From assembly GCA_019694795.1 (NCBI GenBank), contig JAIBBF010000014.1, positions 1 to 62,402 of the forward strand: a DNA stretch of 62,402 nucleotides. The letters are read 5' to 3'. Source of the DNA: Flavobacteriales bacterium (GTDB lineage Bacteria > Bacteroidota > Bacteroidia > Flavobacteriales_D > UBA2798). The notes below the pieces were generated by a model. The model was not told the DNA's origin. It searched no databases and saw only the letters and a program-made list of their open reading frames with translations. The number at the start of each line of letters is the position of its first letter. Position 1 is the first letter of the stretch. The position numbers were made by a program, and so were the translations under genes. Positions 1-62,402 of this stretch are shown here, in pieces.

Positions 1-948
1 GAAGAAATATCTGAAGCGAAAAAGAAAGTTCAATACGCCCTCTACCATGCCGGGGTTATTTTTAAAGATGAGCTCAGTCAAAACGACCTCGCAATAAAAA
101 TGTTTAAAGACCTGCTGAAAAAATACGATTACGGCGAATTCGTTTTACCCGCCAATTACCAATTGTATCTTATCTACAGTCCGGGTCAGGAATCCGAAAC
201 CTACAAATCGACCATCCTTACCGATTACCCGGAAAGTGAATATGCACGATTGATTAAAAACCCGAATTATAAACGTGAGGGCGAAGAAAAATTCAAACAG
301 CAGGAAGAAAATTATTTATCCGTTTACGCCTTGTACAAACAAAAACGATTTGATGAATCGTTAAAAGCCTGCAATGAAATAATCGCTTCCGAACCCGACA
401 ATAAATTTATATCCCGTTACTATTTTCTCCGCGCATTAAACTATGGCGAAATGCAACAATTGGAGCAACTGGAGCAAGCCTTAAGTCAATGCGCCGAAAA
501 ATTCGGAAATGAAGAAACCGGAAAAGAAGCGCAGTCCATATTAGACTTCCTCCGAAATAAGAAATCAAAAGAAAATCCGATCGACGGATTTGTCTACGAT
601 GCAAATTCAGAACACTTTTTCATTATGGTGTTTACCAATTCTATGGGGTCCATCGTTGAAGGTAAAGCCGCCTTTTCCGATTTCAATACCAAATACTTTT
701 CTACAAAAAACTATGCCGTAAGCAACAACTTTCTCAATACCGATAATCAGTTATTAATCATCAAAAGTTTTCCGGATAAAAACGCCGGGATGGACTATTA
801 CAGAGCTGTTGTTAACGAAAGCGAGCGTTTAAAAAATTATAAGGCGGCTTCCTACTTCCTTATTACTCCTAAAAACTACGCCGCCTTTTTCTTGAGTAAA
901 GACATTGCTAAATACATGCAGTTTTTTCAGGATAATTATTTAAAATAA
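1..948 (+). CDS. porW: T9SS periplasmic lipoprotein PorW/SprE, C-terminal part
   Basis: The frame is open from base 1, so this is the last 315 residues of a longer TPR lipoprotein. Visible are helical TPR-type repeats (pattern ALYHAGVIF..A...F..LL) followed by a C-terminal domain of about 110 residues containing a YDANSEHFFIMVF strand and an SDFNTKYFS motif, as I recall from SprE of Flavobacterium and PorW of Porphyromonas. Known for the family: PorW/SprE is an outer-membrane-anchored periplasmic lipoprotein needed for type IX secretion and for linking the PorK/N ring to the Sov translocon. The next plus-strand genes are bactofilin and the ATP synthase genes, a neighbourhood I recall for sprE in other Bacteroidota. 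The N-terminus and lipobox are outside the window. The stop abuts the stop of the minus-strand gene with no spacing. The assignment rests on pattern recognition, not a search. Confidence 0.75.
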   Translation, partial: EEISEAKKKVQYALYHAGVIFKDELSQNDLAIKMFKDLLKKYDYGEFVLPANYQLYLIYSPGQESETYKSTILTDYPESEYARLIKNPNYKREGEEKFKQQEENYLSVYALYKQKRFDESLKACNEIIASEPDNKFISRYYFLRALNYGEMQQLEQLEQALSQCAEKFGNEETGKEAQSILDFLRNKKSKENPIDGFVYDANSEHFFIMVFTNSMGSIVEGKAAFSDFNTKYFSTKNYAVSNNFLNTDNQLLIIKSFPDKNAGMDYYRAVVNESERLKNYKAASYFLITPKNYAAFFLSKDIAKYMQFFQDNYLK

Positions 949-1446
949 TTACTTCTTCCCTATTCTGATTTTTCCTACTCCTCCGGTTACAAAGGCATTG
1001 TAATCAATACTGATTCGCCCTCCACCTGTTCTGAATTTTACCGGAATCCACAATTCATGTATCCCTTTGGCTTTCCAACCCGGTAATGCTTTTATAACAA
1101 GCATGAAATCGTCAACAAACGAACGTGCCAAATGATCGATCGTGTACCAGTAATAACGTTCTACCGCATCAATTAATTCCGGTTTTCCTTCTTCGTTCAT
1201 CACAACGTGAAATAACAACATTTGAGATCCGGTCAGAAAACGGCGCAAAGCAGGTTTTACACTTAGCTCTTGTTCTATTTGAAAATACATGGTCCAGGCC
1301 CCTCCTTCATACACTTCCACCCCGGTATATTCTTCGGGTCTGAATACAAAGCCATTGTCGATTACATACAATTCTCCTCCCTTCTGAACATTAGGGTATG
1401 CCGACAAAAAACTCAGTGAAAGAAGTAATCCTAAAAAATGATTCAT
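949..1446 (-). CDS. small secreted protein with a TonB C-terminal-like domain
   Basis: 165 residues beginning with a short hydrophobic stretch (about residues 2-17) that looks like a signal peptide. The C-terminal part carries a pattern resembling the TonB/energy-transducer C-terminal domain: a PGWKAKGIHELWIPVKFR segment near residues 121-138, comparable to the P.W.P....G.......PV.F pattern of TonB_C, preceded by a helical segment with ERYYWYTIDHLARSF. There is no obvious proline-rich linker or N-terminal membrane anchor as in true TonB. It is convergent with porW, with no bases between the two stop codons. Function unknown; a periplasmic or lipoprotein-like TonB-C fold is an inference. Confidence 0.6.
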   Translation of the reverse strand: MNHFLGLLLSLSFLSAYPNVQKGGELYVIDNGFVFRPEEYTGVEVYEGGAWTMYFQIEQELSVKPALRRFLTGSQMLLFHVVMNEEGKPELIDAVERYYWYTIDHLARSFVDDFMLVIKALPGWKAKGIHELWIPVKFRTGGGRISIDYNAFVTGGVGKIRIGKK

Positions 1447-1496
1447 GCCTATGGTGCAAGATAGAAATTAGACAGCTTATCTGTCGGTTTTAATTC

Positions 1497-1526
1497 TTGT
1501 TCCGTTGACCCTTTTTTTTATATTTG
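1497..1526 (+). promoter_or_regulatory. Bacteroidota-type promoter for bactofilin
   Basis: The -7 element TATATTTG (1519-1526) matches the Bacteroidota consensus TAnnTTTG exactly, and a TTG -33 element lies at 1497-1499 with a 19-base spacer. The bactofilin start codon follows 17 bases after the -7 element, giving a very short leader. Confidence 0.65.
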
Positions 1527-1543
1527 TACAAAGGGGTATTATT

Positions 1544-1981
1544 ATGTTCAAATCAAATTCTCCCGCCATGAGCAAAACTGCAGAGATCAATTCTCCCGAT
1601 CGTTTAAATCGAATTGTTGAAGGAACTGAAATTGTTGGCGACATCAAATCAGACAGCAATATCCGTATCGACGGTCGTTTAAAAGGCACCATCCATACGA
1701 AAGGTCGACTTGTAATTGGAGCCAGTGGTTCCATAGAAGGTGAAATCGTTTGCGAAAACGCGGATATAGAAGGTAGCTTTGTAGGGAAAATCTCTGTCAA
1801 TCAATTGCTCTCATTAAAAGCCACCGCCAAACTAAGCGGTGATATTCTCACCTCCAAACTTGCCATTGAACCAGGAGCCGTATTTTCCGGAACCTGTAGC
1901 ATGGGAGGTTTAATCAAGGACCTTAAAAACAACGAGCTACAGGAGAAGAACAATGTCCTCGCCACGGAAAAGACCGCCTAA
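1544..1981 (+). CDS. bactofilin (polymer-forming cytoskeletal protein)
   Basis: 145 residues with the bactofilin beta-helix core. The run from about residue 20 to 110 shows the periodic short strands typical of the family (GTEIVGDI, NIRIDGRLKGTI, GRLVIGASGSIEGEI, ADIEGSFVGKI). The flanking tails are short and polar, as usual. Bactofilins polymerise without nucleotide into filaments, often at the membrane, and serve as scaffolds for cell-wall or surface machinery. The start at 1544 (ATG) is preferred over the upstream TTG at 1505, because the good promoter at 1497-1526 would lie inside the longer version. The last 29 bases overlap atpZ. Its position between porW and the ATP synthase genes suggests a shared envelope role, but that is inference. 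Confidence 0.88.
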   Translation: MFKSNSPAMSKTAEINSPDRLNRIVEGTEIVGDIKSDSNIRIDGRLKGTIHTKGRLVIGASGSIEGEIVCENADIEGSFVGKISVNQLLSLKATAKLSGDILTSKLAIEPGAVFSGTCSMGGLIKDLKNNELQEKNNVLATEKTA

Positions 1982-2171
1982 CGTTAGCGACGTTAACTAT
2001 GTAGCCACCACCTTTAAAATGGCAATAGCCATTGGTTTAGGCGTTTATGGCGGACTTTATTTAGACGGACTCATCGGCTGGAAATTTCCACTTCTTACAA
2101 TTTTACTTTCTTTGTGCGGTGTTGCTATGGGTATATATATTCTCTTTCGCGACACCAATACCAAAAAATAA
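1953..2171 (+). CDS. AtpZ/AtpI family protein
   Basis: 72 residues: a short basic N-terminus (SSPRKRPP) and two hydrophobic segments (about residues 22-40 and 44-64) with the AtpZ hallmark pattern GLGVYGGLYLDGLIG..FPLLTILL. AtpZ/AtpI proteins assist assembly of the c-ring or act as Mg/Ca channels associated with F-type ATP synthase. It overlaps the 3' end of bactofilin by 29 bases in another frame, which suggests translational coupling, and is followed 3 bases later by another membrane protein and then atpB. The family call is firm; the exact role in this lineage is not known. Confidence 0.82.
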   Translation: MSSPRKRPPNVSDVNYVATTFKMAIAIGLGVYGGLYLDGLIGWKFPLLTILLSLCGVAMGIYILFRDTNTKK

Positions 2172-2174
2172 GCT

Positions 2175-2561
2175 ATGCGATCATTTTTAGTCGGCACCCT
2201 CTTATTAGCCTTGGTGCAGGTATTAGCATCCTACTTTATTTTTAATCAAGCCATTGGTTTTCAACCCAATAGTGTTGTTTATTTTTTTCCCCTCTTTTTC
2301 ATCGGAATCTTCGGACTTGTTCACTGGCAGCTGATTAAAGCGCTGGAAAAGGAGCCAAAACGCTTTGTAACCATTTTTATGGGGGCCACGGGGGCAAAAA
2401 TGATGGTTGCTCTTTTTACCATCCTAATTATTTCCCTCGTTTTAAAAACCGATTACAAGCATGTAGCGGTGTGTTTTATCGCCGAATACCTGCTATTTAT
2501 GGCCCTGGAGGTTGTTTTCGTCTTAAAAGAACTGAAGACCAATCCAACAAGCCCCAAGTAG
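2175..2561 (+). CDS. four-helix membrane protein of the ATP synthase operon
   Basis: 128 residues with four predicted membrane segments (about residues 4-24, 36-54, 67-88 and 98-118) and a short positively charged loop (KALEKEPKRF) between the second and third. It begins 3 bases after atpZ and ends about 80 bases before atpB. The position between atpZ and atpB and the topology resemble the AtpI-like uncharacterised membrane protein that precedes atpB in many Bacteroidota. I do not recognise a catalytic motif. A role in assembly of the Fo part is an inference from position only. Confidence 0.75.
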   Translation: MRSFLVGTLLLALVQVLASYFIFNQAIGFQPNSVVYFFPLFFIGIFGLVHWQLIKALEKEPKRFVTIFMGATGAKMMVALFTILIISLVLKTDYKHVAVCFIAEYLLFMALEVVFVLKELKTNPTSPK

Positions 2562-2596
2562 TTATCAACCGTTTACCCAAAAAACCCTCATCTTTT

Positions 2597-2627
2597 TTCG
2601 TTTCGAATTGGTATTTCTCTACTTTTG
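2597..2627 (+). promoter_or_regulatory. promoter in front of atpB
   Basis: The -7 element TACTTTTG at 2620-2627 is an exact TAnnTTTG match, with a weak -33 (TTCG at 2597-2600) 19 bases upstream. It lies 14 bases before the ATG at 2642, matching the spacing seen at other promoters in this window and supporting that start codon for atpB. Confidence 0.55.
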
Positions 2628-2641
2628 CGCTCGATTTTGAA

Positions 2642-3751
2642 ATGGTTTCGAAAAGCATGGTAAGAATGGCCCTAATCTCGTTTAAAAAATTATTCCCGCT
2701 TCTCGCGTTTATTTTTGCGTTCAATTTTTCTCATGCCAGTGGCGGTGAAGGTGAATTCAAAGCGGGAGAGATGATTATGCATCACATCTCTGATGCGCAT
2801 GAAATTCACTTCTTTGGACACGTTGCAATTCCTCTCCCGGTTATTATTGTAGATGGCGGGGTAAAAGTGTTCATGTCCGGTTCATTTTACCACAACCCCA
2901 AAACCACCTTCGATCCAAAATCGCATTCTGAAGTAGAATACTACGAGCACGAAGGGTATGTGCTTTACCATGAAAAAATCTATAAGCTTTCCGGAGAAGA
3001 ACTTAAACTCGATGCTGAAGGTCACCCGATGAACGCCGCTTCTGTTGTTGACTTATCCATCACCAAAAGTGTATTGGGTCTTTTCATCGTAATGTTCATT
3101 GTGATTTTCATCTTCAAAAGCATTGCTAAAAAATATAGTCAAAACGAAGGAAAAGCTCCAAATGGTTTACAAAACGCATTAGAGCCTTTCATTCTCTTTA
3201 TCCGCGACGAGGTGGCCAAGCCTTCTATCGGACATCATTACGAGCGTTTCATGCCTTTTCTGTTAACGATTTTCTTCTTTATCTGGACCTCCAATATATT
3301 GGGACTTATTCCTTTCCTCGGTGGTTTCAATATTATGGGAACACTGAGCGTAACCATGGTTTTCGCACTCGGTGTTTTTGTAGTTACATCTATAAATGGA
3401 AATAGTCACTATTGGGGACACTTATTAAACCCTCCCGGAGTTCCTGGATTTGTAAAAATTATTTTAGTTCCTATCGAAATCGCGGGGATTTTTATCAAGC
3501 CGATTGTATTGATGATTCGTTTAACGGCGAACATTACTGCCGGACACATTATCATTTTGGCCTTTGTTAGCTTAATCTTCATTTTCGGTCAGTCAAGCGC
3601 TGCCACCGGTTATGGTGTTGGCGTTGGGGCTACAGCGTTTATGGTTTTCATGAACGTATTAGAACTCTTGGTTGCTTTTCTTCAGGCATATGTATTTACA
3701 TTGTTAGCTGCGATCTATTTCGGATCTGCAGTTGAAGAAGCGCATCATTAA
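2642..3751 (+). CDS. atpB: F0F1 ATP synthase subunit a
   Basis: 369 residues. It has an N-terminal signal-like hydrophobic stretch and a His-rich periplasmic extension of the Bacteroidota type (MHHISDAHEIHFFGH), followed by the membrane domain. The essential stator arginine of subunit a is R293 in the segment IRLTANITAGHIIILAF, and the final helix carries LQAYVFTLLAAIYFG, as expected for the proton half-channel. Subunit a works with the c-ring to turn proton flow into rotation in the inner membrane. Start: ATG 2642 is chosen because a -7 promoter element ends 14 bases upstream; ATGs at 2657 and 2666 are possible alternatives. The longer open frame back to 2471 runs through the 3' end of the preceding gene and is unlikely. 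Confidence 0.93.
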   Translation: MVSKSMVRMALISFKKLFPLLAFIFAFNFSHASGGEGEFKAGEMIMHHISDAHEIHFFGHVAIPLPVIIVDGGVKVFMSGSFYHNPKTTFDPKSHSEVEYYEHEGYVLYHEKIYKLSGEELKLDAEGHPMNAASVVDLSITKSVLGLFIVMFIVIFIFKSIAKKYSQNEGKAPNGLQNALEPFILFIRDEVAKPSIGHHYERFMPFLLTIFFFIWTSNILGLIPFLGGFNIMGTLSVTMVFALGVFVVTSINGNSHYWGHLLNPPGVPGFVKIILVPIEIAGIFIKPIVLMIRLTANITAGHIIILAFVSLIFIFGQSSAATGYGVGVGATAFMVFMNVLELLVAFLQAYVFTLLAAIYFGSAVEEAHH

Positions 3752-3771
3752 TTAGTAATTGTTTAACCTAA

Positions 3772-4023
<252 letters not shown>

Positions 4024-4032
4024 TTCATTGAA

Positions 4033-4067
4033 AGGAAAACGTCCCAACGGTTGGTTGGGACCTTCCT
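4033..4067 (+). other. intercistronic hairpin between atpE and atpF
   Basis: A perfect 8-bp inverted repeat GTCCCAAC (4041-4048) / GTTGGGAC (4054-4061) with a 5-base loop, extended after a small internal loop by AGGAA (4033-4037) / TTCCT (4063-4067). There is no T-run after it, so it is not a simple intrinsic terminator. Inside an operon it is more likely an RNA-stabilising or processing element. Confidence 0.6.
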
Positions 4068-4102
4068 ATTTAAGGTTTTGTAAAACATTAAAAAATTAAA
4101 AT

Positions 4103-4591
4103 ATGTTATCAGTAAGCTACGGTACTATTTTCTGGACTTCAATCGCCTTTATTCTGGTATTGGTGATCATGAAAAAAGTGGCCTGGAAACCCATCCTGGA
4201 AACCCTTGCAAAACGCGAAAAGGACATTCAGGAAGCGATTGACTCTGCCCGTCTCGCACGTGAAGAAATGGCTCGTTTAAAAGTTTCAAATGAAGAAGCT
4301 CAAAAGAAAGCACGCGAAGAGCGTGATGCCATTCTAAAAGAAGCACGCGATACCCGTGAAGCTATTATTGCAGAAGCCAAAGCTAAAGCCAATCAGGAAG
4401 CAGAACGAGTGCTTGCTGCAGCACGCGAAACCATCAAAAATGAAAAAATGGCGGCTATTTCTGAATTGAAAAATCAGGTGGCAACATTGTCGATCGAAAT
4501 CGCTGAGAAAGTACTTCGCAATCAGCTTTCTTCTGATGATAAGCAAAAAGCATTGGTAAACAACATGGTCGAAGAGATCAATCTGAATTGA
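4103..4591 (+). CDS. atpF: F0F1 ATP synthase subunit b
   Basis: 162 residues: one N-terminal membrane helix (about residues 8-24, TIFWTSIAFILVLVIMKKV) followed by the long charged coiled coil typical of the peripheral stalk (EKDIQEAIDSARLAREEM onward), rich in Ala, Glu and Lys. Subunit b dimerises and joins Fo to F1 through the delta subunit. The gene follows the hairpin at 4033-4067 and is 1 base upstream of atpH, so the two are probably translationally coupled. Length and order agree with the family. Confidence 0.94.
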   Translation: MLSVSYGTIFWTSIAFILVLVIMKKVAWKPILETLAKREKDIQEAIDSARLAREEMARLKVSNEEAQKKAREERDAILKEARDTREAIIAEAKAKANQEAERVLAAARETIKNEKMAAISELKNQVATLSIEIAEKVLRNQLSSDDKQKALVNNMVEEINLN

Positions 4592-4592
4592 T

Positions 4593-5150
4593 ATGAAAGG
4601 ACAACGCGTTGCCTACCGATATGCAAAGTCGCTGCTGAATCTGGCAGTTGAGCAAAATATGCTCGAAGAAGCGTATACCGACATGAAGCGTATTGCCGCT
4701 ACATGCAATGAGAGTCGCGACTTCGTTATTTTTCTCCGCAGCCCGGTAGTAAAAGCAGATAAAAAAATGGATGTGATCAATAAAGTTTTCGGTAACAGTT
4801 TGCACAAACTGAGCGCCGGATTCATTAACATTATCACCACCCATCGTCGCGAAAGTGTTTTGGCAGAAATCGCCAATAGCTTTGTAGATCAATACCGCGA
4901 ACACAAAAAAATCGCCAAAGCAGAAGTAATCACCGCAGTAAAACTTGATGATGCACTAAAAGCAAAAATCATTGCAGCGGTACATAAAAGCGAAGGAAAA
5001 GAAGTTGAGATTTCAGAGAAAGTAGATCCTTCCATCATTGGTGGTTTAATTGTTCGTGTTGGAGATAAGCAATACGACGGATCAATTATCCGCAAATTAA
5101 AATCACTGAAAAAAGATTTTTCACAAAACGCATACGTATCACAACTTTAA
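4593..5150 (+). CDS. atpH: F0F1 ATP synthase subunit delta
   Basis: 185 residues with the delta/OSCP pattern: N-terminal helical bundle beginning RVAYRYAKSLLNLAVEQ and the conserved C-terminal beta segment DPSIIGGLIVRVGDKQYDGSI followed by the basic LKSLKK tail. Delta links the peripheral stalk to the top of the alpha3beta3 head. It starts 1 base after the atpF stop and is followed 15 bases later by atpA. Confidence 0.94.
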   Translation: MKGQRVAYRYAKSLLNLAVEQNMLEEAYTDMKRIAATCNESRDFVIFLRSPVVKADKKMDVINKVFGNSLHKLSAGFINIITTHRRESVLAEIANSFVDQYREHKKIAKAEVITAVKLDDALKAKIIAAVHKSEGKEVEISEKVDPSIIGGLIVRVGDKQYDGSIIRKLKSLKKDFSQNAYVSQL

Positions 5151-5165
5151 TAAAACAGACCAACA

Positions 5166-6746
5166 ATGGCTGAAGTAAAACCTGCAGAAGTATCTGCAAT
5201 CCTTAGAGAACAGTTGGCCGGATTCAAATCCGCCGCTGAATTAGAAGAAGTGGGAACCGTACTCCAAGTTGGAGATGGTATTGCCCGCATCTATGGTCTT
5301 TCCAACGTTCAATCTGGTGAGCTTATTGAGTTCGAATCCGGATTACGTGGAATTGTACTTAACCTGGAAGAAGACAATGTAGGTGCCGTATTATTGGGTA
5401 CTTCTACAGATATTAAAGAAGGTGATACAGCCCGCAGAACCGGGCTCATCGCATCCATTAAGGTGGGCGAAGGAATGGTTGGACGTGTTGTAAACACCCT
5501 TGGTGATGCTATCGACGGTAAAGGCCCGATTAAAGGTGAGCTTTACGAAATGCCACTTGAGCGCAAAGCTCCCGGGGTAGTTTTCCGTCAGCCAGTAAAT
5601 GAGCCGCTTCAAACCGGTATTAAGGCAATCGATGCTATGATTCCGATTGGACGTGGTCAGCGTGAGTTGGTAATTGGTGACCGTCAAACCGGTAAAACAA
5701 CGGTATGTATCGATACCATCATCAACCAAAAAGAATTCTACGAAAAAGGTCAACCTGTATTCTGTATCTATGTTGCCATCGGTCAGAAAGGTTCAACCGT
5801 TGCCGGTATCGTAAAAAAATTAGAAGAAGCAGGAGCAATGGCATACACTGTAGTAGTAGTTGCTAATGCTTCCGACCCTGCTCCTATGCAGTTCTACGCT
5901 CCATTTGCAGGTGCTGCAATTGGTGAGTATTTCCGCGATACAGGTCGTCCGGCATTAATCGTTTATGATGACTTGTCGAAACAAGCTGTAGCGTACCGCG
6001 AGGTTTCTCTGCTTCTTCGTCGCCCTCCGGGACGTGAGGCGTATCCTGGGGATGTATTCTATCTCCACAGCCGTCTTCTTGAGCGTGCTGCAAAAGTTAT
6101 CGCAAACGATGCCATTGCTGCTCAGATGAATGATCTTCCACCATCTTTGAAACCAATTGTTAAAGGAGGCGGATCATTAACAGCACTTCCAATTATTGAA
6201 ACCCAAGCGGGTGACGTATCTGCATATATTCCAACCAACGTAATTTCAATTACAGACGGACAGATCTTCCTTGAGTCGAACCTCTTCAACTCGGGTGTTC
6301 GTCCGGCGATTAACGTAGGTATCTCTGTAAGCCGTGTTGGTGGATCTGCACAAATCAAATCCATGAAAAAAGTTGCCGGTACATTAAAACTTGACCAGGC
6401 ACAATACCGTGAGCTCGAAGCGTTCGCAAAATTCGGATCTGACCTTGATGCTGCAACCAAAGCCGTTCTTGAAAAAGGTAAACGCAACGTGGAAATCCTG
6501 AAACAACGTGAAGGTTCTCCATTAAGCGTAGAAAAACAAGTAGCTATTATCTACCTCGGTACAAAAGGGATGATGTCCAATGTTCCGGTTAATAAAGTGA
6601 AAGCCTTCGAAGAAGAATTCCTTGCGTTCCTCGACAGCAAACACCGCAATGTGCTGGATGATTTACGTGCCGGTAAATTTACAGACGAGATTACAGCCGT
6701 TCTGGAAACCGTTTGTAAAGATCTTTCTGCAAAATACGCTCACTAA
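5166..6746 (+). CDS. atpA: F0F1 ATP synthase subunit alpha
   Basis: 526 residues. The N-terminal beta barrel (about residues 28-95) is followed by the nucleotide-binding domain with Walker A GDRQTGKT at 171-178 and the arginine-finger region [10 protein letters not shown], and then a C-terminal helical domain. Alpha subunits carry the non-catalytic nucleotide sites and the arginine finger for the beta catalytic sites. Length is normal for the family (about 500-530). The beta and epsilon genes (atpD, atpC) are not in this operon, which is the common split arrangement in Bacteroidota. Confidence 0.97.
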
Positions 6747-6761
6747 TTTTAAGTCCAACCA

Positions 6762-7643
6762 ATGGCTAATCTCAAGGAAATACGCGGACGAATTACTTCG
6801 GTAAACTCTACCAAGCAAATTACGTCTGCCATGAAGATGGTTTCTGCTGCAAAATTAAAACGTGCACAGGATGCCATCCTTCAGATGCGCCCTTATGCTG
6901 AAAAGCTTCAGGAAATCCTGGGTAATCTTTCGGCTAGTCTCGATGTTAGTGAAGGCGTTTATTCCGCACCGCGTGAAGTAAAAAACGTTTTAATCGTAGC
7001 GATTACTTCGAACCGCGGTCTTTGCGGCGCATTTAACAACAACGTGATTAAAAGGACCAATGCATTATTGCAGGAATACAAAGGCAACAGCAATGTATCT
7101 GTTTTATGTATTGGTAAAAAGGCTTCTGAATTTTATAAAAACACCGAGTACAACATTAAGGCTTCCGATTTCCCGAAACATCTTAATGAGGTATATGATA
7201 ATTTGAATTTTAATACCGTTGCTAAAATTGCAGATAATGTAATGCGTCATTATGTTGACCGCAGCATTGATAAAGTGATTTTGGTATACAATAAATTCAA
7301 AAATGCAGCGGTGCAGGAACTGATGGCAGAACAATTTTTGCCTGTGATTCCAACCCAAAGCGGAGAAGAAAAAACCTCTTCAGTTGAATACATCTTTGAA
7401 CCTTCTAAAAAGGAAATTGTAGAGGATCTTATTCCAAAATCTCTCAAAATTCAGTTCTATAAAGCGGTATTAGATTCTTTCGCCTCAGAACACGGTGCGC
7501 GTATGACGGCCATGCACAAAGCAACCGACAATGCAACCGAATTAGTTAAAGAACTACGTATTACCTATAACAAAGCTCGTCAGGCTGCCATTACCAACGA
7601 AATTCTCGAAATCGTTGCCGGTGCCGAAGCGCTGAACGGATAA
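6762..7643 (+). CDS. atpG: F0F1 ATP synthase subunit gamma
   Basis: 293 residues with the two conserved terminal coiled-coil helices of gamma: the N-terminus ANLKEIRGRITSVNSTKQIT and the C-terminal ASEHGARMTAMHKATDNA segment, plus the middle Rossmann-like domain containing SNRGLCGAFN. Gamma is the rotor shaft within alpha3beta3. It is the last gene of the operon and is followed 20 bases later by a strong terminator hairpin. Confidence 0.95.
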   Translation: MANLKEIRGRITSVNSTKQITSAMKMVSAAKLKRAQDAILQMRPYAEKLQEILGNLSASLDVSEGVYSAPREVKNVLIVAITSNRGLCGAFNNNVIKRTNALLQEYKGNSNVSVLCIGKKASEFYKNTEYNIKASDFPKHLNEVYDNLNFNTVAKIADNVMRHYVDRSIDKVILVYNKFKNAAVQELMAEQFLPVIPTQSGEEKTSSVEYIFEPSKKEIVEDLIPKSLKIQFYKAVLDSFASEHGARMTAMHKATDNATELVKELRITYNKARQAAITNEILEIVAGAEALNG

Positions 7644-7663
7644 TACTCACCAAATCATTTACT

Positions 7664-7698
7664 AAAAAAGCCACCTGAAACATCGGGTGGCTTTTTTT
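7664..7698. terminator. terminator after atpG, bidirectional in form
   Basis: Stem GCCACC (7670-7675) / GGTGGC (7686-7691) with a 10-base loop, preceded by six A and followed by seven T, so the paired stem extends with A-T pairs and can act from either direction. It separates the atp operon from the convergent sugar dehydrogenase gene. Confidence 0.85.
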
Positions 7699-7759
7699 AT
7701 TTGAAACGCATTTAAACACGTTGCACCTACATCGATTTAGGTTGGTTTATTTAATTCGA

Positions 7760-9154
7760 TCACTCAACCACTAGTCTTCTTAACCCAGCGGCAGTAGAAA
7801 CAAGGTAAATACCCGGTGAGACAGAATTAAGATTGATCGAAATCGTTTTCCCTGAAACAGTCTCTGTATATACTACCCGTCCAGTTAAATCGATAAGCTC
7901 AATCGAGGAGTTAGTTAGTGCTTCTTCGAATTCCAAACGCACCATATCTGCAGCGGGATTTGGACTCATAACAAAATTGGCCTTTTCAGACAGGTCGATC
8001 AAGCCCATATTGGAGGGACAAATCTTTTTGATAGATCCGTTCGCTGTATATCCACCTTTGATTACGTAGATACATCCTTCTAAACCTTGAGCGATATCGG
8101 TCATACCATTTATGCTTGTTGGCAGCGTTACAGTAACACGATTGGTCACCTGATCAAGACCGGGACCCGATAAAGTCATATCATAAAGTTTAGATGTGTT
8201 GTTATAAGTAACTACTAACAAATGACCCTGAAACTCCGGCATAAGAGGATGATCATAAACCATTATTCCCGTAACGGAAGGCACTGGGGCCGACCAGTCG
8301 TCGATTGGGTCCGTATAATTTGAATTGTTGCAAAGATTTGTGGTAGAATTTTGAAGGTAATATCCCTCGCAGGTTGGCCAGCCGTAATTGTCGCCTTCAT
8401 GAATTACATTTACTTCATCCCAGGTATTTAATCCATTTTCCGATGCATATAAGGAATCATTGATGGGGGAAAAACAAAAATCGAAAGAGTTTCGGTGACC
8501 ATATGTCCAAATCCGGTCATCGTTTCCGCTAAGCGGATTTCCATCGTCGTAAAAAGGGTTGTCGGTTGGAATGCTTCCGTCTTTGTTAATGCGTAAATAC
8601 TTCCCGCATGGATTCGTTAACAACTGCGCATTTGCCTGAGTAGCTCTATCACCAATGGTGATGAATAAATGCTGATTGTCTCCCGGTTTAAAATGAATAT
8701 TTCCACCGGTGTGATTTCCTGCAGAAAATGGATCGTTATAACTAAAAATGATGGTTGGGTTGGTACCAACGTGATTCACTTCAGTAAATCGTACTACGCG
8801 GATTTGAGCAGGACTTGCATGATTGTAAAAAACATAAACGAAATTATTCGTTGCAAAATCCGGGTCAACAGCAACACCCAAAACACCACGTTCAAAATAG
8901 GTTTCTACGGAATCCGTAAAGTCCCAAAGCACGCCTAACAATGCGCCGGTATTATCGAATTTCTTGATTTGCGCGTCAATATTCGTTGCAAAGCCGTCTC
9001 CCCCCTTTTGGGCAACATAATAATTGCCATCTGAAGTAATTTCGAATGTAACCGGGTATTTTAAGCCTGTAATCACATCGCTAACGGTGTATTGAGCCAA
9101 TGAAATAGCGGAAAAAAAGACACTAAAAATGAAAGAAAATAATCCTCTGGTCAT
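7760..9154 (-). CDS. secreted PQQ-dependent sugar dehydrogenase with T9SS type A sorting domain
   Basis: 464 residues: signal peptide (about 1-20), then a six-bladed GSDH beta-propeller. Key residues known from soluble glucose dehydrogenase are in place: H148 in NHTGGNIHF (general base), R221 in YGHRNSFDF (PQQ contact), and the ENGLNTWDEVNVI..GDNYGWP block (239-260) typical of the calcium/PQQ region. The last 80 residues (from about 385, MSPNPAADMVRLEF) form a T9SS type A sorting domain, so the enzyme is probably exported across the outer membrane and attached or released. The start at 9154 (ATG) gives a clean signal peptide. A -7-like element with one mismatch (TAGTTTAG, 9177-9170 on the minus strand) lies 15 bases upstream. 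The exact sugar substrate cannot be told. Confidence 0.88.
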   Translation of the reverse strand: MTRGLFSFIFSVFFSAISLAQYTVSDVITGLKYPVTFEITSDGNYYVAQKGGDGFATNIDAQIKKFDNTGALLGVLWDFTDSVETYFERGVLGVAVDPDFATNNFVYVFYNHASPAQIRVVRFTEVNHVGTNPTIIFSYNDPFSAGNHTGGNIHFKPGDNQHLFITIGDRATQANAQLLTNPCGKYLRINKDGSIPTDNPFYDDGNPLSGNDDRIWTYGHRNSFDFCFSPINDSLYASENGLNTWDEVNVIHEGDNYGWPTCEGYYLQNSTTNLCNNSNYTDPIDDWSAPVPSVTGIMVYDHPLMPEFQGHLLVVTYNNTSKLYDMTLSGPGLDQVTNRVTVTLPTSINGMTDIAQGLEGCIYVIKGGYTANGSIKKICPSNMGLIDLSEKANFVMSPNPAADMVRLEFEEALTNSSIELIDLTGRVVYTETVSGKTISINLNSVSPGIYLVSTAAGLRRLVVE

Positions 9155-9226
9155 GGGTTTAATTTTTGTCTAAACTAGCTAAAAAGCATGTTTCTACCCA
9201 ATAAAAAAGCGGAAAATACTGGAATC

Positions 9227-9928
9227 TTAACGAAAAATTTCTTCCACCACAGCCAGCGATTTCAATTGACCAAAATCAGGGATGTGGATCCTTAGATACT
9301 CTACAAGGGCATGAAGTAAAAATTTCCGATTGGCCGGATTAATTTTGTGGGAAGCGCTCTCATCAAATAAATCATCAAATTCCTTGGCTATTTCACCTTC
9401 CAAAAACAAATTGTGTAAAGGACGATTGGGGACAAAAGAGCCCGCCTGTAAATCGAAATAAATATCACCCGTGTGATAACTTCCATTGGGAAAAAACCCT
9501 AAATAAGCCGATAAGTGGGCGATAAAATGTAAATGAGAATCGGGGTCGAAATCTGCCAAATCGAAGTGCTGCAACCACTCCCTGAAAAACAAATAAAGAT
9601 CCGGCTGTGGTGGTGCATGCTTTAAGCATTTCAATAAAATTTCATTGAGAAACATCACCACGGTGTTACGCAAAACATCGCGCCCAATATTGTGGTATGA
9701 AATGTTCAACCGGATTTCCCGGCATGTATGCATTTCCTGTTTTACTTCTTTCCAGGAAACCAATTCCAGTAATGCCAATGGCTCAAATAATCCGGAACGC
9801 CGGTGTTTCTTACTGAGACGATGATAATAACTCTGTAAACCCTCGTTGAGTGTAAAGACTTTTAGAATGACACCATTATCGGAATGCTGTATCGTTTGTA
9901 GTAGCAACCCCTCGTCCTTATAGAGCAT
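9227..9928 (-). CDS. recO: DNA repair protein RecO
   Basis: 233 residues. The N-terminal OB-fold begins with the characteristic RecO pattern (EGLLLQTIQHSDNGVILKVFT..EGLQSYY), followed by the helical domain (about residues 80-230) with LNEILLKCLKHAPPQPDLYLFF and HFIAHLSAYLGFFP. The zinc-finger cysteines found in some RecO proteins are absent, as is common in Bacteroidota. RecO loads RecA on SSB-coated DNA together with RecR in recombinational repair. It lies 59 bases downstream of porZ, a pairing I recall from other Bacteroidota genomes. Confidence 0.88.
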   Translation of the reverse strand: MLYKDEGLLLQTIQHSDNGVILKVFTLNEGLQSYYHRLSKKHRRSGLFEPLALLELVSWKEVKQEMHTCREIRLNISYHNIGRDVLRNTVVMFLNEILLKCLKHAPPQPDLYLFFREWLQHFDLADFDPDSHLHFIAHLSAYLGFFPNGSYHTGDIYFDLQAGSFVPNRPLHNLFLEGEIAKEFDDLFDESASHKINPANRKFLLHALVEYLRIHIPDFGQLKSLAVVEEIFR

Positions 9929-9987
9929 GTCACAAATATACCTTCTCCCACTGAAAGAAGAAATAAGCTAAGAAAAAACTAACACAA

Positions 9988-12339
9988 CTAGTTGATAAAC
10001 AATATTTTAGCCACTGCTTTGCCGGAACCCTCCGGACCACGTGTTAAGACGGTGTAAACGCCAGAGGCTACGCGTTCACCTTTGAGATTTTTACCATCCC
10101 AAATGGCTTGACCTCCTTCACTCTTGGTTACAAAAACGACATTCCCGGCGATATCGGTAATTTTTACATCCGTGTCTCTATCCAAGCCCTTAATGGCAAT
10201 GATGCCCGTATAATCCGGTCGAACGGGGTTTGGAAAAGCATATACCGAATCGAAAGGAACTTTTTCCATAGTCGCCGTACCGCGATAGGAAACGATGCCT
10301 TGCGATGTGGCAAAATAAACTTCGCCGTTGCTATGGTCAATTTCAATATCGTTGACCTGGTTCGATAAAAGGGGACTATTATCCTTAGTAAAATGCTGAA
10401 GCTGTTCTGTACCATCGGCCGACATCAGATAAACGCCTGAACCATCGGTGCCAATCCATTTTCGGTTTGCACCATCTACAGCAATGGCAGTAATTACTTC
10501 AGTTTCGAGCAGAATTTGAATATTTCCGTCTTGTTCAATTAAAATTTGCTGGGCATCAAAGTTTCCTCCGTTGAAGTAAGCATCCTGAGAATAAACTACG
10601 GCAATACCAGCTCCGGTACCAATCCAGATTTCATCGTCGAGATCTTCGGCTACGCAATACACATCGGTACTAGGTAAATTTCCAGAACCACTTCCGGAAC
10701 TATACATGAAGTACTGATCATCCGAGCCGTTATTGATCGTGCCTTTATCGTCCCACAATAGAAGTCCGCCGGTTTGTGTCGTTGTGGGTATAGCCACCCA
10801 CTTGTAGGTAAAATTTTTGCTGCAAACAATTTTTCGAAATACACGGTTATCTGCCACAGCTCCGAGGTCGTAAGAAACAAAAGATCCGTCGGCCTTTCTA
10901 CAAGCAAAGGGTTTGTTCACATTGGCAATACCCATCCAAAGATTTCCATCCTCATCAAATGTTAATGCCGTAATACCACAGTAACCCGGGCGAGCCGACC
11001 ATTGAGGTAAAATGGAGTTTTTCTCATCGTAACAATTCAGCACCTCCCCATTTCGCATCTCGACCAATCCGAAGAAGGACATCGATCCGCCGAACACGTG
11101 GCCGGGATCATTGGGGTCGATAGCAACCGCCATAAAATCGAAAAGAGAATCCTGGCCAAGATAATTATCGGGATCAGAAAAGGTTTTGCGGGTTTGCCAA
11201 ATCCCGTTTGTACGGCCCGAAATAAAATCATTGTTGTAGGAGTTTAACCATGCGGCACCATAAACCACTCCAGGTGCTACCCAAACGTTTCCATCGCTAA
11301 TCGCTAAATCCTGCGAAGAAGCAGATCGGGGTCCATCCGGACAAATCGGAGAATTTTCCCAGGTGTTAAGTGCCTTCACCAAACCTTCATTTCTATCGGC
11401 AATCCAGTAGTGGTTCCCGCCAAAAACCGTTTGCAAAGGTTGTGGTCCACCCTGCACATAATCGAAAATGTTCATCACCTGGGTAAAGGAAGCGTCATAA
11501 GATTCGATGGAGAAGTTAAACGAAAAGATCAATTGAGCAGAGGAGACATCCATCGACCGCACCCCTTTTCCGGCGATTGCGGGGACATTCACCCAACCAG
11601 CTCCTGCATTCCGATAAACAGAATCGTGATCAAATTGACTGCTCTGCCACACAGCCACTACCTCGTTGTTGAAGGTGGCAATCTCTGAAATCACAGAATC
11701 ACGTACCCCAACTGGAAGCGTGTTGTCCTTTGTCCAGGAAGTATAATCCGTTAAAAAAGGATTTTGCAAATAGGCTTTGTATACACCCTTTTCGGTAGCC
11801 GCAAAAAGAGAATCGGAACGGATGGTCAACGCGTTTACCTTAACGGATGTTCCGGATGGAGCAAGGTAATAGGTCTCCTTTACCTCCTTTCGGTTGAGGT
11901 CAAGAACCACGATTCCAAAACCGGTGGACAAATAGGCATATCCCGATGAAGGGTAAATATGATAAATGGTTTTATCGCCAATGATGCTGCTACGTTTGAT
12001 ATCGGATAAGTTCGTGGTGGACAAAGCAGAGGGGTCAATCAAATCCACATTACCATTCGAATATCCTACAACCAATGTATTTGTGCCAGCATCGAATGCA
12101 AGGGAACTGATACCAATATCCGAAAGCAGATTTACCTTACTTAAGCGGCTCACAGAATTATCATCCTGGTCAAAACAAAACAAAGCATTACCCCCGCTGC
12201 AAAACACCCTGGACCCTGTATACGCCACAGCGCTACCACTGGCATAGGGCAGGTGATCCCTCCATTGTCCGATTGAAGGGGTTTGAGCAGAGGCTAAAAA
12301 AGGAAGCCAAAGCAGAGAAAAAAGCACAAAACGAATCAT
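9988..12339 (-). CDS. porZ: type IX secretion system attachment-complex protein PorZ
   Basis: 783 residues: signal peptide (1-18), then two consecutive beta-propeller domains made of regulator-propeller-like blades, and a C-terminal FlgD-like/T9SS sorting domain from about residue 695 (FPNPVRPDYTGIIAIKGL to the end). The N-terminus (SIGQWRDHLPYASGSAVA.....FCSGGNALF) and the VVGYSNGNVDLID blade match the pattern I know for PorZ. In Porphyromonas, PorZ is part of the surface attachment complex with PorU, PorV and PorQ and binds A-LPS for cargo anchoring. It is probably co-transcribed with recO. Its promoter region contains a palindrome (12377-12392). Confidence 0.82.
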   Translation of the reverse strand: MIRFVLFSLLWLPFLASAQTPSIGQWRDHLPYASGSAVAYTGSRVFCSGGNALFCFDQDDNSVSRLSKVNLLSDIGISSLAFDAGTNTLVVGYSNGNVDLIDPSALSTTNLSDIKRSSIIGDKTIYHIYPSSGYAYLSTGFGIVVLDLNRKEVKETYYLAPSGTSVKVNALTIRSDSLFAATEKGVYKAYLQNPFLTDYTSWTKDNTLPVGVRDSVISEIATFNNEVVAVWQSSQFDHDSVYRNAGAGWVNVPAIAGKGVRSMDVSSAQLIFSFNFSIESYDASFTQVMNIFDYVQGGPQPLQTVFGGNHYWIADRNEGLVKALNTWENSPICPDGPRSASSQDLAISDGNVWVAPGVVYGAAWLNSYNNDFISGRTNGIWQTRKTFSDPDNYLGQDSLFDFMAVAIDPNDPGHVFGGSMSFFGLVEMRNGEVLNCYDEKNSILPQWSARPGYCGITALTFDEDGNLWMGIANVNKPFACRKADGSFVSYDLGAVADNRVFRKIVCSKNFTYKWVAIPTTTQTGGLLLWDDKGTINNGSDDQYFMYSSGSGSGNLPSTDVYCVAEDLDDEIWIGTGAGIAVVYSQDAYFNGGNFDAQQILIEQDGNIQILLETEVITAIAVDGANRKWIGTDGSGVYLMSADGTEQLQHFTKDNSPLLSNQVNDIEIDHSNGEVYFATSQGIVSYRGTATMEKVPFDSVYAFPNPVRPDYTGIIAIKGLDRDTDVKITDIAGNVVFVTKSEGGQAIWDGKNLKGERVASGVYTVLTRGPEGSGKAVAKILFIN

Positions 12340-12360
12340 GAAAATCTCTTTTTCAGAGAA

Positions 12361-12392
12361 CGAAAATAGTAGGCCTTTGGTATTTATACCAA
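12361..12392 (-). promoter_or_regulatory. candidate porZ promoter with operator-like palindrome
   Basis: On the minus strand a -7-like element TATTTTCG (12368-12361, one mismatch from TAnnTTTG) lies 21 bases before the porZ start. The palindrome TTGGTAT-2-ATACCAA (12377-12392) sits just upstream and contains a TTG at the -33 position with a 21-base spacer. An inverted repeat covering the -33 region is a plausible regulator site, but no regulator is identified. Confidence 0.4.
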
Positions 12393-12459
12393 TGAAAATA
12401 GGGCAATGTGGACAAGTATTAATAAGTCAGAAATCCACAAAACACACTCGATTATGAAC

Positions 12460-12486
12460 AAAAAATCCCGCATTACGCGGGATCTT
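12460..12486 (-). terminator. terminator of the DUF4175-mnmG operon
   Basis: A perfect 7-bp stem ATCCCGC (12465-12471) / GCGGGAT (12477-12483) with a 5-base loop. On the minus strand it is followed by a T-run. It starts just after the methyltransferase stop codon. Confidence 0.8.
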
Positions 12487-13365
12487 TTAAGCTTGTTTTT
12501 TGAAGATATAAATCTGACTCGACCAGGCATCCGGAACACGCCGGGCATTTCTGTTCGACTTCCATCCCTGCCAAAATCCCTTTAACACACCACCGCCTTT
12601 TATCTTTTCACTAAGCATCGAAACATAATAAGCATCATACTTCATAGGCAAGGTTTCAATGCACCGAAAGCCATGCTTCTCAAAAAGGCGACGTAAAACA
12701 GATGGACTAAAGTGATAGAGGTGACGAGGAACATCATATGCCGCCCAGTGCTCCTTGTAATGCGCGGCATCAGCAGATGCAGGGTTGGGAACAGCGATTA
12801 ATAAGGCACCATCATCTGCCAACAAAGACTTCAGTTTTTCAATATCTGAATTCAACTCGGGCAGATGTTCTAATACATGCCAGAGCGTAATCATGTCAAA
12901 TCCTTTTTCTAGCCCTTGCAATTCATCCCTGCTCAAGGCCTGAATTCCGTTAAGCTCCTTTGCTAATTTACGGGCATCTGGATCCGGCTCAAGACCCAAA
13001 ACATCGAACCCACCAGCTCTTGCTGCGGCCAAAAAATGTCCGGTTCCACATCCAAAATCCAATAATTTTTTACCCTTTGAAACACGAGAAATCAATGATA
13101 CCTTTTGTTTCAGTGTCCTTTTTCGAACCTTTTGATACAAGAAATTGATGAGTCCCTTTTTTGAAGAAGTGTGCGAAACATATGATTCAGCCTTGTAGTA
13201 ATTCCCCAACACATTCAGCTCCGGGATAGGATTAGTGAAGAGAAAGCCACAGGTCGTACAGCTTACAATAGGGAATGATTCCCCGCTTACGGTATGATCC
13301 TTACAAGTTAAAAAAAGGGAAAAGTCATGCCCATCGCATACAGGGCAGCGAGAAATGTTTAGCAT
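12487..13365 (-). CDS. class I SAM-dependent methyltransferase with zinc-ribbon N-terminus
   Basis: 292 residues. The N-terminus has paired cysteines C7-x2-C10 and C36-x2-C39 (CPVC, CTTC), which look like a zinc ribbon. The Rossmann methyltransferase domain follows with SAM motif I LLDFGCGTGH at 101-110, an acidic residue in GLEPD, and motif IV-like LWHVLEHLP. This is the architecture of bacterial methyltransferases often acting on surface sugars or quinone-like small molecules; the substrate is unknown. It is the last gene of the minus-strand operon, 33 bases after mnmG, and the gap contains a parS site 6 bases upstream of the ATG. Confidence 0.85.
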   Translation of the reverse strand: MLNISRCPVCDGHDFSLFLTCKDHTVSGESFPIVSCTTCGFLFTNPIPELNVLGNYYKAESYVSHTSSKKGLINFLYQKVRKRTLKQKVSLISRVSKGKKLLDFGCGTGHFLAAARAGGFDVLGLEPDPDARKLAKELNGIQALSRDELQGLEKGFDMITLWHVLEHLPELNSDIEKLKSLLADDGALLIAVPNPASADAAHYKEHWAAYDVPRHLYHFSPSVLRRLFEKHGFRCIETLPMKYDAYYVSMLSEKIKGGGVLKGFWQGWKSNRNARRVPDAWSSQIYIFKKQA

Positions 13366-13371
13366 CAGTTG

Positions 13372-13387
13372 TGTTTCACGTGGAACA
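13372..13387. promoter_or_regulatory. parS site (ParB-binding), copy 1
   Basis: TGTTTCACGTGGAACA: a 16-bp near-palindrome centred on CACGTG. Its reverse complement, TGTTCCACGTGAAACA, fits the bacterial parS consensus TGTTnCACGTGAAACA at every position. It lies in the 33-base gap between mnmG and the methyltransferase. Copy 2 at the other end of mnmG is the same sequence in the opposite orientation. Confidence 0.85.
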
Positions 13388-13398
13388 AATCGGGACTA

Positions 13399-15282
13399 TT
13401 AACGCCCCAAATATATCATCAAAATGGATATGTCGGCCGGAGAAATTCCGCTAATTCGGGATGCTTGTCCTAATGTCTTTGGACGAATCTTAATCAGTTT
13501 CTCTTTAGCCTCTGAAGAAAGAGATCCTAATTTAGAGAAGTCAAGATCCTCATGCAAAAGGATATCTTCCAGCTTAAGCATCTTATTGGCCAGCTCTTCT
13601 TCTTTCTCGATATAACCCTCGTACTTGATTTGAATCTCGGCTTGCTCTACACACAGCTTGCGTTGATCTGATGGGATCGTATTTAAAAAGTCCTGTAGAG
13701 AAGGGGAGGCGTTTTCAATATCGGAGAATTGGATTTGGGGACGACTAAGCACGCTCTGCATCTTTACCTTTTGACGGAGTTCGTCCGTCTCCAACTCCTT
13801 AAGTCGGGGATTAATTTCCTCCGGAGCTATACTTTCTTTTTTAATAAAGCGGACGATATCTGCTGTATGTTTTTGCTTCTTTTCCACTTCACGCATCCTG
13901 TCTTCTTTAGCCAGGCCCATCTCAAAAGCTCTTGGGGTTAACCTCAAATCGGCATTGTCTTGCCTTAACAAGATCCTGAATTCCGCCCTGGAGGTAAACA
14001 TTCGGTAGGGCTCTTCTGTACCCTTTGTAATTAAATCATCTATTAAAACGCCGATGTATGCTTCGGAGCGTTGAAGTATAAATGGATCTTTATCGTTGAT
14101 TTTTAAATGCGCATTTATTCCCGCCATCAATCCCTGGCAAGCCGCTTCTTCATAGCCGGTAGTACCATTGATTTGTCCGGCAAAATATAAATGCTCAACC
14201 AGCTTTGTTTCTAAGGTGTGCTTTAATTGGGTAGGAGGGAAGTAATCGTATTCAATGGCGTAACCCGGGCGAAACATCTTGGCATTTTCGAATCCAGGGA
14301 TTCTTTTTAAAGCAGCATACTGAACATCCTCCGGCAAAGAAGTAGAGAATCCGTTGACATAAATCTCTACTGTATTCCAACCTTCAGGTTCAACGAAAAT
14401 TTGGTGACGCTCCCTTTGGGCAAAACGATTTACTTTATCTTCTATTGAAGGGCAATACCTGGGACCCGTACTCTGAATGGCGCCATTAAACATTGGCGAG
14501 CGATCAAATCCGGAACGCAGGATATCATGTACAATGTCGTTGGTATAGGACATATAACAAGAAAGCTGTCGTTCTAATGGACGCGTGCTATTGCTATAAC
14601 TGAACTTACCCGGATTGAAATCGCCGGGTTGTTCTTCCATTTTAGAATAATCAAGCGTGCGACCATCGATTCGGGGAGGTGTACCTGTTTTCATTCGGCC
14701 AGCCTCAAAGCCCAATTGAACCAAATCCTCAGTAATTCCAAAAGCGGCCTTTTCACCCATTCGTCCACCACCAAATTGCTTTTCACCTACGTGAATTAAT
14801 CCATTCAAAAATGTACCATTGGTTAAAACCACCGCTCTGGAACGAACCTCCATTCCCATGCCGGTTTTTATGCCGACCACCTTATTCCCTTCCACAATCA
14901 GACCAGATACCATGTCCTGCCAAAAATCAACATTAGGGGTTTGCTCAAGTAATTGTCGCCAGGTTTCGGAAAACAACTGACGATCGTTTTGAGATCTTGG
15001 ACTCCACATGGCCGGCCCCTTAGAAAGGTTTAGCATTTTGAACTGGATGGCGGAACGGTCGGAAACAATTCCCGAGTAGCCCCCCAGGGCGTCCACTTCC
15101 CGAACAATTTGCCCTTTTGCAATTCCACCCATGGCAGGATTGCAGGACATTTGTCCAATAGTTTGCATGTTCATTGTAACCAGCAGGACCCTGGATCCTA
15201 AATTGGCAGCAGCGGCAGCAGCTTCACAACCGGCATGACCGGCACCAACTACTATAATGTCGTATTGAGGTAATATTTGCAT
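13399..15282 (-). CDS. mnmG: tRNA uridine-5-carboxymethylaminomethyl synthesis enzyme MnmG (GidA)
   Basis: 627 residues, the usual family length. The N-terminal FAD-binding motif is [12 protein letters not shown] (residues 11-22), with the conserved [11 protein letters not shown] segment soon after. The GTPPRIDG and GTTGYEEAA blocks and the C-terminal helical domain that meets MnmE are present. With MnmE it builds the cmnm5 modification at U34 of tRNAs, using FAD, NADH, folate and GTP. It is flanked on both sides by parS sites, the upstream one 2 bases before the start codon. The gene lies in an operon after ybeY. mnmG/gidA is an origin-linked gene in many bacteria, in keeping with the parS sites. 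Confidence 0.96.
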
Positions 15283-15284
15283 GA

Positions 15285-15300
15285 TGTTCCACGTGAAACA
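15285..15300. promoter_or_regulatory. parS site (ParB-binding), copy 2
   Basis: TGTTCCACGTGAAACA matches the consensus TGTTnCACGTGAAACA at all defined positions. It fills the 18-base gap between the ybeY stop codon and the mnmG start codon, so it sits inside the operon's transcribed region. It is the exact reverse complement of copy 1, 1.9 kb away. Confidence 0.87.
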
Positions 15301-15726
15301 TTAAAGGACCAACTTCCGGAGATAGGTGTTCTCTTTTTTGGTCATTAATTCTTTATCTGTCTTCCTTTTATCTTTATATCCGCATAAATGAAGAACACCG
15401 TGTATCATCACCCGGTGCAATTCTTTTTCTGTACTTACTTTGAATGTTCTAGCATTTTCAATTACCCGATCTAAACTAATCATTAAATCTCCGCTAACTT
15501 TCTGATTATCAGTGTATTGAAAAGTAATGATGTCAGTATAATAATCGTGTTGAAGAAATTGGCGGTTTACTTCTAATAGTTGATCATCGCTACAAAGGAC
15601 AATAGTAATTGTTCCGCACATCAACTTTTCTGTTTCGATGGCGGATTTAATCCAAGAGCTAAGCTCCCTTTTGTGTTTTAAGCGATAGCCGGAATAATTG
15701 GACTGAAATGAAATTTTACCTGCCAC
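15301..15726 (-). CDS. ybeY: endoribonuclease YbeY
   Basis: 141 residues with the YbeY signature: central strand TDIITFQY, SGDLMISLDRV, and the metal-binding helix VMIHGVLHLCGYKD. The usual zinc site is H-x3-H-x5-H; here the first two are H109 and H113, but the third position (119) is Asp. YbeY is a single-strand-specific RNase involved in 16S rRNA 3'-end maturation and ribosome quality control. It starts 5 bases after the RsbW-like gene stop and is followed by a parS site and mnmG. The protein ends shortly after the helix (KKENTYLRKLVL). Confidence 0.9.
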   Translation of the reverse strand: MAGKISFQSNYSGYRLKHKRELSSWIKSAIETEKLMCGTITIVLCSDDQLLEVNRQFLQHDYYTDIITFQYTDNQKVSGDLMISLDRVIENARTFKVSTEKELHRVMIHGVLHLCGYKDKRKTDKELMTKKENTYLRKLVL

Positions 15727-15731
15727 GGGTA

Positions 15732-16157
15732 TTAATTGGCAGAAGCCTTAAATTTTAGTTCAACGCGTTTACCCTGATTGGTAAAGGTAACTTCATCGGC
15801 GAGGTTCTTCATTAGAAAAACACCTCTGCCATTTGGCTTTTCAAGATTGGCCGGATCGGTGGGATCGGGGAGGTGTTGGAAATCGAATCCGTCTCCTTCA
15901 TCTTCTACAACGAAACTCAAACCGGTTTCTTTATTCTCGAAAGTGAGCGTGATGTTCTTTGAAGGATCTTGTTTATTACCGTGCAAAATAGCGTTGTTTA
16001 CTGCCTCGGTAAGGGCAATAAGAATATTGCCATAATGATCTTCGTTAACCTTGAATTCCTCACAAACCTTGTCGATCATTTTTTCTACCAACGAAAGATT
16101 TTCGATTCTTGAAGGAAAATTAATCTCTTTCACCGGTCTAGCGTAAGCCTGCTCCAT
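15732..16157 (-). CDS. RsbW-like ATP-binding protein (HATPase_c_2)
   Basis: 141 residues forming a single GHKL ATPase domain of anti-sigma-factor/serine kinase type. The N-box is LIALTEAVNNAILHGN (about 46-61), G1 is VEDEGDGFDF, and G2 is PNGRGVFLMKNLAD. RsbW-type proteins bind and phosphorylate anti-anti-sigma factors, with SpoIIE/RsbU phosphatases acting in the opposite direction. Two such phosphatases are encoded nearby (21321-23291 and 30188-33679), but I find no STAS partner in the window. It lies 3 bases downstream of DUF4175 and 5 bases upstream of ybeY in one operon. Confidence 0.87.
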   Translation of the reverse strand: MEQAYARPVKEINFPSRIENLSLVEKMIDKVCEEFKVNEDHYGNILIALTEAVNNAILHGNKQDPSKNITLTFENKETGLSFVVEDEGDGFDFQHLPDPTDPANLEKPNGRGVFLMKNLADEVTFTNQGKRVELKFKASAN

Positions 16158-16160
16158 ACT

Positions 16161-19100
16161 TTACTTTTCAATTACATTGAAATATTCATTCACGCGGTTC
16201 TTATAATATGGTGTAAGGTCGGCAGGAATAGTCCGCAACAATTCCACCTCTTTTTCTTTTTGCCTTTTATACTGCAAAAATTGAAAAGAGTTACTCAAAT
16301 CTTCATTTTTCGCTTCATTTGATTGTCTTTTTTCATCCCAATCCCTTTCCCGAAGCGCTTTTTCCGATTCCAGCAGGCGTGTAACTATGTCTTGTTGACG
16401 AAGCAGTGTTTCGCGGTTGATGTTCATATTGACGATATCCTCTTCGTTCTTCTCCATTTGTTCGGCAATCTTTTTTAATTGATTTCCTTTACCGGAACCA
16501 TCCTTATTTAATTCCGTTCCCAGCTCCTGCAGTTTCCTTCTCAAGGCTTCTTGCTGCGCAGCCATCTCGGCCAACTCTTTGCTTAATTGTCCATTTTGAC
16601 CCGGCATTCCCATTCCCGGTTTTTGACCCGGTTTTTTACCGTTTTGTTGCTGACCCTGCTGCTCTAGTTGTTTCTTTAATTGCTCGAGCGTTTTGGCGAG
16701 GTCTTCCTGCATCTTTTTAATGGACTGCACCGATTGTTCCGGGCTCTGTCCTTGTCCCTGCGGTTTGCCATCTCCGGGTTTAGGTTTTCCTTTACCGGGT
16801 TTATTACACGAACCATTCCCCGCTGCAGAACTATTCATTTGTTGTTGCATTTGTTGCAAGGCATTATCCAGCATCAGAGCAAGGTTATTGAGGGAGGTCA
16901 TTACATATTGCTGATTGGAATTAGCCTGGGGTGTTTTACGTTCACCAATATTCGAAATCGCTTCTTCCATGTTTTTATTGATGGTAACCATTTCCTGGTT
17001 GACAATACTCTGTATAGAAACCTGGCGTTTACTCAATGCAAACAAAGAATCTTCAATCACTTTGGCATCGTCCTGCAACTTGCGTTGTTGTTGTCCGAGT
17101 TTAATGTATTTTGGATCCTTAGCACTGGTTTTGGCCATCTCTTTCATCAATGCTTCCTGATCGAAAGAAAGTGTAATCAAATTCTCCAACAATGCACGGA
17201 TGGCATCCATGTCTTCAGCGTTTTGTTGCGCTTGCATACCCTGCAACATGGATTCCATTTGTTGCTGAAGTTTTTTCATTTCCTGCGAAGCGTTTTTCTG
17301 CGATTCAGACGCTTTTTTATTCTTGTTCTGATCTAGTTCTTCAGAACTCTTTTGCATTTCTTCACTAATTTTTTCCTGACTCTCTTCTGTATTTTCAAGG
17401 TTCTTTTTGTTCTCTAATTCTTCATTTAATTTGTTCAACTCCTCGAGGTCCTTTTTAATATTTTCAAACTCTTTATTTAATTCTTCCTGCCGCTTTTCAA
17501 GATTTTCCTGTGATTCTTTTTTGTCCTTGGTATCCTCTGAAAGCTTCTCCTGTTTTTCGGCCAACTCATTTAGTTTTTCGCTGATGTTTTCCATCTTCTG
17601 TTCAAACTCCATTTGTTTAAACAATTCGAGTGAGCGATCTAGTTCCTTCTCTAGTTCTTTATTCGACATTTCCATTTCCTGCATTTGCTCCTGAACCTTA
17701 TCCTTGTTCATGGCCTCCATCAGTTTTTGTAATTCGTCGTAAAGTTTTTTCATCTCATCGGTCATGATCTTATCGAACATTTCCTCGAGCTGTTTTTGTT
17801 TTTCCAATAAAGCCGGATCCATTTCGTTGAATTCGGTTTTTTGCTGGTTGTTGAGTTTGTTGTCCTGCTTAATCTGTTCAATTTGTTTCTGCAGGTTCAT
17901 CTGACGCTCCATCAGGTTTTCCAACTTGCTTTTATCCTGCCAGCCCAATTGCTTTTTCTCCAACATCTCTTGCTTGAGCAATTGCATCTCTTTATCGATC
18001 TTTTTAGCCTCTTTTAAGGCACTTTCGAGGTCTGACTTAATTTCCTTATTGTTCTTATCGGTAGAGGCGCTGATTTCCTCCAGCGTAGGCGCTTTAAAAA
18101 CCCTTGTTGCAGAACGAGTAAATTTTGGACCGTGAATTCCGTCGTTATCGTACACCACAAAATAATACTCAATCTGATCACCCGGTGAAATGCTCATGGT
18201 GGACATATCCCAATAATAGACAAAGCGATCACTGGTGTTTTGACGGGAAAAAGGAAGGTCAACCGTATGCAATTGTTTATCGGAAACCGAATCGGAACTT
18301 TCGATAAAACGATAGGCGAAACTTAATTTAGTAAACCCATAATCGTCGGAAATTTCTCCGGCAAAGAATTTACGTTTGAGCGAGGTACTATCCTGGTGTT
18401 CTTCTAATGAAATAGAAGGATACTGGTCTGCCACCACATTGAGGTAATAGTTTAACGAGTCGTTGGAACTTGTAAATTGATTTTTGGATCTCAGGCTATA
18501 GCTTCCGCTCTTTTTTAGGCGTGAATTAAACACGAATAAATCCTTTGACGATGGTTTTAAATTCAAAATGGTATCAGGTAATTGCACACGCAACTCGTCG
18601 GTATATTTTGTACGAACCAACCATTTTGCCACGGTGCCTTCGGGAACAGATAAATCACCCGAATTACTAATTGTTTTAGCACTTAATCCGGTGTACTTCG
18701 GAAATTCAAGCTGTACTTCGAATGAAATAAGACTAGGGTTAGGAAGTATTTTTACCTTGTATTCTTTAGAACTGAATCCATCGGCTGTAAAGTGAAAAGA
18801 AAAATCTTTGCTCACTTTTTTAAACGTGTATTCGAAATGCCGTTTATCTTTTTGTTGCATCAGGTAACTTTCGGTTCCTGTTACAATCCGAACCTCAGCA
18901 GGAATGCTCTCTCCTTTTAGTTCCAGTTGAACAATGTAATCGCTTTGCTCAATGGCTTCTGTTTTTTCATTGAGCAAAACAAATTCAAAAGGAGCCTGAA
19001 CTTCGAAATCGGAATTATAATTCACCAGGCGATAAGTACCTTCCTTGAGTAGTCCGGGTGCGGCAATGAACAAGGTTAATACAACGAAAACCGGAGGCAA

Positions 19101-19583
19101 TAAGAAGCGAAGGTATTTTCTATTCTTGCTGAGGTCAATTGCAGCGGTAAAGGGAACCGGTTTTAATTCCTTCACCCGCTGGGTGATGGAGGCCTGTACC
19201 AAATCTAATTGCTGACCGGAAATATCGGAATAGGCTCCCAATTGGAGCGTGTTTAATACTTTATCGTTTACATCGGGAAAATGATTCCCGATAATGAGCG
19301 ATGCCTTTTCATAGGAGATAACCTTACCCAGGCGGTAAAGCCGGATTAAAGGATCTATCACCCAAAAAATGAAGCTCGTTAAAAAGACCCCGACAAATGC
19401 AAAAAACATCAGGGTGCGTACACCTGAACTAAAAAAAGCAAAATAATCGGAAATGATTGCTACCAGGTAAAAAGCCAGCACTGAAGAAACGCTGAGCAAA
19501 AGGCCCCGAATCAGAAGATTTTTATAATACTTCCGAATGAATTCGTCGAGCTTTTCAACTAATATGTTCAGGTTGTTATTCAC
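16161..19583 (-). CDS. DUF4175 family large membrane-anchored coiled-coil protein
   Basis: About 1140 residues. The N-terminal region has two adjacent membrane helices (about residues 25-68) and a third near residues 155-175. An extracytoplasmic beta-rich region (about 180-490) with Ig-like strands follows, then a very long charged coiled coil (about 500-800) rich in Gln, Glu and Lys, and a low-complexity Gly/Pro/Gln/Lys region near 930-1000. This is the layout of the DUF4175 family conserved in Bacteroidota; the function is unknown. No ATG is available near the start. GTG at 19583 gives a sensible N-terminus before the conserved LDEFIRKYYKNLLIRG; TTG at 19592 is the alternative. It is the first gene of the operon that ends with the methyltransferase. 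Confidence 0.85.
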   Translation of the reverse strand: MNNNLNILVEKLDEFIRKYYKNLLIRGLLLSVSSVLAFYLVAIISDYFAFFSSGVRTLMFFAFVGVFLTSFIFWVIDPLIRLYRLGKVISYEKASLIIGNHFPDVNDKVLNTLQLGAYSDISGQQLDLVQASITQRVKELKPVPFTAAIDLSKNRKYLRFLLPPVFVVLTLFIAAPGLLKEGTYRLVNYNSDFEVQAPFEFVLLNEKTEAIEQSDYIVQLELKGESIPAEVRIVTGTESYLMQQKDKRHFEYTFKKVSKDFSFHFTADGFSSKEYKVKILPNPSLISFEVQLEFPKYTGLSAKTISNSGDLSVPEGTVAKWLVRTKYTDELRVQLPDTILNLKPSSKDLFVFNSRLKKSGSYSLRSKNQFTSSNDSLNYYLNVVADQYPSISLEEHQDSTSLKRKFFAGEISDDYGFTKLSFAYRFIESSDSVSDKQLHTVDLPFSRQNTSDRFVYYWDMSTMSISPGDQIEYYFVVYDNDGIHGPKFTRSATRVFKAPTLEEISASTDKNNKEIKSDLESALKEAKKIDKEMQLLKQEMLEKKQLGWQDKSKLENLMERQMNLQKQIEQIKQDNKLNNQQKTEFNEMDPALLEKQKQLEEMFDKIMTDEMKKLYDELQKLMEAMNKDKVQEQMQEMEMSNKELEKELDRSLELFKQMEFEQKMENISEKLNELAEKQEKLSEDTKDKKESQENLEKRQEELNKEFENIKKDLEELNKLNEELENKKNLENTEESQEKISEEMQKSSEELDQNKNKKASESQKNASQEMKKLQQQMESMLQGMQAQQNAEDMDAIRALLENLITLSFDQEALMKEMAKTSAKDPKYIKLGQQQRKLQDDAKVIEDSLFALSKRQVSIQSIVNQEMVTINKNMEEAISNIGERKTPQANSNQQYVMTSLNNLALMLDNALQQMQQQMNSSAAGNGSCNKPGKGKPKPGDGKPQGQGQSPEQSVQSIKKMQEDLAKTLEQLKKQLEQQGQQQNGKKPGQKPGMGMPGQNGQLSKELAEMAAQQEALRRKLQELGTELNKDGSGKGNQLKKIAEQMEKNEEDIVNMNINRETLLRQQDIVTRLLESEKALRERDWDEKRQSNEAKNEDLSNSFQFLQYKRQKEKEVELLRTIPADLTPYYKNRVNEYFNVIEK

Positions 19584-19708
19584 GGCTAACAATAAACGGT
19601 TTTGTGTGGCTTTTGTTACGTAAAGATCGTTAAAAAGCGCGAAGCAACAATTTGTACACTTCAGAATGATCGCCGTTCATTTTTTAAGGGGTTTTAATCG
19701 CATTCTTC

Positions 19709-19716
19709 TATCTTTG
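19709..19716 (+). promoter_or_regulatory. gltX promoter -7 element
   Basis: TATCTTTG is an exact TAnnTTTG match, ending 18 bases before the gltX start codon. No clear -33 TTG is seen at the expected distance. Confidence 0.55.
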
Positions 19717-19734
19717 CGGCCAAATTCCTTTCAA

Positions 19735-21273
19735 ATGAACAATCGTCGTGTTAGAGTGCGCTTTGCACCCAGTCCAACGGGTCCCCTTCACATGGGTGGT
19801 GTAAGAACTGCTTTATATAATTACCTGTTTGCCAAAAAGCACGGGGGTGATTTCATTTTGAGAATTGAGGATACCGATCAAACCCGATTTGTTCCAGGTG
19901 CAGAGGAGTACATCATTGAATCGCTAAAATGGTGTGGAATTTTACCGGATGAGGGTGTTGGTTTCGGTGATGGTCCACACCGTCCTTACCGCCAGAGCGA
20001 ACGTAAAAATGCCGGAGTGTATGCACAGTATGCCGACCAGCTGATAAAAAGTGGTCACGCCTATTACGCTTTCGACACTTCGGAGGAACTCGAAGAAATG
20101 AGAAAACGTTTGGAAGCAGCTAAAGCGAAAAGCACTTCCTATAATGCCATTACGCGCCAGCACATGAAAAATTCGCTTACACTTCCGGAGGATGAAGTTG
20201 AGCGCAGAATTAATAGTGGCGATCCATATGTTATCCGAATTAAAATGCCACGCAATGAGGAGGTCCGCTTAAAAGACATCATTCGCGGCTGGGTTGTGGT
20301 AAACACAGCGGAACTTGATGATAAAGTTTTGTTTAAATCAGACGGCATGCCCACCTACCATTTAGCGAATGTGGTAGACGACTATTTAATGCAAACCTCA
20401 CATGTGATTCGCGGTGAAGAATGGTTACCATCTGCCCCGCTCCATGTATTGTTATACCGCTATTTGGGCTGGGAAGAAGTGATGCCTGAATTTGCACATT
20501 TGCCGCTGTTGTTAAAACCTGACGGAAACGGAAAACTGAGCAAGCGCGATGGAGACCGTTTAGGTTTTCCTGTTTTTCCTTTAGAGTGGAAAGATCCTTC
20601 ATCAGGAGAAATTTCATCGGGATACAGAGAGAAAGGATATTTTCCTGAAGCATTTATTAATATTCTGGTGCTTTTGGGATGGCACAGCAGCGGTAATCAG
20701 GAATTGTTTACTCTGGATGAACTCATTCAGGAATTTTCACTGGAGCGCGTAAGTAAAGCCGGGGCAAAATTCGATCCGGAGAAAGCAAAGTGGTTCAATC
20801 AGCAATACCTCAGAAAACACACGCCTGCTGAACTTGCGCAAGCATGGAAACCAGAACTTGAAAAAAGAGGGTTTGCTTTTGATTTAAGTTTTGTAAGCAG
20901 TGTATGCGGATTACTTCAGGAAAAAGCCAATTTCGTAAATGAGTTTTGGTCGCTCGGTAATTATTTCTTCGAAGAGCCTGCTTCTTACGATGCTGAGGTC
21001 GTAAAAAAACGCTGGAACGAAAAAAGCGCGCAGTTTATTCAACAGATTGGAGATGCCTATCAACATTGTGCCGACTTCAATAAAACAAGTGCTGAAGAGC
21101 TATTTAAATCCACAGCAGAAAACTGCGGACTAAAAACCGGTGAGGTGATGCAATTGTTCCGTGTTTGTTTAAGCGGACAAGCGGGTGGTCCGGCCTTGTT
21201 TGAAATGGCTGAATTACTCGGAAAAGACCGCTGTGTAATGCGACTCAAAAAAGCTGCTGAAACCATCAAGTAA
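19735..21273 (+). CDS. gltX: glutamate--tRNA ligase
   Basis: 512 residues from ATG 19735. The N-terminus has the class I signature RFAPSPTGPLHMGG, in which HMGG (19-22) is the HIGH motif, and a KLSKRD segment plays the role of KMSKS. The C-terminal anticodon-binding domain is of normal size. It charges tRNA-Glu, and tRNA-Gln in organisms using the amidotransferase route. The start at 19735 is chosen over an in-frame upstream ATG at 19666, because the promoter element at 19709-19716 lies between them and the family N-terminus begins right here. It is divergent from the DUF4175 operon. Confidence 0.95.
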   Translation: MNNRRVRVRFAPSPTGPLHMGGVRTALYNYLFAKKHGGDFILRIEDTDQTRFVPGAEEYIIESLKWCGILPDEGVGFGDGPHRPYRQSERKNAGVYAQYADQLIKSGHAYYAFDTSEELEEMRKRLEAAKAKSTSYNAITRQHMKNSLTLPEDEVERRINSGDPYVIRIKMPRNEEVRLKDIIRGWVVVNTAELDDKVLFKSDGMPTYHLANVVDDYLMQTSHVIRGEEWLPSAPLHVLLYRYLGWEEVMPEFAHLPLLLKPDGNGKLSKRDGDRLGFPVFPLEWKDPSSGEISSGYREKGYFPEAFINILVLLGWHSSGNQELFTLDELIQEFSLERVSKAGAKFDPEKAKWFNQQYLRKHTPAELAQAWKPELEKRGFAFDLSFVSSVCGLLQEKANFVNEFWSLGNYFFEEPASYDAEVVKKRWNEKSAQFIQQIGDAYQHCADFNKTSAEELFKSTAENCGLKTGEVMQLFRVCLSGQAGGPALFEMAELLGKDRCVMRLKKAAETIK

Positions 21274-21320
21274 TTTTTTGATTTCGTTCACCCTTGCCGA
21301 TTTTTCTCTATTTTAGAAAG

Positions 21321-23291
21321 ATGATCCGCAAGTTGTGTATACTCTTCTTTGTGCTCGCAAGCAGTAAAGCATTTGCGGTATCTACCATTGACAGTCTTTT
21401 ACAAATTACCAGTAGTACTCAACCTGATTCCATCAAGGTTGATGCCTATAATGATCTCATTTGGGAATATTACGGTTACAACAACGATTCTGCCTTGTAT
21501 TATGGCAATCAGAGTATCCGTTTGGCAACAGCCATTGATTATAAAAAAGGTCTGGCCAATGCGCATCGTTATGTAGGAAATGTATACGAATTGATCTCCA
21601 ACTACGCACGAGCATTACAACATCAGCAAATTAGTTTAGAGATTGCGGAATCGATCCATTTTAAACCTGCTATTGCAAGTTCGTTAAGTAATATTGGTTC
21701 AATCTACGAGCGAATTAATGATTATAAAAAGGCATTGAGTTACCTGGAGCGGAGTTTAAAATTATGCATTGAGCTCGACCAAAAAGAAGGTATTGCAGCG
21801 GTGTATGGAAATATCGGAAACATCTATTTTAACATTAAGGCCTTTACCAAATCGCTCGAGTGTTATAAGACGAGTTTAAAAATGAACGAGGAAATTGGTA
21901 ATCTATACGGAATTGCCGTTTCGAAAAGTAATATTGGCAATATTTATATTGAGCAAAAAAAATACAGAGAAGGTATAGAACAACATTTGTCTTCGCTGGA
22001 GATCCGAACACAGATTAATCATCGTCAGGGAATGGCAAGTTCAATGGCAAGTCTGGGTATTTGTTATCAGGCGATTGGCGACATTCAAAAAGCGAAAGAA
22101 TATTTTGCGCAATCGGCCTTAATCTCAGATGAAGTAGACGATGTGTTATCGGGAATGAAAGCAAATAAGGGATTGTATGAGATATCGAAAGAAAACAAGA
22201 ACTATCCTGAAGCGCTTCGATATCATGAAGAATTTTTCCGCTTAAATGATTCTGTTTTTAATGCCAACCGTAACGAAGAAATTACCAATCTCCGCACCAA
22301 GTTTGCACTTGATCAACAACAAAAAGAGCTCGACACAAAAGCTGAAGCAGAAAAAATAAAACTTCAGGCGGAAGCAGATGCCGATCATCAGCGACAACAA
22401 ATTATTATTTATGCGTCTGTTGCCATATTGGTAACACTGATTGTTTTTCTTCTCTTTTTATTCAATCGCTTTCAGGTTACGCGCCGTCAAAAATTAATCA
22501 TCGAAGAGCAAAAGAAAACCGTTGAAGAAAGTAATAAACAAATTACCGATTCCATTAACTATGCACGGCGAATTCAAGAAGCCTTGCTGCCTTCTGAACA
22601 TGATTTAAAGTCGCAATTCAACGATTCCTTTTTATTATTTAAACCCAAGGACATTGTTAGCGGAGATTTCTTTTGGATCAGCGATCAGGGCAATCACATC
22701 TTTTTTGCGCTTGCAGATTGTACTGGACATGGCGTACCGGGTGGATTCATGAGTATGCTTGGAACCAGTTTTTTGAACGAAATCATCAATGAAAAAAAGA
22801 TGATGGATCCCGGTTCAATTTTAGATTTATTGCGTGAACGTGTCATTGCTGCTTTACGCCAACAAGGAAACATTGCCGAGAATAAAGACGGTATGGATAT
22901 AGTTTTATGTCGCTATAACAAGAACAACAAACAACTTTGTTATGCTGCCGCTAACAATCATTTCTACGCCATAAAAAACAATGTTCTGTTGGAATGCAAA
23001 GGCGATAAAATGCCGATTGGTTACCATGGTTTGTCCATGCAGCCTTTTCAGGAACATTGCTTAGCGTTAAATGATGGCGACGCTGTGGTGTTGTTTTCTG
23101 ACGGACTTGCGGATCAGTTCGGCGGACCAAACGGAAAAAAACTAAAACATAAATCCCTGGAACAATTAATCAGCGAAAAACACCATATTCCCATGGATCA
23201 AATGGGACGTTCAATCCTGGATCTTTTAAATAACTGGAAGGGGAACCTGGAACAAGTAGATGATGTTTGTGTTGCAGGAATAAGATTTTAA
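21321..23291 (+). CDS. TPR receptor with SpoIIE-type serine phosphatase domain
   Basis: 656 residues: signal peptide (1-19, MIRKLCILFFVLASSKAFA), seven or so TPR repeats on the periplasmic side (about 35-310, with repeated ..NIG.IY......AL.Y....L), one membrane helix (about 362-385), a coiled-coil linker, and a C-terminal PP2C-like SpoIIE domain. The domain is joined by the motif ITDSINYARRIQEALLP and includes SGDFFW, ADCTGHGVPGGFMSM, DGMDIVL and LFSDGLADQ, which hold the metal-binding aspartates. The likely role is sensing through the TPR region and dephosphorylating a cytoplasmic partner. The start at 21321 is preferred because it begins the signal peptide. It is followed 2 bases later by folB. 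Confidence 0.88.
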   Translation: MIRKLCILFFVLASSKAFAVSTIDSLLQITSSTQPDSIKVDAYNDLIWEYYGYNNDSALYYGNQSIRLATAIDYKKGLANAHRYVGNVYELISNYARALQHQQISLEIAESIHFKPAIASSLSNIGSIYERINDYKKALSYLERSLKLCIELDQKEGIAAVYGNIGNIYFNIKAFTKSLECYKTSLKMNEEIGNLYGIAVSKSNIGNIYIEQKKYREGIEQHLSSLEIRTQINHRQGMASSMASLGICYQAIGDIQKAKEYFAQSALISDEVDDVLSGMKANKGLYEISKENKNYPEALRYHEEFFRLNDSVFNANRNEEITNLRTKFALDQQQKELDTKAEAEKIKLQAEADADHQRQQIIIYASVAILVTLIVFLLFLFNRFQVTRRQKLIIEEQKKTVEESNKQITDSINYARRIQEALLPSEHDLKSQFNDSFLLFKPKDIVSGDFFWISDQGNHIFFALADCTGHGVPGGFMSMLGTSFLNEIINEKKMMDPGSILDLLRERVIAALRQQGNIAENKDGMDIVLCRYNKNNKQLCYAAANNHFYAIKNNVLLECKGDKMPIGYHGLSMQPFQEHCLALNDGDAVVLFSDGLADQFGGPNGKKLKHKSLEQLISEKHHIPMDQMGRSILDLLNNWKGNLEQVDDVCVAGIRF

Positions 23292-23293
23292 AC

Positions 23294-23644
23294 ATGGGAA
23301 TTGTATCGATTAAAGGCCAAAGGGTTTACGCCTATCATGGTTGTTTGGAAGAAGAAGCTTTAGTGGGAACAGAATACCGTATTGATGTAGATATACATCT
23401 TGACTTCACAAAAGCATCCATCAGTGATGATTTGACAGAAACAGCCGATTATGTTGTAGTGGCCGCAATAGTTAAAGAAGAAATGGCTATCCGCAGTAAA
23501 CTGATAGAGCAGGTTGCATATCGAATCATTGGTAGAATCCGGGGTGTATATCCAAAGGCGGATAAAGTGGTAATCTGTCTCCAAAAGATTAATCCTCCGG
23601 CGGGTGCCGACCTGGATTATGTTAGTGTTACGCTAGAGGGCTAG
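23294..23644 (+). CDS. folB: dihydroneopterin aldolase
   Basis: 116 residues, the normal size. It shows the YAYHGCLEEE motif (13-21) with the active-site glutamate, the LTETADYV and LIEQVAYRI helices, and the catalytic lysine K98 in VVICLQKINPP. The enzyme converts 7,8-dihydroneopterin to 6-hydroxymethyl-dihydropterin plus glycolaldehyde in folate synthesis, working as an octamer in the cytoplasm. ATG 23294 starts 2 bases after the stop of the TPR phosphatase gene, so the two are transcriptionally linked. The longer in-frame start upstream overlaps the previous gene and is unlikely. Confidence 0.92.
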   Translation: MGIVSIKGQRVYAYHGCLEEEALVGTEYRIDVDIHLDFTKASISDDLTETADYVVVAAIVKEEMAIRSKLIEQVAYRIIGRIRGVYPKADKVVICLQKINPPAGADLDYVSVTLEG

Positions 23645-23661
23645 TACAATCGATTTTTTTG

Positions 23662-23669
23662 TATATTTG
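23662..23669 (+). promoter_or_regulatory. tRNA-Cys promoter -7 element
   Basis: TATATTTG, an exact TAnnTTTG match, ends 12 bases before the first base of the tRNA. Confidence 0.6.
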
Positions 23670-23681
23670 TCGACCCTAAAT

Positions 23682-23755
23682 GGTCCTGTGGCCGAGCGGC
23701 TAGGCAGAGGTCTGCAAAACCTTGTACAGCGGTTCGAATCCGCTCGGGACCTCCA
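23682..23755 (+). tRNA. tRNA-Cys (anticodon GCA)
   Basis: The full cloverleaf can be drawn. Acceptor stem GGTCCTG (23682-23688) pairs with CGGGACC (23745-23751). D stem is GCC/GGC. The anticodon stem GAGGT/ACCTT encloses loop CTGCAAA with anticodon GCA at 23714-23716. T stem AGCGG/CCGCT encloses TTCGAAT. The discriminator base is T at 23752, as expected for cysteine, and the 3' CCA is encoded at 23753-23755. Confidence 0.97.
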
Positions 23756-23756
23756 A

Positions 23757-23790
23757 GAAAGCCGGTGCAAGTGCATCGGCTTTTTTATTT
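23757..23790 (+). terminator. terminator after tRNA-Cys
   Basis: Nine-base-pair stem AGCCGGTGC (23760-23768) / GCATCGGCT (23773-23781), with one G-T pair and loop AAGT, followed by a T-run. Confidence 0.85.
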
Positions 23791-23816
23791 TCTTCCTTTT
23801 ATTTTAGCATATGGAC

Positions 23817-23850
23817 AAAAAAAATCCGGACCCTTTCGAGTCCGGAAATT
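23817..23850 (-). terminator. terminator of the frameshifted T9SS cargo gene
   Basis: Perfect stem TCCGGAC (23825-23831) / GTCCGGA (23840-23846) with an 8-base loop. On the minus strand it is followed by eight T. It lies about 20 bases beyond the stop codon of the gene at 23870. Confidence 0.82.
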
Positions 23851-23869
23851 TTATTTGTTTGGTGTTTAT

Positions 23870-25758
23870 TTATTTCTGAAGAATCAGTTTTTCGGTTTGA
23901 GTTTGTCCGTTTCCAGTGAAGCGAACAAAATAAACTCCGGCTGATTGTTCGGTAAGATCAATTTGTTTTACTGCACCATTTTGAATGTTGTTCCATTGTG
24001 ATGAAGCAACTACTTTACCGCTAAGATCAATTACCTCTACTTGTACAACTGAAACGATTGTTCCAAATGAAACATTAATCATTCCATTGCTAGGATTAGG
24101 GTAAAGACTGATGTTGTTTACCAATGAAAGATCTTCTACTCCAGCACAAGCATCAACTACGATAGCGAGTGAATCTGAATTTGAACATCCGTCAACATCC
24201 GTGTAAGAGTAAGTCAATGTATAGTTACCTACAGTAACAGTAGTTGGATCGAAAGATGTACCGGAAATACCGTTACCCGACCAAGAACCTCCAACCGGTG
24301 TTCCGGTTAAAGCAACTTGTGTTCCGTAAGTACAAACTGTAGAAACAGGTGAAGAAACAGTTACGTTTGGAAGTCCGTCTTCATCACCATAGCCTGCAAC
24401 CCAATACAAAGCGTTAGCCATTAAGTCGCCACCTTGCGTTGATGCATCCCATAAATCGGAACGAGAATCTGATGAAGGAGGGAAGAAGTTAAGGTCGGCA
24501 CGACGAGCATTGTTTCCACCAACATTTGTTTTATAAGCAACCAATCCAACTCCATTATCCCAATCTGCCAACATAGTAGCGCCTGCAGCAAGTGTAACTG
24601 AAGGAGATATAAAGGAAGCCGATCCTCCATTAAGATTTGTGATTCCTTTAATGATAGGGTGACAATCGTTATAAACCGTACCTAAATAGAGAGTGGTACC
24701 GTCTGTTTGGTTTCCTGATGGAACCATCACCTGGTAGGTGCTGGTATTAAATGCACCGGCAATGGGAACGCTAGCCGTTGAAAAAACTGCATTAACAACT
24801 CCACCGCCATTATCGATATAAGCAGCGAGATTATCACCAAGAAGTATATCATCTTGTGCTCCGTAGTCAGTAAATACCAACACCGCATCATAATAATCAA
24901 GTTCAGCTACAGTTGGTGTACCATCAACATAAATATTATACAAAGCCGCTTTACCGAATTTACCAGTTGCAAGGATTTTGTCTGCAACATCTTGTAACCA
25001 CACATTGTCGTCTTCTGCACCGGCAACAAGGATACGTGGACGAATGGTCCATGTTAAAGCATTTGCCATTAACAATCCGCCGTCAGTAGCAGAATTCCAA
25101 AAGTCGGAACGAACATCGATGGATGGTGGGTAAAGGTTTAAATCCACGCGGCGTGATTTTGCTGGACCAACATTTTCTTTAACTGCCACTAACCAAGAAC
25201 CGTTATTCCATTGTGCAATGGTAGAAGCGCCCGGGGCAAGTGTAGTAGATGTAGATACATAACTTGCAGTACCGCCATCTAAAGAGTTTACACCTTGCAT
25301 TACAGGGTGACTTGGATCCAGAACGGTACCAAGTGTAAGTTGTGTGTTTTGATTCTGACCAGAAGGGACAACCACTTGATAAGTAGAAGTATTAAAGTTT
25401 CCATCGATAGGAACACTGGCATTTGCAAAAACGCAGTTTACAACACCGCCACCGCCATCGATATAAGCGGCCAGATTATCTCCCATTAATACTGAGTAGC
25501 TTGCTGAACCGTCAGTGAAAGTTAACACTGCATCATAAGCCTGAAGGTCTGTAAGTGTAGGAGTACCTGCAGAAATGTTATAAATGTCTACCACGTCAAA
25601 CTGACCTGTAGCCTGAAGTTTAGCCTGAACATCGTTGTTCCATGCCGGATCTCCCGGAGCACCGCATACCAATACTTTAATCTGAGCATTGGAAAGTGTC
25701 CCCGTAAAGAATAAAGCTATCGCAAGAGAAAGCTTTTAGAATTTTGTAAAAGTTTCAT
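23870..25758 (-). CDS. T9SS type A cargo protein with two tandem ThuA/GATase-like domains; frameshift in the signal peptide
   Basis: The long open frame (600 codons from 25672 down to 23870) has no ATG at its start and opens with VLVCGAPGD, a strand that should follow a signal peptide. Upstream in the same frame lie the residues KLSLAIALFF..LSNAQ, a typical hydrophobic core and cleavage site, ended by a stop at 25738-25736. A good start, ATG at 25758, is in the -1 frame and reads MKLLQNSK before joining. One extra A in the four-A run (T4 on plus, 25734-25737) would join both into one intact protein. The body has two similar domains of about 215 residues (VLVCGAP...; ILVAGAE...), an Ig-like domain (about 437-508), and a T9SS type A sorting domain (about 520-600). 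Function unknown. Confidence 0.7.
24392..25672 (-). repeat. tandem duplication of a 215-residue domain
   Basis: Residues 1-209 and 212-427 of the open frame align throughout: both contain a V/ILV.GA start, an ATGQF/ATGKF element, YDAVL.FTD, GDNLAAYID.GGGVVN, FNTSTYQV.VPSG, and a closing RSD.W....GG.LMANAL.W. This is an internal gene duplication of a flavodoxin-like domain. Confidence 0.85.
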
Positions 25759-26124
25759 GCATATTCTTTTCGTTTTGGGTTTTACAAATCAAAAGTAATT
25801 AGGATATTATGTATGAATTAGGACAAAAATCATATTTCGGAAAGTTTTTGTGAGCATTCAGAAGATTTTGAAAAAAATAATTAATAAACATCCTGGTTGT
25901 TTTAATAAGTTATGCTTTACAAAAAAGCTTCGTTGTATTTTAATTGAATTTAATACTCTAATTACGTTCAACCTAAAAAATGCTATAAATCGGGTATTAA
26001 TACCATATAATCTAGGTGGTCCTACCGAAAAAGCCCGATCAGGTGCTGATTCGTCCTTATTTTACCTTTATATTAAATGGGATTAATCGTTTTATCACCC
26101 GGTGCGTAAAACGCATATTTGAAT
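25759..26124. other. 366-base intergenic region
   Basis: AT-rich. It holds an exact minus-strand -7 element (25790-25797) for the T9SS cargo gene. On the plus strand there is a TACCTTTA near 26072, one mismatch from the -7 consensus but far from the cytochrome gene start. A 78-codon frame at 25850-26086 has no family resemblance and unusual composition. I see no gene. Confidence 0.6.
25790..25797 (-). promoter_or_regulatory. -7 element of the T9SS cargo gene
   Basis: On the minus strand TACTTTTG, an exact TAnnTTTG match, lies 31 bases before the ATG at 25758. It supports 25758 as the true original start of the frameshifted gene. Confidence 0.5.
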
Positions 26125-26472
26125 GTGAAATGGATTTTATTTATGGTGACGGTGTTCGCTATTGCGTGCACAAACAACGTTGCTCCTCCGCCTCCGCAAA
26201 CGTGCGATACAAGTATTGTTTCTTATCATAACGACATTGTTCCGCTCATTCTGTCTTCCTGTTTCTCCTGTCATTCTGCCCCATCACCCAGTGCGGGTAT
26301 TAATCTTGCCGACAGCGCCTCCTTTTTTTTCTATGTAAACGAAGGTAGTTTTTATGGTGCGGTTAGCTGGGACGGTTCCTATGCTTTAATGCCGCCTGAT
26401 GCTAAACTGGATGATTGCTCCATGGCAAAAATCACAAAGTGGAAAAACGAAGGATACCCCGCCAATCAATAG
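26125..26472 (+). CDS. monoheme c-type cytochrome lipoprotein
   Basis: 115 residues from GTG 26125. The signal peptide ends with a lipobox at C15 (FAIAC), giving a lipoprotein. The heme motif CFSCH is at 46-50, and a likely distal ligand is M89 in YALMPPD. The C-terminal KITKWKNEGYP resembles the end of the small cytochrome domains found in Bacteroidota and Planctomycetes (the IKKWIDAGAP pattern). It may be an electron carrier in the periplasm; the partner is unknown. GTG at 26125 is chosen because it gives a compact signal peptide; TTG 26119 is an alternative. It is convergent with gldM, 18 bases apart. Confidence 0.78.
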   Translation: MKWILFMVTVFAIACTNNVAPPPPQTCDTSIVSYHNDIVPLILSSCFSCHSAPSPSAGINLADSASFFFYVNEGSFYGAVSWDGSYALMPPDAKLDDCSMAKITKWKNEGYPANQ

Positions 26473-26490
26473 CGGAGCACCCTTTACCTA

Positions 26491-28230
26491 TTAGCGCACT
26501 TCAAATCCCATTGGGGGTACCCGAATTGCACCCGAGGGACCTCTCGCGTTGATGTTCTTAAATATTACTGTAGATCCGCTTCCGGCTCTCGATAAAAAAC
26601 TTTTCATTTCAGTAGTGAGTCCCGCAGCATCCGAATGACGATTAATGATATTGTTTCCTGCCGTAATCACCATATCGAATGAGGTAATGGTAAATGAAAC
26701 TTTACTTGGATTCAGCGGAAAGGAATTATCGTAACCAAGACGTATACCCACATTCATGTTACCGCTTACTTCCGATTTAGAAACAGTTCCCTGCGTTGAT
26801 GGTATACTTCCGAAAAAGACCTGAGGTGTTGGTAGTTTTCGCACCATGTATGTTGGTCCGTTAAAACTTTTTACACCCTGTTCAGTTCTTACGCTGATTA
26901 CAGAATTTAATCGTTGTCCAACAGCGGATGCCGGTGCACGAATGGTGTACTTACCTCCTCCCTGAGCACTAACAGATGCTCCGTTCAGACTAAGCATTGT
27001 TTTATCCTGAGGATATCCGGAAACCGAGGCAGAAAATGTATGGTCGTATCCAGCATAGATAATGGTCATGTCCTCATTGGAAACAACACCGCTTGGTTGT
27101 CCCACTTCATAACTATACGACCAGGGCTTCCATTTTTTTATACCACGTTCCTCAATAGCAATTTGTCCAAATAAAGTATGTTTTCCCGCTGTGTTTGCGC
27201 GGACAGAAATTGTTCCATTGGCCATTTGATTAAGATTCACCGAATCGTTCATTCCAAATTTTACTTCCGAAATTTTTGTTGAGTCGTAAGCGGCAATCAT
27301 TATTTTTACCTGCATCGAATCGCCAAGATTCATGTAGTTGGAAGGAGCGAATGCCATAGGTTCTATTTTATTCACTTTAAATGGCTCCACTTTCACGCGT
27401 GATGATAAAATTTCCAGCGCTTGTACTTCTGCGGAACGGATATCGTTAGACAGCGAAGTAAACAGGGCTGATGCTGCAACCACCGGTGCATGATCAAACA
27501 TTCCCAATTGCCAGTCGACCTCCGATTCAAAATCTTTTATTTTCTCCGGAAGACTCAGCGTTTTATATATACCTCTTATCCGGTCCTGATCTTCGGGATA
27601 TACATTTTTGCGCAACTCTTCCTCAAGCGAAAGCGAATCGCTGATTGCGGTTGGATCGATTTTATATTTTTTTCCTCCGTATTCATATTCGGAAACAAGC
27701 ACCATTAATTCATCGCGAAATGCATGAATTTTATTCCTGATCTCTGCTCCAAATGCATATCCGGATGTTCCGATTTCACCGCCAAACAAACGTGTGGCAA
27801 TATCGTAATCGTCTTTGTTTTGAACCTCCATCAGGTTTCTTGTTTTAAACCGAAAATTTTCTTCATCCGGAACAACATAATCTTCCTGTTCTATTTCGAA
27901 CAACATTTTGTTTTTGCATTCCATTTGGATAAAGTGGTCCATTTCGAAAACCTTTTTCCGAATCTCTACAGCTCGCTTTTTCCAGTTCAGAACTGCTGAT
28001 TGACTCTCGGGTACTTTTGCTAAACTTTCGGTTAGCCGCGCCTCATCAAATCCTTGCATGATGGATTCCGATTTGTCGATTAAAATTCTGTTTCCTTCCA
28101 TGAGTTTGTTATCGAGCTTTACAAAGGCATTAACAATCTCTTTGGAAACATTAAGCGCTAACAATGCGGTTAGAACGAGATACATCATCCCGATCATTTT
28201 TTGTCTGGGTGTTTCTTTACCTCCGGCCAT
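26491..28230 (-). CDS. gldM: gliding motility / T9SS motor protein GldM (PorM), orphan copy
   Basis: 579 residues from ATG 28230, a little longer than usual GldM. The N-terminus AGGKETPRQKMIGMMYLVLTA followed by LLALNVSKEIVNAF is the family hallmark: a short cytoplasmic stretch, then one membrane helix. The large periplasmic part has helical D1 and beta-rich D2-D4 domains (YAGYDHTFSASVSGYP, PTPQVFFGSIPS). GldM forms the rotating shaft of the GldLM proton-driven motor that powers type IX secretion and gliding. The usual neighbours gldK, gldL and gldN are absent here: upstream is a divergent permease and downstream a convergent cytochrome. It may be a second copy or a dispersed single copy. Confidence 0.9.
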   Translation of the reverse strand: MAGGKETPRQKMIGMMYLVLTALLALNVSKEIVNAFVKLDNKLMEGNRILIDKSESIMQGFDEARLTESLAKVPESQSAVLNWKKRAVEIRKKVFEMDHFIQMECKNKMLFEIEQEDYVVPDEENFRFKTRNLMEVQNKDDYDIATRLFGGEIGTSGYAFGAEIRNKIHAFRDELMVLVSEYEYGGKKYKIDPTAISDSLSLEEELRKNVYPEDQDRIRGIYKTLSLPEKIKDFESEVDWQLGMFDHAPVVAASALFTSLSNDIRSAEVQALEILSSRVKVEPFKVNKIEPMAFAPSNYMNLGDSMQVKIMIAAYDSTKISEVKFGMNDSVNLNQMANGTISVRANTAGKHTLFGQIAIEERGIKKWKPWSYSYEVGQPSGVVSNEDMTIIYAGYDHTFSASVSGYPQDKTMLSLNGASVSAQGGGKYTIRAPASAVGQRLNSVISVRTEQGVKSFNGPTYMVRKLPTPQVFFGSIPSTQGTVSKSEVSGNMNVGIRLGYDNSFPLNPSKVSFTITSFDMVITAGNNIINRHSDAAGLTTEMKSFLSRAGSGSTVIFKNINARGPSGAIRVPPMGFEVR

Positions 28231-28386
28231 AGTTTTGAGTTTTATGTTAGTCACCACGCAATGCACCACCCCAGCTCAAAACGGTTGTTTACTCTTAAAA
28301 TTCAAGCCCGATAAAAAAGTAACAGGTGGACATAAATATTTTTCTTTTCCTGTGGGCGGGAAGGTCCTTTGTTGTATTTTCACTTT

Positions 28387-29358
28387 ATGCGTAAATCTAT
28401 TTTTCCGGCCACCATTTTTCTTCTGCTATTGATTTGGGCAGGATATTTTTACACGTTTAACCTGCAGCCCGACCAGGTATTTTCTTTTGGTTACCCCATG
28501 ATGATTACCATGTTTTTTGGTTCCTTCATTGCCGGGGCCACCTCGGAAGGGGGAGGGGCTGTTGCTTTTCCTGTAATGACCTTGTTGCTGTCCATTCCAT
28601 CTGCTGACGCCAGAATATTCTCTTTGGGATGCCAATCGTTTGGCATGACATCGGCCTCTGCTCTTATCCTATCGAAAAATTATCCAATTGTTCGTAGTTG
28701 TATTTTACCGGTTTCAATTTTTGGAATAGTAGGCTTTATTCTTTCTGATTTATTTATTGTACCCATTCTTTCAGGAGCAGTGGTAAAACTTTTTTTTGTT
28801 TCCCTTTGGCTTGCATTCGGAGTTGCATTATGGTGGATGAATAAAACATCCGGTCAACATAAATCCACCGCGCTTTCATTTCACCGAAAATCGGCAACGT
28901 TTAGTTTGTTGTTTGTTTTTGGATTTATCGGTGGTGGAATTTCTGCTTTATTCGGAAACGGGATTGACATTATCACGTTTACGCTATTAACGCTTGTGTT
29001 TCGGATTGATGAAAAAATTGCAACGCCTACTTCTGTTATATTAATGACCATCATGACCATTTTCGGTTTTCTTTGGCATCTCTTGTATAAAGCGGACATG
29101 AATGCTGCCACGGAAAGTTATTGGCTGGCTGCAGTTCCAGTAGCTATGTTAATGGCTCCGCTTGGTGCATGGGTAGTAAGCAAATTAAAAACCAATCACG
29201 TTGTGTTTATTTTATATTTTACCATCGTTGCGCAATTTATAACTGCACTCTACGTGATTAAACCCTCTGTAAGTTTGATTGTATTTTCTCTTTCTGTAAT
29301 ATTTATTGGATTAAGCATTTTCAGAGTGATGGCCTACATCAATAAATATTTTAAATGA
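28387..29358 (+). CDS. sulfite exporter TauE/SafE (TSUP) family permease
   Basis: 323 residues with eight or nine membrane helices in two related halves. The first half carries ATSEGGGAVAFPVMTLL and the second GGGISALFGNGIDIITFTLL, the two TSUP signature segments. Family members move sulfite, sulfonates or other small anions across the inner membrane; the substrate cannot be deduced. ATG 28387 begins a normal membrane-protein N-terminus. The gene overlaps the next gene (esterase) by 4 bases (ATGA). Confidence 0.85.
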   Translation: MRKSIFPATIFLLLLIWAGYFYTFNLQPDQVFSFGYPMMITMFFGSFIAGATSEGGGAVAFPVMTLLLSIPSADARIFSLGCQSFGMTSASALILSKNYPIVRSCILPVSIFGIVGFILSDLFIVPILSGAVVKLFFVSLWLAFGVALWWMNKTSGQHKSTALSFHRKSATFSLLFVFGFIGGGISALFGNGIDIITFTLLTLVFRIDEKIATPTSVILMTIMTIFGFLWHLLYKADMNAATESYWLAAVPVAMLMAPLGAWVVSKLKTNHVVFILYFTIVAQFITALYVIKPSVSLIVFSLSVIFIGLSIFRVMAYINKYFK

Positions 29359-30158
29359 AGAAAGCCGGGCTGTTTTTTGTGGTATTTCTTTTTTGTTTTT
29401 GCTTAAAAGCAACAGCGAATAAATCATTCTACCTCAGTAACCCTAATTCCATAGATTGCATTGTTCGTTTGGCAGATCACCCAAAGGGAACGATTATTTT
29501 ATTACATGGATGGAATTTCAGTCCAACCGAGTGGTGCGAAAAAAGCAGCATTTGCGATAGTGCATTAAAAAGAGGATACAACCTGATTTTGCCTAACCTT
29601 GGTAAATCAACTTACCATTGGCAAACCTATCCGGAAACCAGAAAAGATTATTTAAAATATCCAACCCGAAAATGGATGTACGACAGTTTGTTTGTTTATC
29701 TGCAAAAATCGTTTTCGGTGTTAAAAGCGGGACAAAACAATTTTGTTGCCGGAATTTCAACAGGAGGAAGAGGCGCTGCTTTATTTGCGCTTGAACATCC
29801 TGAATTATTTAAAGCTGCAGTGTGTTTATCTGCCGATTTTGACCAAAGTCTATTAAAGGGCGAACCGATTAACACCGGGTTTTATGGTCCGTTTGAAAAA
29901 TTTCCTGATCGTTGGAAAGGAAAAGATAATATTTATAACCGCGCTTCCGAATTAAAGGTTCCTCTCTTGCTTATTCATGGCAAAAAAGATAAAATGTGTC
30001 CCTACACCCAATCTGAATCTTTTTATGCTAAAATCTCCATGAACAATAATCCATTGGGACATCAAATCATTTTATCGAAAAACGATGGTCACTCCTACGC
30101 ATTTTGGTCGGCCCAGAGCGAAATCATTCTTAATTTTTTTGACCAACATCTTCACTGA
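29355..30158 (+). CDS. secreted alpha/beta hydrolase (esterase-like)
   Basis: 267 residues: signal peptide (1-21), oxyanion HGW (51-53), nucleophile Ser135 in GISTGG (elbow G-x-S-x-G), acid Asp212 in GKKDKMCP and His246 in NDGHSYAFW. This catalytic triad and the overall shape match secreted prolyl oligopeptidase-like or esterase D-like hydrolases. It overlaps the permease stop by 4 bases, so the two are translated as a pair. The substrate is unknown; a link between the hydrolase and the permease is inference from coupling. Confidence 0.82.
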   Translation: MKKAGLFFVVFLFCFCLKATANKSFYLSNPNSIDCIVRLADHPKGTIILLHGWNFSPTEWCEKSSICDSALKRGYNLILPNLGKSTYHWQTYPETRKDYLKYPTRKWMYDSLFVYLQKSFSVLKAGQNNFVAGISTGGRGAALFALEHPELFKAAVCLSADFDQSLLKGEPINTGFYGPFEKFPDRWKGKDNIYNRASELKVPLLLIHGKKDKMCPYTQSESFYAKISMNNNPLGHQIILSKNDGHSYAFWSAQSEIILNFFDQHLH

Positions 30159-30165
30159 GTGCATT

Positions 30166-30173
30166 TAACTTTG
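30166..30173 (+). promoter_or_regulatory. -7 element of the propeller-SpoIIE receptor gene
   Basis: TAACTTTG, an exact TAnnTTTG match, ends 14 bases before the ATG at 30188. Confidence 0.5.
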
Positions 30174-30187
30174 TATATTCATCGTTA

Positions 30188-33100
30188 ATGCGCCTTTTCC
30201 ACACCATATTTCTTTTTTTGATTCTGACATCAGTTTCAAGCGGACAGGTACACAACTTTCGTAATTATTCCATTGAAGACGGTTTAACGCAATCCAGAGT
30301 TAGCACCATTGCACAGGATAAATCCGGATACATCTGGCTGGGGACTCTAGGCGGAGGGGTTTGTCGTTTCGACGGGAAACAGTTTATTCCCTACAGCATG
30401 CAGGATGGTTTAAGCAGCAACATCATTTATAAACTAATTTGCGATTCCAAAGGAATAATTTGGGCAGGAACCTCACAGGGGATTAGTCGATTTAACGGAA
30501 AACGATTCGAAAAAATAGCAACGCCATACAACATCGTTGATAAAGCCATTCTCGACATTACAGAAGACAAAACTGGAAATTTATGGTTCGCAACCAATGG
30601 CTATGGAGTCATTCGTTTTGACGGCTTAAAATACCACAAATTTGGAATACAAGACGGTTTAGGCTTTAGTGAGGTTAGCTCCATCTATTGTGATAAAAAT
30701 AATACACTATGGGCAGGATCTTCAGGATACGGTATTGCTAAATTCAATAATGAGTTTTTTGAAAATGTAACTGAAAAAGCGCAATTAAACGGTGATTATA
30801 TCCGTGAGATTTCGGAAGGACCAAGAAAAAATCTCATTGTATTTACGGAAAAAGGAGCGCAGGAATTCAATGGCAAAACATTTCAGTCTTCCATAGATTC
30901 TTTCCCCCCGGATGTAAAAATTTACCACGCATTTGAAAATGGCGATCAGTGGTTGGCAACTTCACAATCGATTTACCGGATTTCAGAAAAAAAAGAACCG
31001 TTGACGCTGGAGAATGGTTTAAGCTCAAATCAATTGTTGTGTTTATTCGAAGACAATGAAAAAAACATTTGGTTTGGTTTTGATGGTTCGGGCTGCAGTG
31101 TTTTTTCAGGCGATCGTTTTATCCATTTCGACCGCTATTCAGGATTGCCGGGAAACAGTGTAAATACCATTTACGAAGATGAATCCGGAATCATTTGGGT
31201 GGGCACCCAAAACGGATTAGCATATAACGAAGGCGAAGGTTTTCATCCACTTCATCTGGTTGGTTCTTCCTCCTATAATGTAAAAGCTATCATCGAAGAC
31301 CGGGAAGGAAATTTATGGATAGGAACAGATAATTCGATTATTCGCACCAACGGTCCTTCTTGCCAGGTTTACAGTCAACATTCCGAGGGAAACATCCAAT
31401 CGGTCCATTTTCTTTTTCAGGATCCTTACAACGGGGAATTATTTGCCGGGACCAACCTTGGCGTATTAAAATACAACGGCATTACGTTTGAACCCGCGTT
31501 TCAATCGCTCTTACCTGCGTGTAAGGTAAATTCCATCCGCATGCCTTCGCGGGAAGATTTGTGGATCAATACCGACAAAGGTGCCTTTCGCTATAACGGA
31601 GAAAGTTTGGTTCATCTACCCTTACGCGATGAATTCGGAAAGTTGGATGCTATTGATGTATGGAAAGATCCAAGGGGAAATTTTTGGATTATTACAGGAA
31701 GAGGAATTGTAATAAAACGCAAAGATGAAAGTTATGAGCACATCAAAAAACGGGATGGTCTCTGCTCTGAAAATCTAACCCTGATTTTATACGATAATCA
31801 ATCCTTATGGATTGGATCGGACCATGGATTGGATAAAATTACACCCAACGAAGATTGGTCCATAAAAAGCATCGAACACTACGGAAAAACTGAAGGACTT
31901 AGAGGAGTAGAGTGTAATCCGGCCGCCGGTATCATTGATAAAAACGGAATGATGTGGATTGGTACCACCAATGGAGCTACACGCTATAATCATTTACTTG
32001 ATTTGGAAAATGGAAATAAGCCCGTAGTTCATATTACCGGATTGCGGTTAAACTATGATAAAACAAACTGGACAAACAAATATCCCAATCAGGAGCTGGA
32101 TGATCAATTGCCGAATAATATCGTTTTAAATTATAGCGACAACCACATCACGTTCGACTTTATCGCTTTTCAATATAAAAATCCGGATAATTTATATTAC
32201 CGTTTTTTCCTTGAAGGCTTTGATGAAAAGTGGTCGCCCCCAACCAAAGAAAACCAGGCTACCTATTCGAATATTCCTCCGGGGAAATACAAGTTTATGG
32301 TTGCAGCAAAAACCAGTAATGGCAATTGGGGACCGGTAGATGAATTTATATTCGAAGTGGACGCTCCATTCTGGAGAAAGAAATGGTTCTATGCTTTGTT
32401 GATGCCCTTAATGGTAATTTTCTTTTATCTCATTCTTTTGTTCAGAACAAGGAATCTGAATCGTGCAAAAAGGAGACTGGAAGAAAAAGTCAGAATACGC
32501 ACACAGGAATTAAATCAGCAAAAAGACGAGCTTGAAAAACTATCGATTGTTGCGTCGAACATGAACGAAGGCGTTCTTATTTGCGGTCCCGACGGCTCCA
32601 TTGAATGGATCAACGATTCCTTCTTCCGGATGGCCGGTTATTCGAAAGAAGATTTTAATTCCTCTGTATATGGAAAAGCACAAACATTGCAGGAGTTAAG
32701 TTCCTTTCCGGGTATTGACCAGGTGGTAAAAGGATTTGTTACGAAAAAAGAAACGGTAGTATTCGATTCATCCCATTTTAACAAAGAAGGAAAAACGATT
32801 TGGACACGCGGCTCGATTGTTCCCATCTACAATAAGCGTTTTGAATTAGAAAAAATCATTGTCATTTATACCGACATCACCGACCGAAAATTAGCAGAGC
32901 TGGCCTTAGAGCAATCGAATAAAGATTTTCTGGATAGCATAAAATATGCACGCAGAATTCAGGAAGCAATTCTACCGGATATTCACCGCCTGGAACAAGA
33001 GTATCCGGATTCGTTTATGTTCTATCAGCCACGCGATATTGTAAGCGGAGATTTTTACTGGTTCACGAAAATCAACAATGTATTTTTGGTGGCAGTGGCA

Positions 33101-33679
33101 GATTGTACCGGACATGGTGTACCGGGAGCGTTTATGAGCTTGATTGGAAATGAATTCCTTCATCAGATTTCGAATGATGCCTTTGTTACCGGTCCCGAAC
33201 AGTGTTTACACTTCCTCGATAAGCAGGTCACCCGTGCCTTGCACCAGGAAGGAGAAGCACGCGAATCGCGCGACGGAATGGATATTGGTCTTTGCGCATT
33301 GCATACCGACTCCATGCTTTGTCAGTTCTCCGGAGCAAACATTCCCATGTATCTGGTTCGCGAAGGCGAAGTGCTGGAATATGATTCGTTGAAGGAATCC
33401 ATTGGTGGATTTAATGAGCGCGGAAAAGAATTTTACTCCCACGAATTTTTACTCTTACCGGGCGATTGTATCTACATGACTACGGATGGTTTTATTGATC
33501 AGTTTGGCGGTGAAAAAGGAAAAAAATTCATGCGGCGCCGGTTCAAGGAAATGCTGGTGAAAATCCATGCTTTACCAATGAAAGAACAACAAGAAATGAT
33601 TCAGGAGGAATTTCGTTTGTGGGCGGGCGGGCGAAAACAGATCGACGATGTATTGGTGATTGGAATCCGCATCCACTGA
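30188..33679 (+). CDS. two-component-regulator propeller receptor with PAS and SpoIIE phosphatase output
   Basis: 1163 residues: signal peptide (1-19), about fourteen propeller repeats (with the GYIWLGT/GNLWFAT-type blade motif) to about residue 600, a Y_Y_Y domain (about 640-720, ending YSNIPPGKYKFMVAA), one membrane helix (about 732-755), a short coiled coil, a PAS domain (about 785-900, IVASNMNEGVLICGPDGSIEWINDSF), and a SpoIIE-type phosphatase domain from about 920 (DSIKYARRIQEAILP, SGDFYW, ADCTGHGVPGAFMSL, DGMDIGL, TTDGFIDQ). The first half equals the sensor of hybrid two-component systems that detect glycans or other ligands, but the output is a phosphatase, not a histidine kinase. Confidence 0.87.
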   Translation: MRLFHTIFLFLILTSVSSGQVHNFRNYSIEDGLTQSRVSTIAQDKSGYIWLGTLGGGVCRFDGKQFIPYSMQDGLSSNIIYKLICDSKGIIWAGTSQGISRFNGKRFEKIATPYNIVDKAILDITEDKTGNLWFATNGYGVIRFDGLKYHKFGIQDGLGFSEVSSIYCDKNNTLWAGSSGYGIAKFNNEFFENVTEKAQLNGDYIREISEGPRKNLIVFTEKGAQEFNGKTFQSSIDSFPPDVKIYHAFENGDQWLATSQSIYRISEKKEPLTLENGLSSNQLLCLFEDNEKNIWFGFDGSGCSVFSGDRFIHFDRYSGLPGNSVNTIYEDESGIIWVGTQNGLAYNEGEGFHPLHLVGSSSYNVKAIIEDREGNLWIGTDNSIIRTNGPSCQVYSQHSEGNIQSVHFLFQDPYNGELFAGTNLGVLKYNGITFEPAFQSLLPACKVNSIRMPSREDLWINTDKGAFRYNGESLVHLPLRDEFGKLDAIDVWKDPRGNFWIITGRGIVIKRKDESYEHIKKRDGLCSENLTLILYDNQSLWIGSDHGLDKITPNEDWSIKSIEHYGKTEGLRGVECNPAAGIIDKNGMMWIGTTNGATRYNHLLDLENGNKPVVHITGLRLNYDKTNWTNKYPNQELDDQLPNNIVLNYSDNHITFDFIAFQYKNPDNLYYRFFLEGFDEKWSPPTKENQATYSNIPPGKYKFMVAAKTSNGNWGPVDEFIFEVDAPFWRKKWFYALLMPLMVIFFYLILLFRTRNLNRAKRRLEEKVRIRTQELNQQKDELEKLSIVASNMNEGVLICGPDGSIEWINDSFFRMAGYSKEDFNSSVYGKAQTLQELSSFPGIDQVVKGFVTKKETVVFDSSHFNKEGKTIWTRGSIVPIYNKRFELEKIIVIYTDITDRKLAELALEQSNKDFLDSIKYARRIQEAILPDIHRLEQEYPDSFMFYQPRDIVSGDFYWFTKINNVFLVAVADCTGHGVPGAFMSLIGNEFLHQISNDAFVTGPEQCLHFLDKQVTRALHQEGEARESRDGMDIGLCALHTDSMLCQFSGANIPMYLVREGEVLEYDSLKESIGGFNERGKEFYSHEFLLLPGDCIYMTTDGFIDQFGGEKGKKFMRRRFKEMLVKIHALPMKEQQEMIQEEFRLWAGGRKQIDDVLVIGIRIH

Positions 33680-33686
33680 TTTTTTA

Positions 33687-33717
33687 TTGGGGATATTCAA
33701 CAAAAGGGCGACATTTG
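33687..33717 (+). promoter_or_regulatory. candidate dxr promoter
   Basis: TTG at 33687-33689, a 20-base spacer, then GACATTTG at 33710-33717 (one mismatch from TAnnTTTG). The start of dxr follows 18 bases later. Confidence 0.42.
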
Positions 33718-33735
33718 TGTTTTCCTAATTAGCTC

Positions 33736-34899
33736 ATGCAAACAGATATCAAGAAGAAGGGCGTTGCCATTTTAGGTTCAACAGGATCCATTGGAACGCA
33801 AGCGCTGGAAGTCATCGAATCTCATCCCGAAGAGTTTTCGCTGGAAGTGATTACAGCCAATAAAAATGCAGATCTTCTGATTGCTCAATCCCGAAAATTT
33901 CTGCCAAACACGGTTGTGATTACCGACAAATCACTTCACAAGGTGGTAAAAGATGCCTTAGCTGATTTGGATATTAAAGTTTACACCGGAGAAGAATCGC
34001 TGGAACAAGTTGTGAGCATGAGCACGATCGACATTGTGCTTACTGCCATGGTGGGTTATTCCGGATTAAAGCCTACCATCGCTGCAATTGAAGCCGGAAA
34101 AGATATCGCTTTAGCCAACAAAGAAACCCTGGTGGTTGCGGGTGCGCTTATTACTAAAATGTGCAAAGAAAAAGGGGTTAACATTTATCCGGTGGACAGC
34201 GAACATTCTGCGATTTTTCAATGTTTGGTGGGTGAGTTTCATAATCCAATTGAAAAAATATATCTCACGGCATCGGGCGGACCCTTCCGTGGTAAGTCGC
34301 GTGCCGAATTAGAAAAAGTAACAAAAGCTCAGGCGCTAAAACATCCCAACTGGGAAATGGGTGCAAAAATCACCATCGATTCCGCTTCATTAATGAATAA
34401 AGGATTAGAGGTGATTGAAGCGAAATGGTTGTTCGGATTAAACGATGATCAGATTGATGTGATTGTTCATCCACAGTCCATCATCCACAGCATTGTTCAA
34501 TTTAAAGATGGATCCATGAAAGCGCAAATGGGATTACCGGATATGAAATTACCCATTCAGTTTGCATTAGGATACCCACAACGCTTATCCTCCTCTTTTC
34601 CCCGTTTTAATTTTCTGGACTACCCACAACTCACCTTTGAGCAAGCCGATAAATCAACCTTTAAAAATCTTGATCTGGCTTATACCGCCATGAAAAAAGG
34701 AGGGAACATGGCTTGTATTTTAAACGCAGCCAATGAAATTGCCGTACAGGCCTTTTTAGAAGAGAAAATCGGGTTTTTAGACATTGCCAGTATCAACGAA
34801 CGTTGCATGGAAAAAATGCATTTTATTGCTCAGCCAACGCTTGAAGATTATGTGCACACCAATGCGGAAACAAGATCGTTTGCATTGGAATTATTCTAA
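33736..34899 (+). CDS. dxr: 1-deoxy-D-xylulose 5-phosphate reductoisomerase
   Basis: 387 residues, normal length. NADPH-binding GSTGSIGTQALEVI is at 14-27. The metal/substrate region DSEHSAIFQ, the flexible loop LTASGGPFRG and the segment SASLMNKGLEVIEAKWLF are all present. It converts DXP to MEP, the committed step of the non-mevalonate isoprenoid pathway, so this organism uses the MEP route. dxr is followed by rseP in many Bacteroidota, but here an unrelated minus-strand gene lies between them. The stop overlaps the end of that gene by a few bases. Confidence 0.95.
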   Translation: MQTDIKKKGVAILGSTGSIGTQALEVIESHPEEFSLEVITANKNADLLIAQSRKFLPNTVVITDKSLHKVVKDALADLDIKVYTGEESLEQVVSMSTIDIVLTAMVGYSGLKPTIAAIEAGKDIALANKETLVVAGALITKMCKEKGVNIYPVDSEHSAIFQCLVGEFHNPIEKIYLTASGGPFRGKSRAELEKVTKAQALKHPNWEMGAKITIDSASLMNKGLEVIEAKWLFGLNDDQIDVIVHPQSIIHSIVQFKDGSMKAQMGLPDMKLPIQFALGYPQRLSSSFPRFNFLDYPQLTFEQADKSTFKNLDLAYTAMKKGGNMACILNAANEIAVQAFLEEKIGFLDIASINERCMEKMHFIAQPTLEDYVHTNAETRSFALELF

Positions 34900-36077
34900 C
34901 CTCCCGCAACAAAAATTAAGCTGTTGTTTTTTTCATTGGTTTCTTCAATGACGTTCTCCAAATCGAGAATCACTTTGATCTCGCAATTCGGATCGTAAAT
35001 CCAGTGACCGTAAATCAGAAAATCCAATACATATTTTTTTCCCGGTCCAACCGAAGGAATCACACAATAACTTTCAAAATATTCATCATCGGCATTGGGA
35101 TCCGTTGCAATGTATTCCAACTCCGATGCAATGCGCAGCTGATCTCCTTTTAATCCTTCTGCTTTTGCTGTTTTTGCACTGAGATCAATATCCTTTAACT
35201 GTGCGAGTGTTGGATAACTATTAACCGTTCCTTTATTCATGATAATCACCCGTACTCTGGTTCCGTCAATTTCTTCGAGGTATTCGGGGTCGAGGATTTC
35301 TACAACGGATAAATCAACATATTCTTTTTTATTGCTGATCAACTGACGTTCACCCCAGGATTCATATTGAGGTGGCGCCTGAATTAAATCGAAGGTATGA
35401 TCTTCCTCCATCACCGGTTCTTCGGTGTTGCATTCGGAAGAATAAAGATTGATGTAATCAAAAATAATATCCAATGCCTCCTGGCGCATATCGTTAACCG
35501 TTATTAAAGGTTCATCACGCACCTGCACCATCACATTGTACACATAACACCAATCGCGGTCCAAATTGTATTGCGCTATAATTAATCCGTAAATGATAGC
35601 ATGTGTTCTGGTGGGACCCCGATTAAACGCCTGCCATGCCAGATAATGTGCTTTTAACGGTTCAAAATAATTACCCATTGCCTGCAAATAGGCCAAACAG
35701 ATTAATTCATCTTGTGAGAGTAATTCTGTACCCGGATAGGTTTCGGGTGTTTCTCCGCGATAAACCAAAACACTATCGAAAAATGCGAGTGGAAGTTTAT
35801 GTTTCCCGGCCAGATAATCGCGGTACGCATTTACATATTCCATTTTCCCCCAACTCAGGGCATTGATCAAGGCCATTTTCTGATCGATTGGGTGACTACC
35901 ACTCAAAAACGCAATCGACTCCTTATTCAGCGCTTCAGCTTCGGTGGCTGCTTTTACTTGCGGTATATCCATGTAAGCCGTATAAAACGGAGTAGAGGTT
36001 AATGGCGAGTCCGCTAAAACAATTGGGCTTCGAAGTACAAGCGCCAAAACAAGAATAATTAATGCGTTCCTTTTCAT
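34896..36077 (-). CDS. secreted CARDB-like protein of unknown function
   Basis: 393 residues: signal peptide (about 1-22), a helical middle part (about 40-215) without a recognised motif, and a C-terminal CARDB-type beta domain (about 250-390), shown by VDLSVVEIL, VRVIIMNKGTVNSYP, WIYDPNCEIKVILDLENVIEETNEKNNS. CARDB domains are cell-surface adhesion-like modules. The last four bases overlap the end of dxr in the opposite direction, and the gene is divergent from rseP. Probably a cell-envelope or secreted protein; no T9SS sorting domain is visible. Confidence 0.7.
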   Translation of the reverse strand: MKRNALIILVLALVLRSPIVLADSPLTSTPFYTAYMDIPQVKAATEAEALNKESIAFLSGSHPIDQKMALINALSWGKMEYVNAYRDYLAGKHKLPLAFFDSVLVYRGETPETYPGTELLSQDELICLAYLQAMGNYFEPLKAHYLAWQAFNRGPTRTHAIIYGLIIAQYNLDRDWCYVYNVMVQVRDEPLITVNDMRQEALDIIFDYINLYSSECNTEEPVMEEDHTFDLIQAPPQYESWGERQLISNKKEYVDLSVVEILDPEYLEEIDGTRVRVIIMNKGTVNSYPTLAQLKDIDLSAKTAKAEGLKGDQLRIASELEYIATDPNADDEYFESYCVIPSVGPGKKYVLDFLIYGHWIYDPNCEIKVILDLENVIEETNEKNNSLIFVAGG

Positions 36078-36082
36078 GAGTA

Positions 36083-36090
36083 CAAATCTA
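36083..36090 (-). promoter_or_regulatory. -7 element for the CARDB-like gene
   Basis: Minus-strand TAGATTTG is an exact TAnnTTTG match and lies only 5 bases before the ATG at 36077, which would make the transcript nearly leaderless. Confidence 0.35.
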
Positions 36091-36138
36091 AAGAGTCCAA
36101 CGAAACTCCAGACACAAAGTTATACGGGCTTTACCGTA

Positions 36139-36172
36139 TTTGCACCTCGGGTGATAGAAAATCGTACTTTTG
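36139..36172 (+). promoter_or_regulatory. rseP promoter
   Basis: TTTG at 36139-36142, a 22-base spacer, and TACTTTTG at 36165-36172 (exact TAnnTTTG). The rseP start codon follows 16 bases later. Confidence 0.6.
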
Positions 36173-36188
36173 GAAAAAACCTGAATAC

Positions 36189-37511
36189 ATGGAATACCTG
36201 GTGCAAGCCGGACAATTGATCCTGAGTCTTTCAATTCTGATCGTTTTACACGAATTCGGACATTTTATACCTGCTCGTATTTTTAAAACCAGAGTCGAAA
36301 AATTTTATCTCTTTTTTAATCCCTGGTTTTCTCTTTTCAAAGTGAAAAAAGGAGAAACCGAGTGGGGACTGGGATGGCTTCCTTTAGGAGGTTATGTAAA
36401 AATTTCGGGGATGATTGATGAGAGTATGGATAAAGAACAAATGTCCAAACCCGCCGAACCCTGGGAATTCAGAAGTAAACCAGCTTGGCAACGATTAATC
36501 ATTATGCTGGGTGGTGTTACTGTTAATTTCATTCTTGGTTACCTCATTTACATCATGGTATTATTTGTTTGGGGAAAACAGTATTTACCTACAGAAAACG
36601 CCACGTATGGAATGTACATCAACAATCCTGCTTTATTGGGAGAAGACAAATTACTGCACGGAGATATTCTTGTGAGTGTAGAAGGCCATCAACCCAAAAC
36701 ACTGGCCGATGCGGGCACAATGATCATCATCGACGGTGCGCGTAAATTAGAAGTCATTCGCAACGGTTCGCTTAAACAAGTCACCCTACCGGGTGATATC
36801 AGCGATCAGTTATTGGAAAGCGGAAAAAAATCTTTGCCTTTTGATCCGCGTGTTCCCTTTGTAGCCGAAAGCGTAAAAAAAGGAATGGGTGCAGATGCAG
36901 CGGGAATTCAAAAAGGAGATAGCATTATTGGGGTGGACAATGAAATGAATCCTTTCTTTCAGGATATAGCCAATTATCTGGGCGAACACAAAGCCAGCAC
37001 AGTCCAATTACATATCGTGCGCAATGATTCATCGTTAACCATTCCCGTAGAAGTAAATGAAGACGGATTCATCGGTATACAACCGGTTAGTCCCGATAAA
37101 TTTCTAAGCTATAAAACCGAAAAATTTACCTTTCTGGAATCGATTCCCGAAGGCATAAGTACGGGAACAGAAACGCTCGTTAATTATGTAAAATCACTGG
37201 CCCTGGTATTTTCACCGGCCGGCGCCAAACAACTGGGAGGATTTGGAAGCATAGGTGGTATGTTTCCAAAAAGTTGGGACTGGCAAAAGTTTTGGTTGCT
37301 CACTGCGTTTATTTCCATCATTCTTGCATTCATGAATCTCTTACCCATTCCTGCCCTGGATGGCGGACATGTAATGTTTCTGATTTATGAAATGATTCGC
37401 GGTAAAGCACCAAGTCAGAAATTCCTTGAAATTGCGCAAACTATCGGAATGGTTTTATTATTAGGACTATTGGTATATGCCAACCTCAACGATATTTTAA
37501 AACTGTTTTAA
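36189..37511 (+). CDS. rseP: site-2 intramembrane metalloprotease RseP
   Basis: 440 residues. The zinc-binding motif HEFGH is at 21-25 in the first membrane helix, and the LDG motif is at 390-392 in the last part. Between them are two PDZ-like domains (about 130-210 and 225-300). It cleaves membrane-anchored regulators, such as anti-sigma factors, after a first cut by another protease. An ECF sigma factor and a putative anti-sigma protein occur later in this window (55840-57514), but a link is not shown by sequence. Promoter at 36139-36172. Confidence 0.93.
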   Translation: MEYLVQAGQLILSLSILIVLHEFGHFIPARIFKTRVEKFYLFFNPWFSLFKVKKGETEWGLGWLPLGGYVKISGMIDESMDKEQMSKPAEPWEFRSKPAWQRLIIMLGGVTVNFILGYLIYIMVLFVWGKQYLPTENATYGMYINNPALLGEDKLLHGDILVSVEGHQPKTLADAGTMIIIDGARKLEVIRNGSLKQVTLPGDISDQLLESGKKSLPFDPRVPFVAESVKKGMGADAAGIQKGDSIIGVDNEMNPFFQDIANYLGEHKASTVQLHIVRNDSSLTIPVEVNEDGFIGIQPVSPDKFLSYKTEKFTFLESIPEGISTGTETLVNYVKSLALVFSPAGAKQLGGFGSIGGMFPKSWDWQKFWLLTAFISIILAFMNLLPIPALDGGHVMFLIYEMIRGKAPSQKFLEIAQTIGMVLLLGLLVYANLNDILKLF

Positions 37512-37578
37512 GCGGCTATTCACTTTTACATCTTGAAATCTTCCTTTTTCATCACCCCGGTGTGGTGATATTTGGTTT

Positions 37579-37586
37579 TATTTTTG
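37579..37586 (+). promoter_or_regulatory. -7 element of the 37600 gene
   Basis: TATTTTTG, an exact TAnnTTTG match, ends 13 bases before the ATG at 37600. Confidence 0.5.
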
Positions 37587-37599
37587 AGTGTACTGGTCT

Positions 37600-38418
37600 A
37601 TGAAAAAGCTACTCTATTTTTTACTTCTTCTTCCTCAGGTGCTTTTTGCGCAGGAACGAACATTCAATAATGAAAAAAGCAATCAGAAAATGGTGACCGA
37701 CACCAGCTTTAAACGTTCTGTATTGGTTGTTCCCTTCGAAACTAAAATGTACATGAGCCAAATCGACCGGCAGATTTGTAATCGTCACCAAATTTCATTT
37801 GAAAACATGGTGGACATGATGCGAAAAAATCTGGCCGACATTGTTGCGTTTAAACTGGAAGACGTAATGGACGCTTATTCCCTGATGCAACCCGGTAAAG
37901 ATTCGTTAGAGCGCGAATTGCACTATACTTACACCTCGGTTAACTATGTGTACCGTGCAATGCCGGAAGAGAAAAAAGAAACAGCGAAAGACAGCAGCAG
38001 ACTTCCCGTAAAAATTAAAATTGGAACTAAAGGAGAAAAAACAAACACTAAACCTAAAACGGAAAACGGAATTCAAAACGGACAAATCATTGCCGAGGAA
38101 GATCCGCGCGAAAAATTTATGGATGCAGATATTATTAATCCTAAACTTTTGAATGAATTAAGCGGTTTATACCATTCAACCTGGTTTGTATTTATTAATC
38201 AACTTGATTTACTGTATTCTCCGGAGTCGACGGATCAGATTCGCATTAAAGTTCATTACAGCATTTTTAACGAAAACGGCACAAAAAAATATGCCGGTGC
38301 CGCTATAAGTAAAATGCCATCATCCATCAGTGATTTAAGTACCATTAAAAACGATTATTTCTTTGCCATAGCAACAGAAATCACTGATAAATTCCGTTCT
38401 GCATTAAAAACACCCTAA
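37600..38418 (+). CDS. secreted protein of unknown function
   Basis: 272 residues from ATG 37600: signal peptide (about 1-18, MKKLLYFLLLLPQVLFAQ), then an alpha/beta domain beginning VLVVPFETKMYMSQIDRQIC. A charged linker (EKKETAKDSS...KTNTKPKTEN) divides it from a second part with STWFVFINQLDLLY and KVHYSIFNENGTKKYAGAAI. I do not recognise the family. The VPF..KMYMS..D strand with a cysteine-containing helix after it looks like conserved Bacteroidota periplasmic proteins. It stands alone after rseP, with its own promoter and a start 88 bases after the rseP stop. Confidence 0.72.
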   Translation: MKKLLYFLLLLPQVLFAQERTFNNEKSNQKMVTDTSFKRSVLVVPFETKMYMSQIDRQICNRHQISFENMVDMMRKNLADIVAFKLEDVMDAYSLMQPGKDSLERELHYTYTSVNYVYRAMPEEKKETAKDSSRLPVKIKIGTKGEKTNTKPKTENGIQNGQIIAEEDPREKFMDADIINPKLLNELSGLYHSTWFVFINQLDLLYSPESTDQIRIKVHYSIFNENGTKKYAGAAISKMPSSISDLSTIKNDYFFAIATEITDKFRSALKTP

Positions 38419-38445
38419 GCTTCCTGTTTTTGGTTTTATTTTGGC

Positions 38446-38453
38446 TAAATTTG
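38446..38453 (+). promoter_or_regulatory. -7 element of the aldehyde dehydrogenase gene
   Basis: TAAATTTG, an exact TAnnTTTG match, ends 19 bases before the ATG at 38473. Confidence 0.5.
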
Positions 38454-38472
38454 CACTTTAAGCATTAAAGCT

Positions 38473-40026
38473 ATGTCTGAAGTTATGACCGATTTTGGTA
38501 TCTCGGAAACACTTAAAGTGTTAGGGATTAAAGAAAAAAACAGTGGTGCATCTACCGGTTCTCACTGGTTTGCCACCCGTGGTGAAGAGATTCATTCCTA
38601 TTCTCCTGTTAACGGAGAATTAATTGCAACCGTACATTCAGCTACCGAAGCAGAATATGAAGCCGTTATTTTAAAAGCTACCGAAGCATTTAAAGTATGG
38701 CGAAAAGTTCCCGCACCAAAACGTGGTGAAATTGTTCGCCAAATGGGTGAGGAATTACGTAAATACAAAAATGAACTAGGTAAGCTTGTTTCCTATGAAA
38801 TGGGTAAATCCTATCAGGAAGGACTGGGAGAAGTACAGGAGATGATCGATATCTGTGATTTCGCAGTGGGATTATCACGTCAGCTTCATGGTTTAACCAT
38901 GCACAGCGAACGCCCCAATCACCGTATGTACGAACAGTATCATCCGCTGGGAATTGTAGGTATTATTTCTGCATTCAACTTTCCTGTTGCAGTTTGGTCA
39001 TGGAATTCGATGCTGGCCTGGATTTGTGGTGACGTTTGTATTTGGAAGCCTTCTGAGAAAACACCATTGTGTGCCATCGCGTGTCAAAACATCATCACCG
39101 ATGTTCTAAAGAAAAATGATGTTCCCGAAGGAGTATCCTGTGTAATCATCGGCGACCGCAACATTGGAGAAATGATGAGTCACGATAAACGCGTTCCTTT
39201 AGTTTCTGCTACCGGATCTACCCGTATGGGTAAAGCCGTTGGTAAAGCGGTTGGTGAACGTTTAGGTCGTTCCTTATTGGAGCTTGGCGGAAACAATGCC
39301 ATCATCATTAGTGAACATGCCGATTTAGAAATGGCCATGCTGGCTGTTATTTTCGGAGCTGTGGGTACTGCCGGTCAACGCTGCACCACCACCCGCCGTT
39401 TAATCATTCACGAGTCCATTTACGAAAGCGTAAAAGCAAAACTTAAAGCGGCCTATTCCCATTTACGCATCGGTAATCCACTGGATCAAAACAACCATGT
39501 TGGTCCGCTCATCGATAAACATGCCGTTTCACTGTATGAAAACGCATTGAAAGAAGCAGAAAAAGAAGGCGGAAAAGTACTTGTTGCCGGAGGCGTTTTA
39601 AGCGGCGAAGGCTACGAAAGCGGTTGTTATGTTAAGCCGGCGATTATCGAGGCTAAAAACCACTTTAAAATCGTTCAGGAAGAAACCTTTGCGCCGATAT
39701 TATACATCATGTCCTACAAAACCATCGAAGAAGCCATTGAGCTTCAAAACGGGGTTGTGCAGGGACTTTCTTCGGCAATCATGACGCTGAATATGCGTGA
39801 GGCTGAGCGTTTCTTATCGGTAGAGGGATCGGATTGTGGAATTGCCAATGTTAACATTGGTACTTCAGGAGCCGAAATCGGGGGAGCATTTGGTGGTGAA
39901 AAGGAAACAGGCGGGGGACGCGAATCCGGATCGGATGCGTGGAAAGCTTATATGCGTCGCCAAACCAATACCATTAATTACGGAAATCAATTACCTTTGG
40001 CGCAAGGAATTAAATTCGATATCTAA
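38473..40026 (+). CDS. amaB: ALDH7-family aldehyde dehydrogenase (probable L-piperidine-6-carboxylate dehydrogenase)
   Basis: 517 residues. The NAD-binding asparagine is N169 (FNFPVAVW), the general base E270 (LELGGNNA) and the catalytic cysteine C304 (GQRCTTTRR). The GGNNA and [10 protein letters not shown] forms are typical of the ALDH7/antiquitin group, which oxidises alpha-aminoadipate semialdehyde (piperidine-6-carboxylate) in lysine breakdown. Length is typical. It is followed 16 bases later by a small acidic protein, probably co-transcribed. No other lysine-degradation gene is in the window, so the exact substrate is an inference from family. Confidence 0.88.
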
Positions 40027-40042
40027 AACTTCATCCGATACA

Positions 40043-40366
40043 ATGGAAAGAAAAGAAGCAGAACGTCTGGCCGATAGCATTGCAAAAGATTATGCTAAAA
40101 ATGGCAATAGCGAAAAAGTGATTAACGATCTCAAAACGTTACGTAATTATTTTATTGAGATCAAAGATCCTACGTTAACCAAAATCATTCGCCTTACTTA
40201 CGAATACCTCGAAAACAATGAGGATTTCGATTTGGTATTGGAAGATTTTGAAGAAGAAAGCGAAGAAAGCTCTTTTGAATACCTCATGCAATTGGTGGTA
40301 GCTTACGATAATCCGTATAACCGCGAAGAGCTGAATGAGTACAAACAACTCATGATGGAAGCGTAA
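40043..40366 (+). CDS. small acidic protein of unknown function
   Basis: 107 residues, almost all helical and very acidic in the second half (LEDFEEESEESSFEYLMQL). There is no signal peptide or motif that I recognise. It starts 16 bases after the aldehyde dehydrogenase stop, and a strong terminator follows, so the two genes form a unit. The ATG at 40043 is chosen because the upstream in-frame ATG (39836) lies far inside the aldehyde dehydrogenase gene and reads through it in another frame. Confidence 0.72.
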   Translation: MERKEAERLADSIAKDYAKNGNSEKVINDLKTLRNYFIEIKDPTLTKIIRLTYEYLENNEDFDLVLEDFEEESEESSFEYLMQLVVAYDNPYNREELNEYKQLMMEA

Positions 40367-40386
40367 TAGAATCTTATGATAAAAAG

Positions 40387-40417
40387 AAAAGGGACCTGTT
40401 CGGGTCCCTTTTTTTAT
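40387..40417. terminator. bidirectional terminator between convergent genes
   Basis: AAAAGGGACC (40387-40396) / GGTCCCTTTT (40403-40412), 6-base loop, A-run before and T-run after. It serves the aldehyde dehydrogenase pair on the plus strand and the T9SS type B gene on the minus strand. Confidence 0.85.
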
Positions 40418-40433
40418 ATAGCGAAATGCTCCT

Positions 40434-41267
40434 CTAACGCAGGAGCGTAATCGTTCCTTTTTGCTCGTAATTTACACCATCGTATCCTACTGCTTTTATC
40501 CAGTAGAAATAGGTTCCTGTTGGACAAGCCACTCCGGCAGGAAAGGTATACCCATCCCAAAAACCCCGCGGTCCGTTCCAGGCTTGTACGATTTCCCCGT
40601 AGCGGTTCATAATGGTACACTCCAGCTCTTTTATCCCCATCACCTGTGGCATAAATAAATCGTTTACGCCATCTTCGTTTGGACTAAACACATTGGGTAT
40701 GGTTAAAGAAGAAGCGGACAAAACCAGCACATTTGCAAAGGCCGTATCAGAACATAGTCCGTCTGTTACAACGAGTGAAGCAGAATAATTTCCGGCCAGG
40801 TTGTAGTTGTGAATAATCGATGTGATTCCACCACTCGCGGTTCCGTCGCCATAATCCAGCAGTGAACCAGTGTGACCAACCGAAGCATCCGTAAACAGCA
40901 CGTCCTCCCCAACAAAAACAGTAGTGGCGCTCACCAATAAATCGGCACTTAAAATTGAATTAGGAGAAATAACAATGGTATCGCTTACCGAACAGGGTTG
41001 TGGCGACTGAACAACTACAATGTATGTACCCGGACTTAAATTAGAAAACACATTCGAAGCAGAGAAGGTTAATCCCCCATCAATAGAATACGTTAAGGAA
41101 GGCGCTCCGGAAGCGTTAATCGTAAGAGACCCGTTGCTGGAATAGAAGCAATCCGGATTGACCACACTATATGAATCGATGGTACAAGCCTGCGAAACAT
41201 AAGCCCAACCCAACAACAGGATTACAGCCCAAAATTTCAAAACCACATGTAATCGAATCATCCGCAT
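40434..41267 (-). CDS. secreted protein with SprB-like repeat, PKD domain and T9SS type B sorting domain
   Basis: 277 residues: signal peptide (about 1-27), a SprB-repeat-like segment (about 30-95; the shape is NPDCFYSSNGSLTINASGAP, then YSIDGG.TF......LSPGTYIV), a PKD-like domain (about 108-185; LDYGDGTASGG..SIIHNYNLAG), and a C-terminal gliding-motility-associated domain from about 190 (IPNVFSPNEDGVNDLFMP...) of the type B sorting class. SprB is the mobile adhesin of Flavobacterium. This is a short relative in domain content, likely exported by T9SS and attached at the surface. A -7-like element (one mismatch) lies 13 bases upstream. Confidence 0.85.
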   Translation of the reverse strand: MRMIRLHVVLKFWAVILLLGWAYVSQACTIDSYSVVNPDCFYSSNGSLTINASGAPSLTYSIDGGLTFSASNVFSNLSPGTYIVVVQSPQPCSVSDTIVISPNSILSADLLVSATTVFVGEDVLFTDASVGHTGSLLDYGDGTASGGITSIIHNYNLAGNYSASLVVTDGLCSDTAFANVLVLSASSLTIPNVFSPNEDGVNDLFMPQVMGIKELECTIMNRYGEIVQAWNGPRGFWDGYTFPAGVACPTGTYFYWIKAVGYDGVNYEQKGTITLLR

Positions 41268-41305
41268 TGGTATAGTGACGTAAATTTAATCGATTTTGTT
41301 GCTTT

Positions 41306-42676
41306 TTACACCATTTGGCGGAGGATATTGTACTGAAGGCAACAAAGCGCCTCCGAACCTGCGCTTTTTCTTGTTGAGGTTTTTCCTTTTAACTCGTCGT
41401 TCAATCGCTGAAAGGTCGCTTTAGAAGAATTCAACGTAAATCGCTTACCCTTATTCGATAAAAAGTGACGGGAAATTCTTCCGGACAAACTCTCACATAA
41501 ATTCAGGTTCGCCTTTGATAAATGAATAGCAAACTCCATTAAACGCGACCAGGTAGAAAGTTGGAAATTGCTGACATAAGAAAGCTGATTCAGTTTTTTT
41601 AATGCAGGACTAAAATCCTTCTGCAAAAAATAAATTAATGCGAGAAGGAAATCCTTTCTGAATTGATTTTCTTCTTCCATTTTTATTTTCTGAATTTCTT
41701 TACTATCCGGCAAAGGTTTTTTCTTTTCGGCCGCTGCAAGAATCCGAATTAAATGATAATAAAAAAGTTCGAGTCCGTTTTCCGAATCCTTTAAATTTTC
41801 GGCCTGACTTAAAATGACACTTGCGCTTTCACCAAAGTGAAATTGATGTTGCAAAAGTAAAAACGCGTATTTGTTTTTTAGTTTAGAAAGTTCCTTTGAA
41901 GCCTTCATTCGTTTTAAGGCATCTGCCACCTTGCGAATCCGAACAGAAAATAATTTTTCGTCGTAAAAAACAAATCGCGCAGAAGCAAGTAAGTATTCTA
42001 TTTCTTCGGTGCTTCCCGACGAAAGTTGAATTAATACTTCAACCTCATCATCCGTTAGCACCAGCGCTTTCATCCCCTCGGTAAGTTCGGTGTCCTCAAA
42101 CGTTAAAACCGATAACAAATCATACACACGTGCTAGTTCGCCGTGATAGCTTTTTTGGATAAGTGCATTCTTTTGAATCAACAATTGCTTCAAATGCTGC
42201 ATTTCCTTTTTCGTGTGCGTTTTAGACGTGTGCTCCATCATCCGGTCGATGAAATAAGCCGTCATAAACCGGTCGTTTTCCTTTTCAGAATATTCACCGG
42301 TTCTTTCTAAATAACGCAATTCAACGGCAGGATCTCCTTTTGATGTGTATATGCGAGATAATAGAAAATTCCGCATTAATTGATTTTCACCCAGAAAATT
42401 CTTCAGTTTAACCTGCTCAATTTCTTTTAATGAAAAATCGATAAATCGACGCTGAATTTTATCTTTTTCGTGTTCATCTTTTTTACCTCCGTAAAGCGGC
42501 TTGGCACAAAGATCCAGCAAGTGTTCAAACTCGTCTTTTTGACCGTTTGATTTTTTCATTAGCTGATACAGTGCAGCATGACGCTTATCGCCGGAGCGCT
42601 TACACACATTCAGTAATTGATGACGCTCCGCTTTGTTCAGCTCATCGATGAGTAAAAAAAGAGATTTTCCTTTCAT
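41306..42676 (-). CDS. helical protein of unknown function
   Basis: 456 residues, nearly all helical, basic, and without signal peptide or membrane segment. The N-terminus (LFLLIDELNKAERHQLLNVCKRSGDKRHAALYQLM) looks like a small helical DNA- or protein-binding module, and the rest looks like repeated helical pairs of a TPR-like solenoid. I recognise no catalytic motif. It is divergent from rnr and 94 bases apart. Probably cytoplasmic. Confidence 0.6.
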   Translation of the reverse strand: MKGKSLFLLIDELNKAERHQLLNVCKRSGDKRHAALYQLMKKSNGQKDEFEHLLDLCAKPLYGGKKDEHEKDKIQRRFIDFSLKEIEQVKLKNFLGENQLMRNFLLSRIYTSKGDPAVELRYLERTGEYSEKENDRFMTAYFIDRMMEHTSKTHTKKEMQHLKQLLIQKNALIQKSYHGELARVYDLLSVLTFEDTELTEGMKALVLTDDEVEVLIQLSSGSTEEIEYLLASARFVFYDEKLFSVRIRKVADALKRMKASKELSKLKNKYAFLLLQHQFHFGESASVILSQAENLKDSENGLELFYYHLIRILAAAEKKKPLPDSKEIQKIKMEEENQFRKDFLLALIYFLQKDFSPALKKLNQLSYVSNFQLSTWSRLMEFAIHLSKANLNLCESLSGRISRHFLSNKGKRFTLNSSKATFQRLNDELKGKTSTRKSAGSEALCCLQYNILRQMV

Positions 42677-42770
42677 TTACTTGTTAACACTTATCTGTCG
42701 TAAAACAATTTGAAGGACACTCTCCTCCATTGATCAAATTAATATCTTTAAGAATCATCATTCACTTCCT

Positions 42771-44921
42771 ATGGCAAAAAATAATTCACAGAACAGTACT
42801 AACAAAATGTATCAACTGCTTCGTAAAGAGGTGCTAGAGCAAATGAGTGAAAATGCTGATCGGTCGTTTAACTATAAACAACTTTCCAAAGCCATTGGGG
42901 CTGACGACAAGCATAGCCGTGAAATGATTCAGGAGATTCTGGAAGAATTATGCGAGGATGAGGTAATACGAGAGACCGACCGTGGGAGATACGCCTTTAA
43001 AAAGAAAAAAGAAGTCCTCAGTGGAACCCTGGATGTCACCTCCAAGGGCAACGCCTACCTGATTAGTTTAACAGAAGGTGTTCCCGACGTTTTTGTTCAT
43101 CGCAAAAACCTCAATCACGCCCTACATGGCGATACGGTAAATATTCTGGTATACCCACCTAAAAAAGACCAGCAACGCGAAGGAGAGGTTATAGAGATCG
43201 TTCAGCGGGCCACCTTATCCTTTGTGGGTCGCATTCAACTGAATAAAAACACTGCGTTTTTAATACCGGACTCACAACGGATGTATGTCGACATTTTCAT
43301 CCCCATTGAAAAACTAAATGGCGCCAAGAATAACGATAAAGTAATAGCACAAATCACCGACTGGCCGCCGCAAGCCGCTAATCCGTTTGGAAAAGTAACC
43401 GAAGTACTGGGCGCAGTGGGCGACAATGAAGCAGAGATGCATGCTATTCTTGCTGAATTCGGATTACCCTATCGTTATCCTAAAGAAGTGGAAGAAGCTG
43501 CTAATAAACTGAATCCCGCCATTACCGAACAAGAAGTTGCAAAGCGAAGAGATTTCAGAGGGATTACAACTTTTACCATCGACCCGGTAGACGCCAAGGA
43601 TTTCGATGATGCCTTATCGGTGCAATTCATTAAAGAAGAAAACGGTAAAAAAATCTACGAAGTAGGTGTGCACATTGCGGACGTTTCACACTATGTTGTG
43701 CCGGGAAGTATTTTGGATAAAGAAGCGCTTGAACGTGCAACATCGGTTTATTTGGTGGACCGTGTAGTTCCCATGCTTCCTGAAATTTTATCCAATCAAA
43801 TTTGCTCTTTACGTCCCAACGAAGACAAGCTTACATTTTCGGTGGTGTTTGAAATGGATGAAGACGCTAAAATCAGAAGAGAATGGTTTGGAAGAACTGT
43901 TATTCATTCGAACCGCAGATTTACCTATGAAGAGGCTCAGGCCATCATAGAAGGTGGAGAAGGTGATTTAAAAGAGGAGATTTTGTTGTTGGATAAAATG
44001 GCAAAAATTGTCAGAGAAAAACGAATGCAAAACGGAGCGCTTGGACTGGAAAGTATAGAAGTAAAATTCAGGCTCGACGAAAAAGGAAAACCGATTGGTG
44101 TTTACACGAAAATATCGAAAGATGCCAATAAGCTCATTGAAGAATTTATGTTGCTTGCCAATAAAGCTGTTGCTAAAAAAGTTGGAGAGCCCGACGGTAA
44201 GAAAAAAATTCTTCCAATGGTATACCGCGTACACGATGAGCCCTCTAAAGAAAAACTTAAAGAGCTTGCCGAATTTGTTTCTTTGTTAGGTTATAAACTT
44301 AAATCCTACGACACTCAACGTCTACCCGCTGCAGTAAATAAATTAATCAGCGAAATTCAGGATAAACGTGTTGCAGAAACGATACAGAATTACACCATCC
44401 GATCGATGGCGAAAGCGATTTACGATGTAAATAATATTGGACATTACGGATTGGCGTTTGATTACTATACACACTTCACTTCACCTATCCGTCGCTATCC
44501 CGATTTAATTGTCCACCGCATTTTACAACACGCGCTGGATCATGAAAATGCTTTTTCAAAAAATCAATTAGAACTTTGGTGCAGACATTCCTCTGCGCAG
44601 GAAAAAAAAGCTGCCGATGCCGAACGTGCTTCCATTAAATACAAACAGGTGGAGTATATGAAAGAACATATCGGCGAAGTGTTTGATGGTGTGGTATCGG
44701 GTGTAACCGAATGGGGGATTTATGTAGAAATTGAAGAAAATCACTGTGAGGGAATGATTCCATTGCGCTCTATCTCAGGCGATGTTTATGTATACGATCA
44801 GGAAGCATTATGTGTACGCGGAGTGCGTTCTAAAAAAACTTACCGCTTGGGTAGCAGGATAAAAATTAAAGTGAAAAACGCCGACTTAATGCGCCGACAA
44901 ATTGATTTTGAAATGGTATAA
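42771..44921 (+). CDS. rnr: ribonuclease R
   Basis: 716 residues. A winged-helix-like N-terminal region (about 15-75) and two cold-shock-type domains are followed by the RNB catalytic domain, with the acidic cluster in DPVDAKDFDDALS (residues 271-283; D271, D277, D279 and D280 bind the metals). The GLAFDYYTHFTSPIRRYPDLIVHR block is typical of the family, and an S1 domain (about 635-710) ends the protein. It is a 3'-5' exoribonuclease that degrades structured RNA. A -7-like element TATCTTTA (one mismatch) lies at 42743-42750. A terminator follows immediately. Confidence 0.95.
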   Translation: MAKNNSQNSTNKMYQLLRKEVLEQMSENADRSFNYKQLSKAIGADDKHSREMIQEILEELCEDEVIRETDRGRYAFKKKKEVLSGTLDVTSKGNAYLISLTEGVPDVFVHRKNLNHALHGDTVNILVYPPKKDQQREGEVIEIVQRATLSFVGRIQLNKNTAFLIPDSQRMYVDIFIPIEKLNGAKNNDKVIAQITDWPPQAANPFGKVTEVLGAVGDNEAEMHAILAEFGLPYRYPKEVEEAANKLNPAITEQEVAKRRDFRGITTFTIDPVDAKDFDDALSVQFIKEENGKKIYEVGVHIADVSHYVVPGSILDKEALERATSVYLVDRVVPMLPEILSNQICSLRPNEDKLTFSVVFEMDEDAKIRREWFGRTVIHSNRRFTYEEAQAIIEGGEGDLKEEILLLDKMAKIVREKRMQNGALGLESIEVKFRLDEKGKPIGVYTKISKDANKLIEEFMLLANKAVAKKVGEPDGKKKILPMVYRVHDEPSKEKLKELAEFVSLLGYKLKSYDTQRLPAAVNKLISEIQDKRVAETIQNYTIRSMAKAIYDVNNIGHYGLAFDYYTHFTSPIRRYPDLIVHRILQHALDHENAFSKNQLELWCRHSSAQEKKAADAERASIKYKQVEYMKEHIGEVFDGVVSGVTEWGIYVEIEENHCEGMIPLRSISGDVYVYDQEALCVRGVRSKKTYRLGSRIKIKVKNADLMRRQIDFEMV

Positions 44922-44948
44922 AAAAAGGGGCTGCAGAGCCCCTTTATA
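44921..44948. terminator. terminator between rnr and the LytTR regulator
   Basis: GGGGCT (44927-44932) / AGCCCC (44937-44942), 4-base loop, preceded by six A and followed by T. It works for rnr and, on the minus strand, for the regulator operon. Confidence 0.8.
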
Positions 44949-44962
44949 ATTTATCTTTTTGG

Positions 44963-45715
44963 TTATACCAGATTCAAACGATTCACTAAATCGTCCTTAT
45001 AAGAACCGCCAATAGGAATCACTTTCTTATCATTCTCCAGGACCAGATTTGGCAAATCAATCGAAGCAATCTTATCGATGCGCACAATGAAAGAACGGTG
45101 TACACGAATAAAATCACTGATTGGCATTTTCTTTTCAATGTCCTTCATGGTAGAGTGGATGGTGTACCGGCTATTCAGTGTATTGATCACCACATAATCT
45201 TTCAAAGCCTCAATGTAAAAGATCTCTTTTGTATTGAGCTTAATTAATCTGGAATTAGATTTTACAAAGATGTAATCTTTTGAATCTTTGTTTTCCACAA
45301 TGGAATAAAGTAAATCTCTTTCTTTTACAATTTCTTTTTCCTTCTTGTGTTTGTACAGAGCCATTTCTATGGACGTATGCAAATCAATTTCCTTAAACGG
45401 CTTAATGATATAACCATACGGCTCTGTTACTTTCGCTTTAGATAAAGTACTTTCATCGGCATAAGCGGTGAGAAAAATAACAGGTATCGCCTCATTTTTT
45501 TTAATTTCTCCTGCGGCATCAATTCCGGTAATAGAACCTTTCAGCATAATGTCCATTAACACAATGTCTGGTCGCAATTCTGTGGCAAGCGCTATTGCTT
45601 TTTCTCCGGTAGAAGCAGCTCCCACCACATTGTAACCAAGTTTAGTCAGACTCTGCTGAATGTCCTTCGATACGATACTTTCATCTTCTACTACGAGTAC
45701 GGTTGTTTTTGACAT
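44963..45715 (-). CDS. LytTR-family response regulator
   Basis: 250 residues. The receiver domain (about 1-120) has the acidic pair E10-D11, phosphorylation site D55 (IVLMDIML) and conserved K in YIIKPF. A short linker is followed by a LytTR DNA-binding domain (about 148-245; IFVKSNSRLIKLNTKEIFYIEA...HSTMKDIEKKMP...RVHRSFIVRIDKI). It is the last gene of the operon that begins with the MORN protein and the histidine kinase and is separated from the kinase by 11 bases. It likely binds direct repeats upstream of its targets; none can be named. Confidence 0.92.
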   Translation of the reverse strand: MSKTTVLVVEDESIVSKDIQQSLTKLGYNVVGAASTGEKAIALATELRPDIVLMDIMLKGSITGIDAAGEIKKNEAIPVIFLTAYADESTLSKAKVTEPYGYIIKPFKEIDLHTSIEMALYKHKKEKEIVKERDLLYSIVENKDSKDYIFVKSNSRLIKLNTKEIFYIEALKDYVVINTLNSRYTIHSTMKDIEKKMPISDFIRVHRSFIVRIDKIASIDLPNLVLENDKKVIPIGGSYKDDLVNRLNLV

Positions 45716-45726
45716 AAAAAACCCGG

Positions 45727-48700
45727 TTAATTCAATTTTTCAAATGTAATTAAATATTTAGTACCCCTTTGCGGCTCCGAATCAAGAAGCATTTTACCAT
45801 CCAGCTGTTCCACCAGGGTCGCCACCAGCTGCAATCCCAGGGTTTCGGTCGACATCGGATCAAAGCCCGGGGGCAATCCGCATCCATTATCTTCCACCCT
45901 TAACTGTACCTGCTTGCCCGATTCCACCAGCTCAATGATAATCCTGCCCTTGACACCATCCTTAAAGGCATATTTCAAAGCGTTGGAAACTAGTTCGTTA
46001 ACTATTAATCCGCAAGGAATAGACTGATCTAAATTCAGTTGGACATCTCCAAGCTGGAAATCAAGTTCGACTAAATCGCCAAATACCTGGTATGAATGTA
46101 CTAAATTTTTCGACAAGTTATATATGTACTCCGAAAAATTAACGGAGCTGAAGTTCTTGGTCTGATATAGACTTTCGTGGATGAAGGACATGGACTTGAT
46201 CCGATTCTGGCTTTCACGTAAAATCTGCAACGTACCTTCATCACGAACATAACTCGATTGGAGATTGAGGATACTGGAAATTACCTGCAAGTTGTTTTTC
46301 ACCCGGTGATGGACTTCCTTAAGTAAAACCTCTTTTTCTTTTAAGGAATCAAGCAAGTCGTTTTCCGCTTTTTTCTTCTCGGTGATATCGTGAGCGAGGC
46401 AACTGATTTCTTCAATTTCGCCTGACTCCAGTCGAATAGGGTTGAGGTAGGTTTCAAACCAGCGATCGGAAGAACGTATGCCGAATAAAGGCCCATCCAA
46501 TTCATGCGCACTACCATGAAATGCAAATTCGAAAGGCGTGGTAATTTTTGCTTTGGTATCATCATCGAGATCACCAGAAAGCGCATCGAAAATATGCATA
46601 CCAATTTTAACCGGTATCTGAAACAAACTTTGCATGATATCGGCAAAGCTTTTATTGAAAGAGGTAATGGTATAATTACGATCCATTGTCCACATCATCA
46701 TATTGGATGAGTTTTCGAAAATGGATTTAATTTTTGCGTTTTGTTCCTGAACGATTTTTTCCGCCTCAATAATTTCAGTGATATCCCGCGAAACACCCAT
46801 GGCACCAATTACACTTCCGCTTGGCGATTTAATTAATGAAGCAGAGATGTACGAAATAAATACCTCGCCGGATTTTCTGCGATTAGAAATTTCACCCGTG
46901 TAGGTTCCTTCCTTATCCAGGTAATTTTTTATTGTGATATAGTCCAATTCAGAACTATATAATAAAGAAATATGCTGACCTAAAATTTCTTCTTTATCAT
47001 ACCCGAAACAATTCAATGCTGCGGGATTCATTTGTGTAATTAAATTATTAATGTCCGTAGCGATAATCATATCGATAGAACTACCAATAATACTTTCTGT
47101 GTATTGCTGAATTTCCTGTAACCGGCGTTGCGTTTCTTTGTGCTCATTAATTTCGGCTTCCAGCAATTGATTGGTTTGCTCAGCTACCTCTGCACGCAGT
47201 TTTTCTTTTTCAAGTTGTAATTCCGCAGAAATATTTATTAAGGTTGTTTGAATAGAAGGTTTCCCCTCGTAAACGATCAATTGAGATTTCGTTTCAATAT
47301 CGATAACATCGCCAGAAACATTTCTCATTTTAACACGAATAAAAGGTACGCTTTCACCGTTCAAAATTTTCCTTCTGCGTTCATGACTTTCTTCCACATA
47401 GTCGGGCATTAGAAAATCATAAATCGAAAATTTACCCATGGTAAAATGATCACGATCTAATCCCACAATTTCAAATGCTTCCTGATTTGCATATTGAACG
47501 TATCCATCGGTGTGAATGAAAATACCATATGGAGATCCTTCTACTAATTGCTCATACGAACGTTTACTGTTCAATATTTGTTCTTCATATAATTTTCGTT
47601 CAGTAATATCCTCAACCACCGAAACCCTTACTTTACGGCTACCGAAAAACATGTATTTCCCTTTGGTGTCTAACCAAATAATGGAACCATCTTTTTTATA
47701 AACACGCAACTCGGTCAACTCATCAGAATCATCCCTTAATACTCTCGCCATTACGGCATGGTCTTCGGGAATAATAAAATCAGCAAGCGATTTACCTAAA
47801 ACATCTTTGCGACTATCGTAACCTAAAATAGAAACAATCTGATCATTGCAGTCGATGATTTTTCCTTCATCAGAAAAAACAACTCCTTCAATTGCTGAGG
47901 AGGCTAATAATTTAAACCGTTCTTCACTATCACGAAGAGCAATCTCTGCTTTCATCCGTTGTGTGATGTCGCGAATTACCACCTGAACAAAAATCTCATT
48001 TCCTAATGAGAATGAATTAAGTGAAATTTCAGTATCGAAAAATTTACCGGAGGCATTGTTCATTCTCCAGTAAAAAAACTGTGATTTTCCTTGTTCAGAT
48101 AACAATAAACGCTGCTTCCACTTTTCTGCAGAAGGCATTCCATCCGGTTGTATATCGGGCGAAAATGAAATCAGTGAATTTCCTACCAATTCAAATTTCG
48201 AATATCCGAACATATCAGATGAACGTTCATTACAATCGATAATTACATTGCGTGAAATGATGAAGATGGAGTCGTTCGTAACCTCAAATAAAAGTCTGAA
48301 TTTTTCTTCATTCTGAGCGAGCGCCTCACTGGTTAATTTTTGTTCAGTAATATCGATTAATGTCCCCATTAACACACCCTCATCGGGCGATAAGGAAACA
48401 TTTGCAAACAACCACAATTCCGATCCGTCCTTACGCTTTTGCCGCATTTCGTAATTCGACAGCATATTCTCCTTGTTCAAATCGGAAAGATATTTTTCCC
48501 TGTCGGCATCCGTAAAATATAAATCCTTACTCGATATACTTAAAATGTCTTCCTTACTATCATAACCAAACATGCGAACAAATGCATCATTACATTCCAG
48601 TATTTCTCCATTTAAGCGCGTTCTGAATACACCGGCAAGATTTCGTTCAAACAGGTTTCTGTATTTTTCTTCATTGGCACGAAGGACATCCTCATACTTT

Positions 48701-50421
48701 TTCTTTTCAGAAACATCCCTTACCACACCGAAATTTTTGTACAATCTTCCCTTCTCATCAAATTGAGGAAACATGGATTCTTCGAGCCATTTATAGGTTT
48801 GACTCGATTGATCTAAAAACCGGTAAGTAAAAATTCCGGATGTTTTTTTATCTCTTATTTCCTGTAATTGAATGCGGACATTTTGCAAATCTTCCGGGTG
48901 GAAATAATTATTGATTGAACCATCCTGAACTGATTTTATGTATTGCTCACGTGGGATACCTACCAGCTTTTCGATTTGAGGTCCTAAAAAATTAAAATGT
49001 TTATTTCCCTTTTCATCAATATCCAGACTATATACCAGTGAATCGATGTTATCAATTACAAGTTCAAGATTTTTCTGAATGGATCTGATGCGTAATTCAG
49101 CATCTTTCATTTCAGTAATATCAAAGGCAGTTCCCTCGATATATTCGGCTTCATTTCTTGAGTTGTGAATCAGAGAAACGTTTTCCAGTAACCAGATTTC
49201 TTTTCCTGATCTTAATCGAATTTTACTTTCGTGATTATAAAAATGCGGGTTTTGTTTTAATAGCTGAACAAATCTTCCTTTGTCGGTAGAATCGATATAT
49301 AATTCGGATATGGATTTACCGATAATTTCATTTTTATCGCTAAATCCCATAATACCTGCAAAGGAATTATTGCAATCAATCAGAATATTATCCAGGCTGA
49401 TTCTGTAAAAACCGGCAAGGTTCCGTTCAATCATCGACCGGTAACGTTCTTCCGATTTTTTCAATGAAATTTCATTGTTTACACGCAATGTAACATCCGA
49501 TGAAATTCCAATACTCGCTACATGATTACCTTCTTGATCCAGCTTTGGAAATACCTTTTCTTCGATCCATATATAACCATCACTTTTTAAAAAGCGATAT
49601 ATCATAGAAACCGGTACCTTCTTTTCGGATAATATTCTGGAGGCATCAATTACTCCGGGTAAATCTTCCGGATGAATTCGTTCTATAATTCTTCCTGATT
49701 TAATTTCCGTGATATATTCATCAACAGATAAACCTAAAATATCATCAATTGTAGCTGAAACATATCTTAATGTTTTAATTCCTTTATCGTCGATAGAAAC
49801 ATTGTAAACCACCTTATCAATCGAATCGAGTAAGGTTAACAAACGATCGCGACTTCCGGATAATTCGTTTTTGTTTTCAATTAAATTACGTAATAAAATA
49901 AAGCGTGTATAGTGAATTACAAATCCCACGATACCCATTACAAAAACCAACACAACAATACTTGAAGCATTATTTTCGGGGTTATTAATTATAAACGAAG
50001 CAATAACGGAAACAATTAAAAACGAGATGGTATAAAATACAGTAATGCGATGATCCTGAATTGCGACAACGATGGCAATAAAACTCAAAACAAAAGTTAA
50101 ATAATCTTCTGTATTGTAGCCCGAAGAATACATGTTGGCAAAAGCATAAATGGTAGCTAAATACCCAATGCCAAAAAATATTTCTTTCAGCCTAATTTTA
50201 ATCTGCTCAAAAAAGAAAGATAGAATCAGAACAGAGGTAAATGAAATAATAACCAGCAGATCTAATACAAAACTTTTTGTTACTCCCTCTGATGGTACAA
50301 CAAAGGTCAACAAGGGCGCTACGATAGCACCAAACAAAAAATAAATTCGGTAAATTTTATAATGTTCGTCGCTTTGACTAAAACCGAATTCTTTCTTAAG
50401 AAATCCGATAAGATTTCTCAT
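45727..50421 (-). CDS. large multi-PAS sensor histidine kinase (HisKA_2 type)
   Basis: 1564 residues: about six membrane helices in the first 180, nine PAS domains in a row (first begins near 191, last near 1240), and a HisKA_2-type dimerisation domain with LKEVHHRVKNNLQVISSILNL (phosphoacceptor histidine at about 1371-1372). An HATPase domain ends the protein (N-box NELVSNALKYAF; G1 VEDNGCGLP; G2 ETLGLQLVATL). PAS 1-2 and 3-4 are an internal tandem copy. It is preceded by the MORN protein gene with a 4-base overlap and followed by the LytTR regulator, so the three are likely one signalling unit. The ligand is unknown. Confidence 0.92.
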   Translation of the reverse strand: MRNLIGFLKKEFGFSQSDEHYKIYRIYFLFGAIVAPLLTFVVPSEGVTKSFVLDLLVIISFTSVLILSFFFEQIKIRLKEIFFGIGYLATIYAFANMYSSGYNTEDYLTFVLSFIAIVVAIQDHRITVFYTISFLIVSVIASFIINNPENNASSIVVLVFVMGIVGFVIHYTRFILLRNLIENKNELSGSRDRLLTLLDSIDKVVYNVSIDDKGIKTLRYVSATIDDILGLSVDEYITEIKSGRIIERIHPEDLPGVIDASRILSEKKVPVSMIYRFLKSDGYIWIEEKVFPKLDQEGNHVASIGISSDVTLRVNNEISLKKSEERYRSMIERNLAGFYRISLDNILIDCNNSFAGIMGFSDKNEIIGKSISELYIDSTDKGRFVQLLKQNPHFYNHESKIRLRSGKEIWLLENVSLIHNSRNEAEYIEGTAFDITEMKDAELRIRSIQKNLELVIDNIDSLVYSLDIDEKGNKHFNFLGPQIEKLVGIPREQYIKSVQDGSINNYFHPEDLQNVRIQLQEIRDKKTSGIFTYRFLDQSSQTYKWLEESMFPQFDEKGRLYKNFGVVRDVSEKKKYEDVLRANEEKYRNLFERNLAGVFRTRLNGEILECNDAFVRMFGYDSKEDILSISSKDLYFTDADREKYLSDLNKENMLSNYEMRQKRKDGSELWLFANVSLSPDEGVLMGTLIDITEQKLTSEALAQNEEKFRLLFEVTNDSIFIISRNVIIDCNERSSDMFGYSKFELVGNSLISFSPDIQPDGMPSAEKWKQRLLLSEQGKSQFFYWRMNNASGKFFDTEISLNSFSLGNEIFVQVVIRDITQRMKAEIALRDSEERFKLLASSAIEGVVFSDEGKIIDCNDQIVSILGYDSRKDVLGKSLADFIIPEDHAVMARVLRDDSDELTELRVYKKDGSIIWLDTKGKYMFFGSRKVRVSVVEDITERKLYEEQILNSKRSYEQLVEGSPYGIFIHTDGYVQYANQEAFEIVGLDRDHFTMGKFSIYDFLMPDYVEESHERRRKILNGESVPFIRVKMRNVSGDVIDIETKSQLIVYEGKPSIQTTLINISAELQLEKEKLRAEVAEQTNQLLEAEINEHKETQRRLQEIQQYTESIIGSSIDMIIATDINNLITQMNPAALNCFGYDKEEILGQHISLLYSSELDYITIKNYLDKEGTYTGEISNRRKSGEVFISYISASLIKSPSGSVIGAMGVSRDITEIIEAEKIVQEQNAKIKSIFENSSNMMMWTMDRNYTITSFNKSFADIMQSLFQIPVKIGMHIFDALSGDLDDDTKAKITTPFEFAFHGSAHELDGPLFGIRSSDRWFETYLNPIRLESGEIEEISCLAHDITEKKKAENDLLDSLKEKEVLLKEVHHRVKNNLQVISSILNLQSSYVRDEGTLQILRESQNRIKSMSFIHESLYQTKNFSSVNFSEYIYNLSKNLVHSYQVFGDLVELDFQLGDVQLNLDQSIPCGLIVNELVSNALKYAFKDGVKGRIIIELVESGKQVQLRVEDNGCGLPPGFDPMSTETLGLQLVATLVEQLDGKMLLDSEPQRGTKYLITFEKLN
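48322..49851 (-). repeat. internal tandem duplication of a two-PAS module in the histidine kinase
   Basis: Residues 191-441 and 446-700 align in order. The first PAS of each pair contains the element LDSIDKVVYNVSIDDKG or VIDNIDSLVYSLDIDEKG with a following I.PEDL/HPEDL and W.EE..FP. The second of each has ERNLAGFYR or ERNLAGVFR and GKEIWLLENVSL or GSELWLFANVSL. The unit is about 255 residues. Confidence 0.8.
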
Positions 50422-51968
50422 TGTTCAACCGCATTAACTTTTAACGGATCCATTTTTTCTTTTCGTTTAATTCCGTCAAATCTCGTTTCTACTCCGTGTT
50501 TGTATTCAATGGATAAATGAGGTGTTCCATCTTCATTATAATGATGCCAGGTACCCTCTTTTAATCCCTGTTTAAATTTTCCTTCTAAACGAAGTTGTCC
50601 GTTATCATAATAATATTTATGCTTTCCTTCCGCTAATCCGTTTACATATTTCCCGGTAAAAGCAATTTTTCCGTTATCATAAATAAACTCCCAATCACCA
50701 TCCTTTTCACCATCTATAAATTTACCCTTTTCGGTGTGATCTCCCACATGATAAAACCAATCTCCGGTCCTTTTACCATCTATGAACTCTCCTTGCGTTA
50801 AAATGGCTCCTAATGAGTCGTATTCAATACTAACTCCGTCCTCCTTACCATACCTGTAGTTTTCTTCCCGGTGAAGTTTACCGTTGGCATAAAACCAATT
50901 CCACATTCCATGTGGTTTACCTTTTACGTATTTACCTTTTTGTTCAATTTTACCATTGCGGTGGTAAAACTTCCATTCATCGGTTTTCATTCCATTTTCA
51001 TACTTGCCTTCTGCACGTACTTTACCGTCTTTATAGAAATATTTCCAGGGACCAACATAGGACCCGTCGCCATCAACAATTCCTTCTGCTACCAGCGTAT
51101 CGTTTTCATACATGTACGAATTGATAATCTGTCCCAGTGTATCATATTCACGGAAAACACCATTTTTTAATCCATTGGTATAACCGCCTACGAGACGAAT
51201 TTTACCTGTGGGATAATATTCAGTTCTGAAATCAATAAAAACAGTCTCTTCAGCATACTCCTGTTTTTGTCCCTCTTCGTACTTCTCAATGACTTTTAAA
51301 TTCCCTTTTTTATCGTATTCCTTAAAATAACCAACCTGAATACCTCCGCTAAATTCAGCTTCAGTTTTTACGGTTCCGTCGGGATAAAACTCAACCCATT
51401 TACCGGTTTTATTTCCATTTTCATCCTTACGATTTATTTTATTTTGAAGTCTTAATCTGCCATCCTGATAATCCTCAATAGCAATAACCACACCCGTAGA
51501 ATCAAACTCTCTTGCTGCACCTGTAATTACATTATCTGCATAATTTTCGGTGCGCTTTACTTTACCATTCGGGTGATAAACAATTACAGGTCCCTGCTTA
51601 ATATTGTTCGCATAATTTTCCTCACTTAACAAATTCCCGTTTACATCGTAATTCCGTGTAAGTCCATTTTTCTTTCCTTCTGCGTAATTAATTTCCGTTT
51701 GAATAACTCCCTTATCAGAATAAAATTTCCAGGTACTGTCTAACTGATAATTTTTCCGGTTTCCTTCTGTTTTTAATTTTCCTGTTTCATAATAAGTTTT
51801 CCAATATCCCTCCGGTTTACCTTCCTTCATGGTACCTTCGCTCGACTTATTTCCATTGGGATAATAAAAAACATTGTATCCATTCGGGTTAACCTGAGCA
51901 TGCACCAAATCCATTGCAAGAATAAGAAGGAATACAATACACCCTATTATCTTTTTACCCACTCTCAT
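50418..51968 (-). CDS. secreted MORN-repeat (YwqK-like) protein
   Basis: 516 residues: signal peptide (about 1-24), then about twenty MORN-type repeats across the whole length, each of the kind YYPNGK....G.Y..G...G.W..Y, and a short basic C-terminus. MORN/YwqK repeat proteins form beta-sheets and act as scaffolds or ligand-binding surfaces; the YwqK name comes from a toxin-antitoxin context, but here no toxin is nearby. The last 4 bases overlap the start of the histidine kinase gene, which strongly suggests co-translation and a sensory role, although that is inference. Confidence 0.82.
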   Translation of the reverse strand: MRVGKKIIGCIVFLLILAMDLVHAQVNPNGYNVFYYPNGNKSSEGTMKEGKPEGYWKTYYETGKLKTEGNRKNYQLDSTWKFYSDKGVIQTEINYAEGKKNGLTRNYDVNGNLLSEENYANNIKQGPVIVYHPNGKVKRTENYADNVITGAAREFDSTGVVIAIEDYQDGRLRLQNKINRKDENGNKTGKWVEFYPDGTVKTEAEFSGGIQVGYFKEYDKKGNLKVIEKYEEGQKQEYAEETVFIDFRTEYYPTGKIRLVGGYTNGLKNGVFREYDTLGQIINSYMYENDTLVAEGIVDGDGSYVGPWKYFYKDGKVRAEGKYENGMKTDEWKFYHRNGKIEQKGKYVKGKPHGMWNWFYANGKLHREENYRYGKEDGVSIEYDSLGAILTQGEFIDGKRTGDWFYHVGDHTEKGKFIDGEKDGDWEFIYDNGKIAFTGKYVNGLAEGKHKYYYDNGQLRLEGKFKQGLKEGTWHHYNEDGTPHLSIEYKHGVETRFDGIKRKEKMDPLKVNAVEQ

Positions 51969-52377
51969 TTTATATATATCTTTTATTTTAATGTTATTCT
52001 CTTTTATTACGGTGTTAACACTGTTAATAGTATCTGCGCTAATTTCTTTATTTCGTCACTTATCAATAATTATTCATAGGTTATTAGAACCCAAAAATTT
52101 GAATCTTAGCAATATACGTGATTTTTAACACATGGTGTAAAAACTTGGTTTCGGATAAATACTTACTTTTGAATTTACAAAAATGTTGATTCTGATGTTT
52201 AGTTGATACTTAAATAATCTCTCAACTTATTGTAAGGAGAATGAATTTAATGTTATACAGGATTGAATCGGGAATTGACAAAACTTATTTTAATAAGATA
52301 TTAACGGGAAATTCATGTAATTAACAGCATCTATAAGGATAACTAATCAGGTAGTTTATTAACAAAACAGCATACAA
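51969..52377. other. 409-base intergenic region upstream of rpiB and the MORN operon
   Basis: Strongly AT-rich. A plus-strand TACTTTTG (52164-52171) is an exact -7 match but about 200 bases before rpiB, with a TTG only 16 bases upstream. No -7 match is seen for the minus operon. A 27-codon frame at 52241-52324 has a good ribosome-binding site (AAGGAGA) but no family resemblance. No gene is called. Confidence 0.55.
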
Positions 52378-52812
52378 ATGAAAACAATTGCTATAGGCTG
52401 CGATCATGCCGGATTTCAATTAAAAACGAAATTAATTGACCATTTACGGGCGAATGGTTATTCCGTGGAAGACAAAGGAACCTATTCCGAAGAAAGCACA
52501 GATTATCCGGATTATGCCCACGCAGTTTCTAAAGCGGTTGAAAATAATGAAGTTGATCTCGGAATTTTACTCTGTGGTAGCGGAAACGGAATCAGCATGG
52601 CTGCTAACAAACACCAGGGAATTCGCGCTGCATTATGCTGGATGCCGGAAATTGCAAGTCTTGCCCGTTTACATAATAATGCCAATGTGCTTTCGATCCC
52701 CGCAAGGTATGTTAGTGACGAACAAGCGATTGAGATTTTGGATACATTTTTGAATACTTCATTTGAGGGCGGTCGACATGAACGCCGCGTTAACAAGATT
52801 GCTTGCAGTTAA
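52378..52812 (+). CDS. rpiB: ribose 5-phosphate isomerase B
   Basis: 144 residues, the usual length. GCDHAGF (7-13) carries the substrate-binding D9 and H10. The catalytic cysteine is C66 in LLCGSGNGISM, and H99 lies in LARLHNNANVL. The enzyme interconverts ribose 5-phosphate and ribulose 5-phosphate in the pentose phosphate pathway (or related sugars in some species). It is followed 2 bases later by a secreted peptidase gene. Confidence 0.93.
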   Translation: MKTIAIGCDHAGFQLKTKLIDHLRANGYSVEDKGTYSEESTDYPDYAHAVSKAVENNEVDLGILLCGSGNGISMAANKHQGIRAALCWMPEIASLARLHNNANVLSIPARYVSDEQAIEILDTFLNTSFEGGRHERRVNKIACS

Positions 52813-52814
52813 GT

Positions 52815-54383
52815 ATGAAAAGCTTATTCACATTTTGTTCATTTCTTTTGTTGATTCATTGTGTAAAAGCACAACAAAAGATTGATAGTACGGCACTTAA
52901 ATATTCGGCCTTCATTAACAAAGAAGACTTGTCGAAACACCTCCATGTTTTAGCTTCGGATGAATATGAGGGTAGAGAAACAGGTAAAGCGGGACAAAAA
53001 AAGGCAGCCGCTTATATTGCTGCTCAATTTAAGGCATTGGGGATTCCGGCTGTAATTGGACAATCCTATTTTCAGTCGTACAACGTAGTGGAGCAAGCCC
53101 CAAACGGAGAAATTTCCATTCGCGGAAAATCCTATGAATTTATTCGCGACTTCTATTATTTCCCCGGCTTTAGTGATACGGTGATTAAAAGCAATAAAAT
53201 TCTGCTCTTAGGTTATGGTATCGATGATCCTATTTATTCAGATTATACAGGGGCAGAAGTAAAAGGAAAAATTCTGCTTTTAATGGATGGTGAGCCAATG
53301 GATAAAAAAGGAAAATCCCTGATCACCAAATCCAAAAAATTATCCGTGTGGAGTTCCGATCAAAAGAAAAAAATTCAACTGGCAAAATCGAAAGGTGCAG
53401 CAGCAGTGATTGTATTAAAGAATAATTATTCTCTAAATCTCGATTATTACCGACACTATATAGAAAAGCCATCCATGATGCTGGAGATGGATACGGTAGA
53501 TTCCGATTATAAAGCACAGAAGCGTCGATTACACACGTTTTATTTTAATGAAGATTTAGCTCCTGTTTTTTTAGGCGATAAATCGCTCGCTGCTATTCGT
53601 ACGCAAATTGCCAAAACTAAAAAGACAGTGCGAATGGAGTTGAATTGCGAGATTGAAATAAAAATTGATCGCGACAATGAAGTGCTGAGCGCAGAAAATG
53701 TGCTGGCTTATATTGAAGGTACCGATAAGAAAGATGAGTTGGTTATTATTACTGCACATTACGATCATATCGGCATGGAAGGAGATAAGGTCTTTAACGG
53801 AGCAGATGATGATGGTTCCGGAACCGTTGCACTGCTGGAATTGGCAGAAGCTTTTCAAGCGGCAGCAAAGGCAGGAAAGCGACCAAGAAGATCTATTCTG
53901 ATTATGATGGTGTCGGGTGAGGAAAAAGGATTGCTGGGCTCTTATTATTATTCTGAATATCCCGTTTTCCCATTGGCAAAAACAGTGGTGGATTTAAATA
54001 TAGATATGATAGGCCGTTTGGATAAGGATCATGAAAACAATCCCAACTATATTTATTTAATCGGATCAAATATTTTGAGCGACGACCTTCACGCGGTGAG
54101 TGAAAAGGCCAATGAATTGTATACCGGATTGCAACTGGATTACAAATACAATGACCTGAAAGATCCCAATCGTTTTTACTATCGTTCCGACCACTACAAT
54201 TTTGCCAAAAAGAATATTCCGGTGATTTTCTACTTTAACGGCGTGCATGAAGACTACCATCAGGCCACGGATGATGTGGAGAAAATAGATTTCCTTAAAA
54301 TGGAGAAAATTACGCGTCTGGTTTTCTTTACTGCCTGGGAAATTGCGAATCGGGAAGAGCGGATTCAGTTAAAAACGCCCTAA
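52815..54383 (+). CDS. secreted M28-family aminopeptidase with PA domain
   Basis: 522 residues from ATG 52815: signal peptide (1-20), a PA-like insert (about 115-230), and a M28 zinc peptidase domain with H315 (TAHYDH), bridging D332 (ADDDGSG), E369-E370 (SGEEKG), D397 (NIDMIGR) and H482 (YHQATDD). All metal ligands are present, so it should be active on peptides in the periplasm or outside. The start codon is chosen after the signal peptide pattern; the open frame extends to a TTG at 52803 that would overlap rpiB. It is co-transcribed with rpiB by position. Confidence 0.88.
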   Translation: MKSLFTFCSFLLLIHCVKAQQKIDSTALKYSAFINKEDLSKHLHVLASDEYEGRETGKAGQKKAAAYIAAQFKALGIPAVIGQSYFQSYNVVEQAPNGEISIRGKSYEFIRDFYYFPGFSDTVIKSNKILLLGYGIDDPIYSDYTGAEVKGKILLLMDGEPMDKKGKSLITKSKKLSVWSSDQKKKIQLAKSKGAAAVIVLKNNYSLNLDYYRHYIEKPSMMLEMDTVDSDYKAQKRRLHTFYFNEDLAPVFLGDKSLAAIRTQIAKTKKTVRMELNCEIEIKIDRDNEVLSAENVLAYIEGTDKKDELVIITAHYDHIGMEGDKVFNGADDDGSGTVALLELAEAFQAAAKAGKRPRRSILIMMVSGEEKGLLGSYYYSEYPVFPLAKTVVDLNIDMIGRLDKDHENNPNYIYLIGSNILSDDLHAVSEKANELYTGLQLDYKYNDLKDPNRFYYRSDHYNFAKKNIPVIFYFNGVHEDYHQATDDVEKIDFLKMEKITRLVFFTAWEIANREERIQLKTP

Positions 54384-54406
54384 AAAAATTTTAAAAACGG
54401 CTTCGC

Positions 54407-54431
54407 CTTAAGATTTCATCAAAATTTTAAG
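54407..54431. other. AT-rich hairpin between convergent genes
   Basis: CTTAAGATTT (54407-54416) / AAATTTTAAG (54422-54431) with one wobble pair and a 5-base loop lies between the M28 peptidase and the TlpA gene. There is no T-run. It may be a weak terminator. Confidence 0.3.
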
Positions 54432-54451
54432 AATTCTTGGAAAGCTAATCT

Positions 54452-55723
54452 TTATTCAGCCAAGAGCTTTTCTACAAAGTTTCTGTTCAATTCCGAATAA
54501 CGGGTAAAATAATCGCCTGTGCCCGGCCCGTAAAACCCGGTGTGTATTTTGCGCACTTTCCCGTTTTTATCGATGAAAATAGAGGTTGGAAAGGACATCA
54601 CATGATTCAACATTGGGAGTGTTTTTGCAGCTTTTTCTTTACTGGCAGATCCCGCAATAAGAAATTGCCAATTGGCACCCAGGTGATTTTTATGATTGGA
54701 CACATTTCGAACGGATTCCTCAAAGTTTTCGGAGCGCTCATAACACAGCGAAATAATTTCCAGACCCTGTGCATGGTATTCATTGTAGAGATCTTTTAAA
54801 AAGGCGGTTTCGTCCATGCAATTCGGACACCAGGATCCCATTAGTTGAACGATAACCACTTTATTGGTGTAGTTGTCGGAAGGGAAAGAAACCGTTTCGC
54901 CTTTAAGATTGGGAAATGCAAAATTTAATCCGCTGTAACCCGGTTTGATGTAGGTTAAAGAGTCAGGATTTGCCAATTCAAATGCTGCATTTCTATTCGC
55001 GGTCCAGGGTTCCTGCCAGTGTTTTCCGGAGAAGAATTTTCCGCTTAATTGTTGTTCTGCATTTAAACGCGCATCAAATAAAAAAGCATGGCTGCCATCG
55101 AAACAGGAGAGCAACATTCGGTTGCCAAATACATTTCCTTCGAGGAATCGGTAATCACCGGTTTCGGTGAGAAAAGTACCGCTGATGCGATTGTTTTTCT
55201 GCTCAAACAATCCAACAGCATCGTATTGATCGTCGGTACCCGGACTAAAAATTACTTTCCATTTTCCATTAAAATCAGCAGGATCTTCGGATAGTGATTC
55301 AGGCAAAACAAATCGCTCTTCACTACCGAATTTGGCTGAAACATCAATATGATAATTGCAACAACGCGTGTAATTGTACCAGGCACCTACCAGTGTTCCC
55401 TGATCCATGCGTTTTAAACGAAATTCACTATCGAAAATGGGTAACCGGAAAAAAATCGAATCGCCGTTTAGGCTTAATTCCAGACTTTTTATTTTTTCTG
55501 TTCCGTTTACAACCTCAGCATAATATTTATTGTTTTCTTCCAGGAGATTAAAACGAAACGGAAGAAAGTCGGTTGCACTTAATTGCATATTCATTTTCCA
55601 TTCGCCAACCGAAAGAAATTTATCCTTACCGGATACCCCGTGTTTTTCTTCCTGAACCGAAGCAACACCACAAGCCATTAACATGGCCGAAAAAACAAAC
55701 AGGTAGAGAGATGTAGTACGCAT
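54452..55723 (-). CDS. TlpA-family thiol-disulfide lipoprotein
   Basis: 423 residues. Lipobox at C18 (LMAC) indicates a lipoprotein. A beta-rich N-terminal region (about 35-245) is followed by a thioredoxin-like domain with C299-x2-C302 (WCPNC) and a cis-proline in SFPTSIFIDKNG. TlpA/ResA-like enzymes reduce disulfides in the periplasm, for example in cytochrome maturation or in sulfur handling. The active-site pair is intact. No obvious partner is next to it. Confidence 0.85.
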   Translation of the reverse strand: MRTTSLYLFVFSAMLMACGVASVQEEKHGVSGKDKFLSVGEWKMNMQLSATDFLPFRFNLLEENNKYYAEVVNGTEKIKSLELSLNGDSIFFRLPIFDSEFRLKRMDQGTLVGAWYNYTRCCNYHIDVSAKFGSEERFVLPESLSEDPADFNGKWKVIFSPGTDDQYDAVGLFEQKNNRISGTFLTETGDYRFLEGNVFGNRMLLSCFDGSHAFLFDARLNAEQQLSGKFFSGKHWQEPWTANRNAAFELANPDSLTYIKPGYSGLNFAFPNLKGETVSFPSDNYTNKVVIVQLMGSWCPNCMDETAFLKDLYNEYHAQGLEIISLCYERSENFEESVRNVSNHKNHLGANWQFLIAGSASKEKAAKTLPMLNHVMSFPTSIFIDKNGKVRKIHTGFYGPGTGDYFTRYSELNRNFVEKLLAE

Positions 55724-55839
55724 GATGAATAGGCTTCAATATTACCCAGAATTCCTTGACCTTGGGCGTTTCTTTCACTATTTTGCTTACCCAATGCAAC
55801 CTTTAAATTGGATTTTCAGTCTTTAATTTCGAACGATCC

Positions 55840-56373
55840 ATGAATGATGAACAGCTGATCCGTGAATGTCTCGAAGGCAGGCCGGGAGCCCAAAAAGCTC
55901 TTTACGACCGGTTTTCGCGTAAAATGATGGGTGTTTGCTTAAGATACTCAGCAAGTTACGAAGAGGCGCAGGACATCCTTCAGGATGGTTTCGTTAAGGT
56001 TTTTGAGAAATTAAAGTCCTTTAACGGTATGGGTTCTTTTGAAGGTTGGGTAAGGCGGATTTTTGTTAATACGGCTTTGGATGCGTATCGGAAGTCGAAA
56101 CAGGAACGCCAAATGCAGGATATAGATGATGTAGGTTATGCACTTTCATCGGGGCACGACATTGTATCTGATATTTCAGCTGAAGATTTACTTAAAATTC
56201 TTCAGAAGATTCCCGCAGGATACCGGATGGTTTTCAATTTATATGTGATTGAAGGATACAGTCACAAAGAAATCGGAGATCAGCTGGGAATTACCGAAAG
56301 CACTTCAAAGAGTCAATTTTCGAGAGCTAGAAGTTATCTGATGACTATTCTCGAAAAACAAAACATGATATAA
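55840..56373 (+). CDS. ECF-type RNA polymerase sigma factor
   Basis: 177 residues. Sigma region 2 (about 8-80; ALYDRFSRKMMGVCLRYSASYEEAQDILQDGFVKVFEKL) and region 4 (about 115-170; LQKIPAGYRMVFNLYVIEGYSHKEIGDQLGITESTSKSQFSRAR) are both complete. This is a typical ECF sigma factor of the Bacteroidota type. The next gene starts 4 bases later (GTG) and looks like its membrane partner. A -7-like TAATTTCG (55824-55831, one mismatch) lies 8 bases upstream of the start. Confidence 0.93.
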   Translation: MNDEQLIRECLEGRPGAQKALYDRFSRKMMGVCLRYSASYEEAQDILQDGFVKVFEKLKSFNGMGSFEGWVRRIFVNTALDAYRKSKQERQMQDIDDVGYALSSGHDIVSDISAEDLLKILQKIPAGYRMVFNLYVIEGYSHKEIGDQLGITESTSKSQFSRARSYLMTILEKQNMI

Positions 56374-56377
56374 GAAC

Positions 56378-57514
56378 GTGGAAAAGAATACGAACATAGA
56401 AGATCTCTTCAGAGATAAATTAAACAGCCTAGAAGCCGATCCGGGTCCTGGTGTTTGGGAGTCGCTGCAGTCGCAAATCGGGCAGTCCTCTACGGTTTCT
56501 TCCGTAGCAGGCAGCACGAGTGTTTGGTCAACAAAAGGAATACTTTTGGTTTCCGGAATATCGGTACTTGGTGGCTTAGGACTGGGATATTTCATTTCAT
56601 CCAATAACAGCGAAGCGGCGAAAGAAAACAATCCTAAAACGGAAACAGTTGCCATTGAAAATACCAATCCGGTAACAGAGAGTAACGAATCGCCGATTAC
56701 GTTTACCGAAACGGATCATACATCTTCCATCATTTTAGAAACAAAACCCCAAAAACCGGGAGAAAGTCCGCAAAAGGTGAAAATCACGGTTAAAAACGAT
56801 AATAAAGGGGAATCCATTGCTAATTTTTTCATGACGCCAAGCGCCAAGAAAGAACAGCTGATGCAAAACCCTGCCGTAGTTACAAACGACAAATCTTCCG
56901 AAAACAACAAAAGCACTTCTGCTAACCCTATTGCAACCGACACGAAAAAGGAGAATTCAGTTGTACAGGTAAAAGAAGAAAAGCTGGTAGAAAACCACGT
57001 GGTTGCTTTGATTAAGGCAAGTACTACGGGTGGACCTGCCCCATTATATGTTGAATTCAGCAATGAATCGTCCGCAGAAAATCTCGAATGGAATTTTGGT
57101 GATGGAGAAATCTCTAAAGAAGCTAATCCGCTGCACAAATTCGAAGAGCCCGGTTCATATACCGTATCGGTGGTGGTAAAAGATCAAAAAGGAAACCGGT
57201 CAACCGATCAAATTACCATTGTAGTACGCGAAGGATCATCCATTAAAAATCCAAATGTTTTTTCACCGAATGGTGATGGAAGAAATGATTATTTCGAGTT
57301 TGAAACCAAAAATATTACAGCGCTAACCGTTCAGGTGATTGAAATAAAATCCGGACGTGTATTGTTTGAAACAGATGATGTAAACTTTAAATGGGATGGT
57401 CGCGATAAAAGCGGCACGAAGGTGGATCCGGGGGTTTACATGTACCAGTTCCGGGCCATTGATAAATCCGGTAAAGAATACAAAGGCGCGAGTCAGCTGA
57501 CCATTAACTATTAA
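56378..57514 (+). CDS. membrane protein with anti-sigma-like N-terminus, PKD domain and gliding-type C-terminus
   Basis: 378 residues from GTG 56378. A cytoplasmic N-terminal part (about 1-45; NIEDLFRDKLNSLEADPGPGVWESL) resembles the short anti-sigma/FecR-like N-termini in Bacteroidota. One membrane helix (about 51-71) follows, then a low-complexity linker, a PKD domain (about 208-285; WNFGDGEISKEANPLHKFEEPGSYTVSVVV), and a C-terminal gliding-associated/FlgD-like domain (about 290-378; NVFSPNGDGRNDYFEF and WDGRDKSGTKVDPGVYMYQF). It starts 4 bases after the sigma gene stop, so the two are coupled. It is probably the anti-sigma or sensory partner; this is inference. Confidence 0.75.
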   Translation: MEKNTNIEDLFRDKLNSLEADPGPGVWESLQSQIGQSSTVSSVAGSTSVWSTKGILLVSGISVLGGLGLGYFISSNNSEAAKENNPKTETVAIENTNPVTESNESPITFTETDHTSSIILETKPQKPGESPQKVKITVKNDNKGESIANFFMTPSAKKEQLMQNPAVVTNDKSSENNKSTSANPIATDTKKENSVVQVKEEKLVENHVVALIKASTTGGPAPLYVEFSNESSAENLEWNFGDGEISKEANPLHKFEEPGSYTVSVVVKDQKGNRSTDQITIVVREGSSIKNPNVFSPNGDGRNDYFEFETKNITALTVQVIEIKSGRVLFETDDVNFKWDGRDKSGTKVDPGVYMYQFRAIDKSGKEYKGASQLTINY

Positions 57515-57529
57515 TCTACTTGCTATAAA

Positions 57530-57559
57530 GAAGCCCCGGAGTAATCTTCGGGGTTTTTT
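57530..57559 (+). terminator. terminator after the sigma operon
   Basis: CCCCGGAG (57534-57541) / CTTCGGGG (57546-57553) with loop TAAT, followed by six T. Confidence 0.82.
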
Positions 57560-57585
57560 GTTTTCATTCTAAATACATTTCCCAT

Positions 57586-57593
57586 TACATTTG
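57586..57593 (+). promoter_or_regulatory. -7 element of the ferritin gene
   Basis: TACATTTG, an exact TAnnTTTG match, ends 17 bases before the ATG at 57611. Confidence 0.55.
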
Positions 57594-57610
57594 GGATAAA
57601 TTCTATTGTT

Positions 57611-58132
57611 ATGCTTCCTAAAAAAGTTGAATCAGCGCTGAATCAGCAAATCGAAATAGAGGCACAGTCCTCTCAGTTTTACCTGGCCATGGCATCCTGG
57701 GCCGAGTGCAATGGATTTCCGGGCGTAGCCGAGTTTTTGTATATGCATTCGGACGAAGAGCGTATGCACATGCTTAAGCTGGTGAAATATGTAAATGAAC
57801 GTGGTGGACACGCCGTTGTTCCTGCCTTGAGTCAGCCCCCAAAAACATTTAAAGATATCAGCACCATTTTCGAAAAACTGTTATCGCACGAAATCATGGT
57901 TTCTTCAGAGATCAACAAAGTGGTGGATGTTTGCTTAAAGGAAAAAGACTACTCCACACACAACTTTATGCAGTGGTATGTTTCTGAACAAATCGAAGAA
58001 GAATCGCTGGCCAGAACCATTATGGATAAAATTAAAATGATTGGTTCAGATAAAGGCGGATTATATCTTTTCGACCGCGATATTTTAACCATACGCGCTC
58101 AAACTACAGCGAACGCTAAAGGAAATGCCTAA
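57611..58132 (+). CDS. ftnA: bacterial non-heme ferritin
   Basis: 173 residues. All ferroxidase and third-site ligands known from E. coli FtnA occur at the same residue numbers: E17, E50, H53, E94, Q127 and E130. It oxidises and stores iron as a 24-mer in the cytoplasm. Length is typical. Its 3' end overlaps the next gene (M28 peptidase) by 8 bases. Confidence 0.94.
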   Translation: MLPKKVESALNQQIEIEAQSSQFYLAMASWAECNGFPGVAEFLYMHSDEERMHMLKLVKYVNERGGHAVVPALSQPPKTFKDISTIFEKLLSHEIMVSSEINKVVDVCLKEKDYSTHNFMQWYVSEQIEEESLARTIMDKIKMIGSDKGGLYLFDRDILTIRAQTTANAKGNA

Positions 58133-59054
58133 ATTTTCCGGTTTTATTTTTTTACTGATTTTTCTACTGTGTTATTCTTTTTCCGAAGCCAACACAGTAG
58201 ACTCATTGGTGTTAAAACGACATGTTTATCGCCTTACCCACACTAAAAAAGCGAGAAACTATTCCCATCCCGAAGCGCTGGAAGAAGCCTCTTTGTATAT
58301 CCGCACACAGCTGGATAGCATGGGTCTGAAATGGAGAAAACAGCATTATTACGCCGATTCCGTTTTGTATCACAATGTGGTGGTCACCTATGGTGATACA
58401 AGCCTTCCCCGTTTGGTGATTGGCGCGCACTATGATGTATGCATGGATTTACCCGGGGCAGATGATAATGCATCCGGCGTTGCTGGATTGCTGGAGTTGG
58501 CGCGATTGTTAAACCATGAAAATCCGGGGTTAAAAAACTGTATAGAAATGGTTTTTTATACACTGGAAGAACCCCCGTATTTCCGAACGGAAAAAATGGG
58601 AAGCTATATTCATGCGGCAGATCTTGCTCAGCGAAAAGTGGAGGTTTCCGGAATGATAAGTTTGGAAATGATTGGCTTTTATTCCGAAAAAAAAGGTTCC
58701 CAAAATTATCCCGTTTCTCTGATGAAATTATTCTATCCCTCTAAAGGAAATTTTATTGCGGTGGTGGGTAAAAAGGGAATGAAACGGATGGCAAAAAAAT
58801 TTAAAAAAGGAATCCGGAAGAATGCAGAAATAGGTTCAGAAATGCTGATTGCCCCAGCCAAATTACAAGGGGTTGATTTTTCGGATCATCTTAATTACTG
58901 GTTGTTCGGATTTAAGGCGATTATGATTACGGATTCTGCTTTTTTACGCAATAAAAACTACCACCGTAAAACCGATACCTATTTAACCCTCAATTATGGC
59001 AAAATGAGTGAGGTGGTGAATGGAATTTTTCATACCTTAAAGAAGAATTTCTAA
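58125..59054 (+). CDS. secreted M28-family peptidase
   Basis: 309 residues: signal peptide (about 1-22), M28 domain with H102 (GAHYDV), D113 (GADDNASG), E148-E149 (TLEEPPY), E181 (SLEMIGF) and H280 (NYHRKTDT). The metal-binding set is complete, with Glu at the fourth position instead of the commoner Asp. It starts inside the ferritin 3' end with an 8-base overlap and is followed 3 bases later by the D-x-F repeat gene. The target peptides are unknown; a link with ferritin is only positional. Confidence 0.85.
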   Translation: MPKFSGFIFLLIFLLCYSFSEANTVDSLVLKRHVYRLTHTKKARNYSHPEALEEASLYIRTQLDSMGLKWRKQHYYADSVLYHNVVVTYGDTSLPRLVIGAHYDVCMDLPGADDNASGVAGLLELARLLNHENPGLKNCIEMVFYTLEEPPYFRTEKMGSYIHAADLAQRKVEVSGMISLEMIGFYSEKKGSQNYPVSLMKLFYPSKGNFIAVVGKKGMKRMAKKFKKGIRKNAEIGSEMLIAPAKLQGVDFSDHLNYWLFGFKAIMITDSAFLRNKNYHRKTDTYLTLNYGKMSEVVNGIFHTLKKNF

Positions 59055-59057
59055 ATT

Positions 59058-59780
59058 TTGTTTCTACGATTTTTTTTCACCCTGGTGATGCTGGTATGCG
59101 CCACATCCATTTGGTCGCAACGCGATAACAAAGGCGTAAGCGATGGGAAAAAAACATTTAATTCTTCCGGTAAAAAGAAACAGCAATCGGTAAAGTCGAC
59201 CTTTAACGCCAAACCACAAAAGAAGAACAACCCCAAGTCTAAAGATCATTTTTCGGCCGAGCGGAAAAAATCGACCGGCGGCTCTCGTTCGGATCATTTT
59301 GTAGCCAGCAAACCTAAAGGGAAAGGGTCCTCTTCCGAAAACGATTTTTTTACTTCAGGAGCGGGCAAAAAGAAATCCGGCAGCGGAGGCGATTTTTTTA
59401 AGGCCGATTATTCCAAAAAACCAAGAATGGTAACTTCCGACGCCTTTGTAAGCTCTTCAGGCAAAGGTAAGGGTGGAAATACGGGCGATAGTTTTAAGGG
59501 AAGTGGTAAAAAGTCGGGCGATAAATTTAATACGGGCGATTCGTTTACAGGAAAAGGCAAAAAGAAAACCGTAAAAGCCGGAGAAGGCTACGGAAAGCGG
59601 AAATTTGTCCTGTTTCAGTCGAAAGAAGACCGGGCCAAGTCCAAAAAGGAGCGAAAAGAGCGAAGAAGTGCCGATTTCCGGTACAATGAGCGGAAACTGG
59701 AAAAACAAAAGCGGAAAGACCGCAAGAAGAAGGATGAAAAAGGAGCGCTACCCAATCCTGTGCTGAAACAAAATTACTAG
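59058..59780 (+). CDS. secreted, highly basic low-complexity protein with regular D-x-F repeats
   Basis: 240 residues from TTG 59058, only 3 bases after the peptidase stop; ATG 59088 is an alternative. A signal-like N-terminus (1-20, ending in ATSIWSQ) is followed by a Lys/Gly/Ser-rich chain. D-x-F triplets occur at residues 63, 79, 96, 112, 128, 144, 155 and 161, with a spacing close to 16 residues for the first six. The C-terminus (about 185-230) is almost all Lys/Arg/Glu. I do not recognise the family. It could be a surface or matrix protein that binds acidic polymers, but that is inference. Confidence 0.7.
   Translation: MFLRFFFTLVMLVCATSIWSQRDNKGVSDGKKTFNSSGKKKQQSVKSTFNAKPQKKNNPKSKDHFSAERKKSTGGSRSDHFVASKPKGKGSSSENDFFTSGAGKKKSGSGGDFFKADYSKKPRMVTSDAFVSSSGKGKGGNTGDSFKGSGKKSGDKFNTGDSFTGKGKKKTVKAGEGYGKRKFVLFQSKEDRAKSKKERKERRSADFRYNERKLEKQKRKDRKKKDEKGALPNPVLKQNY
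59244..59546 (+). repeat. array of D-x-F motifs at about 16-residue spacing
   Basis: Codons for residues 63-163: DHF, DHF, DFF, DFF, DAF, DSF, DKF, DSF. Spacings are 16, 17, 16, 16, 16, 11 and 6 residues, with Lys/Gly/Ser-rich linkers between. Confidence 0.75.
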
Positions 59781-59880
59781 TCCCGATTTTGGCACGGTTT
59801 TCGCCTTTTGAGGTTTCGTCCCAATGGAGCGATATTTTATATATATTGCGAAACAATTAAACTGAACACTCAGTACAAAG

Positions 59881-60405
59881 ATGAAGAGGTTGGTTCTGAT
59901 CCTATTACTCGTACTGCCATCGCTTTCGATGGAGAAGGGCGCATTGGATCCTAAGGACACTCACAAAACAGTAAAAGCTTTGTTTGTGTATCAGTTTGCA
60001 ACATTGGTGGATTGGCCGAAGGAATTCAAGCAAGGGGATTTCATCATCGGTGTTTTCGGAGATTCTCCGCTCTATGATGAATTGGTTTCGAAATACTCGA
60101 ATAAATCAGTAGGGAAACAAGCCATTAAAATCAAAACCTTTCCGACTTTTTCAGAAGTAAGTCACTGTCACATTCTCGTTGTTGCTCCCGACCAGAGCGA
60201 CCGGGTGTCGGAATTATCGAAAAAATTTAAAAGTAAAAGCACACTCATAGTCACCGAAAAAGAAGGGAAACTAAGAGAAGGGGCCGTAATTAACTTTGTT
60301 ATTAAGGACAACAAACAATCGTACGAACTCAGCAAGTCCAATGCGTCGAAATACAAATTGGTGGTGGGTTCTAAATTAGAAAACCTTGCTGCCCGAGTAG
60401 AATAA
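59881..60405 (+). CDS. YfiR-family (DUF4154) periplasmic protein
   Basis: 174 residues: signal peptide (about 1-17), then the YfiR fold (KALFVYQFATLVDWP, FIIGVFGDSPLYDEL, HILVVAPDQSDRVSEL, LIVTEKEGKLREGAVINFV). In Pseudomonas YfiR inhibits the diguanylate cyclase YfiN from the periplasm. It is the first gene of a cluster that goes on with a TPR protein (4 bases later) and a HAMP receptor (20 bases later). The output in this bacterium is not visible because the window ends. Confidence 0.83.
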   Translation: MKRLVLILLLVLPSLSMEKGALDPKDTHKTVKALFVYQFATLVDWPKEFKQGDFIIGVFGDSPLYDELVSKYSNKSVGKQAIKIKTFPTFSEVSHCHILVVAPDQSDRVSELSKKFKSKSTLIVTEKEGKLREGAVINFVIKDNKQSYELSKSNASKYKLVVGSKLENLAARVE

Positions 60406-60409
60406 TATT

Positions 60410-61312
60410 ATGAAAAGGATATCCTACATATTGGTGTTTGTGCTCATGACCTTCCTGCAGGCCATGGCTCAGGGTCCTTTCGCTGAAGGTGCGCTGGTTG
60501 CGTACCAAAACAACGAATGGGATAAAGCAACCCGTTTAATCGATAGCGCAATTGTATCGCCATCGGAAGCAGGTGATGCCTTTACCTGGCACTTAAGAGG
60601 ATTTATTTACCGCGATGTCTATAAGCAGGTGGACAAAGAGGACCGTTATTCAAAGGCACGACCCATTGCGATTGAGTCATTCTTTAAATCGAACGAACTG
60701 GATAAAAACAACGATTTCACGGCACGCAACAACGGATCTTTAAAAAGCATAATTGTTTCCTATTACAACGATGCGGTTCGTTTAATGGACACTACCAATT
60801 ATGCTGAATCCGAAAAGTTTTATAACGAGTATAAAAAACAAACGCAACGTTTAACCCCCGGTACCGACTTTACCAAATCGGATGTGGAGTATTACAATGC
60901 GCTTGCAACGGTGTTGGTAAAAAAATACAACCGGATGGATAAAGGCTCTGATGAGTTTTTTAATCAAGCCATTCGTGTATACGAAAAAGTAGTTGAACTG
61001 GATTCGGCCAACTGTCTTGCACATTACCAGATTGGTATTTTGTACTACAACAAAGGCGTAGAGATTTTATTAAATCTTGATCCTACCACTCCACTGGAAG
61101 ATATTGTAAAAGCGCAGGAAACCTGTGTGGATTTATTCCTCTTATCGAAACCACACATGTATAAAGCATGGGAGTTACAAAACTGCAAGGATATTAATCC
61201 ACTCGAAATAGCAGAGGGCCTCAGCGGTATCCATTACCAGTTGAACGAGCCCGACAAGTTTAAGTATTGGGAAGATCTGAAAAAGAAACTTCAGGAAGGA
61301 CAGGATAAATAA
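60410..61312 (+). CDS. secreted TPR-type protein of the YfiR cluster
   Basis: 300 residues: signal peptide (about 1-21), then helical TPR-like pairs throughout (ALVAYQNNEWDKATRLID, RVYEKVVELDSANCLAHYQIGILYYNKGVEIL). There is no catalytic motif. It starts 4 bases after the YfiR gene stop and precedes the HAMP receptor by 20 bases, so the three are likely one operon; it may join the sensory complex in the periplasm. Confidence 0.78.
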   Translation: MKRISYILVFVLMTFLQAMAQGPFAEGALVAYQNNEWDKATRLIDSAIVSPSEAGDAFTWHLRGFIYRDVYKQVDKEDRYSKARPIAIESFFKSNELDKNNDFTARNNGSLKSIIVSYYNDAVRLMDTTNYAESEKFYNEYKKQTQRLTPGTDFTKSDVEYYNALATVLVKKYNRMDKGSDEFFNQAIRVYEKVVELDSANCLAHYQIGILYYNKGVEILLNLDPTTPLEDIVKAQETCVDLFLLSKPHMYKAWELQNCKDINPLEIAEGLSGIHYQLNEPDKFKYWEDLKKKLQEGQDK

Positions 61313-61332
61313 AAATTGATTCGGCCACTCTC

Positions 61333-62402
61333 ATGAAGCTAAGATTTACCATTGGCAGAAGAATTGGACTCGGATTCGGTGTCGTCATTTTCTTCATTGT
61401 CCTCATTTTTACACTCACCGTTCGTAACGTGGTTAGTGGTTTGGAAATTTTCGAAGAATCCAAACAACTCAACGAGCGCATTACCCGCATTGAAACTCCT
61501 TCGGTAAACCTGGTTATTGAGTTAAGTAATAATATTCAGGAATCGAAAGCCCTTATCACGAAGTGGGCAACAGAACAATCGCGTGAAGATAATCCCGATA
61601 AAATGCGATTGATTAGCTTAATGGGAACGGATCTTCCGCGTGTTACGAAGGATATTGACAACATGAAGGATTATTGGCCCAAAGAAGAAGTGGTCATTAT
61701 TGATACTGTTTTCTCATCGATTAATACCCTTCTGGATTTATACACGCAGGTTCAGGGATTACTTACTTCATTCGAAGACTATGCCGATGCGGAAAAAGCA
61801 CTTATGGCGCGTTTTCTGGTAGAGACAGACGGAGATATTGATAAGGAAGCTAAAATGATTTTAGTTAACCTGAATCGCCTGAAACGAATGCAGGAATTAC
61901 GTCTGAAAAATTCGCGTGATGCTCAGGTGGCTTCGAGTGATAAAACAATGAAGTCGTATCAATTCCTCATTTACCTTTTAATATTTACGGGAATTGCGCT
62001 GGTTGTGGGTTCATTGTTGATTGCAACGTTTACTTCGCGTTCTATTGTAAAACCGGTTGGTAAACTGAAGGGCATGATTCAGCAAATGGGACGTGGAATC
62101 ATTCCTAAAGAACAAATGAAATCGAGGGATGATGAGATTGGTGAAATGGCTGTTGCACTGAATAATCTGGTTACCGGTTATCGTCGCACCACCGATTTTT
62201 CCCGTCAGGTGGGTATGGGTAATTTTAATTACAATTACGAACCGCTTTCTGATGAAGACGTTTTAGGTCACGCCCTTTTAAAAATGCGTGATGATTTAGC
62301 AGAAAACGAACGCATCCTCGAGCAAAAAGTAATTGAGCGTACCGAAGAAGTTGTTCGTCAGAAAGAAGAAATTGAAAAACAACGCCAGAAACTCGAAGAG
62401 CT
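61333..62402 (+). CDS. HAMP-domain membrane receptor, partial at the window end
   Basis: The first 356 residues are seen. The start is ATG 61333. A first membrane helix lies at about residues 12-32, then a periplasmic four-helix-type domain (about 35-205), a second membrane helix (about 213-236) and a HAMP domain (about 237-290; VKPVGKLKGMI...SRDDEIGEMAVALNNL). A coiled coil then runs to the edge (ILEQKVIERTEEVVRQKEEI). The output domain is outside the window; a SpoIIE phosphatase or a histidine kinase would both fit. It is the third gene of the YfiR - TPR - receptor cluster. Confidence 0.8.
   Translation, partial: MKLRFTIGRRIGLGFGVVIFFIVLIFTLTVRNVVSGLEIFEESKQLNERITRIETPSVNLVIELSNNIQESKALITKWATEQSREDNPDKMRLISLMGTDLPRVTKDIDNMKDYWPKEEVVIIDTVFSSINTLLDLYTQVQGLLTSFEDYADAEKALMARFLVETDGDIDKEAKMILVNLNRLKRMQELRLKNSRDAQVASSDKTMKSYQFLIYLLIFTGIALVVGSLLIATFTSRSIVKPVGKLKGMIQQMGRGIIPKEQMKSRDDEIGEMAVALNNLVTGYRRTTDFSRQVGMGNFNYNYEPLSDEDVLGHALLKMRDDLAENERILEQKVIERTEEVVRQKEEIEKQRQKLEE

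Follow-up and report, generated by a model that had tools for sequence, protein, structure and literature searches.

In the flagellar checkpoint formed by FlgM and FliA, the activity of a sigma factor is tied to secretion status; the targets of the sigma factor are late cargo, and FlgM is a soluble protein that is itself exported. In Bacteroides thetaiotaomicron, the dual membrane-spanning anti-sigma factor Dma is paired with the ECF21 sigma factor Das (PMC13088901). Dma consists of an anti-sigma domain, a transmembrane (TM) helix, a long disordered tether and a C-terminal barrel; the ECF21 sigma gene is adjacent, and the targets of the pair are vesicle and glycan-use genes. Type B cargo of the T9SS, such as SprB and PG1035, has a CHU_C fold with an FTPNGDGxND start, and the published partners of type B CTD proteins are PorP/SprF-like (PMC9143113). 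In the PorA-PorXY-SigP system of Porphyromonas gingivalis (PMC7712824), a CTD protein acts upstream of a T9SS-linked ECF sigma factor. PorA is a separate surface protein there, SigP controls T9SS components via PorX, and there is no anti-sigma fusion.

The locus studied here lies in a window of 62,402 nucleotides that spans contig C14 completely, in a Flavobacteriales genome of 3.45 Mb and 124 contigs. The gene at 55840-56373 on the forward strand encodes an ECF sigma factor of 177 residues in which regions 2 and 4 are both present (Sigma70_r2, 4e-16; Sigma70_r4_2, 1.2e-14; NCBIfam ECF superfamily model TIGR02937, 98.8 bits). Four nucleotides past its stop codon, a GTG codon starts the partner gene (56378-57514, forward strand). 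Its product of 378 residues is a predicted membrane-anchored anti-sigma factor, judged by its domains and by homologues that stand behind ECF sigma genes. A sequence-only reading of the window had described the two as a sigma factor and an anti-sigma-like partner with one membrane crossing, a PKD domain and a gliding-type C-terminal domain, and the profile, hydropathy and neighborhood data bear this description out.

The single hydrophobic segment of the partner is a TM helix at residues 55–73 (56540-56596; mean hydropathy 2.0), and no other segment exceeds 1.4. The N terminus is charged and the TM segment is internal, without an N-terminal signal peptide; from this topology we infer that residues 1–52 (56378-56533) are cytosolic. 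The membrane helix is followed by a tether rich in N/E/K/T/S (residues 75–212, 56600-57013), which is predicted to be disordered from its composition and a pLDDT under 50. A PKD domain occupies residues 213–282 (57014-57223), with PF18911 (PKD_4) matching residues 216–282 at 2.9e-14. The C-terminal domain (residues 290–370, 57245-57487) is a CHU_C domain that resembles a T9SS type B CTD but contains no RWG motif. It scores 50.3 bits with PF13585 (cut-off 27), and the partner reaches 31.9 bits with the NCBIfam type B sorting model TIGR04131, under the cut-off of 35. The AlphaFold model of the partner has a mean pLDDT of 54.7; the CHU_C part alone is reliable, and the PKD and TM parts are poorly modelled. 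Two short helices are predicted in the N terminus, at residues 7–16 and 23–34 (pLDDT 55–67), and alignments show a near-invariant Trp-27. Within the otherwise variable tether, the short motif SIANFFMTPSAK (56813-56848) is conserved in alignments with near relatives, where it recurs in forms such as S..N.FLTPKSR. It is a possible cleavage or docking site.

In the order of its parts (a predicted anti-sigma domain at the N terminus, then a TM helix, a long disordered tether and a C-terminal module) and in the adjacent ECF sigma gene, the partner has the layout described for Dma. As set apart by that published description, it is Dma-like and not a Dma because the C-terminal outer-membrane β-barrel is missing, and PKD and type B CTD-like domains stand in its place. 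The predicted targets also differ, being T9SS cargo here. The likeness to type B cargo is confined to the CHU_C fold and the FTPNGDGxND start. Compared with such cargo, the partner has a cytosolic N terminus and a TM anchor and falls short of TIGR04131; since both the signal peptide and the RWG motif are missing, it is probably not T9SS cargo. With PorA-PorXY-SigP it shares the link of a CTD protein to an ECF sigma factor, but here the CTD-like domain is fused to the anti-sigma module. With FlgM and FliA it would share the proposed coupling of a sigma factor to secretion, with cargo as targets, although the partner is anchored in the membrane and bears no more than an imitation of the export tag.

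The pair is conserved across Flavobacteriales, as read from gene order and alignments. A search with the partner gave matches in all of 60 relatives, mostly to the PKD-CHU_C part of long cargo proteins. Full-length partners of 358–397 residues were found at 19 of the 23 loci read, in 19 genomes including this one. The gene directly upstream was an ECF sigma gene in 19 of 19 cases, so the pairing is not due to chance. Co-occurrence with the T9SS was uninformative, as SprA is present in 59 of the 60 relatives. An alignment search with the sigma factor yielded 80 named loci, at 75 of which an open reading frame of >90 residues starts near the sigma stop codon (gap of −30 to +30 nt in 70 of 75). 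No such frame was found at the remaining five (L077, L086, L097, L111 and L120). Cultured bacteria that carry the pair include Crocinitomix catalasitica ATCC 23190 (L069) and Fluviicola chungangensis (L089).

The anti-sigma-like stretch noted earlier at the N terminus is covered by no family in a Pfam search, yet it is conserved and linked to sigma genes. This was established with an HMM built from approximately residues 1–40 of 19 CHU_C-type partners and run on the 75 partners, over residues 1–80 of each. It gave scores of at least 10 bits for 25/25 CHU_C-type partners and for 43/50 other partners, compared with 1 of 746 other open reading frames from these loci and none of 1500 shuffled sequences. 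The partner N terminus is thus, on profile evidence, a modular predicted anti-sigma domain. Half of the non-CHU_C partners (25/50) have an OMP_b-brl_2 match at E ≤ 0.01, some of them under the curated cut-off, so that the module is common to this partner and to β-barrel partners in other Bacteroidota; Dma itself was compared by its published description. In a sigma tree labelled by partner type (CHU_C or not), the distribution of the CHU_C label requires four changes; well-supported branches force at least two of these, and the main clade holds 38 members. One partner of the same family (L102:4036-5667) has PKD and transthyretin-like domains followed by a T9SS tail that resembles type A (26.4 bits against a cut-off of 27) and is possibly a type A counterpart. 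At L125, L127, L139, L141 and other Chitinophagaceae or related loci, the N-terminal Trp motif of the partner is seemingly repeated before the TM segment, and these partners have no recognized C-terminal domain.

The CHU_C domains of partners were compared with those of cargo from the same genome. This genome holds 55 CHU_C matches that are over the cut-off or have neighbors, of which 50 domains were read, leaving aside edge and partial matches and those of the window itself. RWG is present in 42 of the 50 (28/30 and 14/20). One of the eight domains without it (L164) belongs to a second sigma/anti-sigma pair, and this brings the count for cargo to 42/49. Among partner CHU_C domains, RWG occurs in 0/44, and it is also missing from four more, the second pair of this genome and three partners later met via their promoter. 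The tryptophan column holds W, Y or F in 47/49 cargo domains and in 1/45 partner domains, a comparison whose rows are related, so that its Fisher value cannot be read as a real probability. Both groups retain the FTPNGDGxND-like start (42/49 cargo and 41/45 partner domains), and a C-terminal K/R is rarer in partners (29/43 vs 43/49). Because RWG is absent from every partner and present in most cargo, the partner CHU_C domain looks like an export-incompetent cargo mimic.

A structural search with the CHU_C model returned the Fn-type domains of streptococcal cell-envelope proteases (Z 10.0) and the T9SS CTDs of NucA (8.8) and PorU (8.7). At the level of models, these matches reflect a common Ig-like fold and indicate no function. 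The same kind of search with a type B cargo protein encoded in the window (40437-41267, reverse strand) gave PKD matches and no solved type B CTD structure. In a tree of CHU_C domains, the alignment columns were too few.

Upstream of the sigma gene, at 55795-55822 on the forward strand, lies a putative ECF-type promoter, TGCAACCTTT-N14-GTCT. Sigma genes were scanned from −300 to +120, with enough sequence for 98 of 100 genes, and a bipartite consensus with fixed spacing emerged, TGCAACYTTT-N14-RTCW. GCAACYTT was found near 30/45 CHU_C-type sigma genes and near 8/53 other sigma genes, at a background of 0.03 per scan window; it was not found at 15 of the 45 CHU_C-type genes. The AAC-type −35 and GTC-type −10 elements of an autoregulated ECF promoter are both matched in the sequence before the sigma gene. 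A bipartite site of this kind before the sigma gene is what an autoregulated ECF operon would be expected to have, and autoregulation is the best explanation of the predicted site.

The cargo gene of the window just mentioned encodes a type B protein with an SprB-like repeat, a PKD domain and a CHU_C domain with NRYG (Pfam, motif and promoter evidence). It is preceded by a predicted ECF-type promoter, GCAAC-N18-GTCA (41276-41302, reverse strand), 35 nt before its ATG. A homologue in a relative (G002, 39% identity) has TGCAACGTTT-N14-GTCA 36 nt upstream. The N18 spacing is that of the promoter of the sigma gene itself and recurs before three cargo genes of this genome, one of them in the window. 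The cargo gene at 40437-41267 is a predicted target of the sigma factor at 55840-56373, on promoter sequence. The relaxed core also occurs at two sites inside other genes of the window.

For a wider sample of this genome, sequence upstream of 80 cargo genes, 40 of type B and 40 of type A, picked for contig room, was scanned for a relaxed core, GCAAC-N16-18-GTCW, with an ATG 30–120 nt further on; the widening to N16-18 was chosen after the promoter of the in-window cargo gene had been seen. The core with its ATG was present in 10/40 type B regions, 0/40 type A regions and 1/40 antisense regions. Eight of the ten sites are at the start of the cargo gene itself, and two precede another secreted gene farther upstream. 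Spacings of 14–15 and 19–23 gave no sites in the same regions, and each of three altered motifs was found at most once. With the search confined to the 130 nt ahead of the first ATG in the cargo frame, a stricter rule, the counts were 7/40 for type B and 0/40 for type A, and approximate dinucleotide shuffles averaged 0.04. A position weight matrix of 31 positions separated type B from type A upstream regions weakly (p = 0.017; 2/40 vs 1/40 at ≥12 bits).

The strict pattern, TGCAACYTTT-N14-RTCW, was also searched in this genome and 40 relatives, with the backward pattern as control. It gave 45 sites compared with 16 control sites. A gene start lies behind 23/45 strict sites, compared with 1/16 control sites; that one lies outside an open reading frame, and 10/16 control sites are inside frames. 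For the other 22 strict sites, the site falls within an open reading frame or no gene start is nearer than about 110 nt. Nine strict sites precede a sigma gene of the partner-linked family, and seven precede a type B cargo gene, six of which were read through to the CHU_C domain and the seventh (L206) is an orthologue, 96.5% identical over the part compared. Four sites, in relatives, precede type A cargo genes, which means that the cargo link of the strict sites is not purely type B. The last three are before other secreted genes, namely two for proteins of 130 residues and one for a truncated protein that contains a PKD domain and matches SprB weakly. A T9SS tail is present on 11 of the 14 non-sigma genes behind strict sites, compared with about 6% of genes expected (with the gene number assumed). 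In this genome alone, strict sites number one, with one control site; across three genomes, sites with one mismatch number 14, with 11 controls. Because site numbers are not enriched in the genome itself, the argument for a regulon rests on the position of the sites and the class of the genes and not on counts.

The second ECF sigma/anti-sigma pair of this genome, detected with the N-terminal profile, is at L186 (contig C1:17000-22500), with the sigma gene at 2976-3554 and the partner gene at 1553-2974 on the reverse strand. Its partner has PKD-like domains and a CHU_C domain that lacks RWG, and the N-terminal Trp motif is duplicated. The promoter of this pair is GGCAACCCCT with a spacing of N17, which is common to several other cargo genes of the genome. 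Owing to the similarity of the two promoters, targets cannot be assigned with certainty to one sigma factor. A malate dehydrogenase-like gene adjoins the second pair.

Taking together the conserved pair, its domains, the missing RWG and the promoter before both sigma and cargo genes, all of them features of the sequence, we propose that the partner is an autoregulated, Dma-like anti-sigma factor whose mimic of type B cargo couples the expression of such cargo to the secretion machinery. We regard this proposal as evenly poised between right and wrong. Sigma binding, docking on T9SS parts, polarity and proteolysis, which we infer, would fit together as follows. The sigma factor would be tied to the inner membrane by the N-terminal hairpin. 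The outer-membrane β-barrel of the Dma layout would be replaced by the PKD domain and an export-incompetent copy of a type B cargo domain, held on a tether that would let the mimic make contact, at the outer membrane, with the T9SS or with PorP/SprF-like receptors. There the mimic would register the occupancy of type B export sites, free or taken up by real cargo, and the state of these sites would decide the inactivation of the anti-sigma factor, probably via proteolysis. Once released, the sigma factor would transcribe the operon that encodes it and, with it, a group of genes for type B cargo. Free sites would release the sigma factor and cargo-filled sites would leave it bound, a polarity favored because the predicted targets are cargo; the opposite polarity is less likely because jammed export would then raise cargo synthesis.

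An RseP in the window had been put forward as a protease for the partner. An RseP-like gene for an M50 site-2-type protease with a PDZ domain is indeed there (36189-37511, forward strand; Pfam), but it lies 18 kb from the pair, beside dxr and with no tie to it; RseP-type cleavage of the partner is possible. The sequence-only reading had also held that a true sorting signal would be odd on such a protein and that the domain may sense secretion status, and this idea gains indirect support from the RWG-less partners and from the ECF-type promoters before type B cargo. The likeness to Dma, the promoter, its predicted targets and the second pair of the genome are not part of that reading.

Three other explanations bear on the C-terminal domain and on the regulon. 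The PKD-CHU_C part could be a working type B signal, with the protein exported by the T9SS after cleavage, or with its N terminus still in the inner membrane, and serving as a surface sensor of the outside. The tether between the TM segment and CHU_C, with a median of 155 residues at 25 named loci, would be enough to span the periplasm, the domain exceeds the Pfam cut-off, the FTPNGDGxND-like start is kept in 41/45 partners, and the tail of the L102 partner comes close to the type A model (26.4 bits against 27). Yet none of the 44 partner domains has RWG though the remaining fold is kept, the TIGR04131 score is under its cut-off, the C-terminal K/R is less frequent than in cargo (29/43 vs 43/49), and there is no cleavable signal peptide, and we judge a working signal improbable. 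An Ig-like ectodomain with a periplasmic or outer-membrane ligand unrelated to the T9SS is also unlikely, though it has the stronger claim. It would account for streptococcal Fn-type domains (Z 10.0) outranking NucA (8.8) and PorU (8.7), and for CHU_C-like domains in genomes without SprA. In a survey of 296 genomes across the phylum, SprA was found in 228 and CHU_C in 237, and 12 of the 68 genomes without an SprA match have CHU_C-like domains; in 11 of these the domain belongs to a lipoprotein encoded next to recN. An unrelated ligand is harder to reconcile with promoter sites that favor T9SS cargo (in this genome, type B over type A by 10/40 to 0/40, or 7/40 to 0/40 under the stricter rule) and with the resemblance of the domain to the same kind of protein that the predicted regulon encodes.

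The pair could also be an ordinary envelope-stress pair, with the cargo promoters read by different ECF sigma factors that recognize the same class of promoter. The second pair with its GGCAACCCCT promoter at N17 and the presence of GCAACYTT near 8/53 other sigma genes are in line with this. Against it, the N18 spacing of the sigma promoter is repeated before three cargo genes of this genome, including the one in the window, and the strict motif recovers the sigma family itself nine times in the relatives; an ordinary envelope-stress role is improbable. The preferred reading, coupling of type B cargo expression to secretion through the mimic, can be extended to a T9SS checkpoint in which an export-dead tag competes with cargo for a receptor, sigma/mimic pairs (N18 and N17) each serve a cargo set of their own, and Dma barrels are another form of one trans-envelope signalling family. 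We offer this extension more tentatively, as somewhat more doubtful than the coupling itself.

Many surface proteins of Bacteroidota leave the cell via the T9SS, and the pair suggests how the synthesis of cargo could be matched to export capacity. If this is correct, type B cargo would be made only while T9SS export sites are free. A literature search, with most subscription papers outside its reach, found no paper in which anti-sigma factors are connected with CHU_C or with type B CTDs, and no account of matching T9SS cargo synthesis to export capacity. As the sensor, sigma factor, promoter and target genes are all named, the proposal is testable. It would widen the Dma idea to a modular family with an exchangeable part facing the outer membrane, which may be a barrel, a type B-like CTD or perhaps a type A-like tail. 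RWG would provide a simple sequence mark that tells true type B cargo from regulators with the same domain.

Some further proteins were met in these searches. The lipoprotein beside a recN-like gene in 11 genomes without SprA (L170-L180) is lamin-tail-like and has an FlgD/CHU_C-like domain; its PF13585 match is weak, as is its FlgD-like one, and it is not T9SS cargo. Another genome, G326 (L169), has no SprA_N match and a single RWG-less CHU_C protein with a lipoprotein-like start, encoded beside a PorP-like gene; since GldK exceeds its cut-off there, the genome is not usable as a T9SS-free case. The two secreted proteins of 130 residues (L211:1571-1960 and L321:149-538) have no Pfam match and come from two genera of one family, and both genes are preceded by strict promoter sites.
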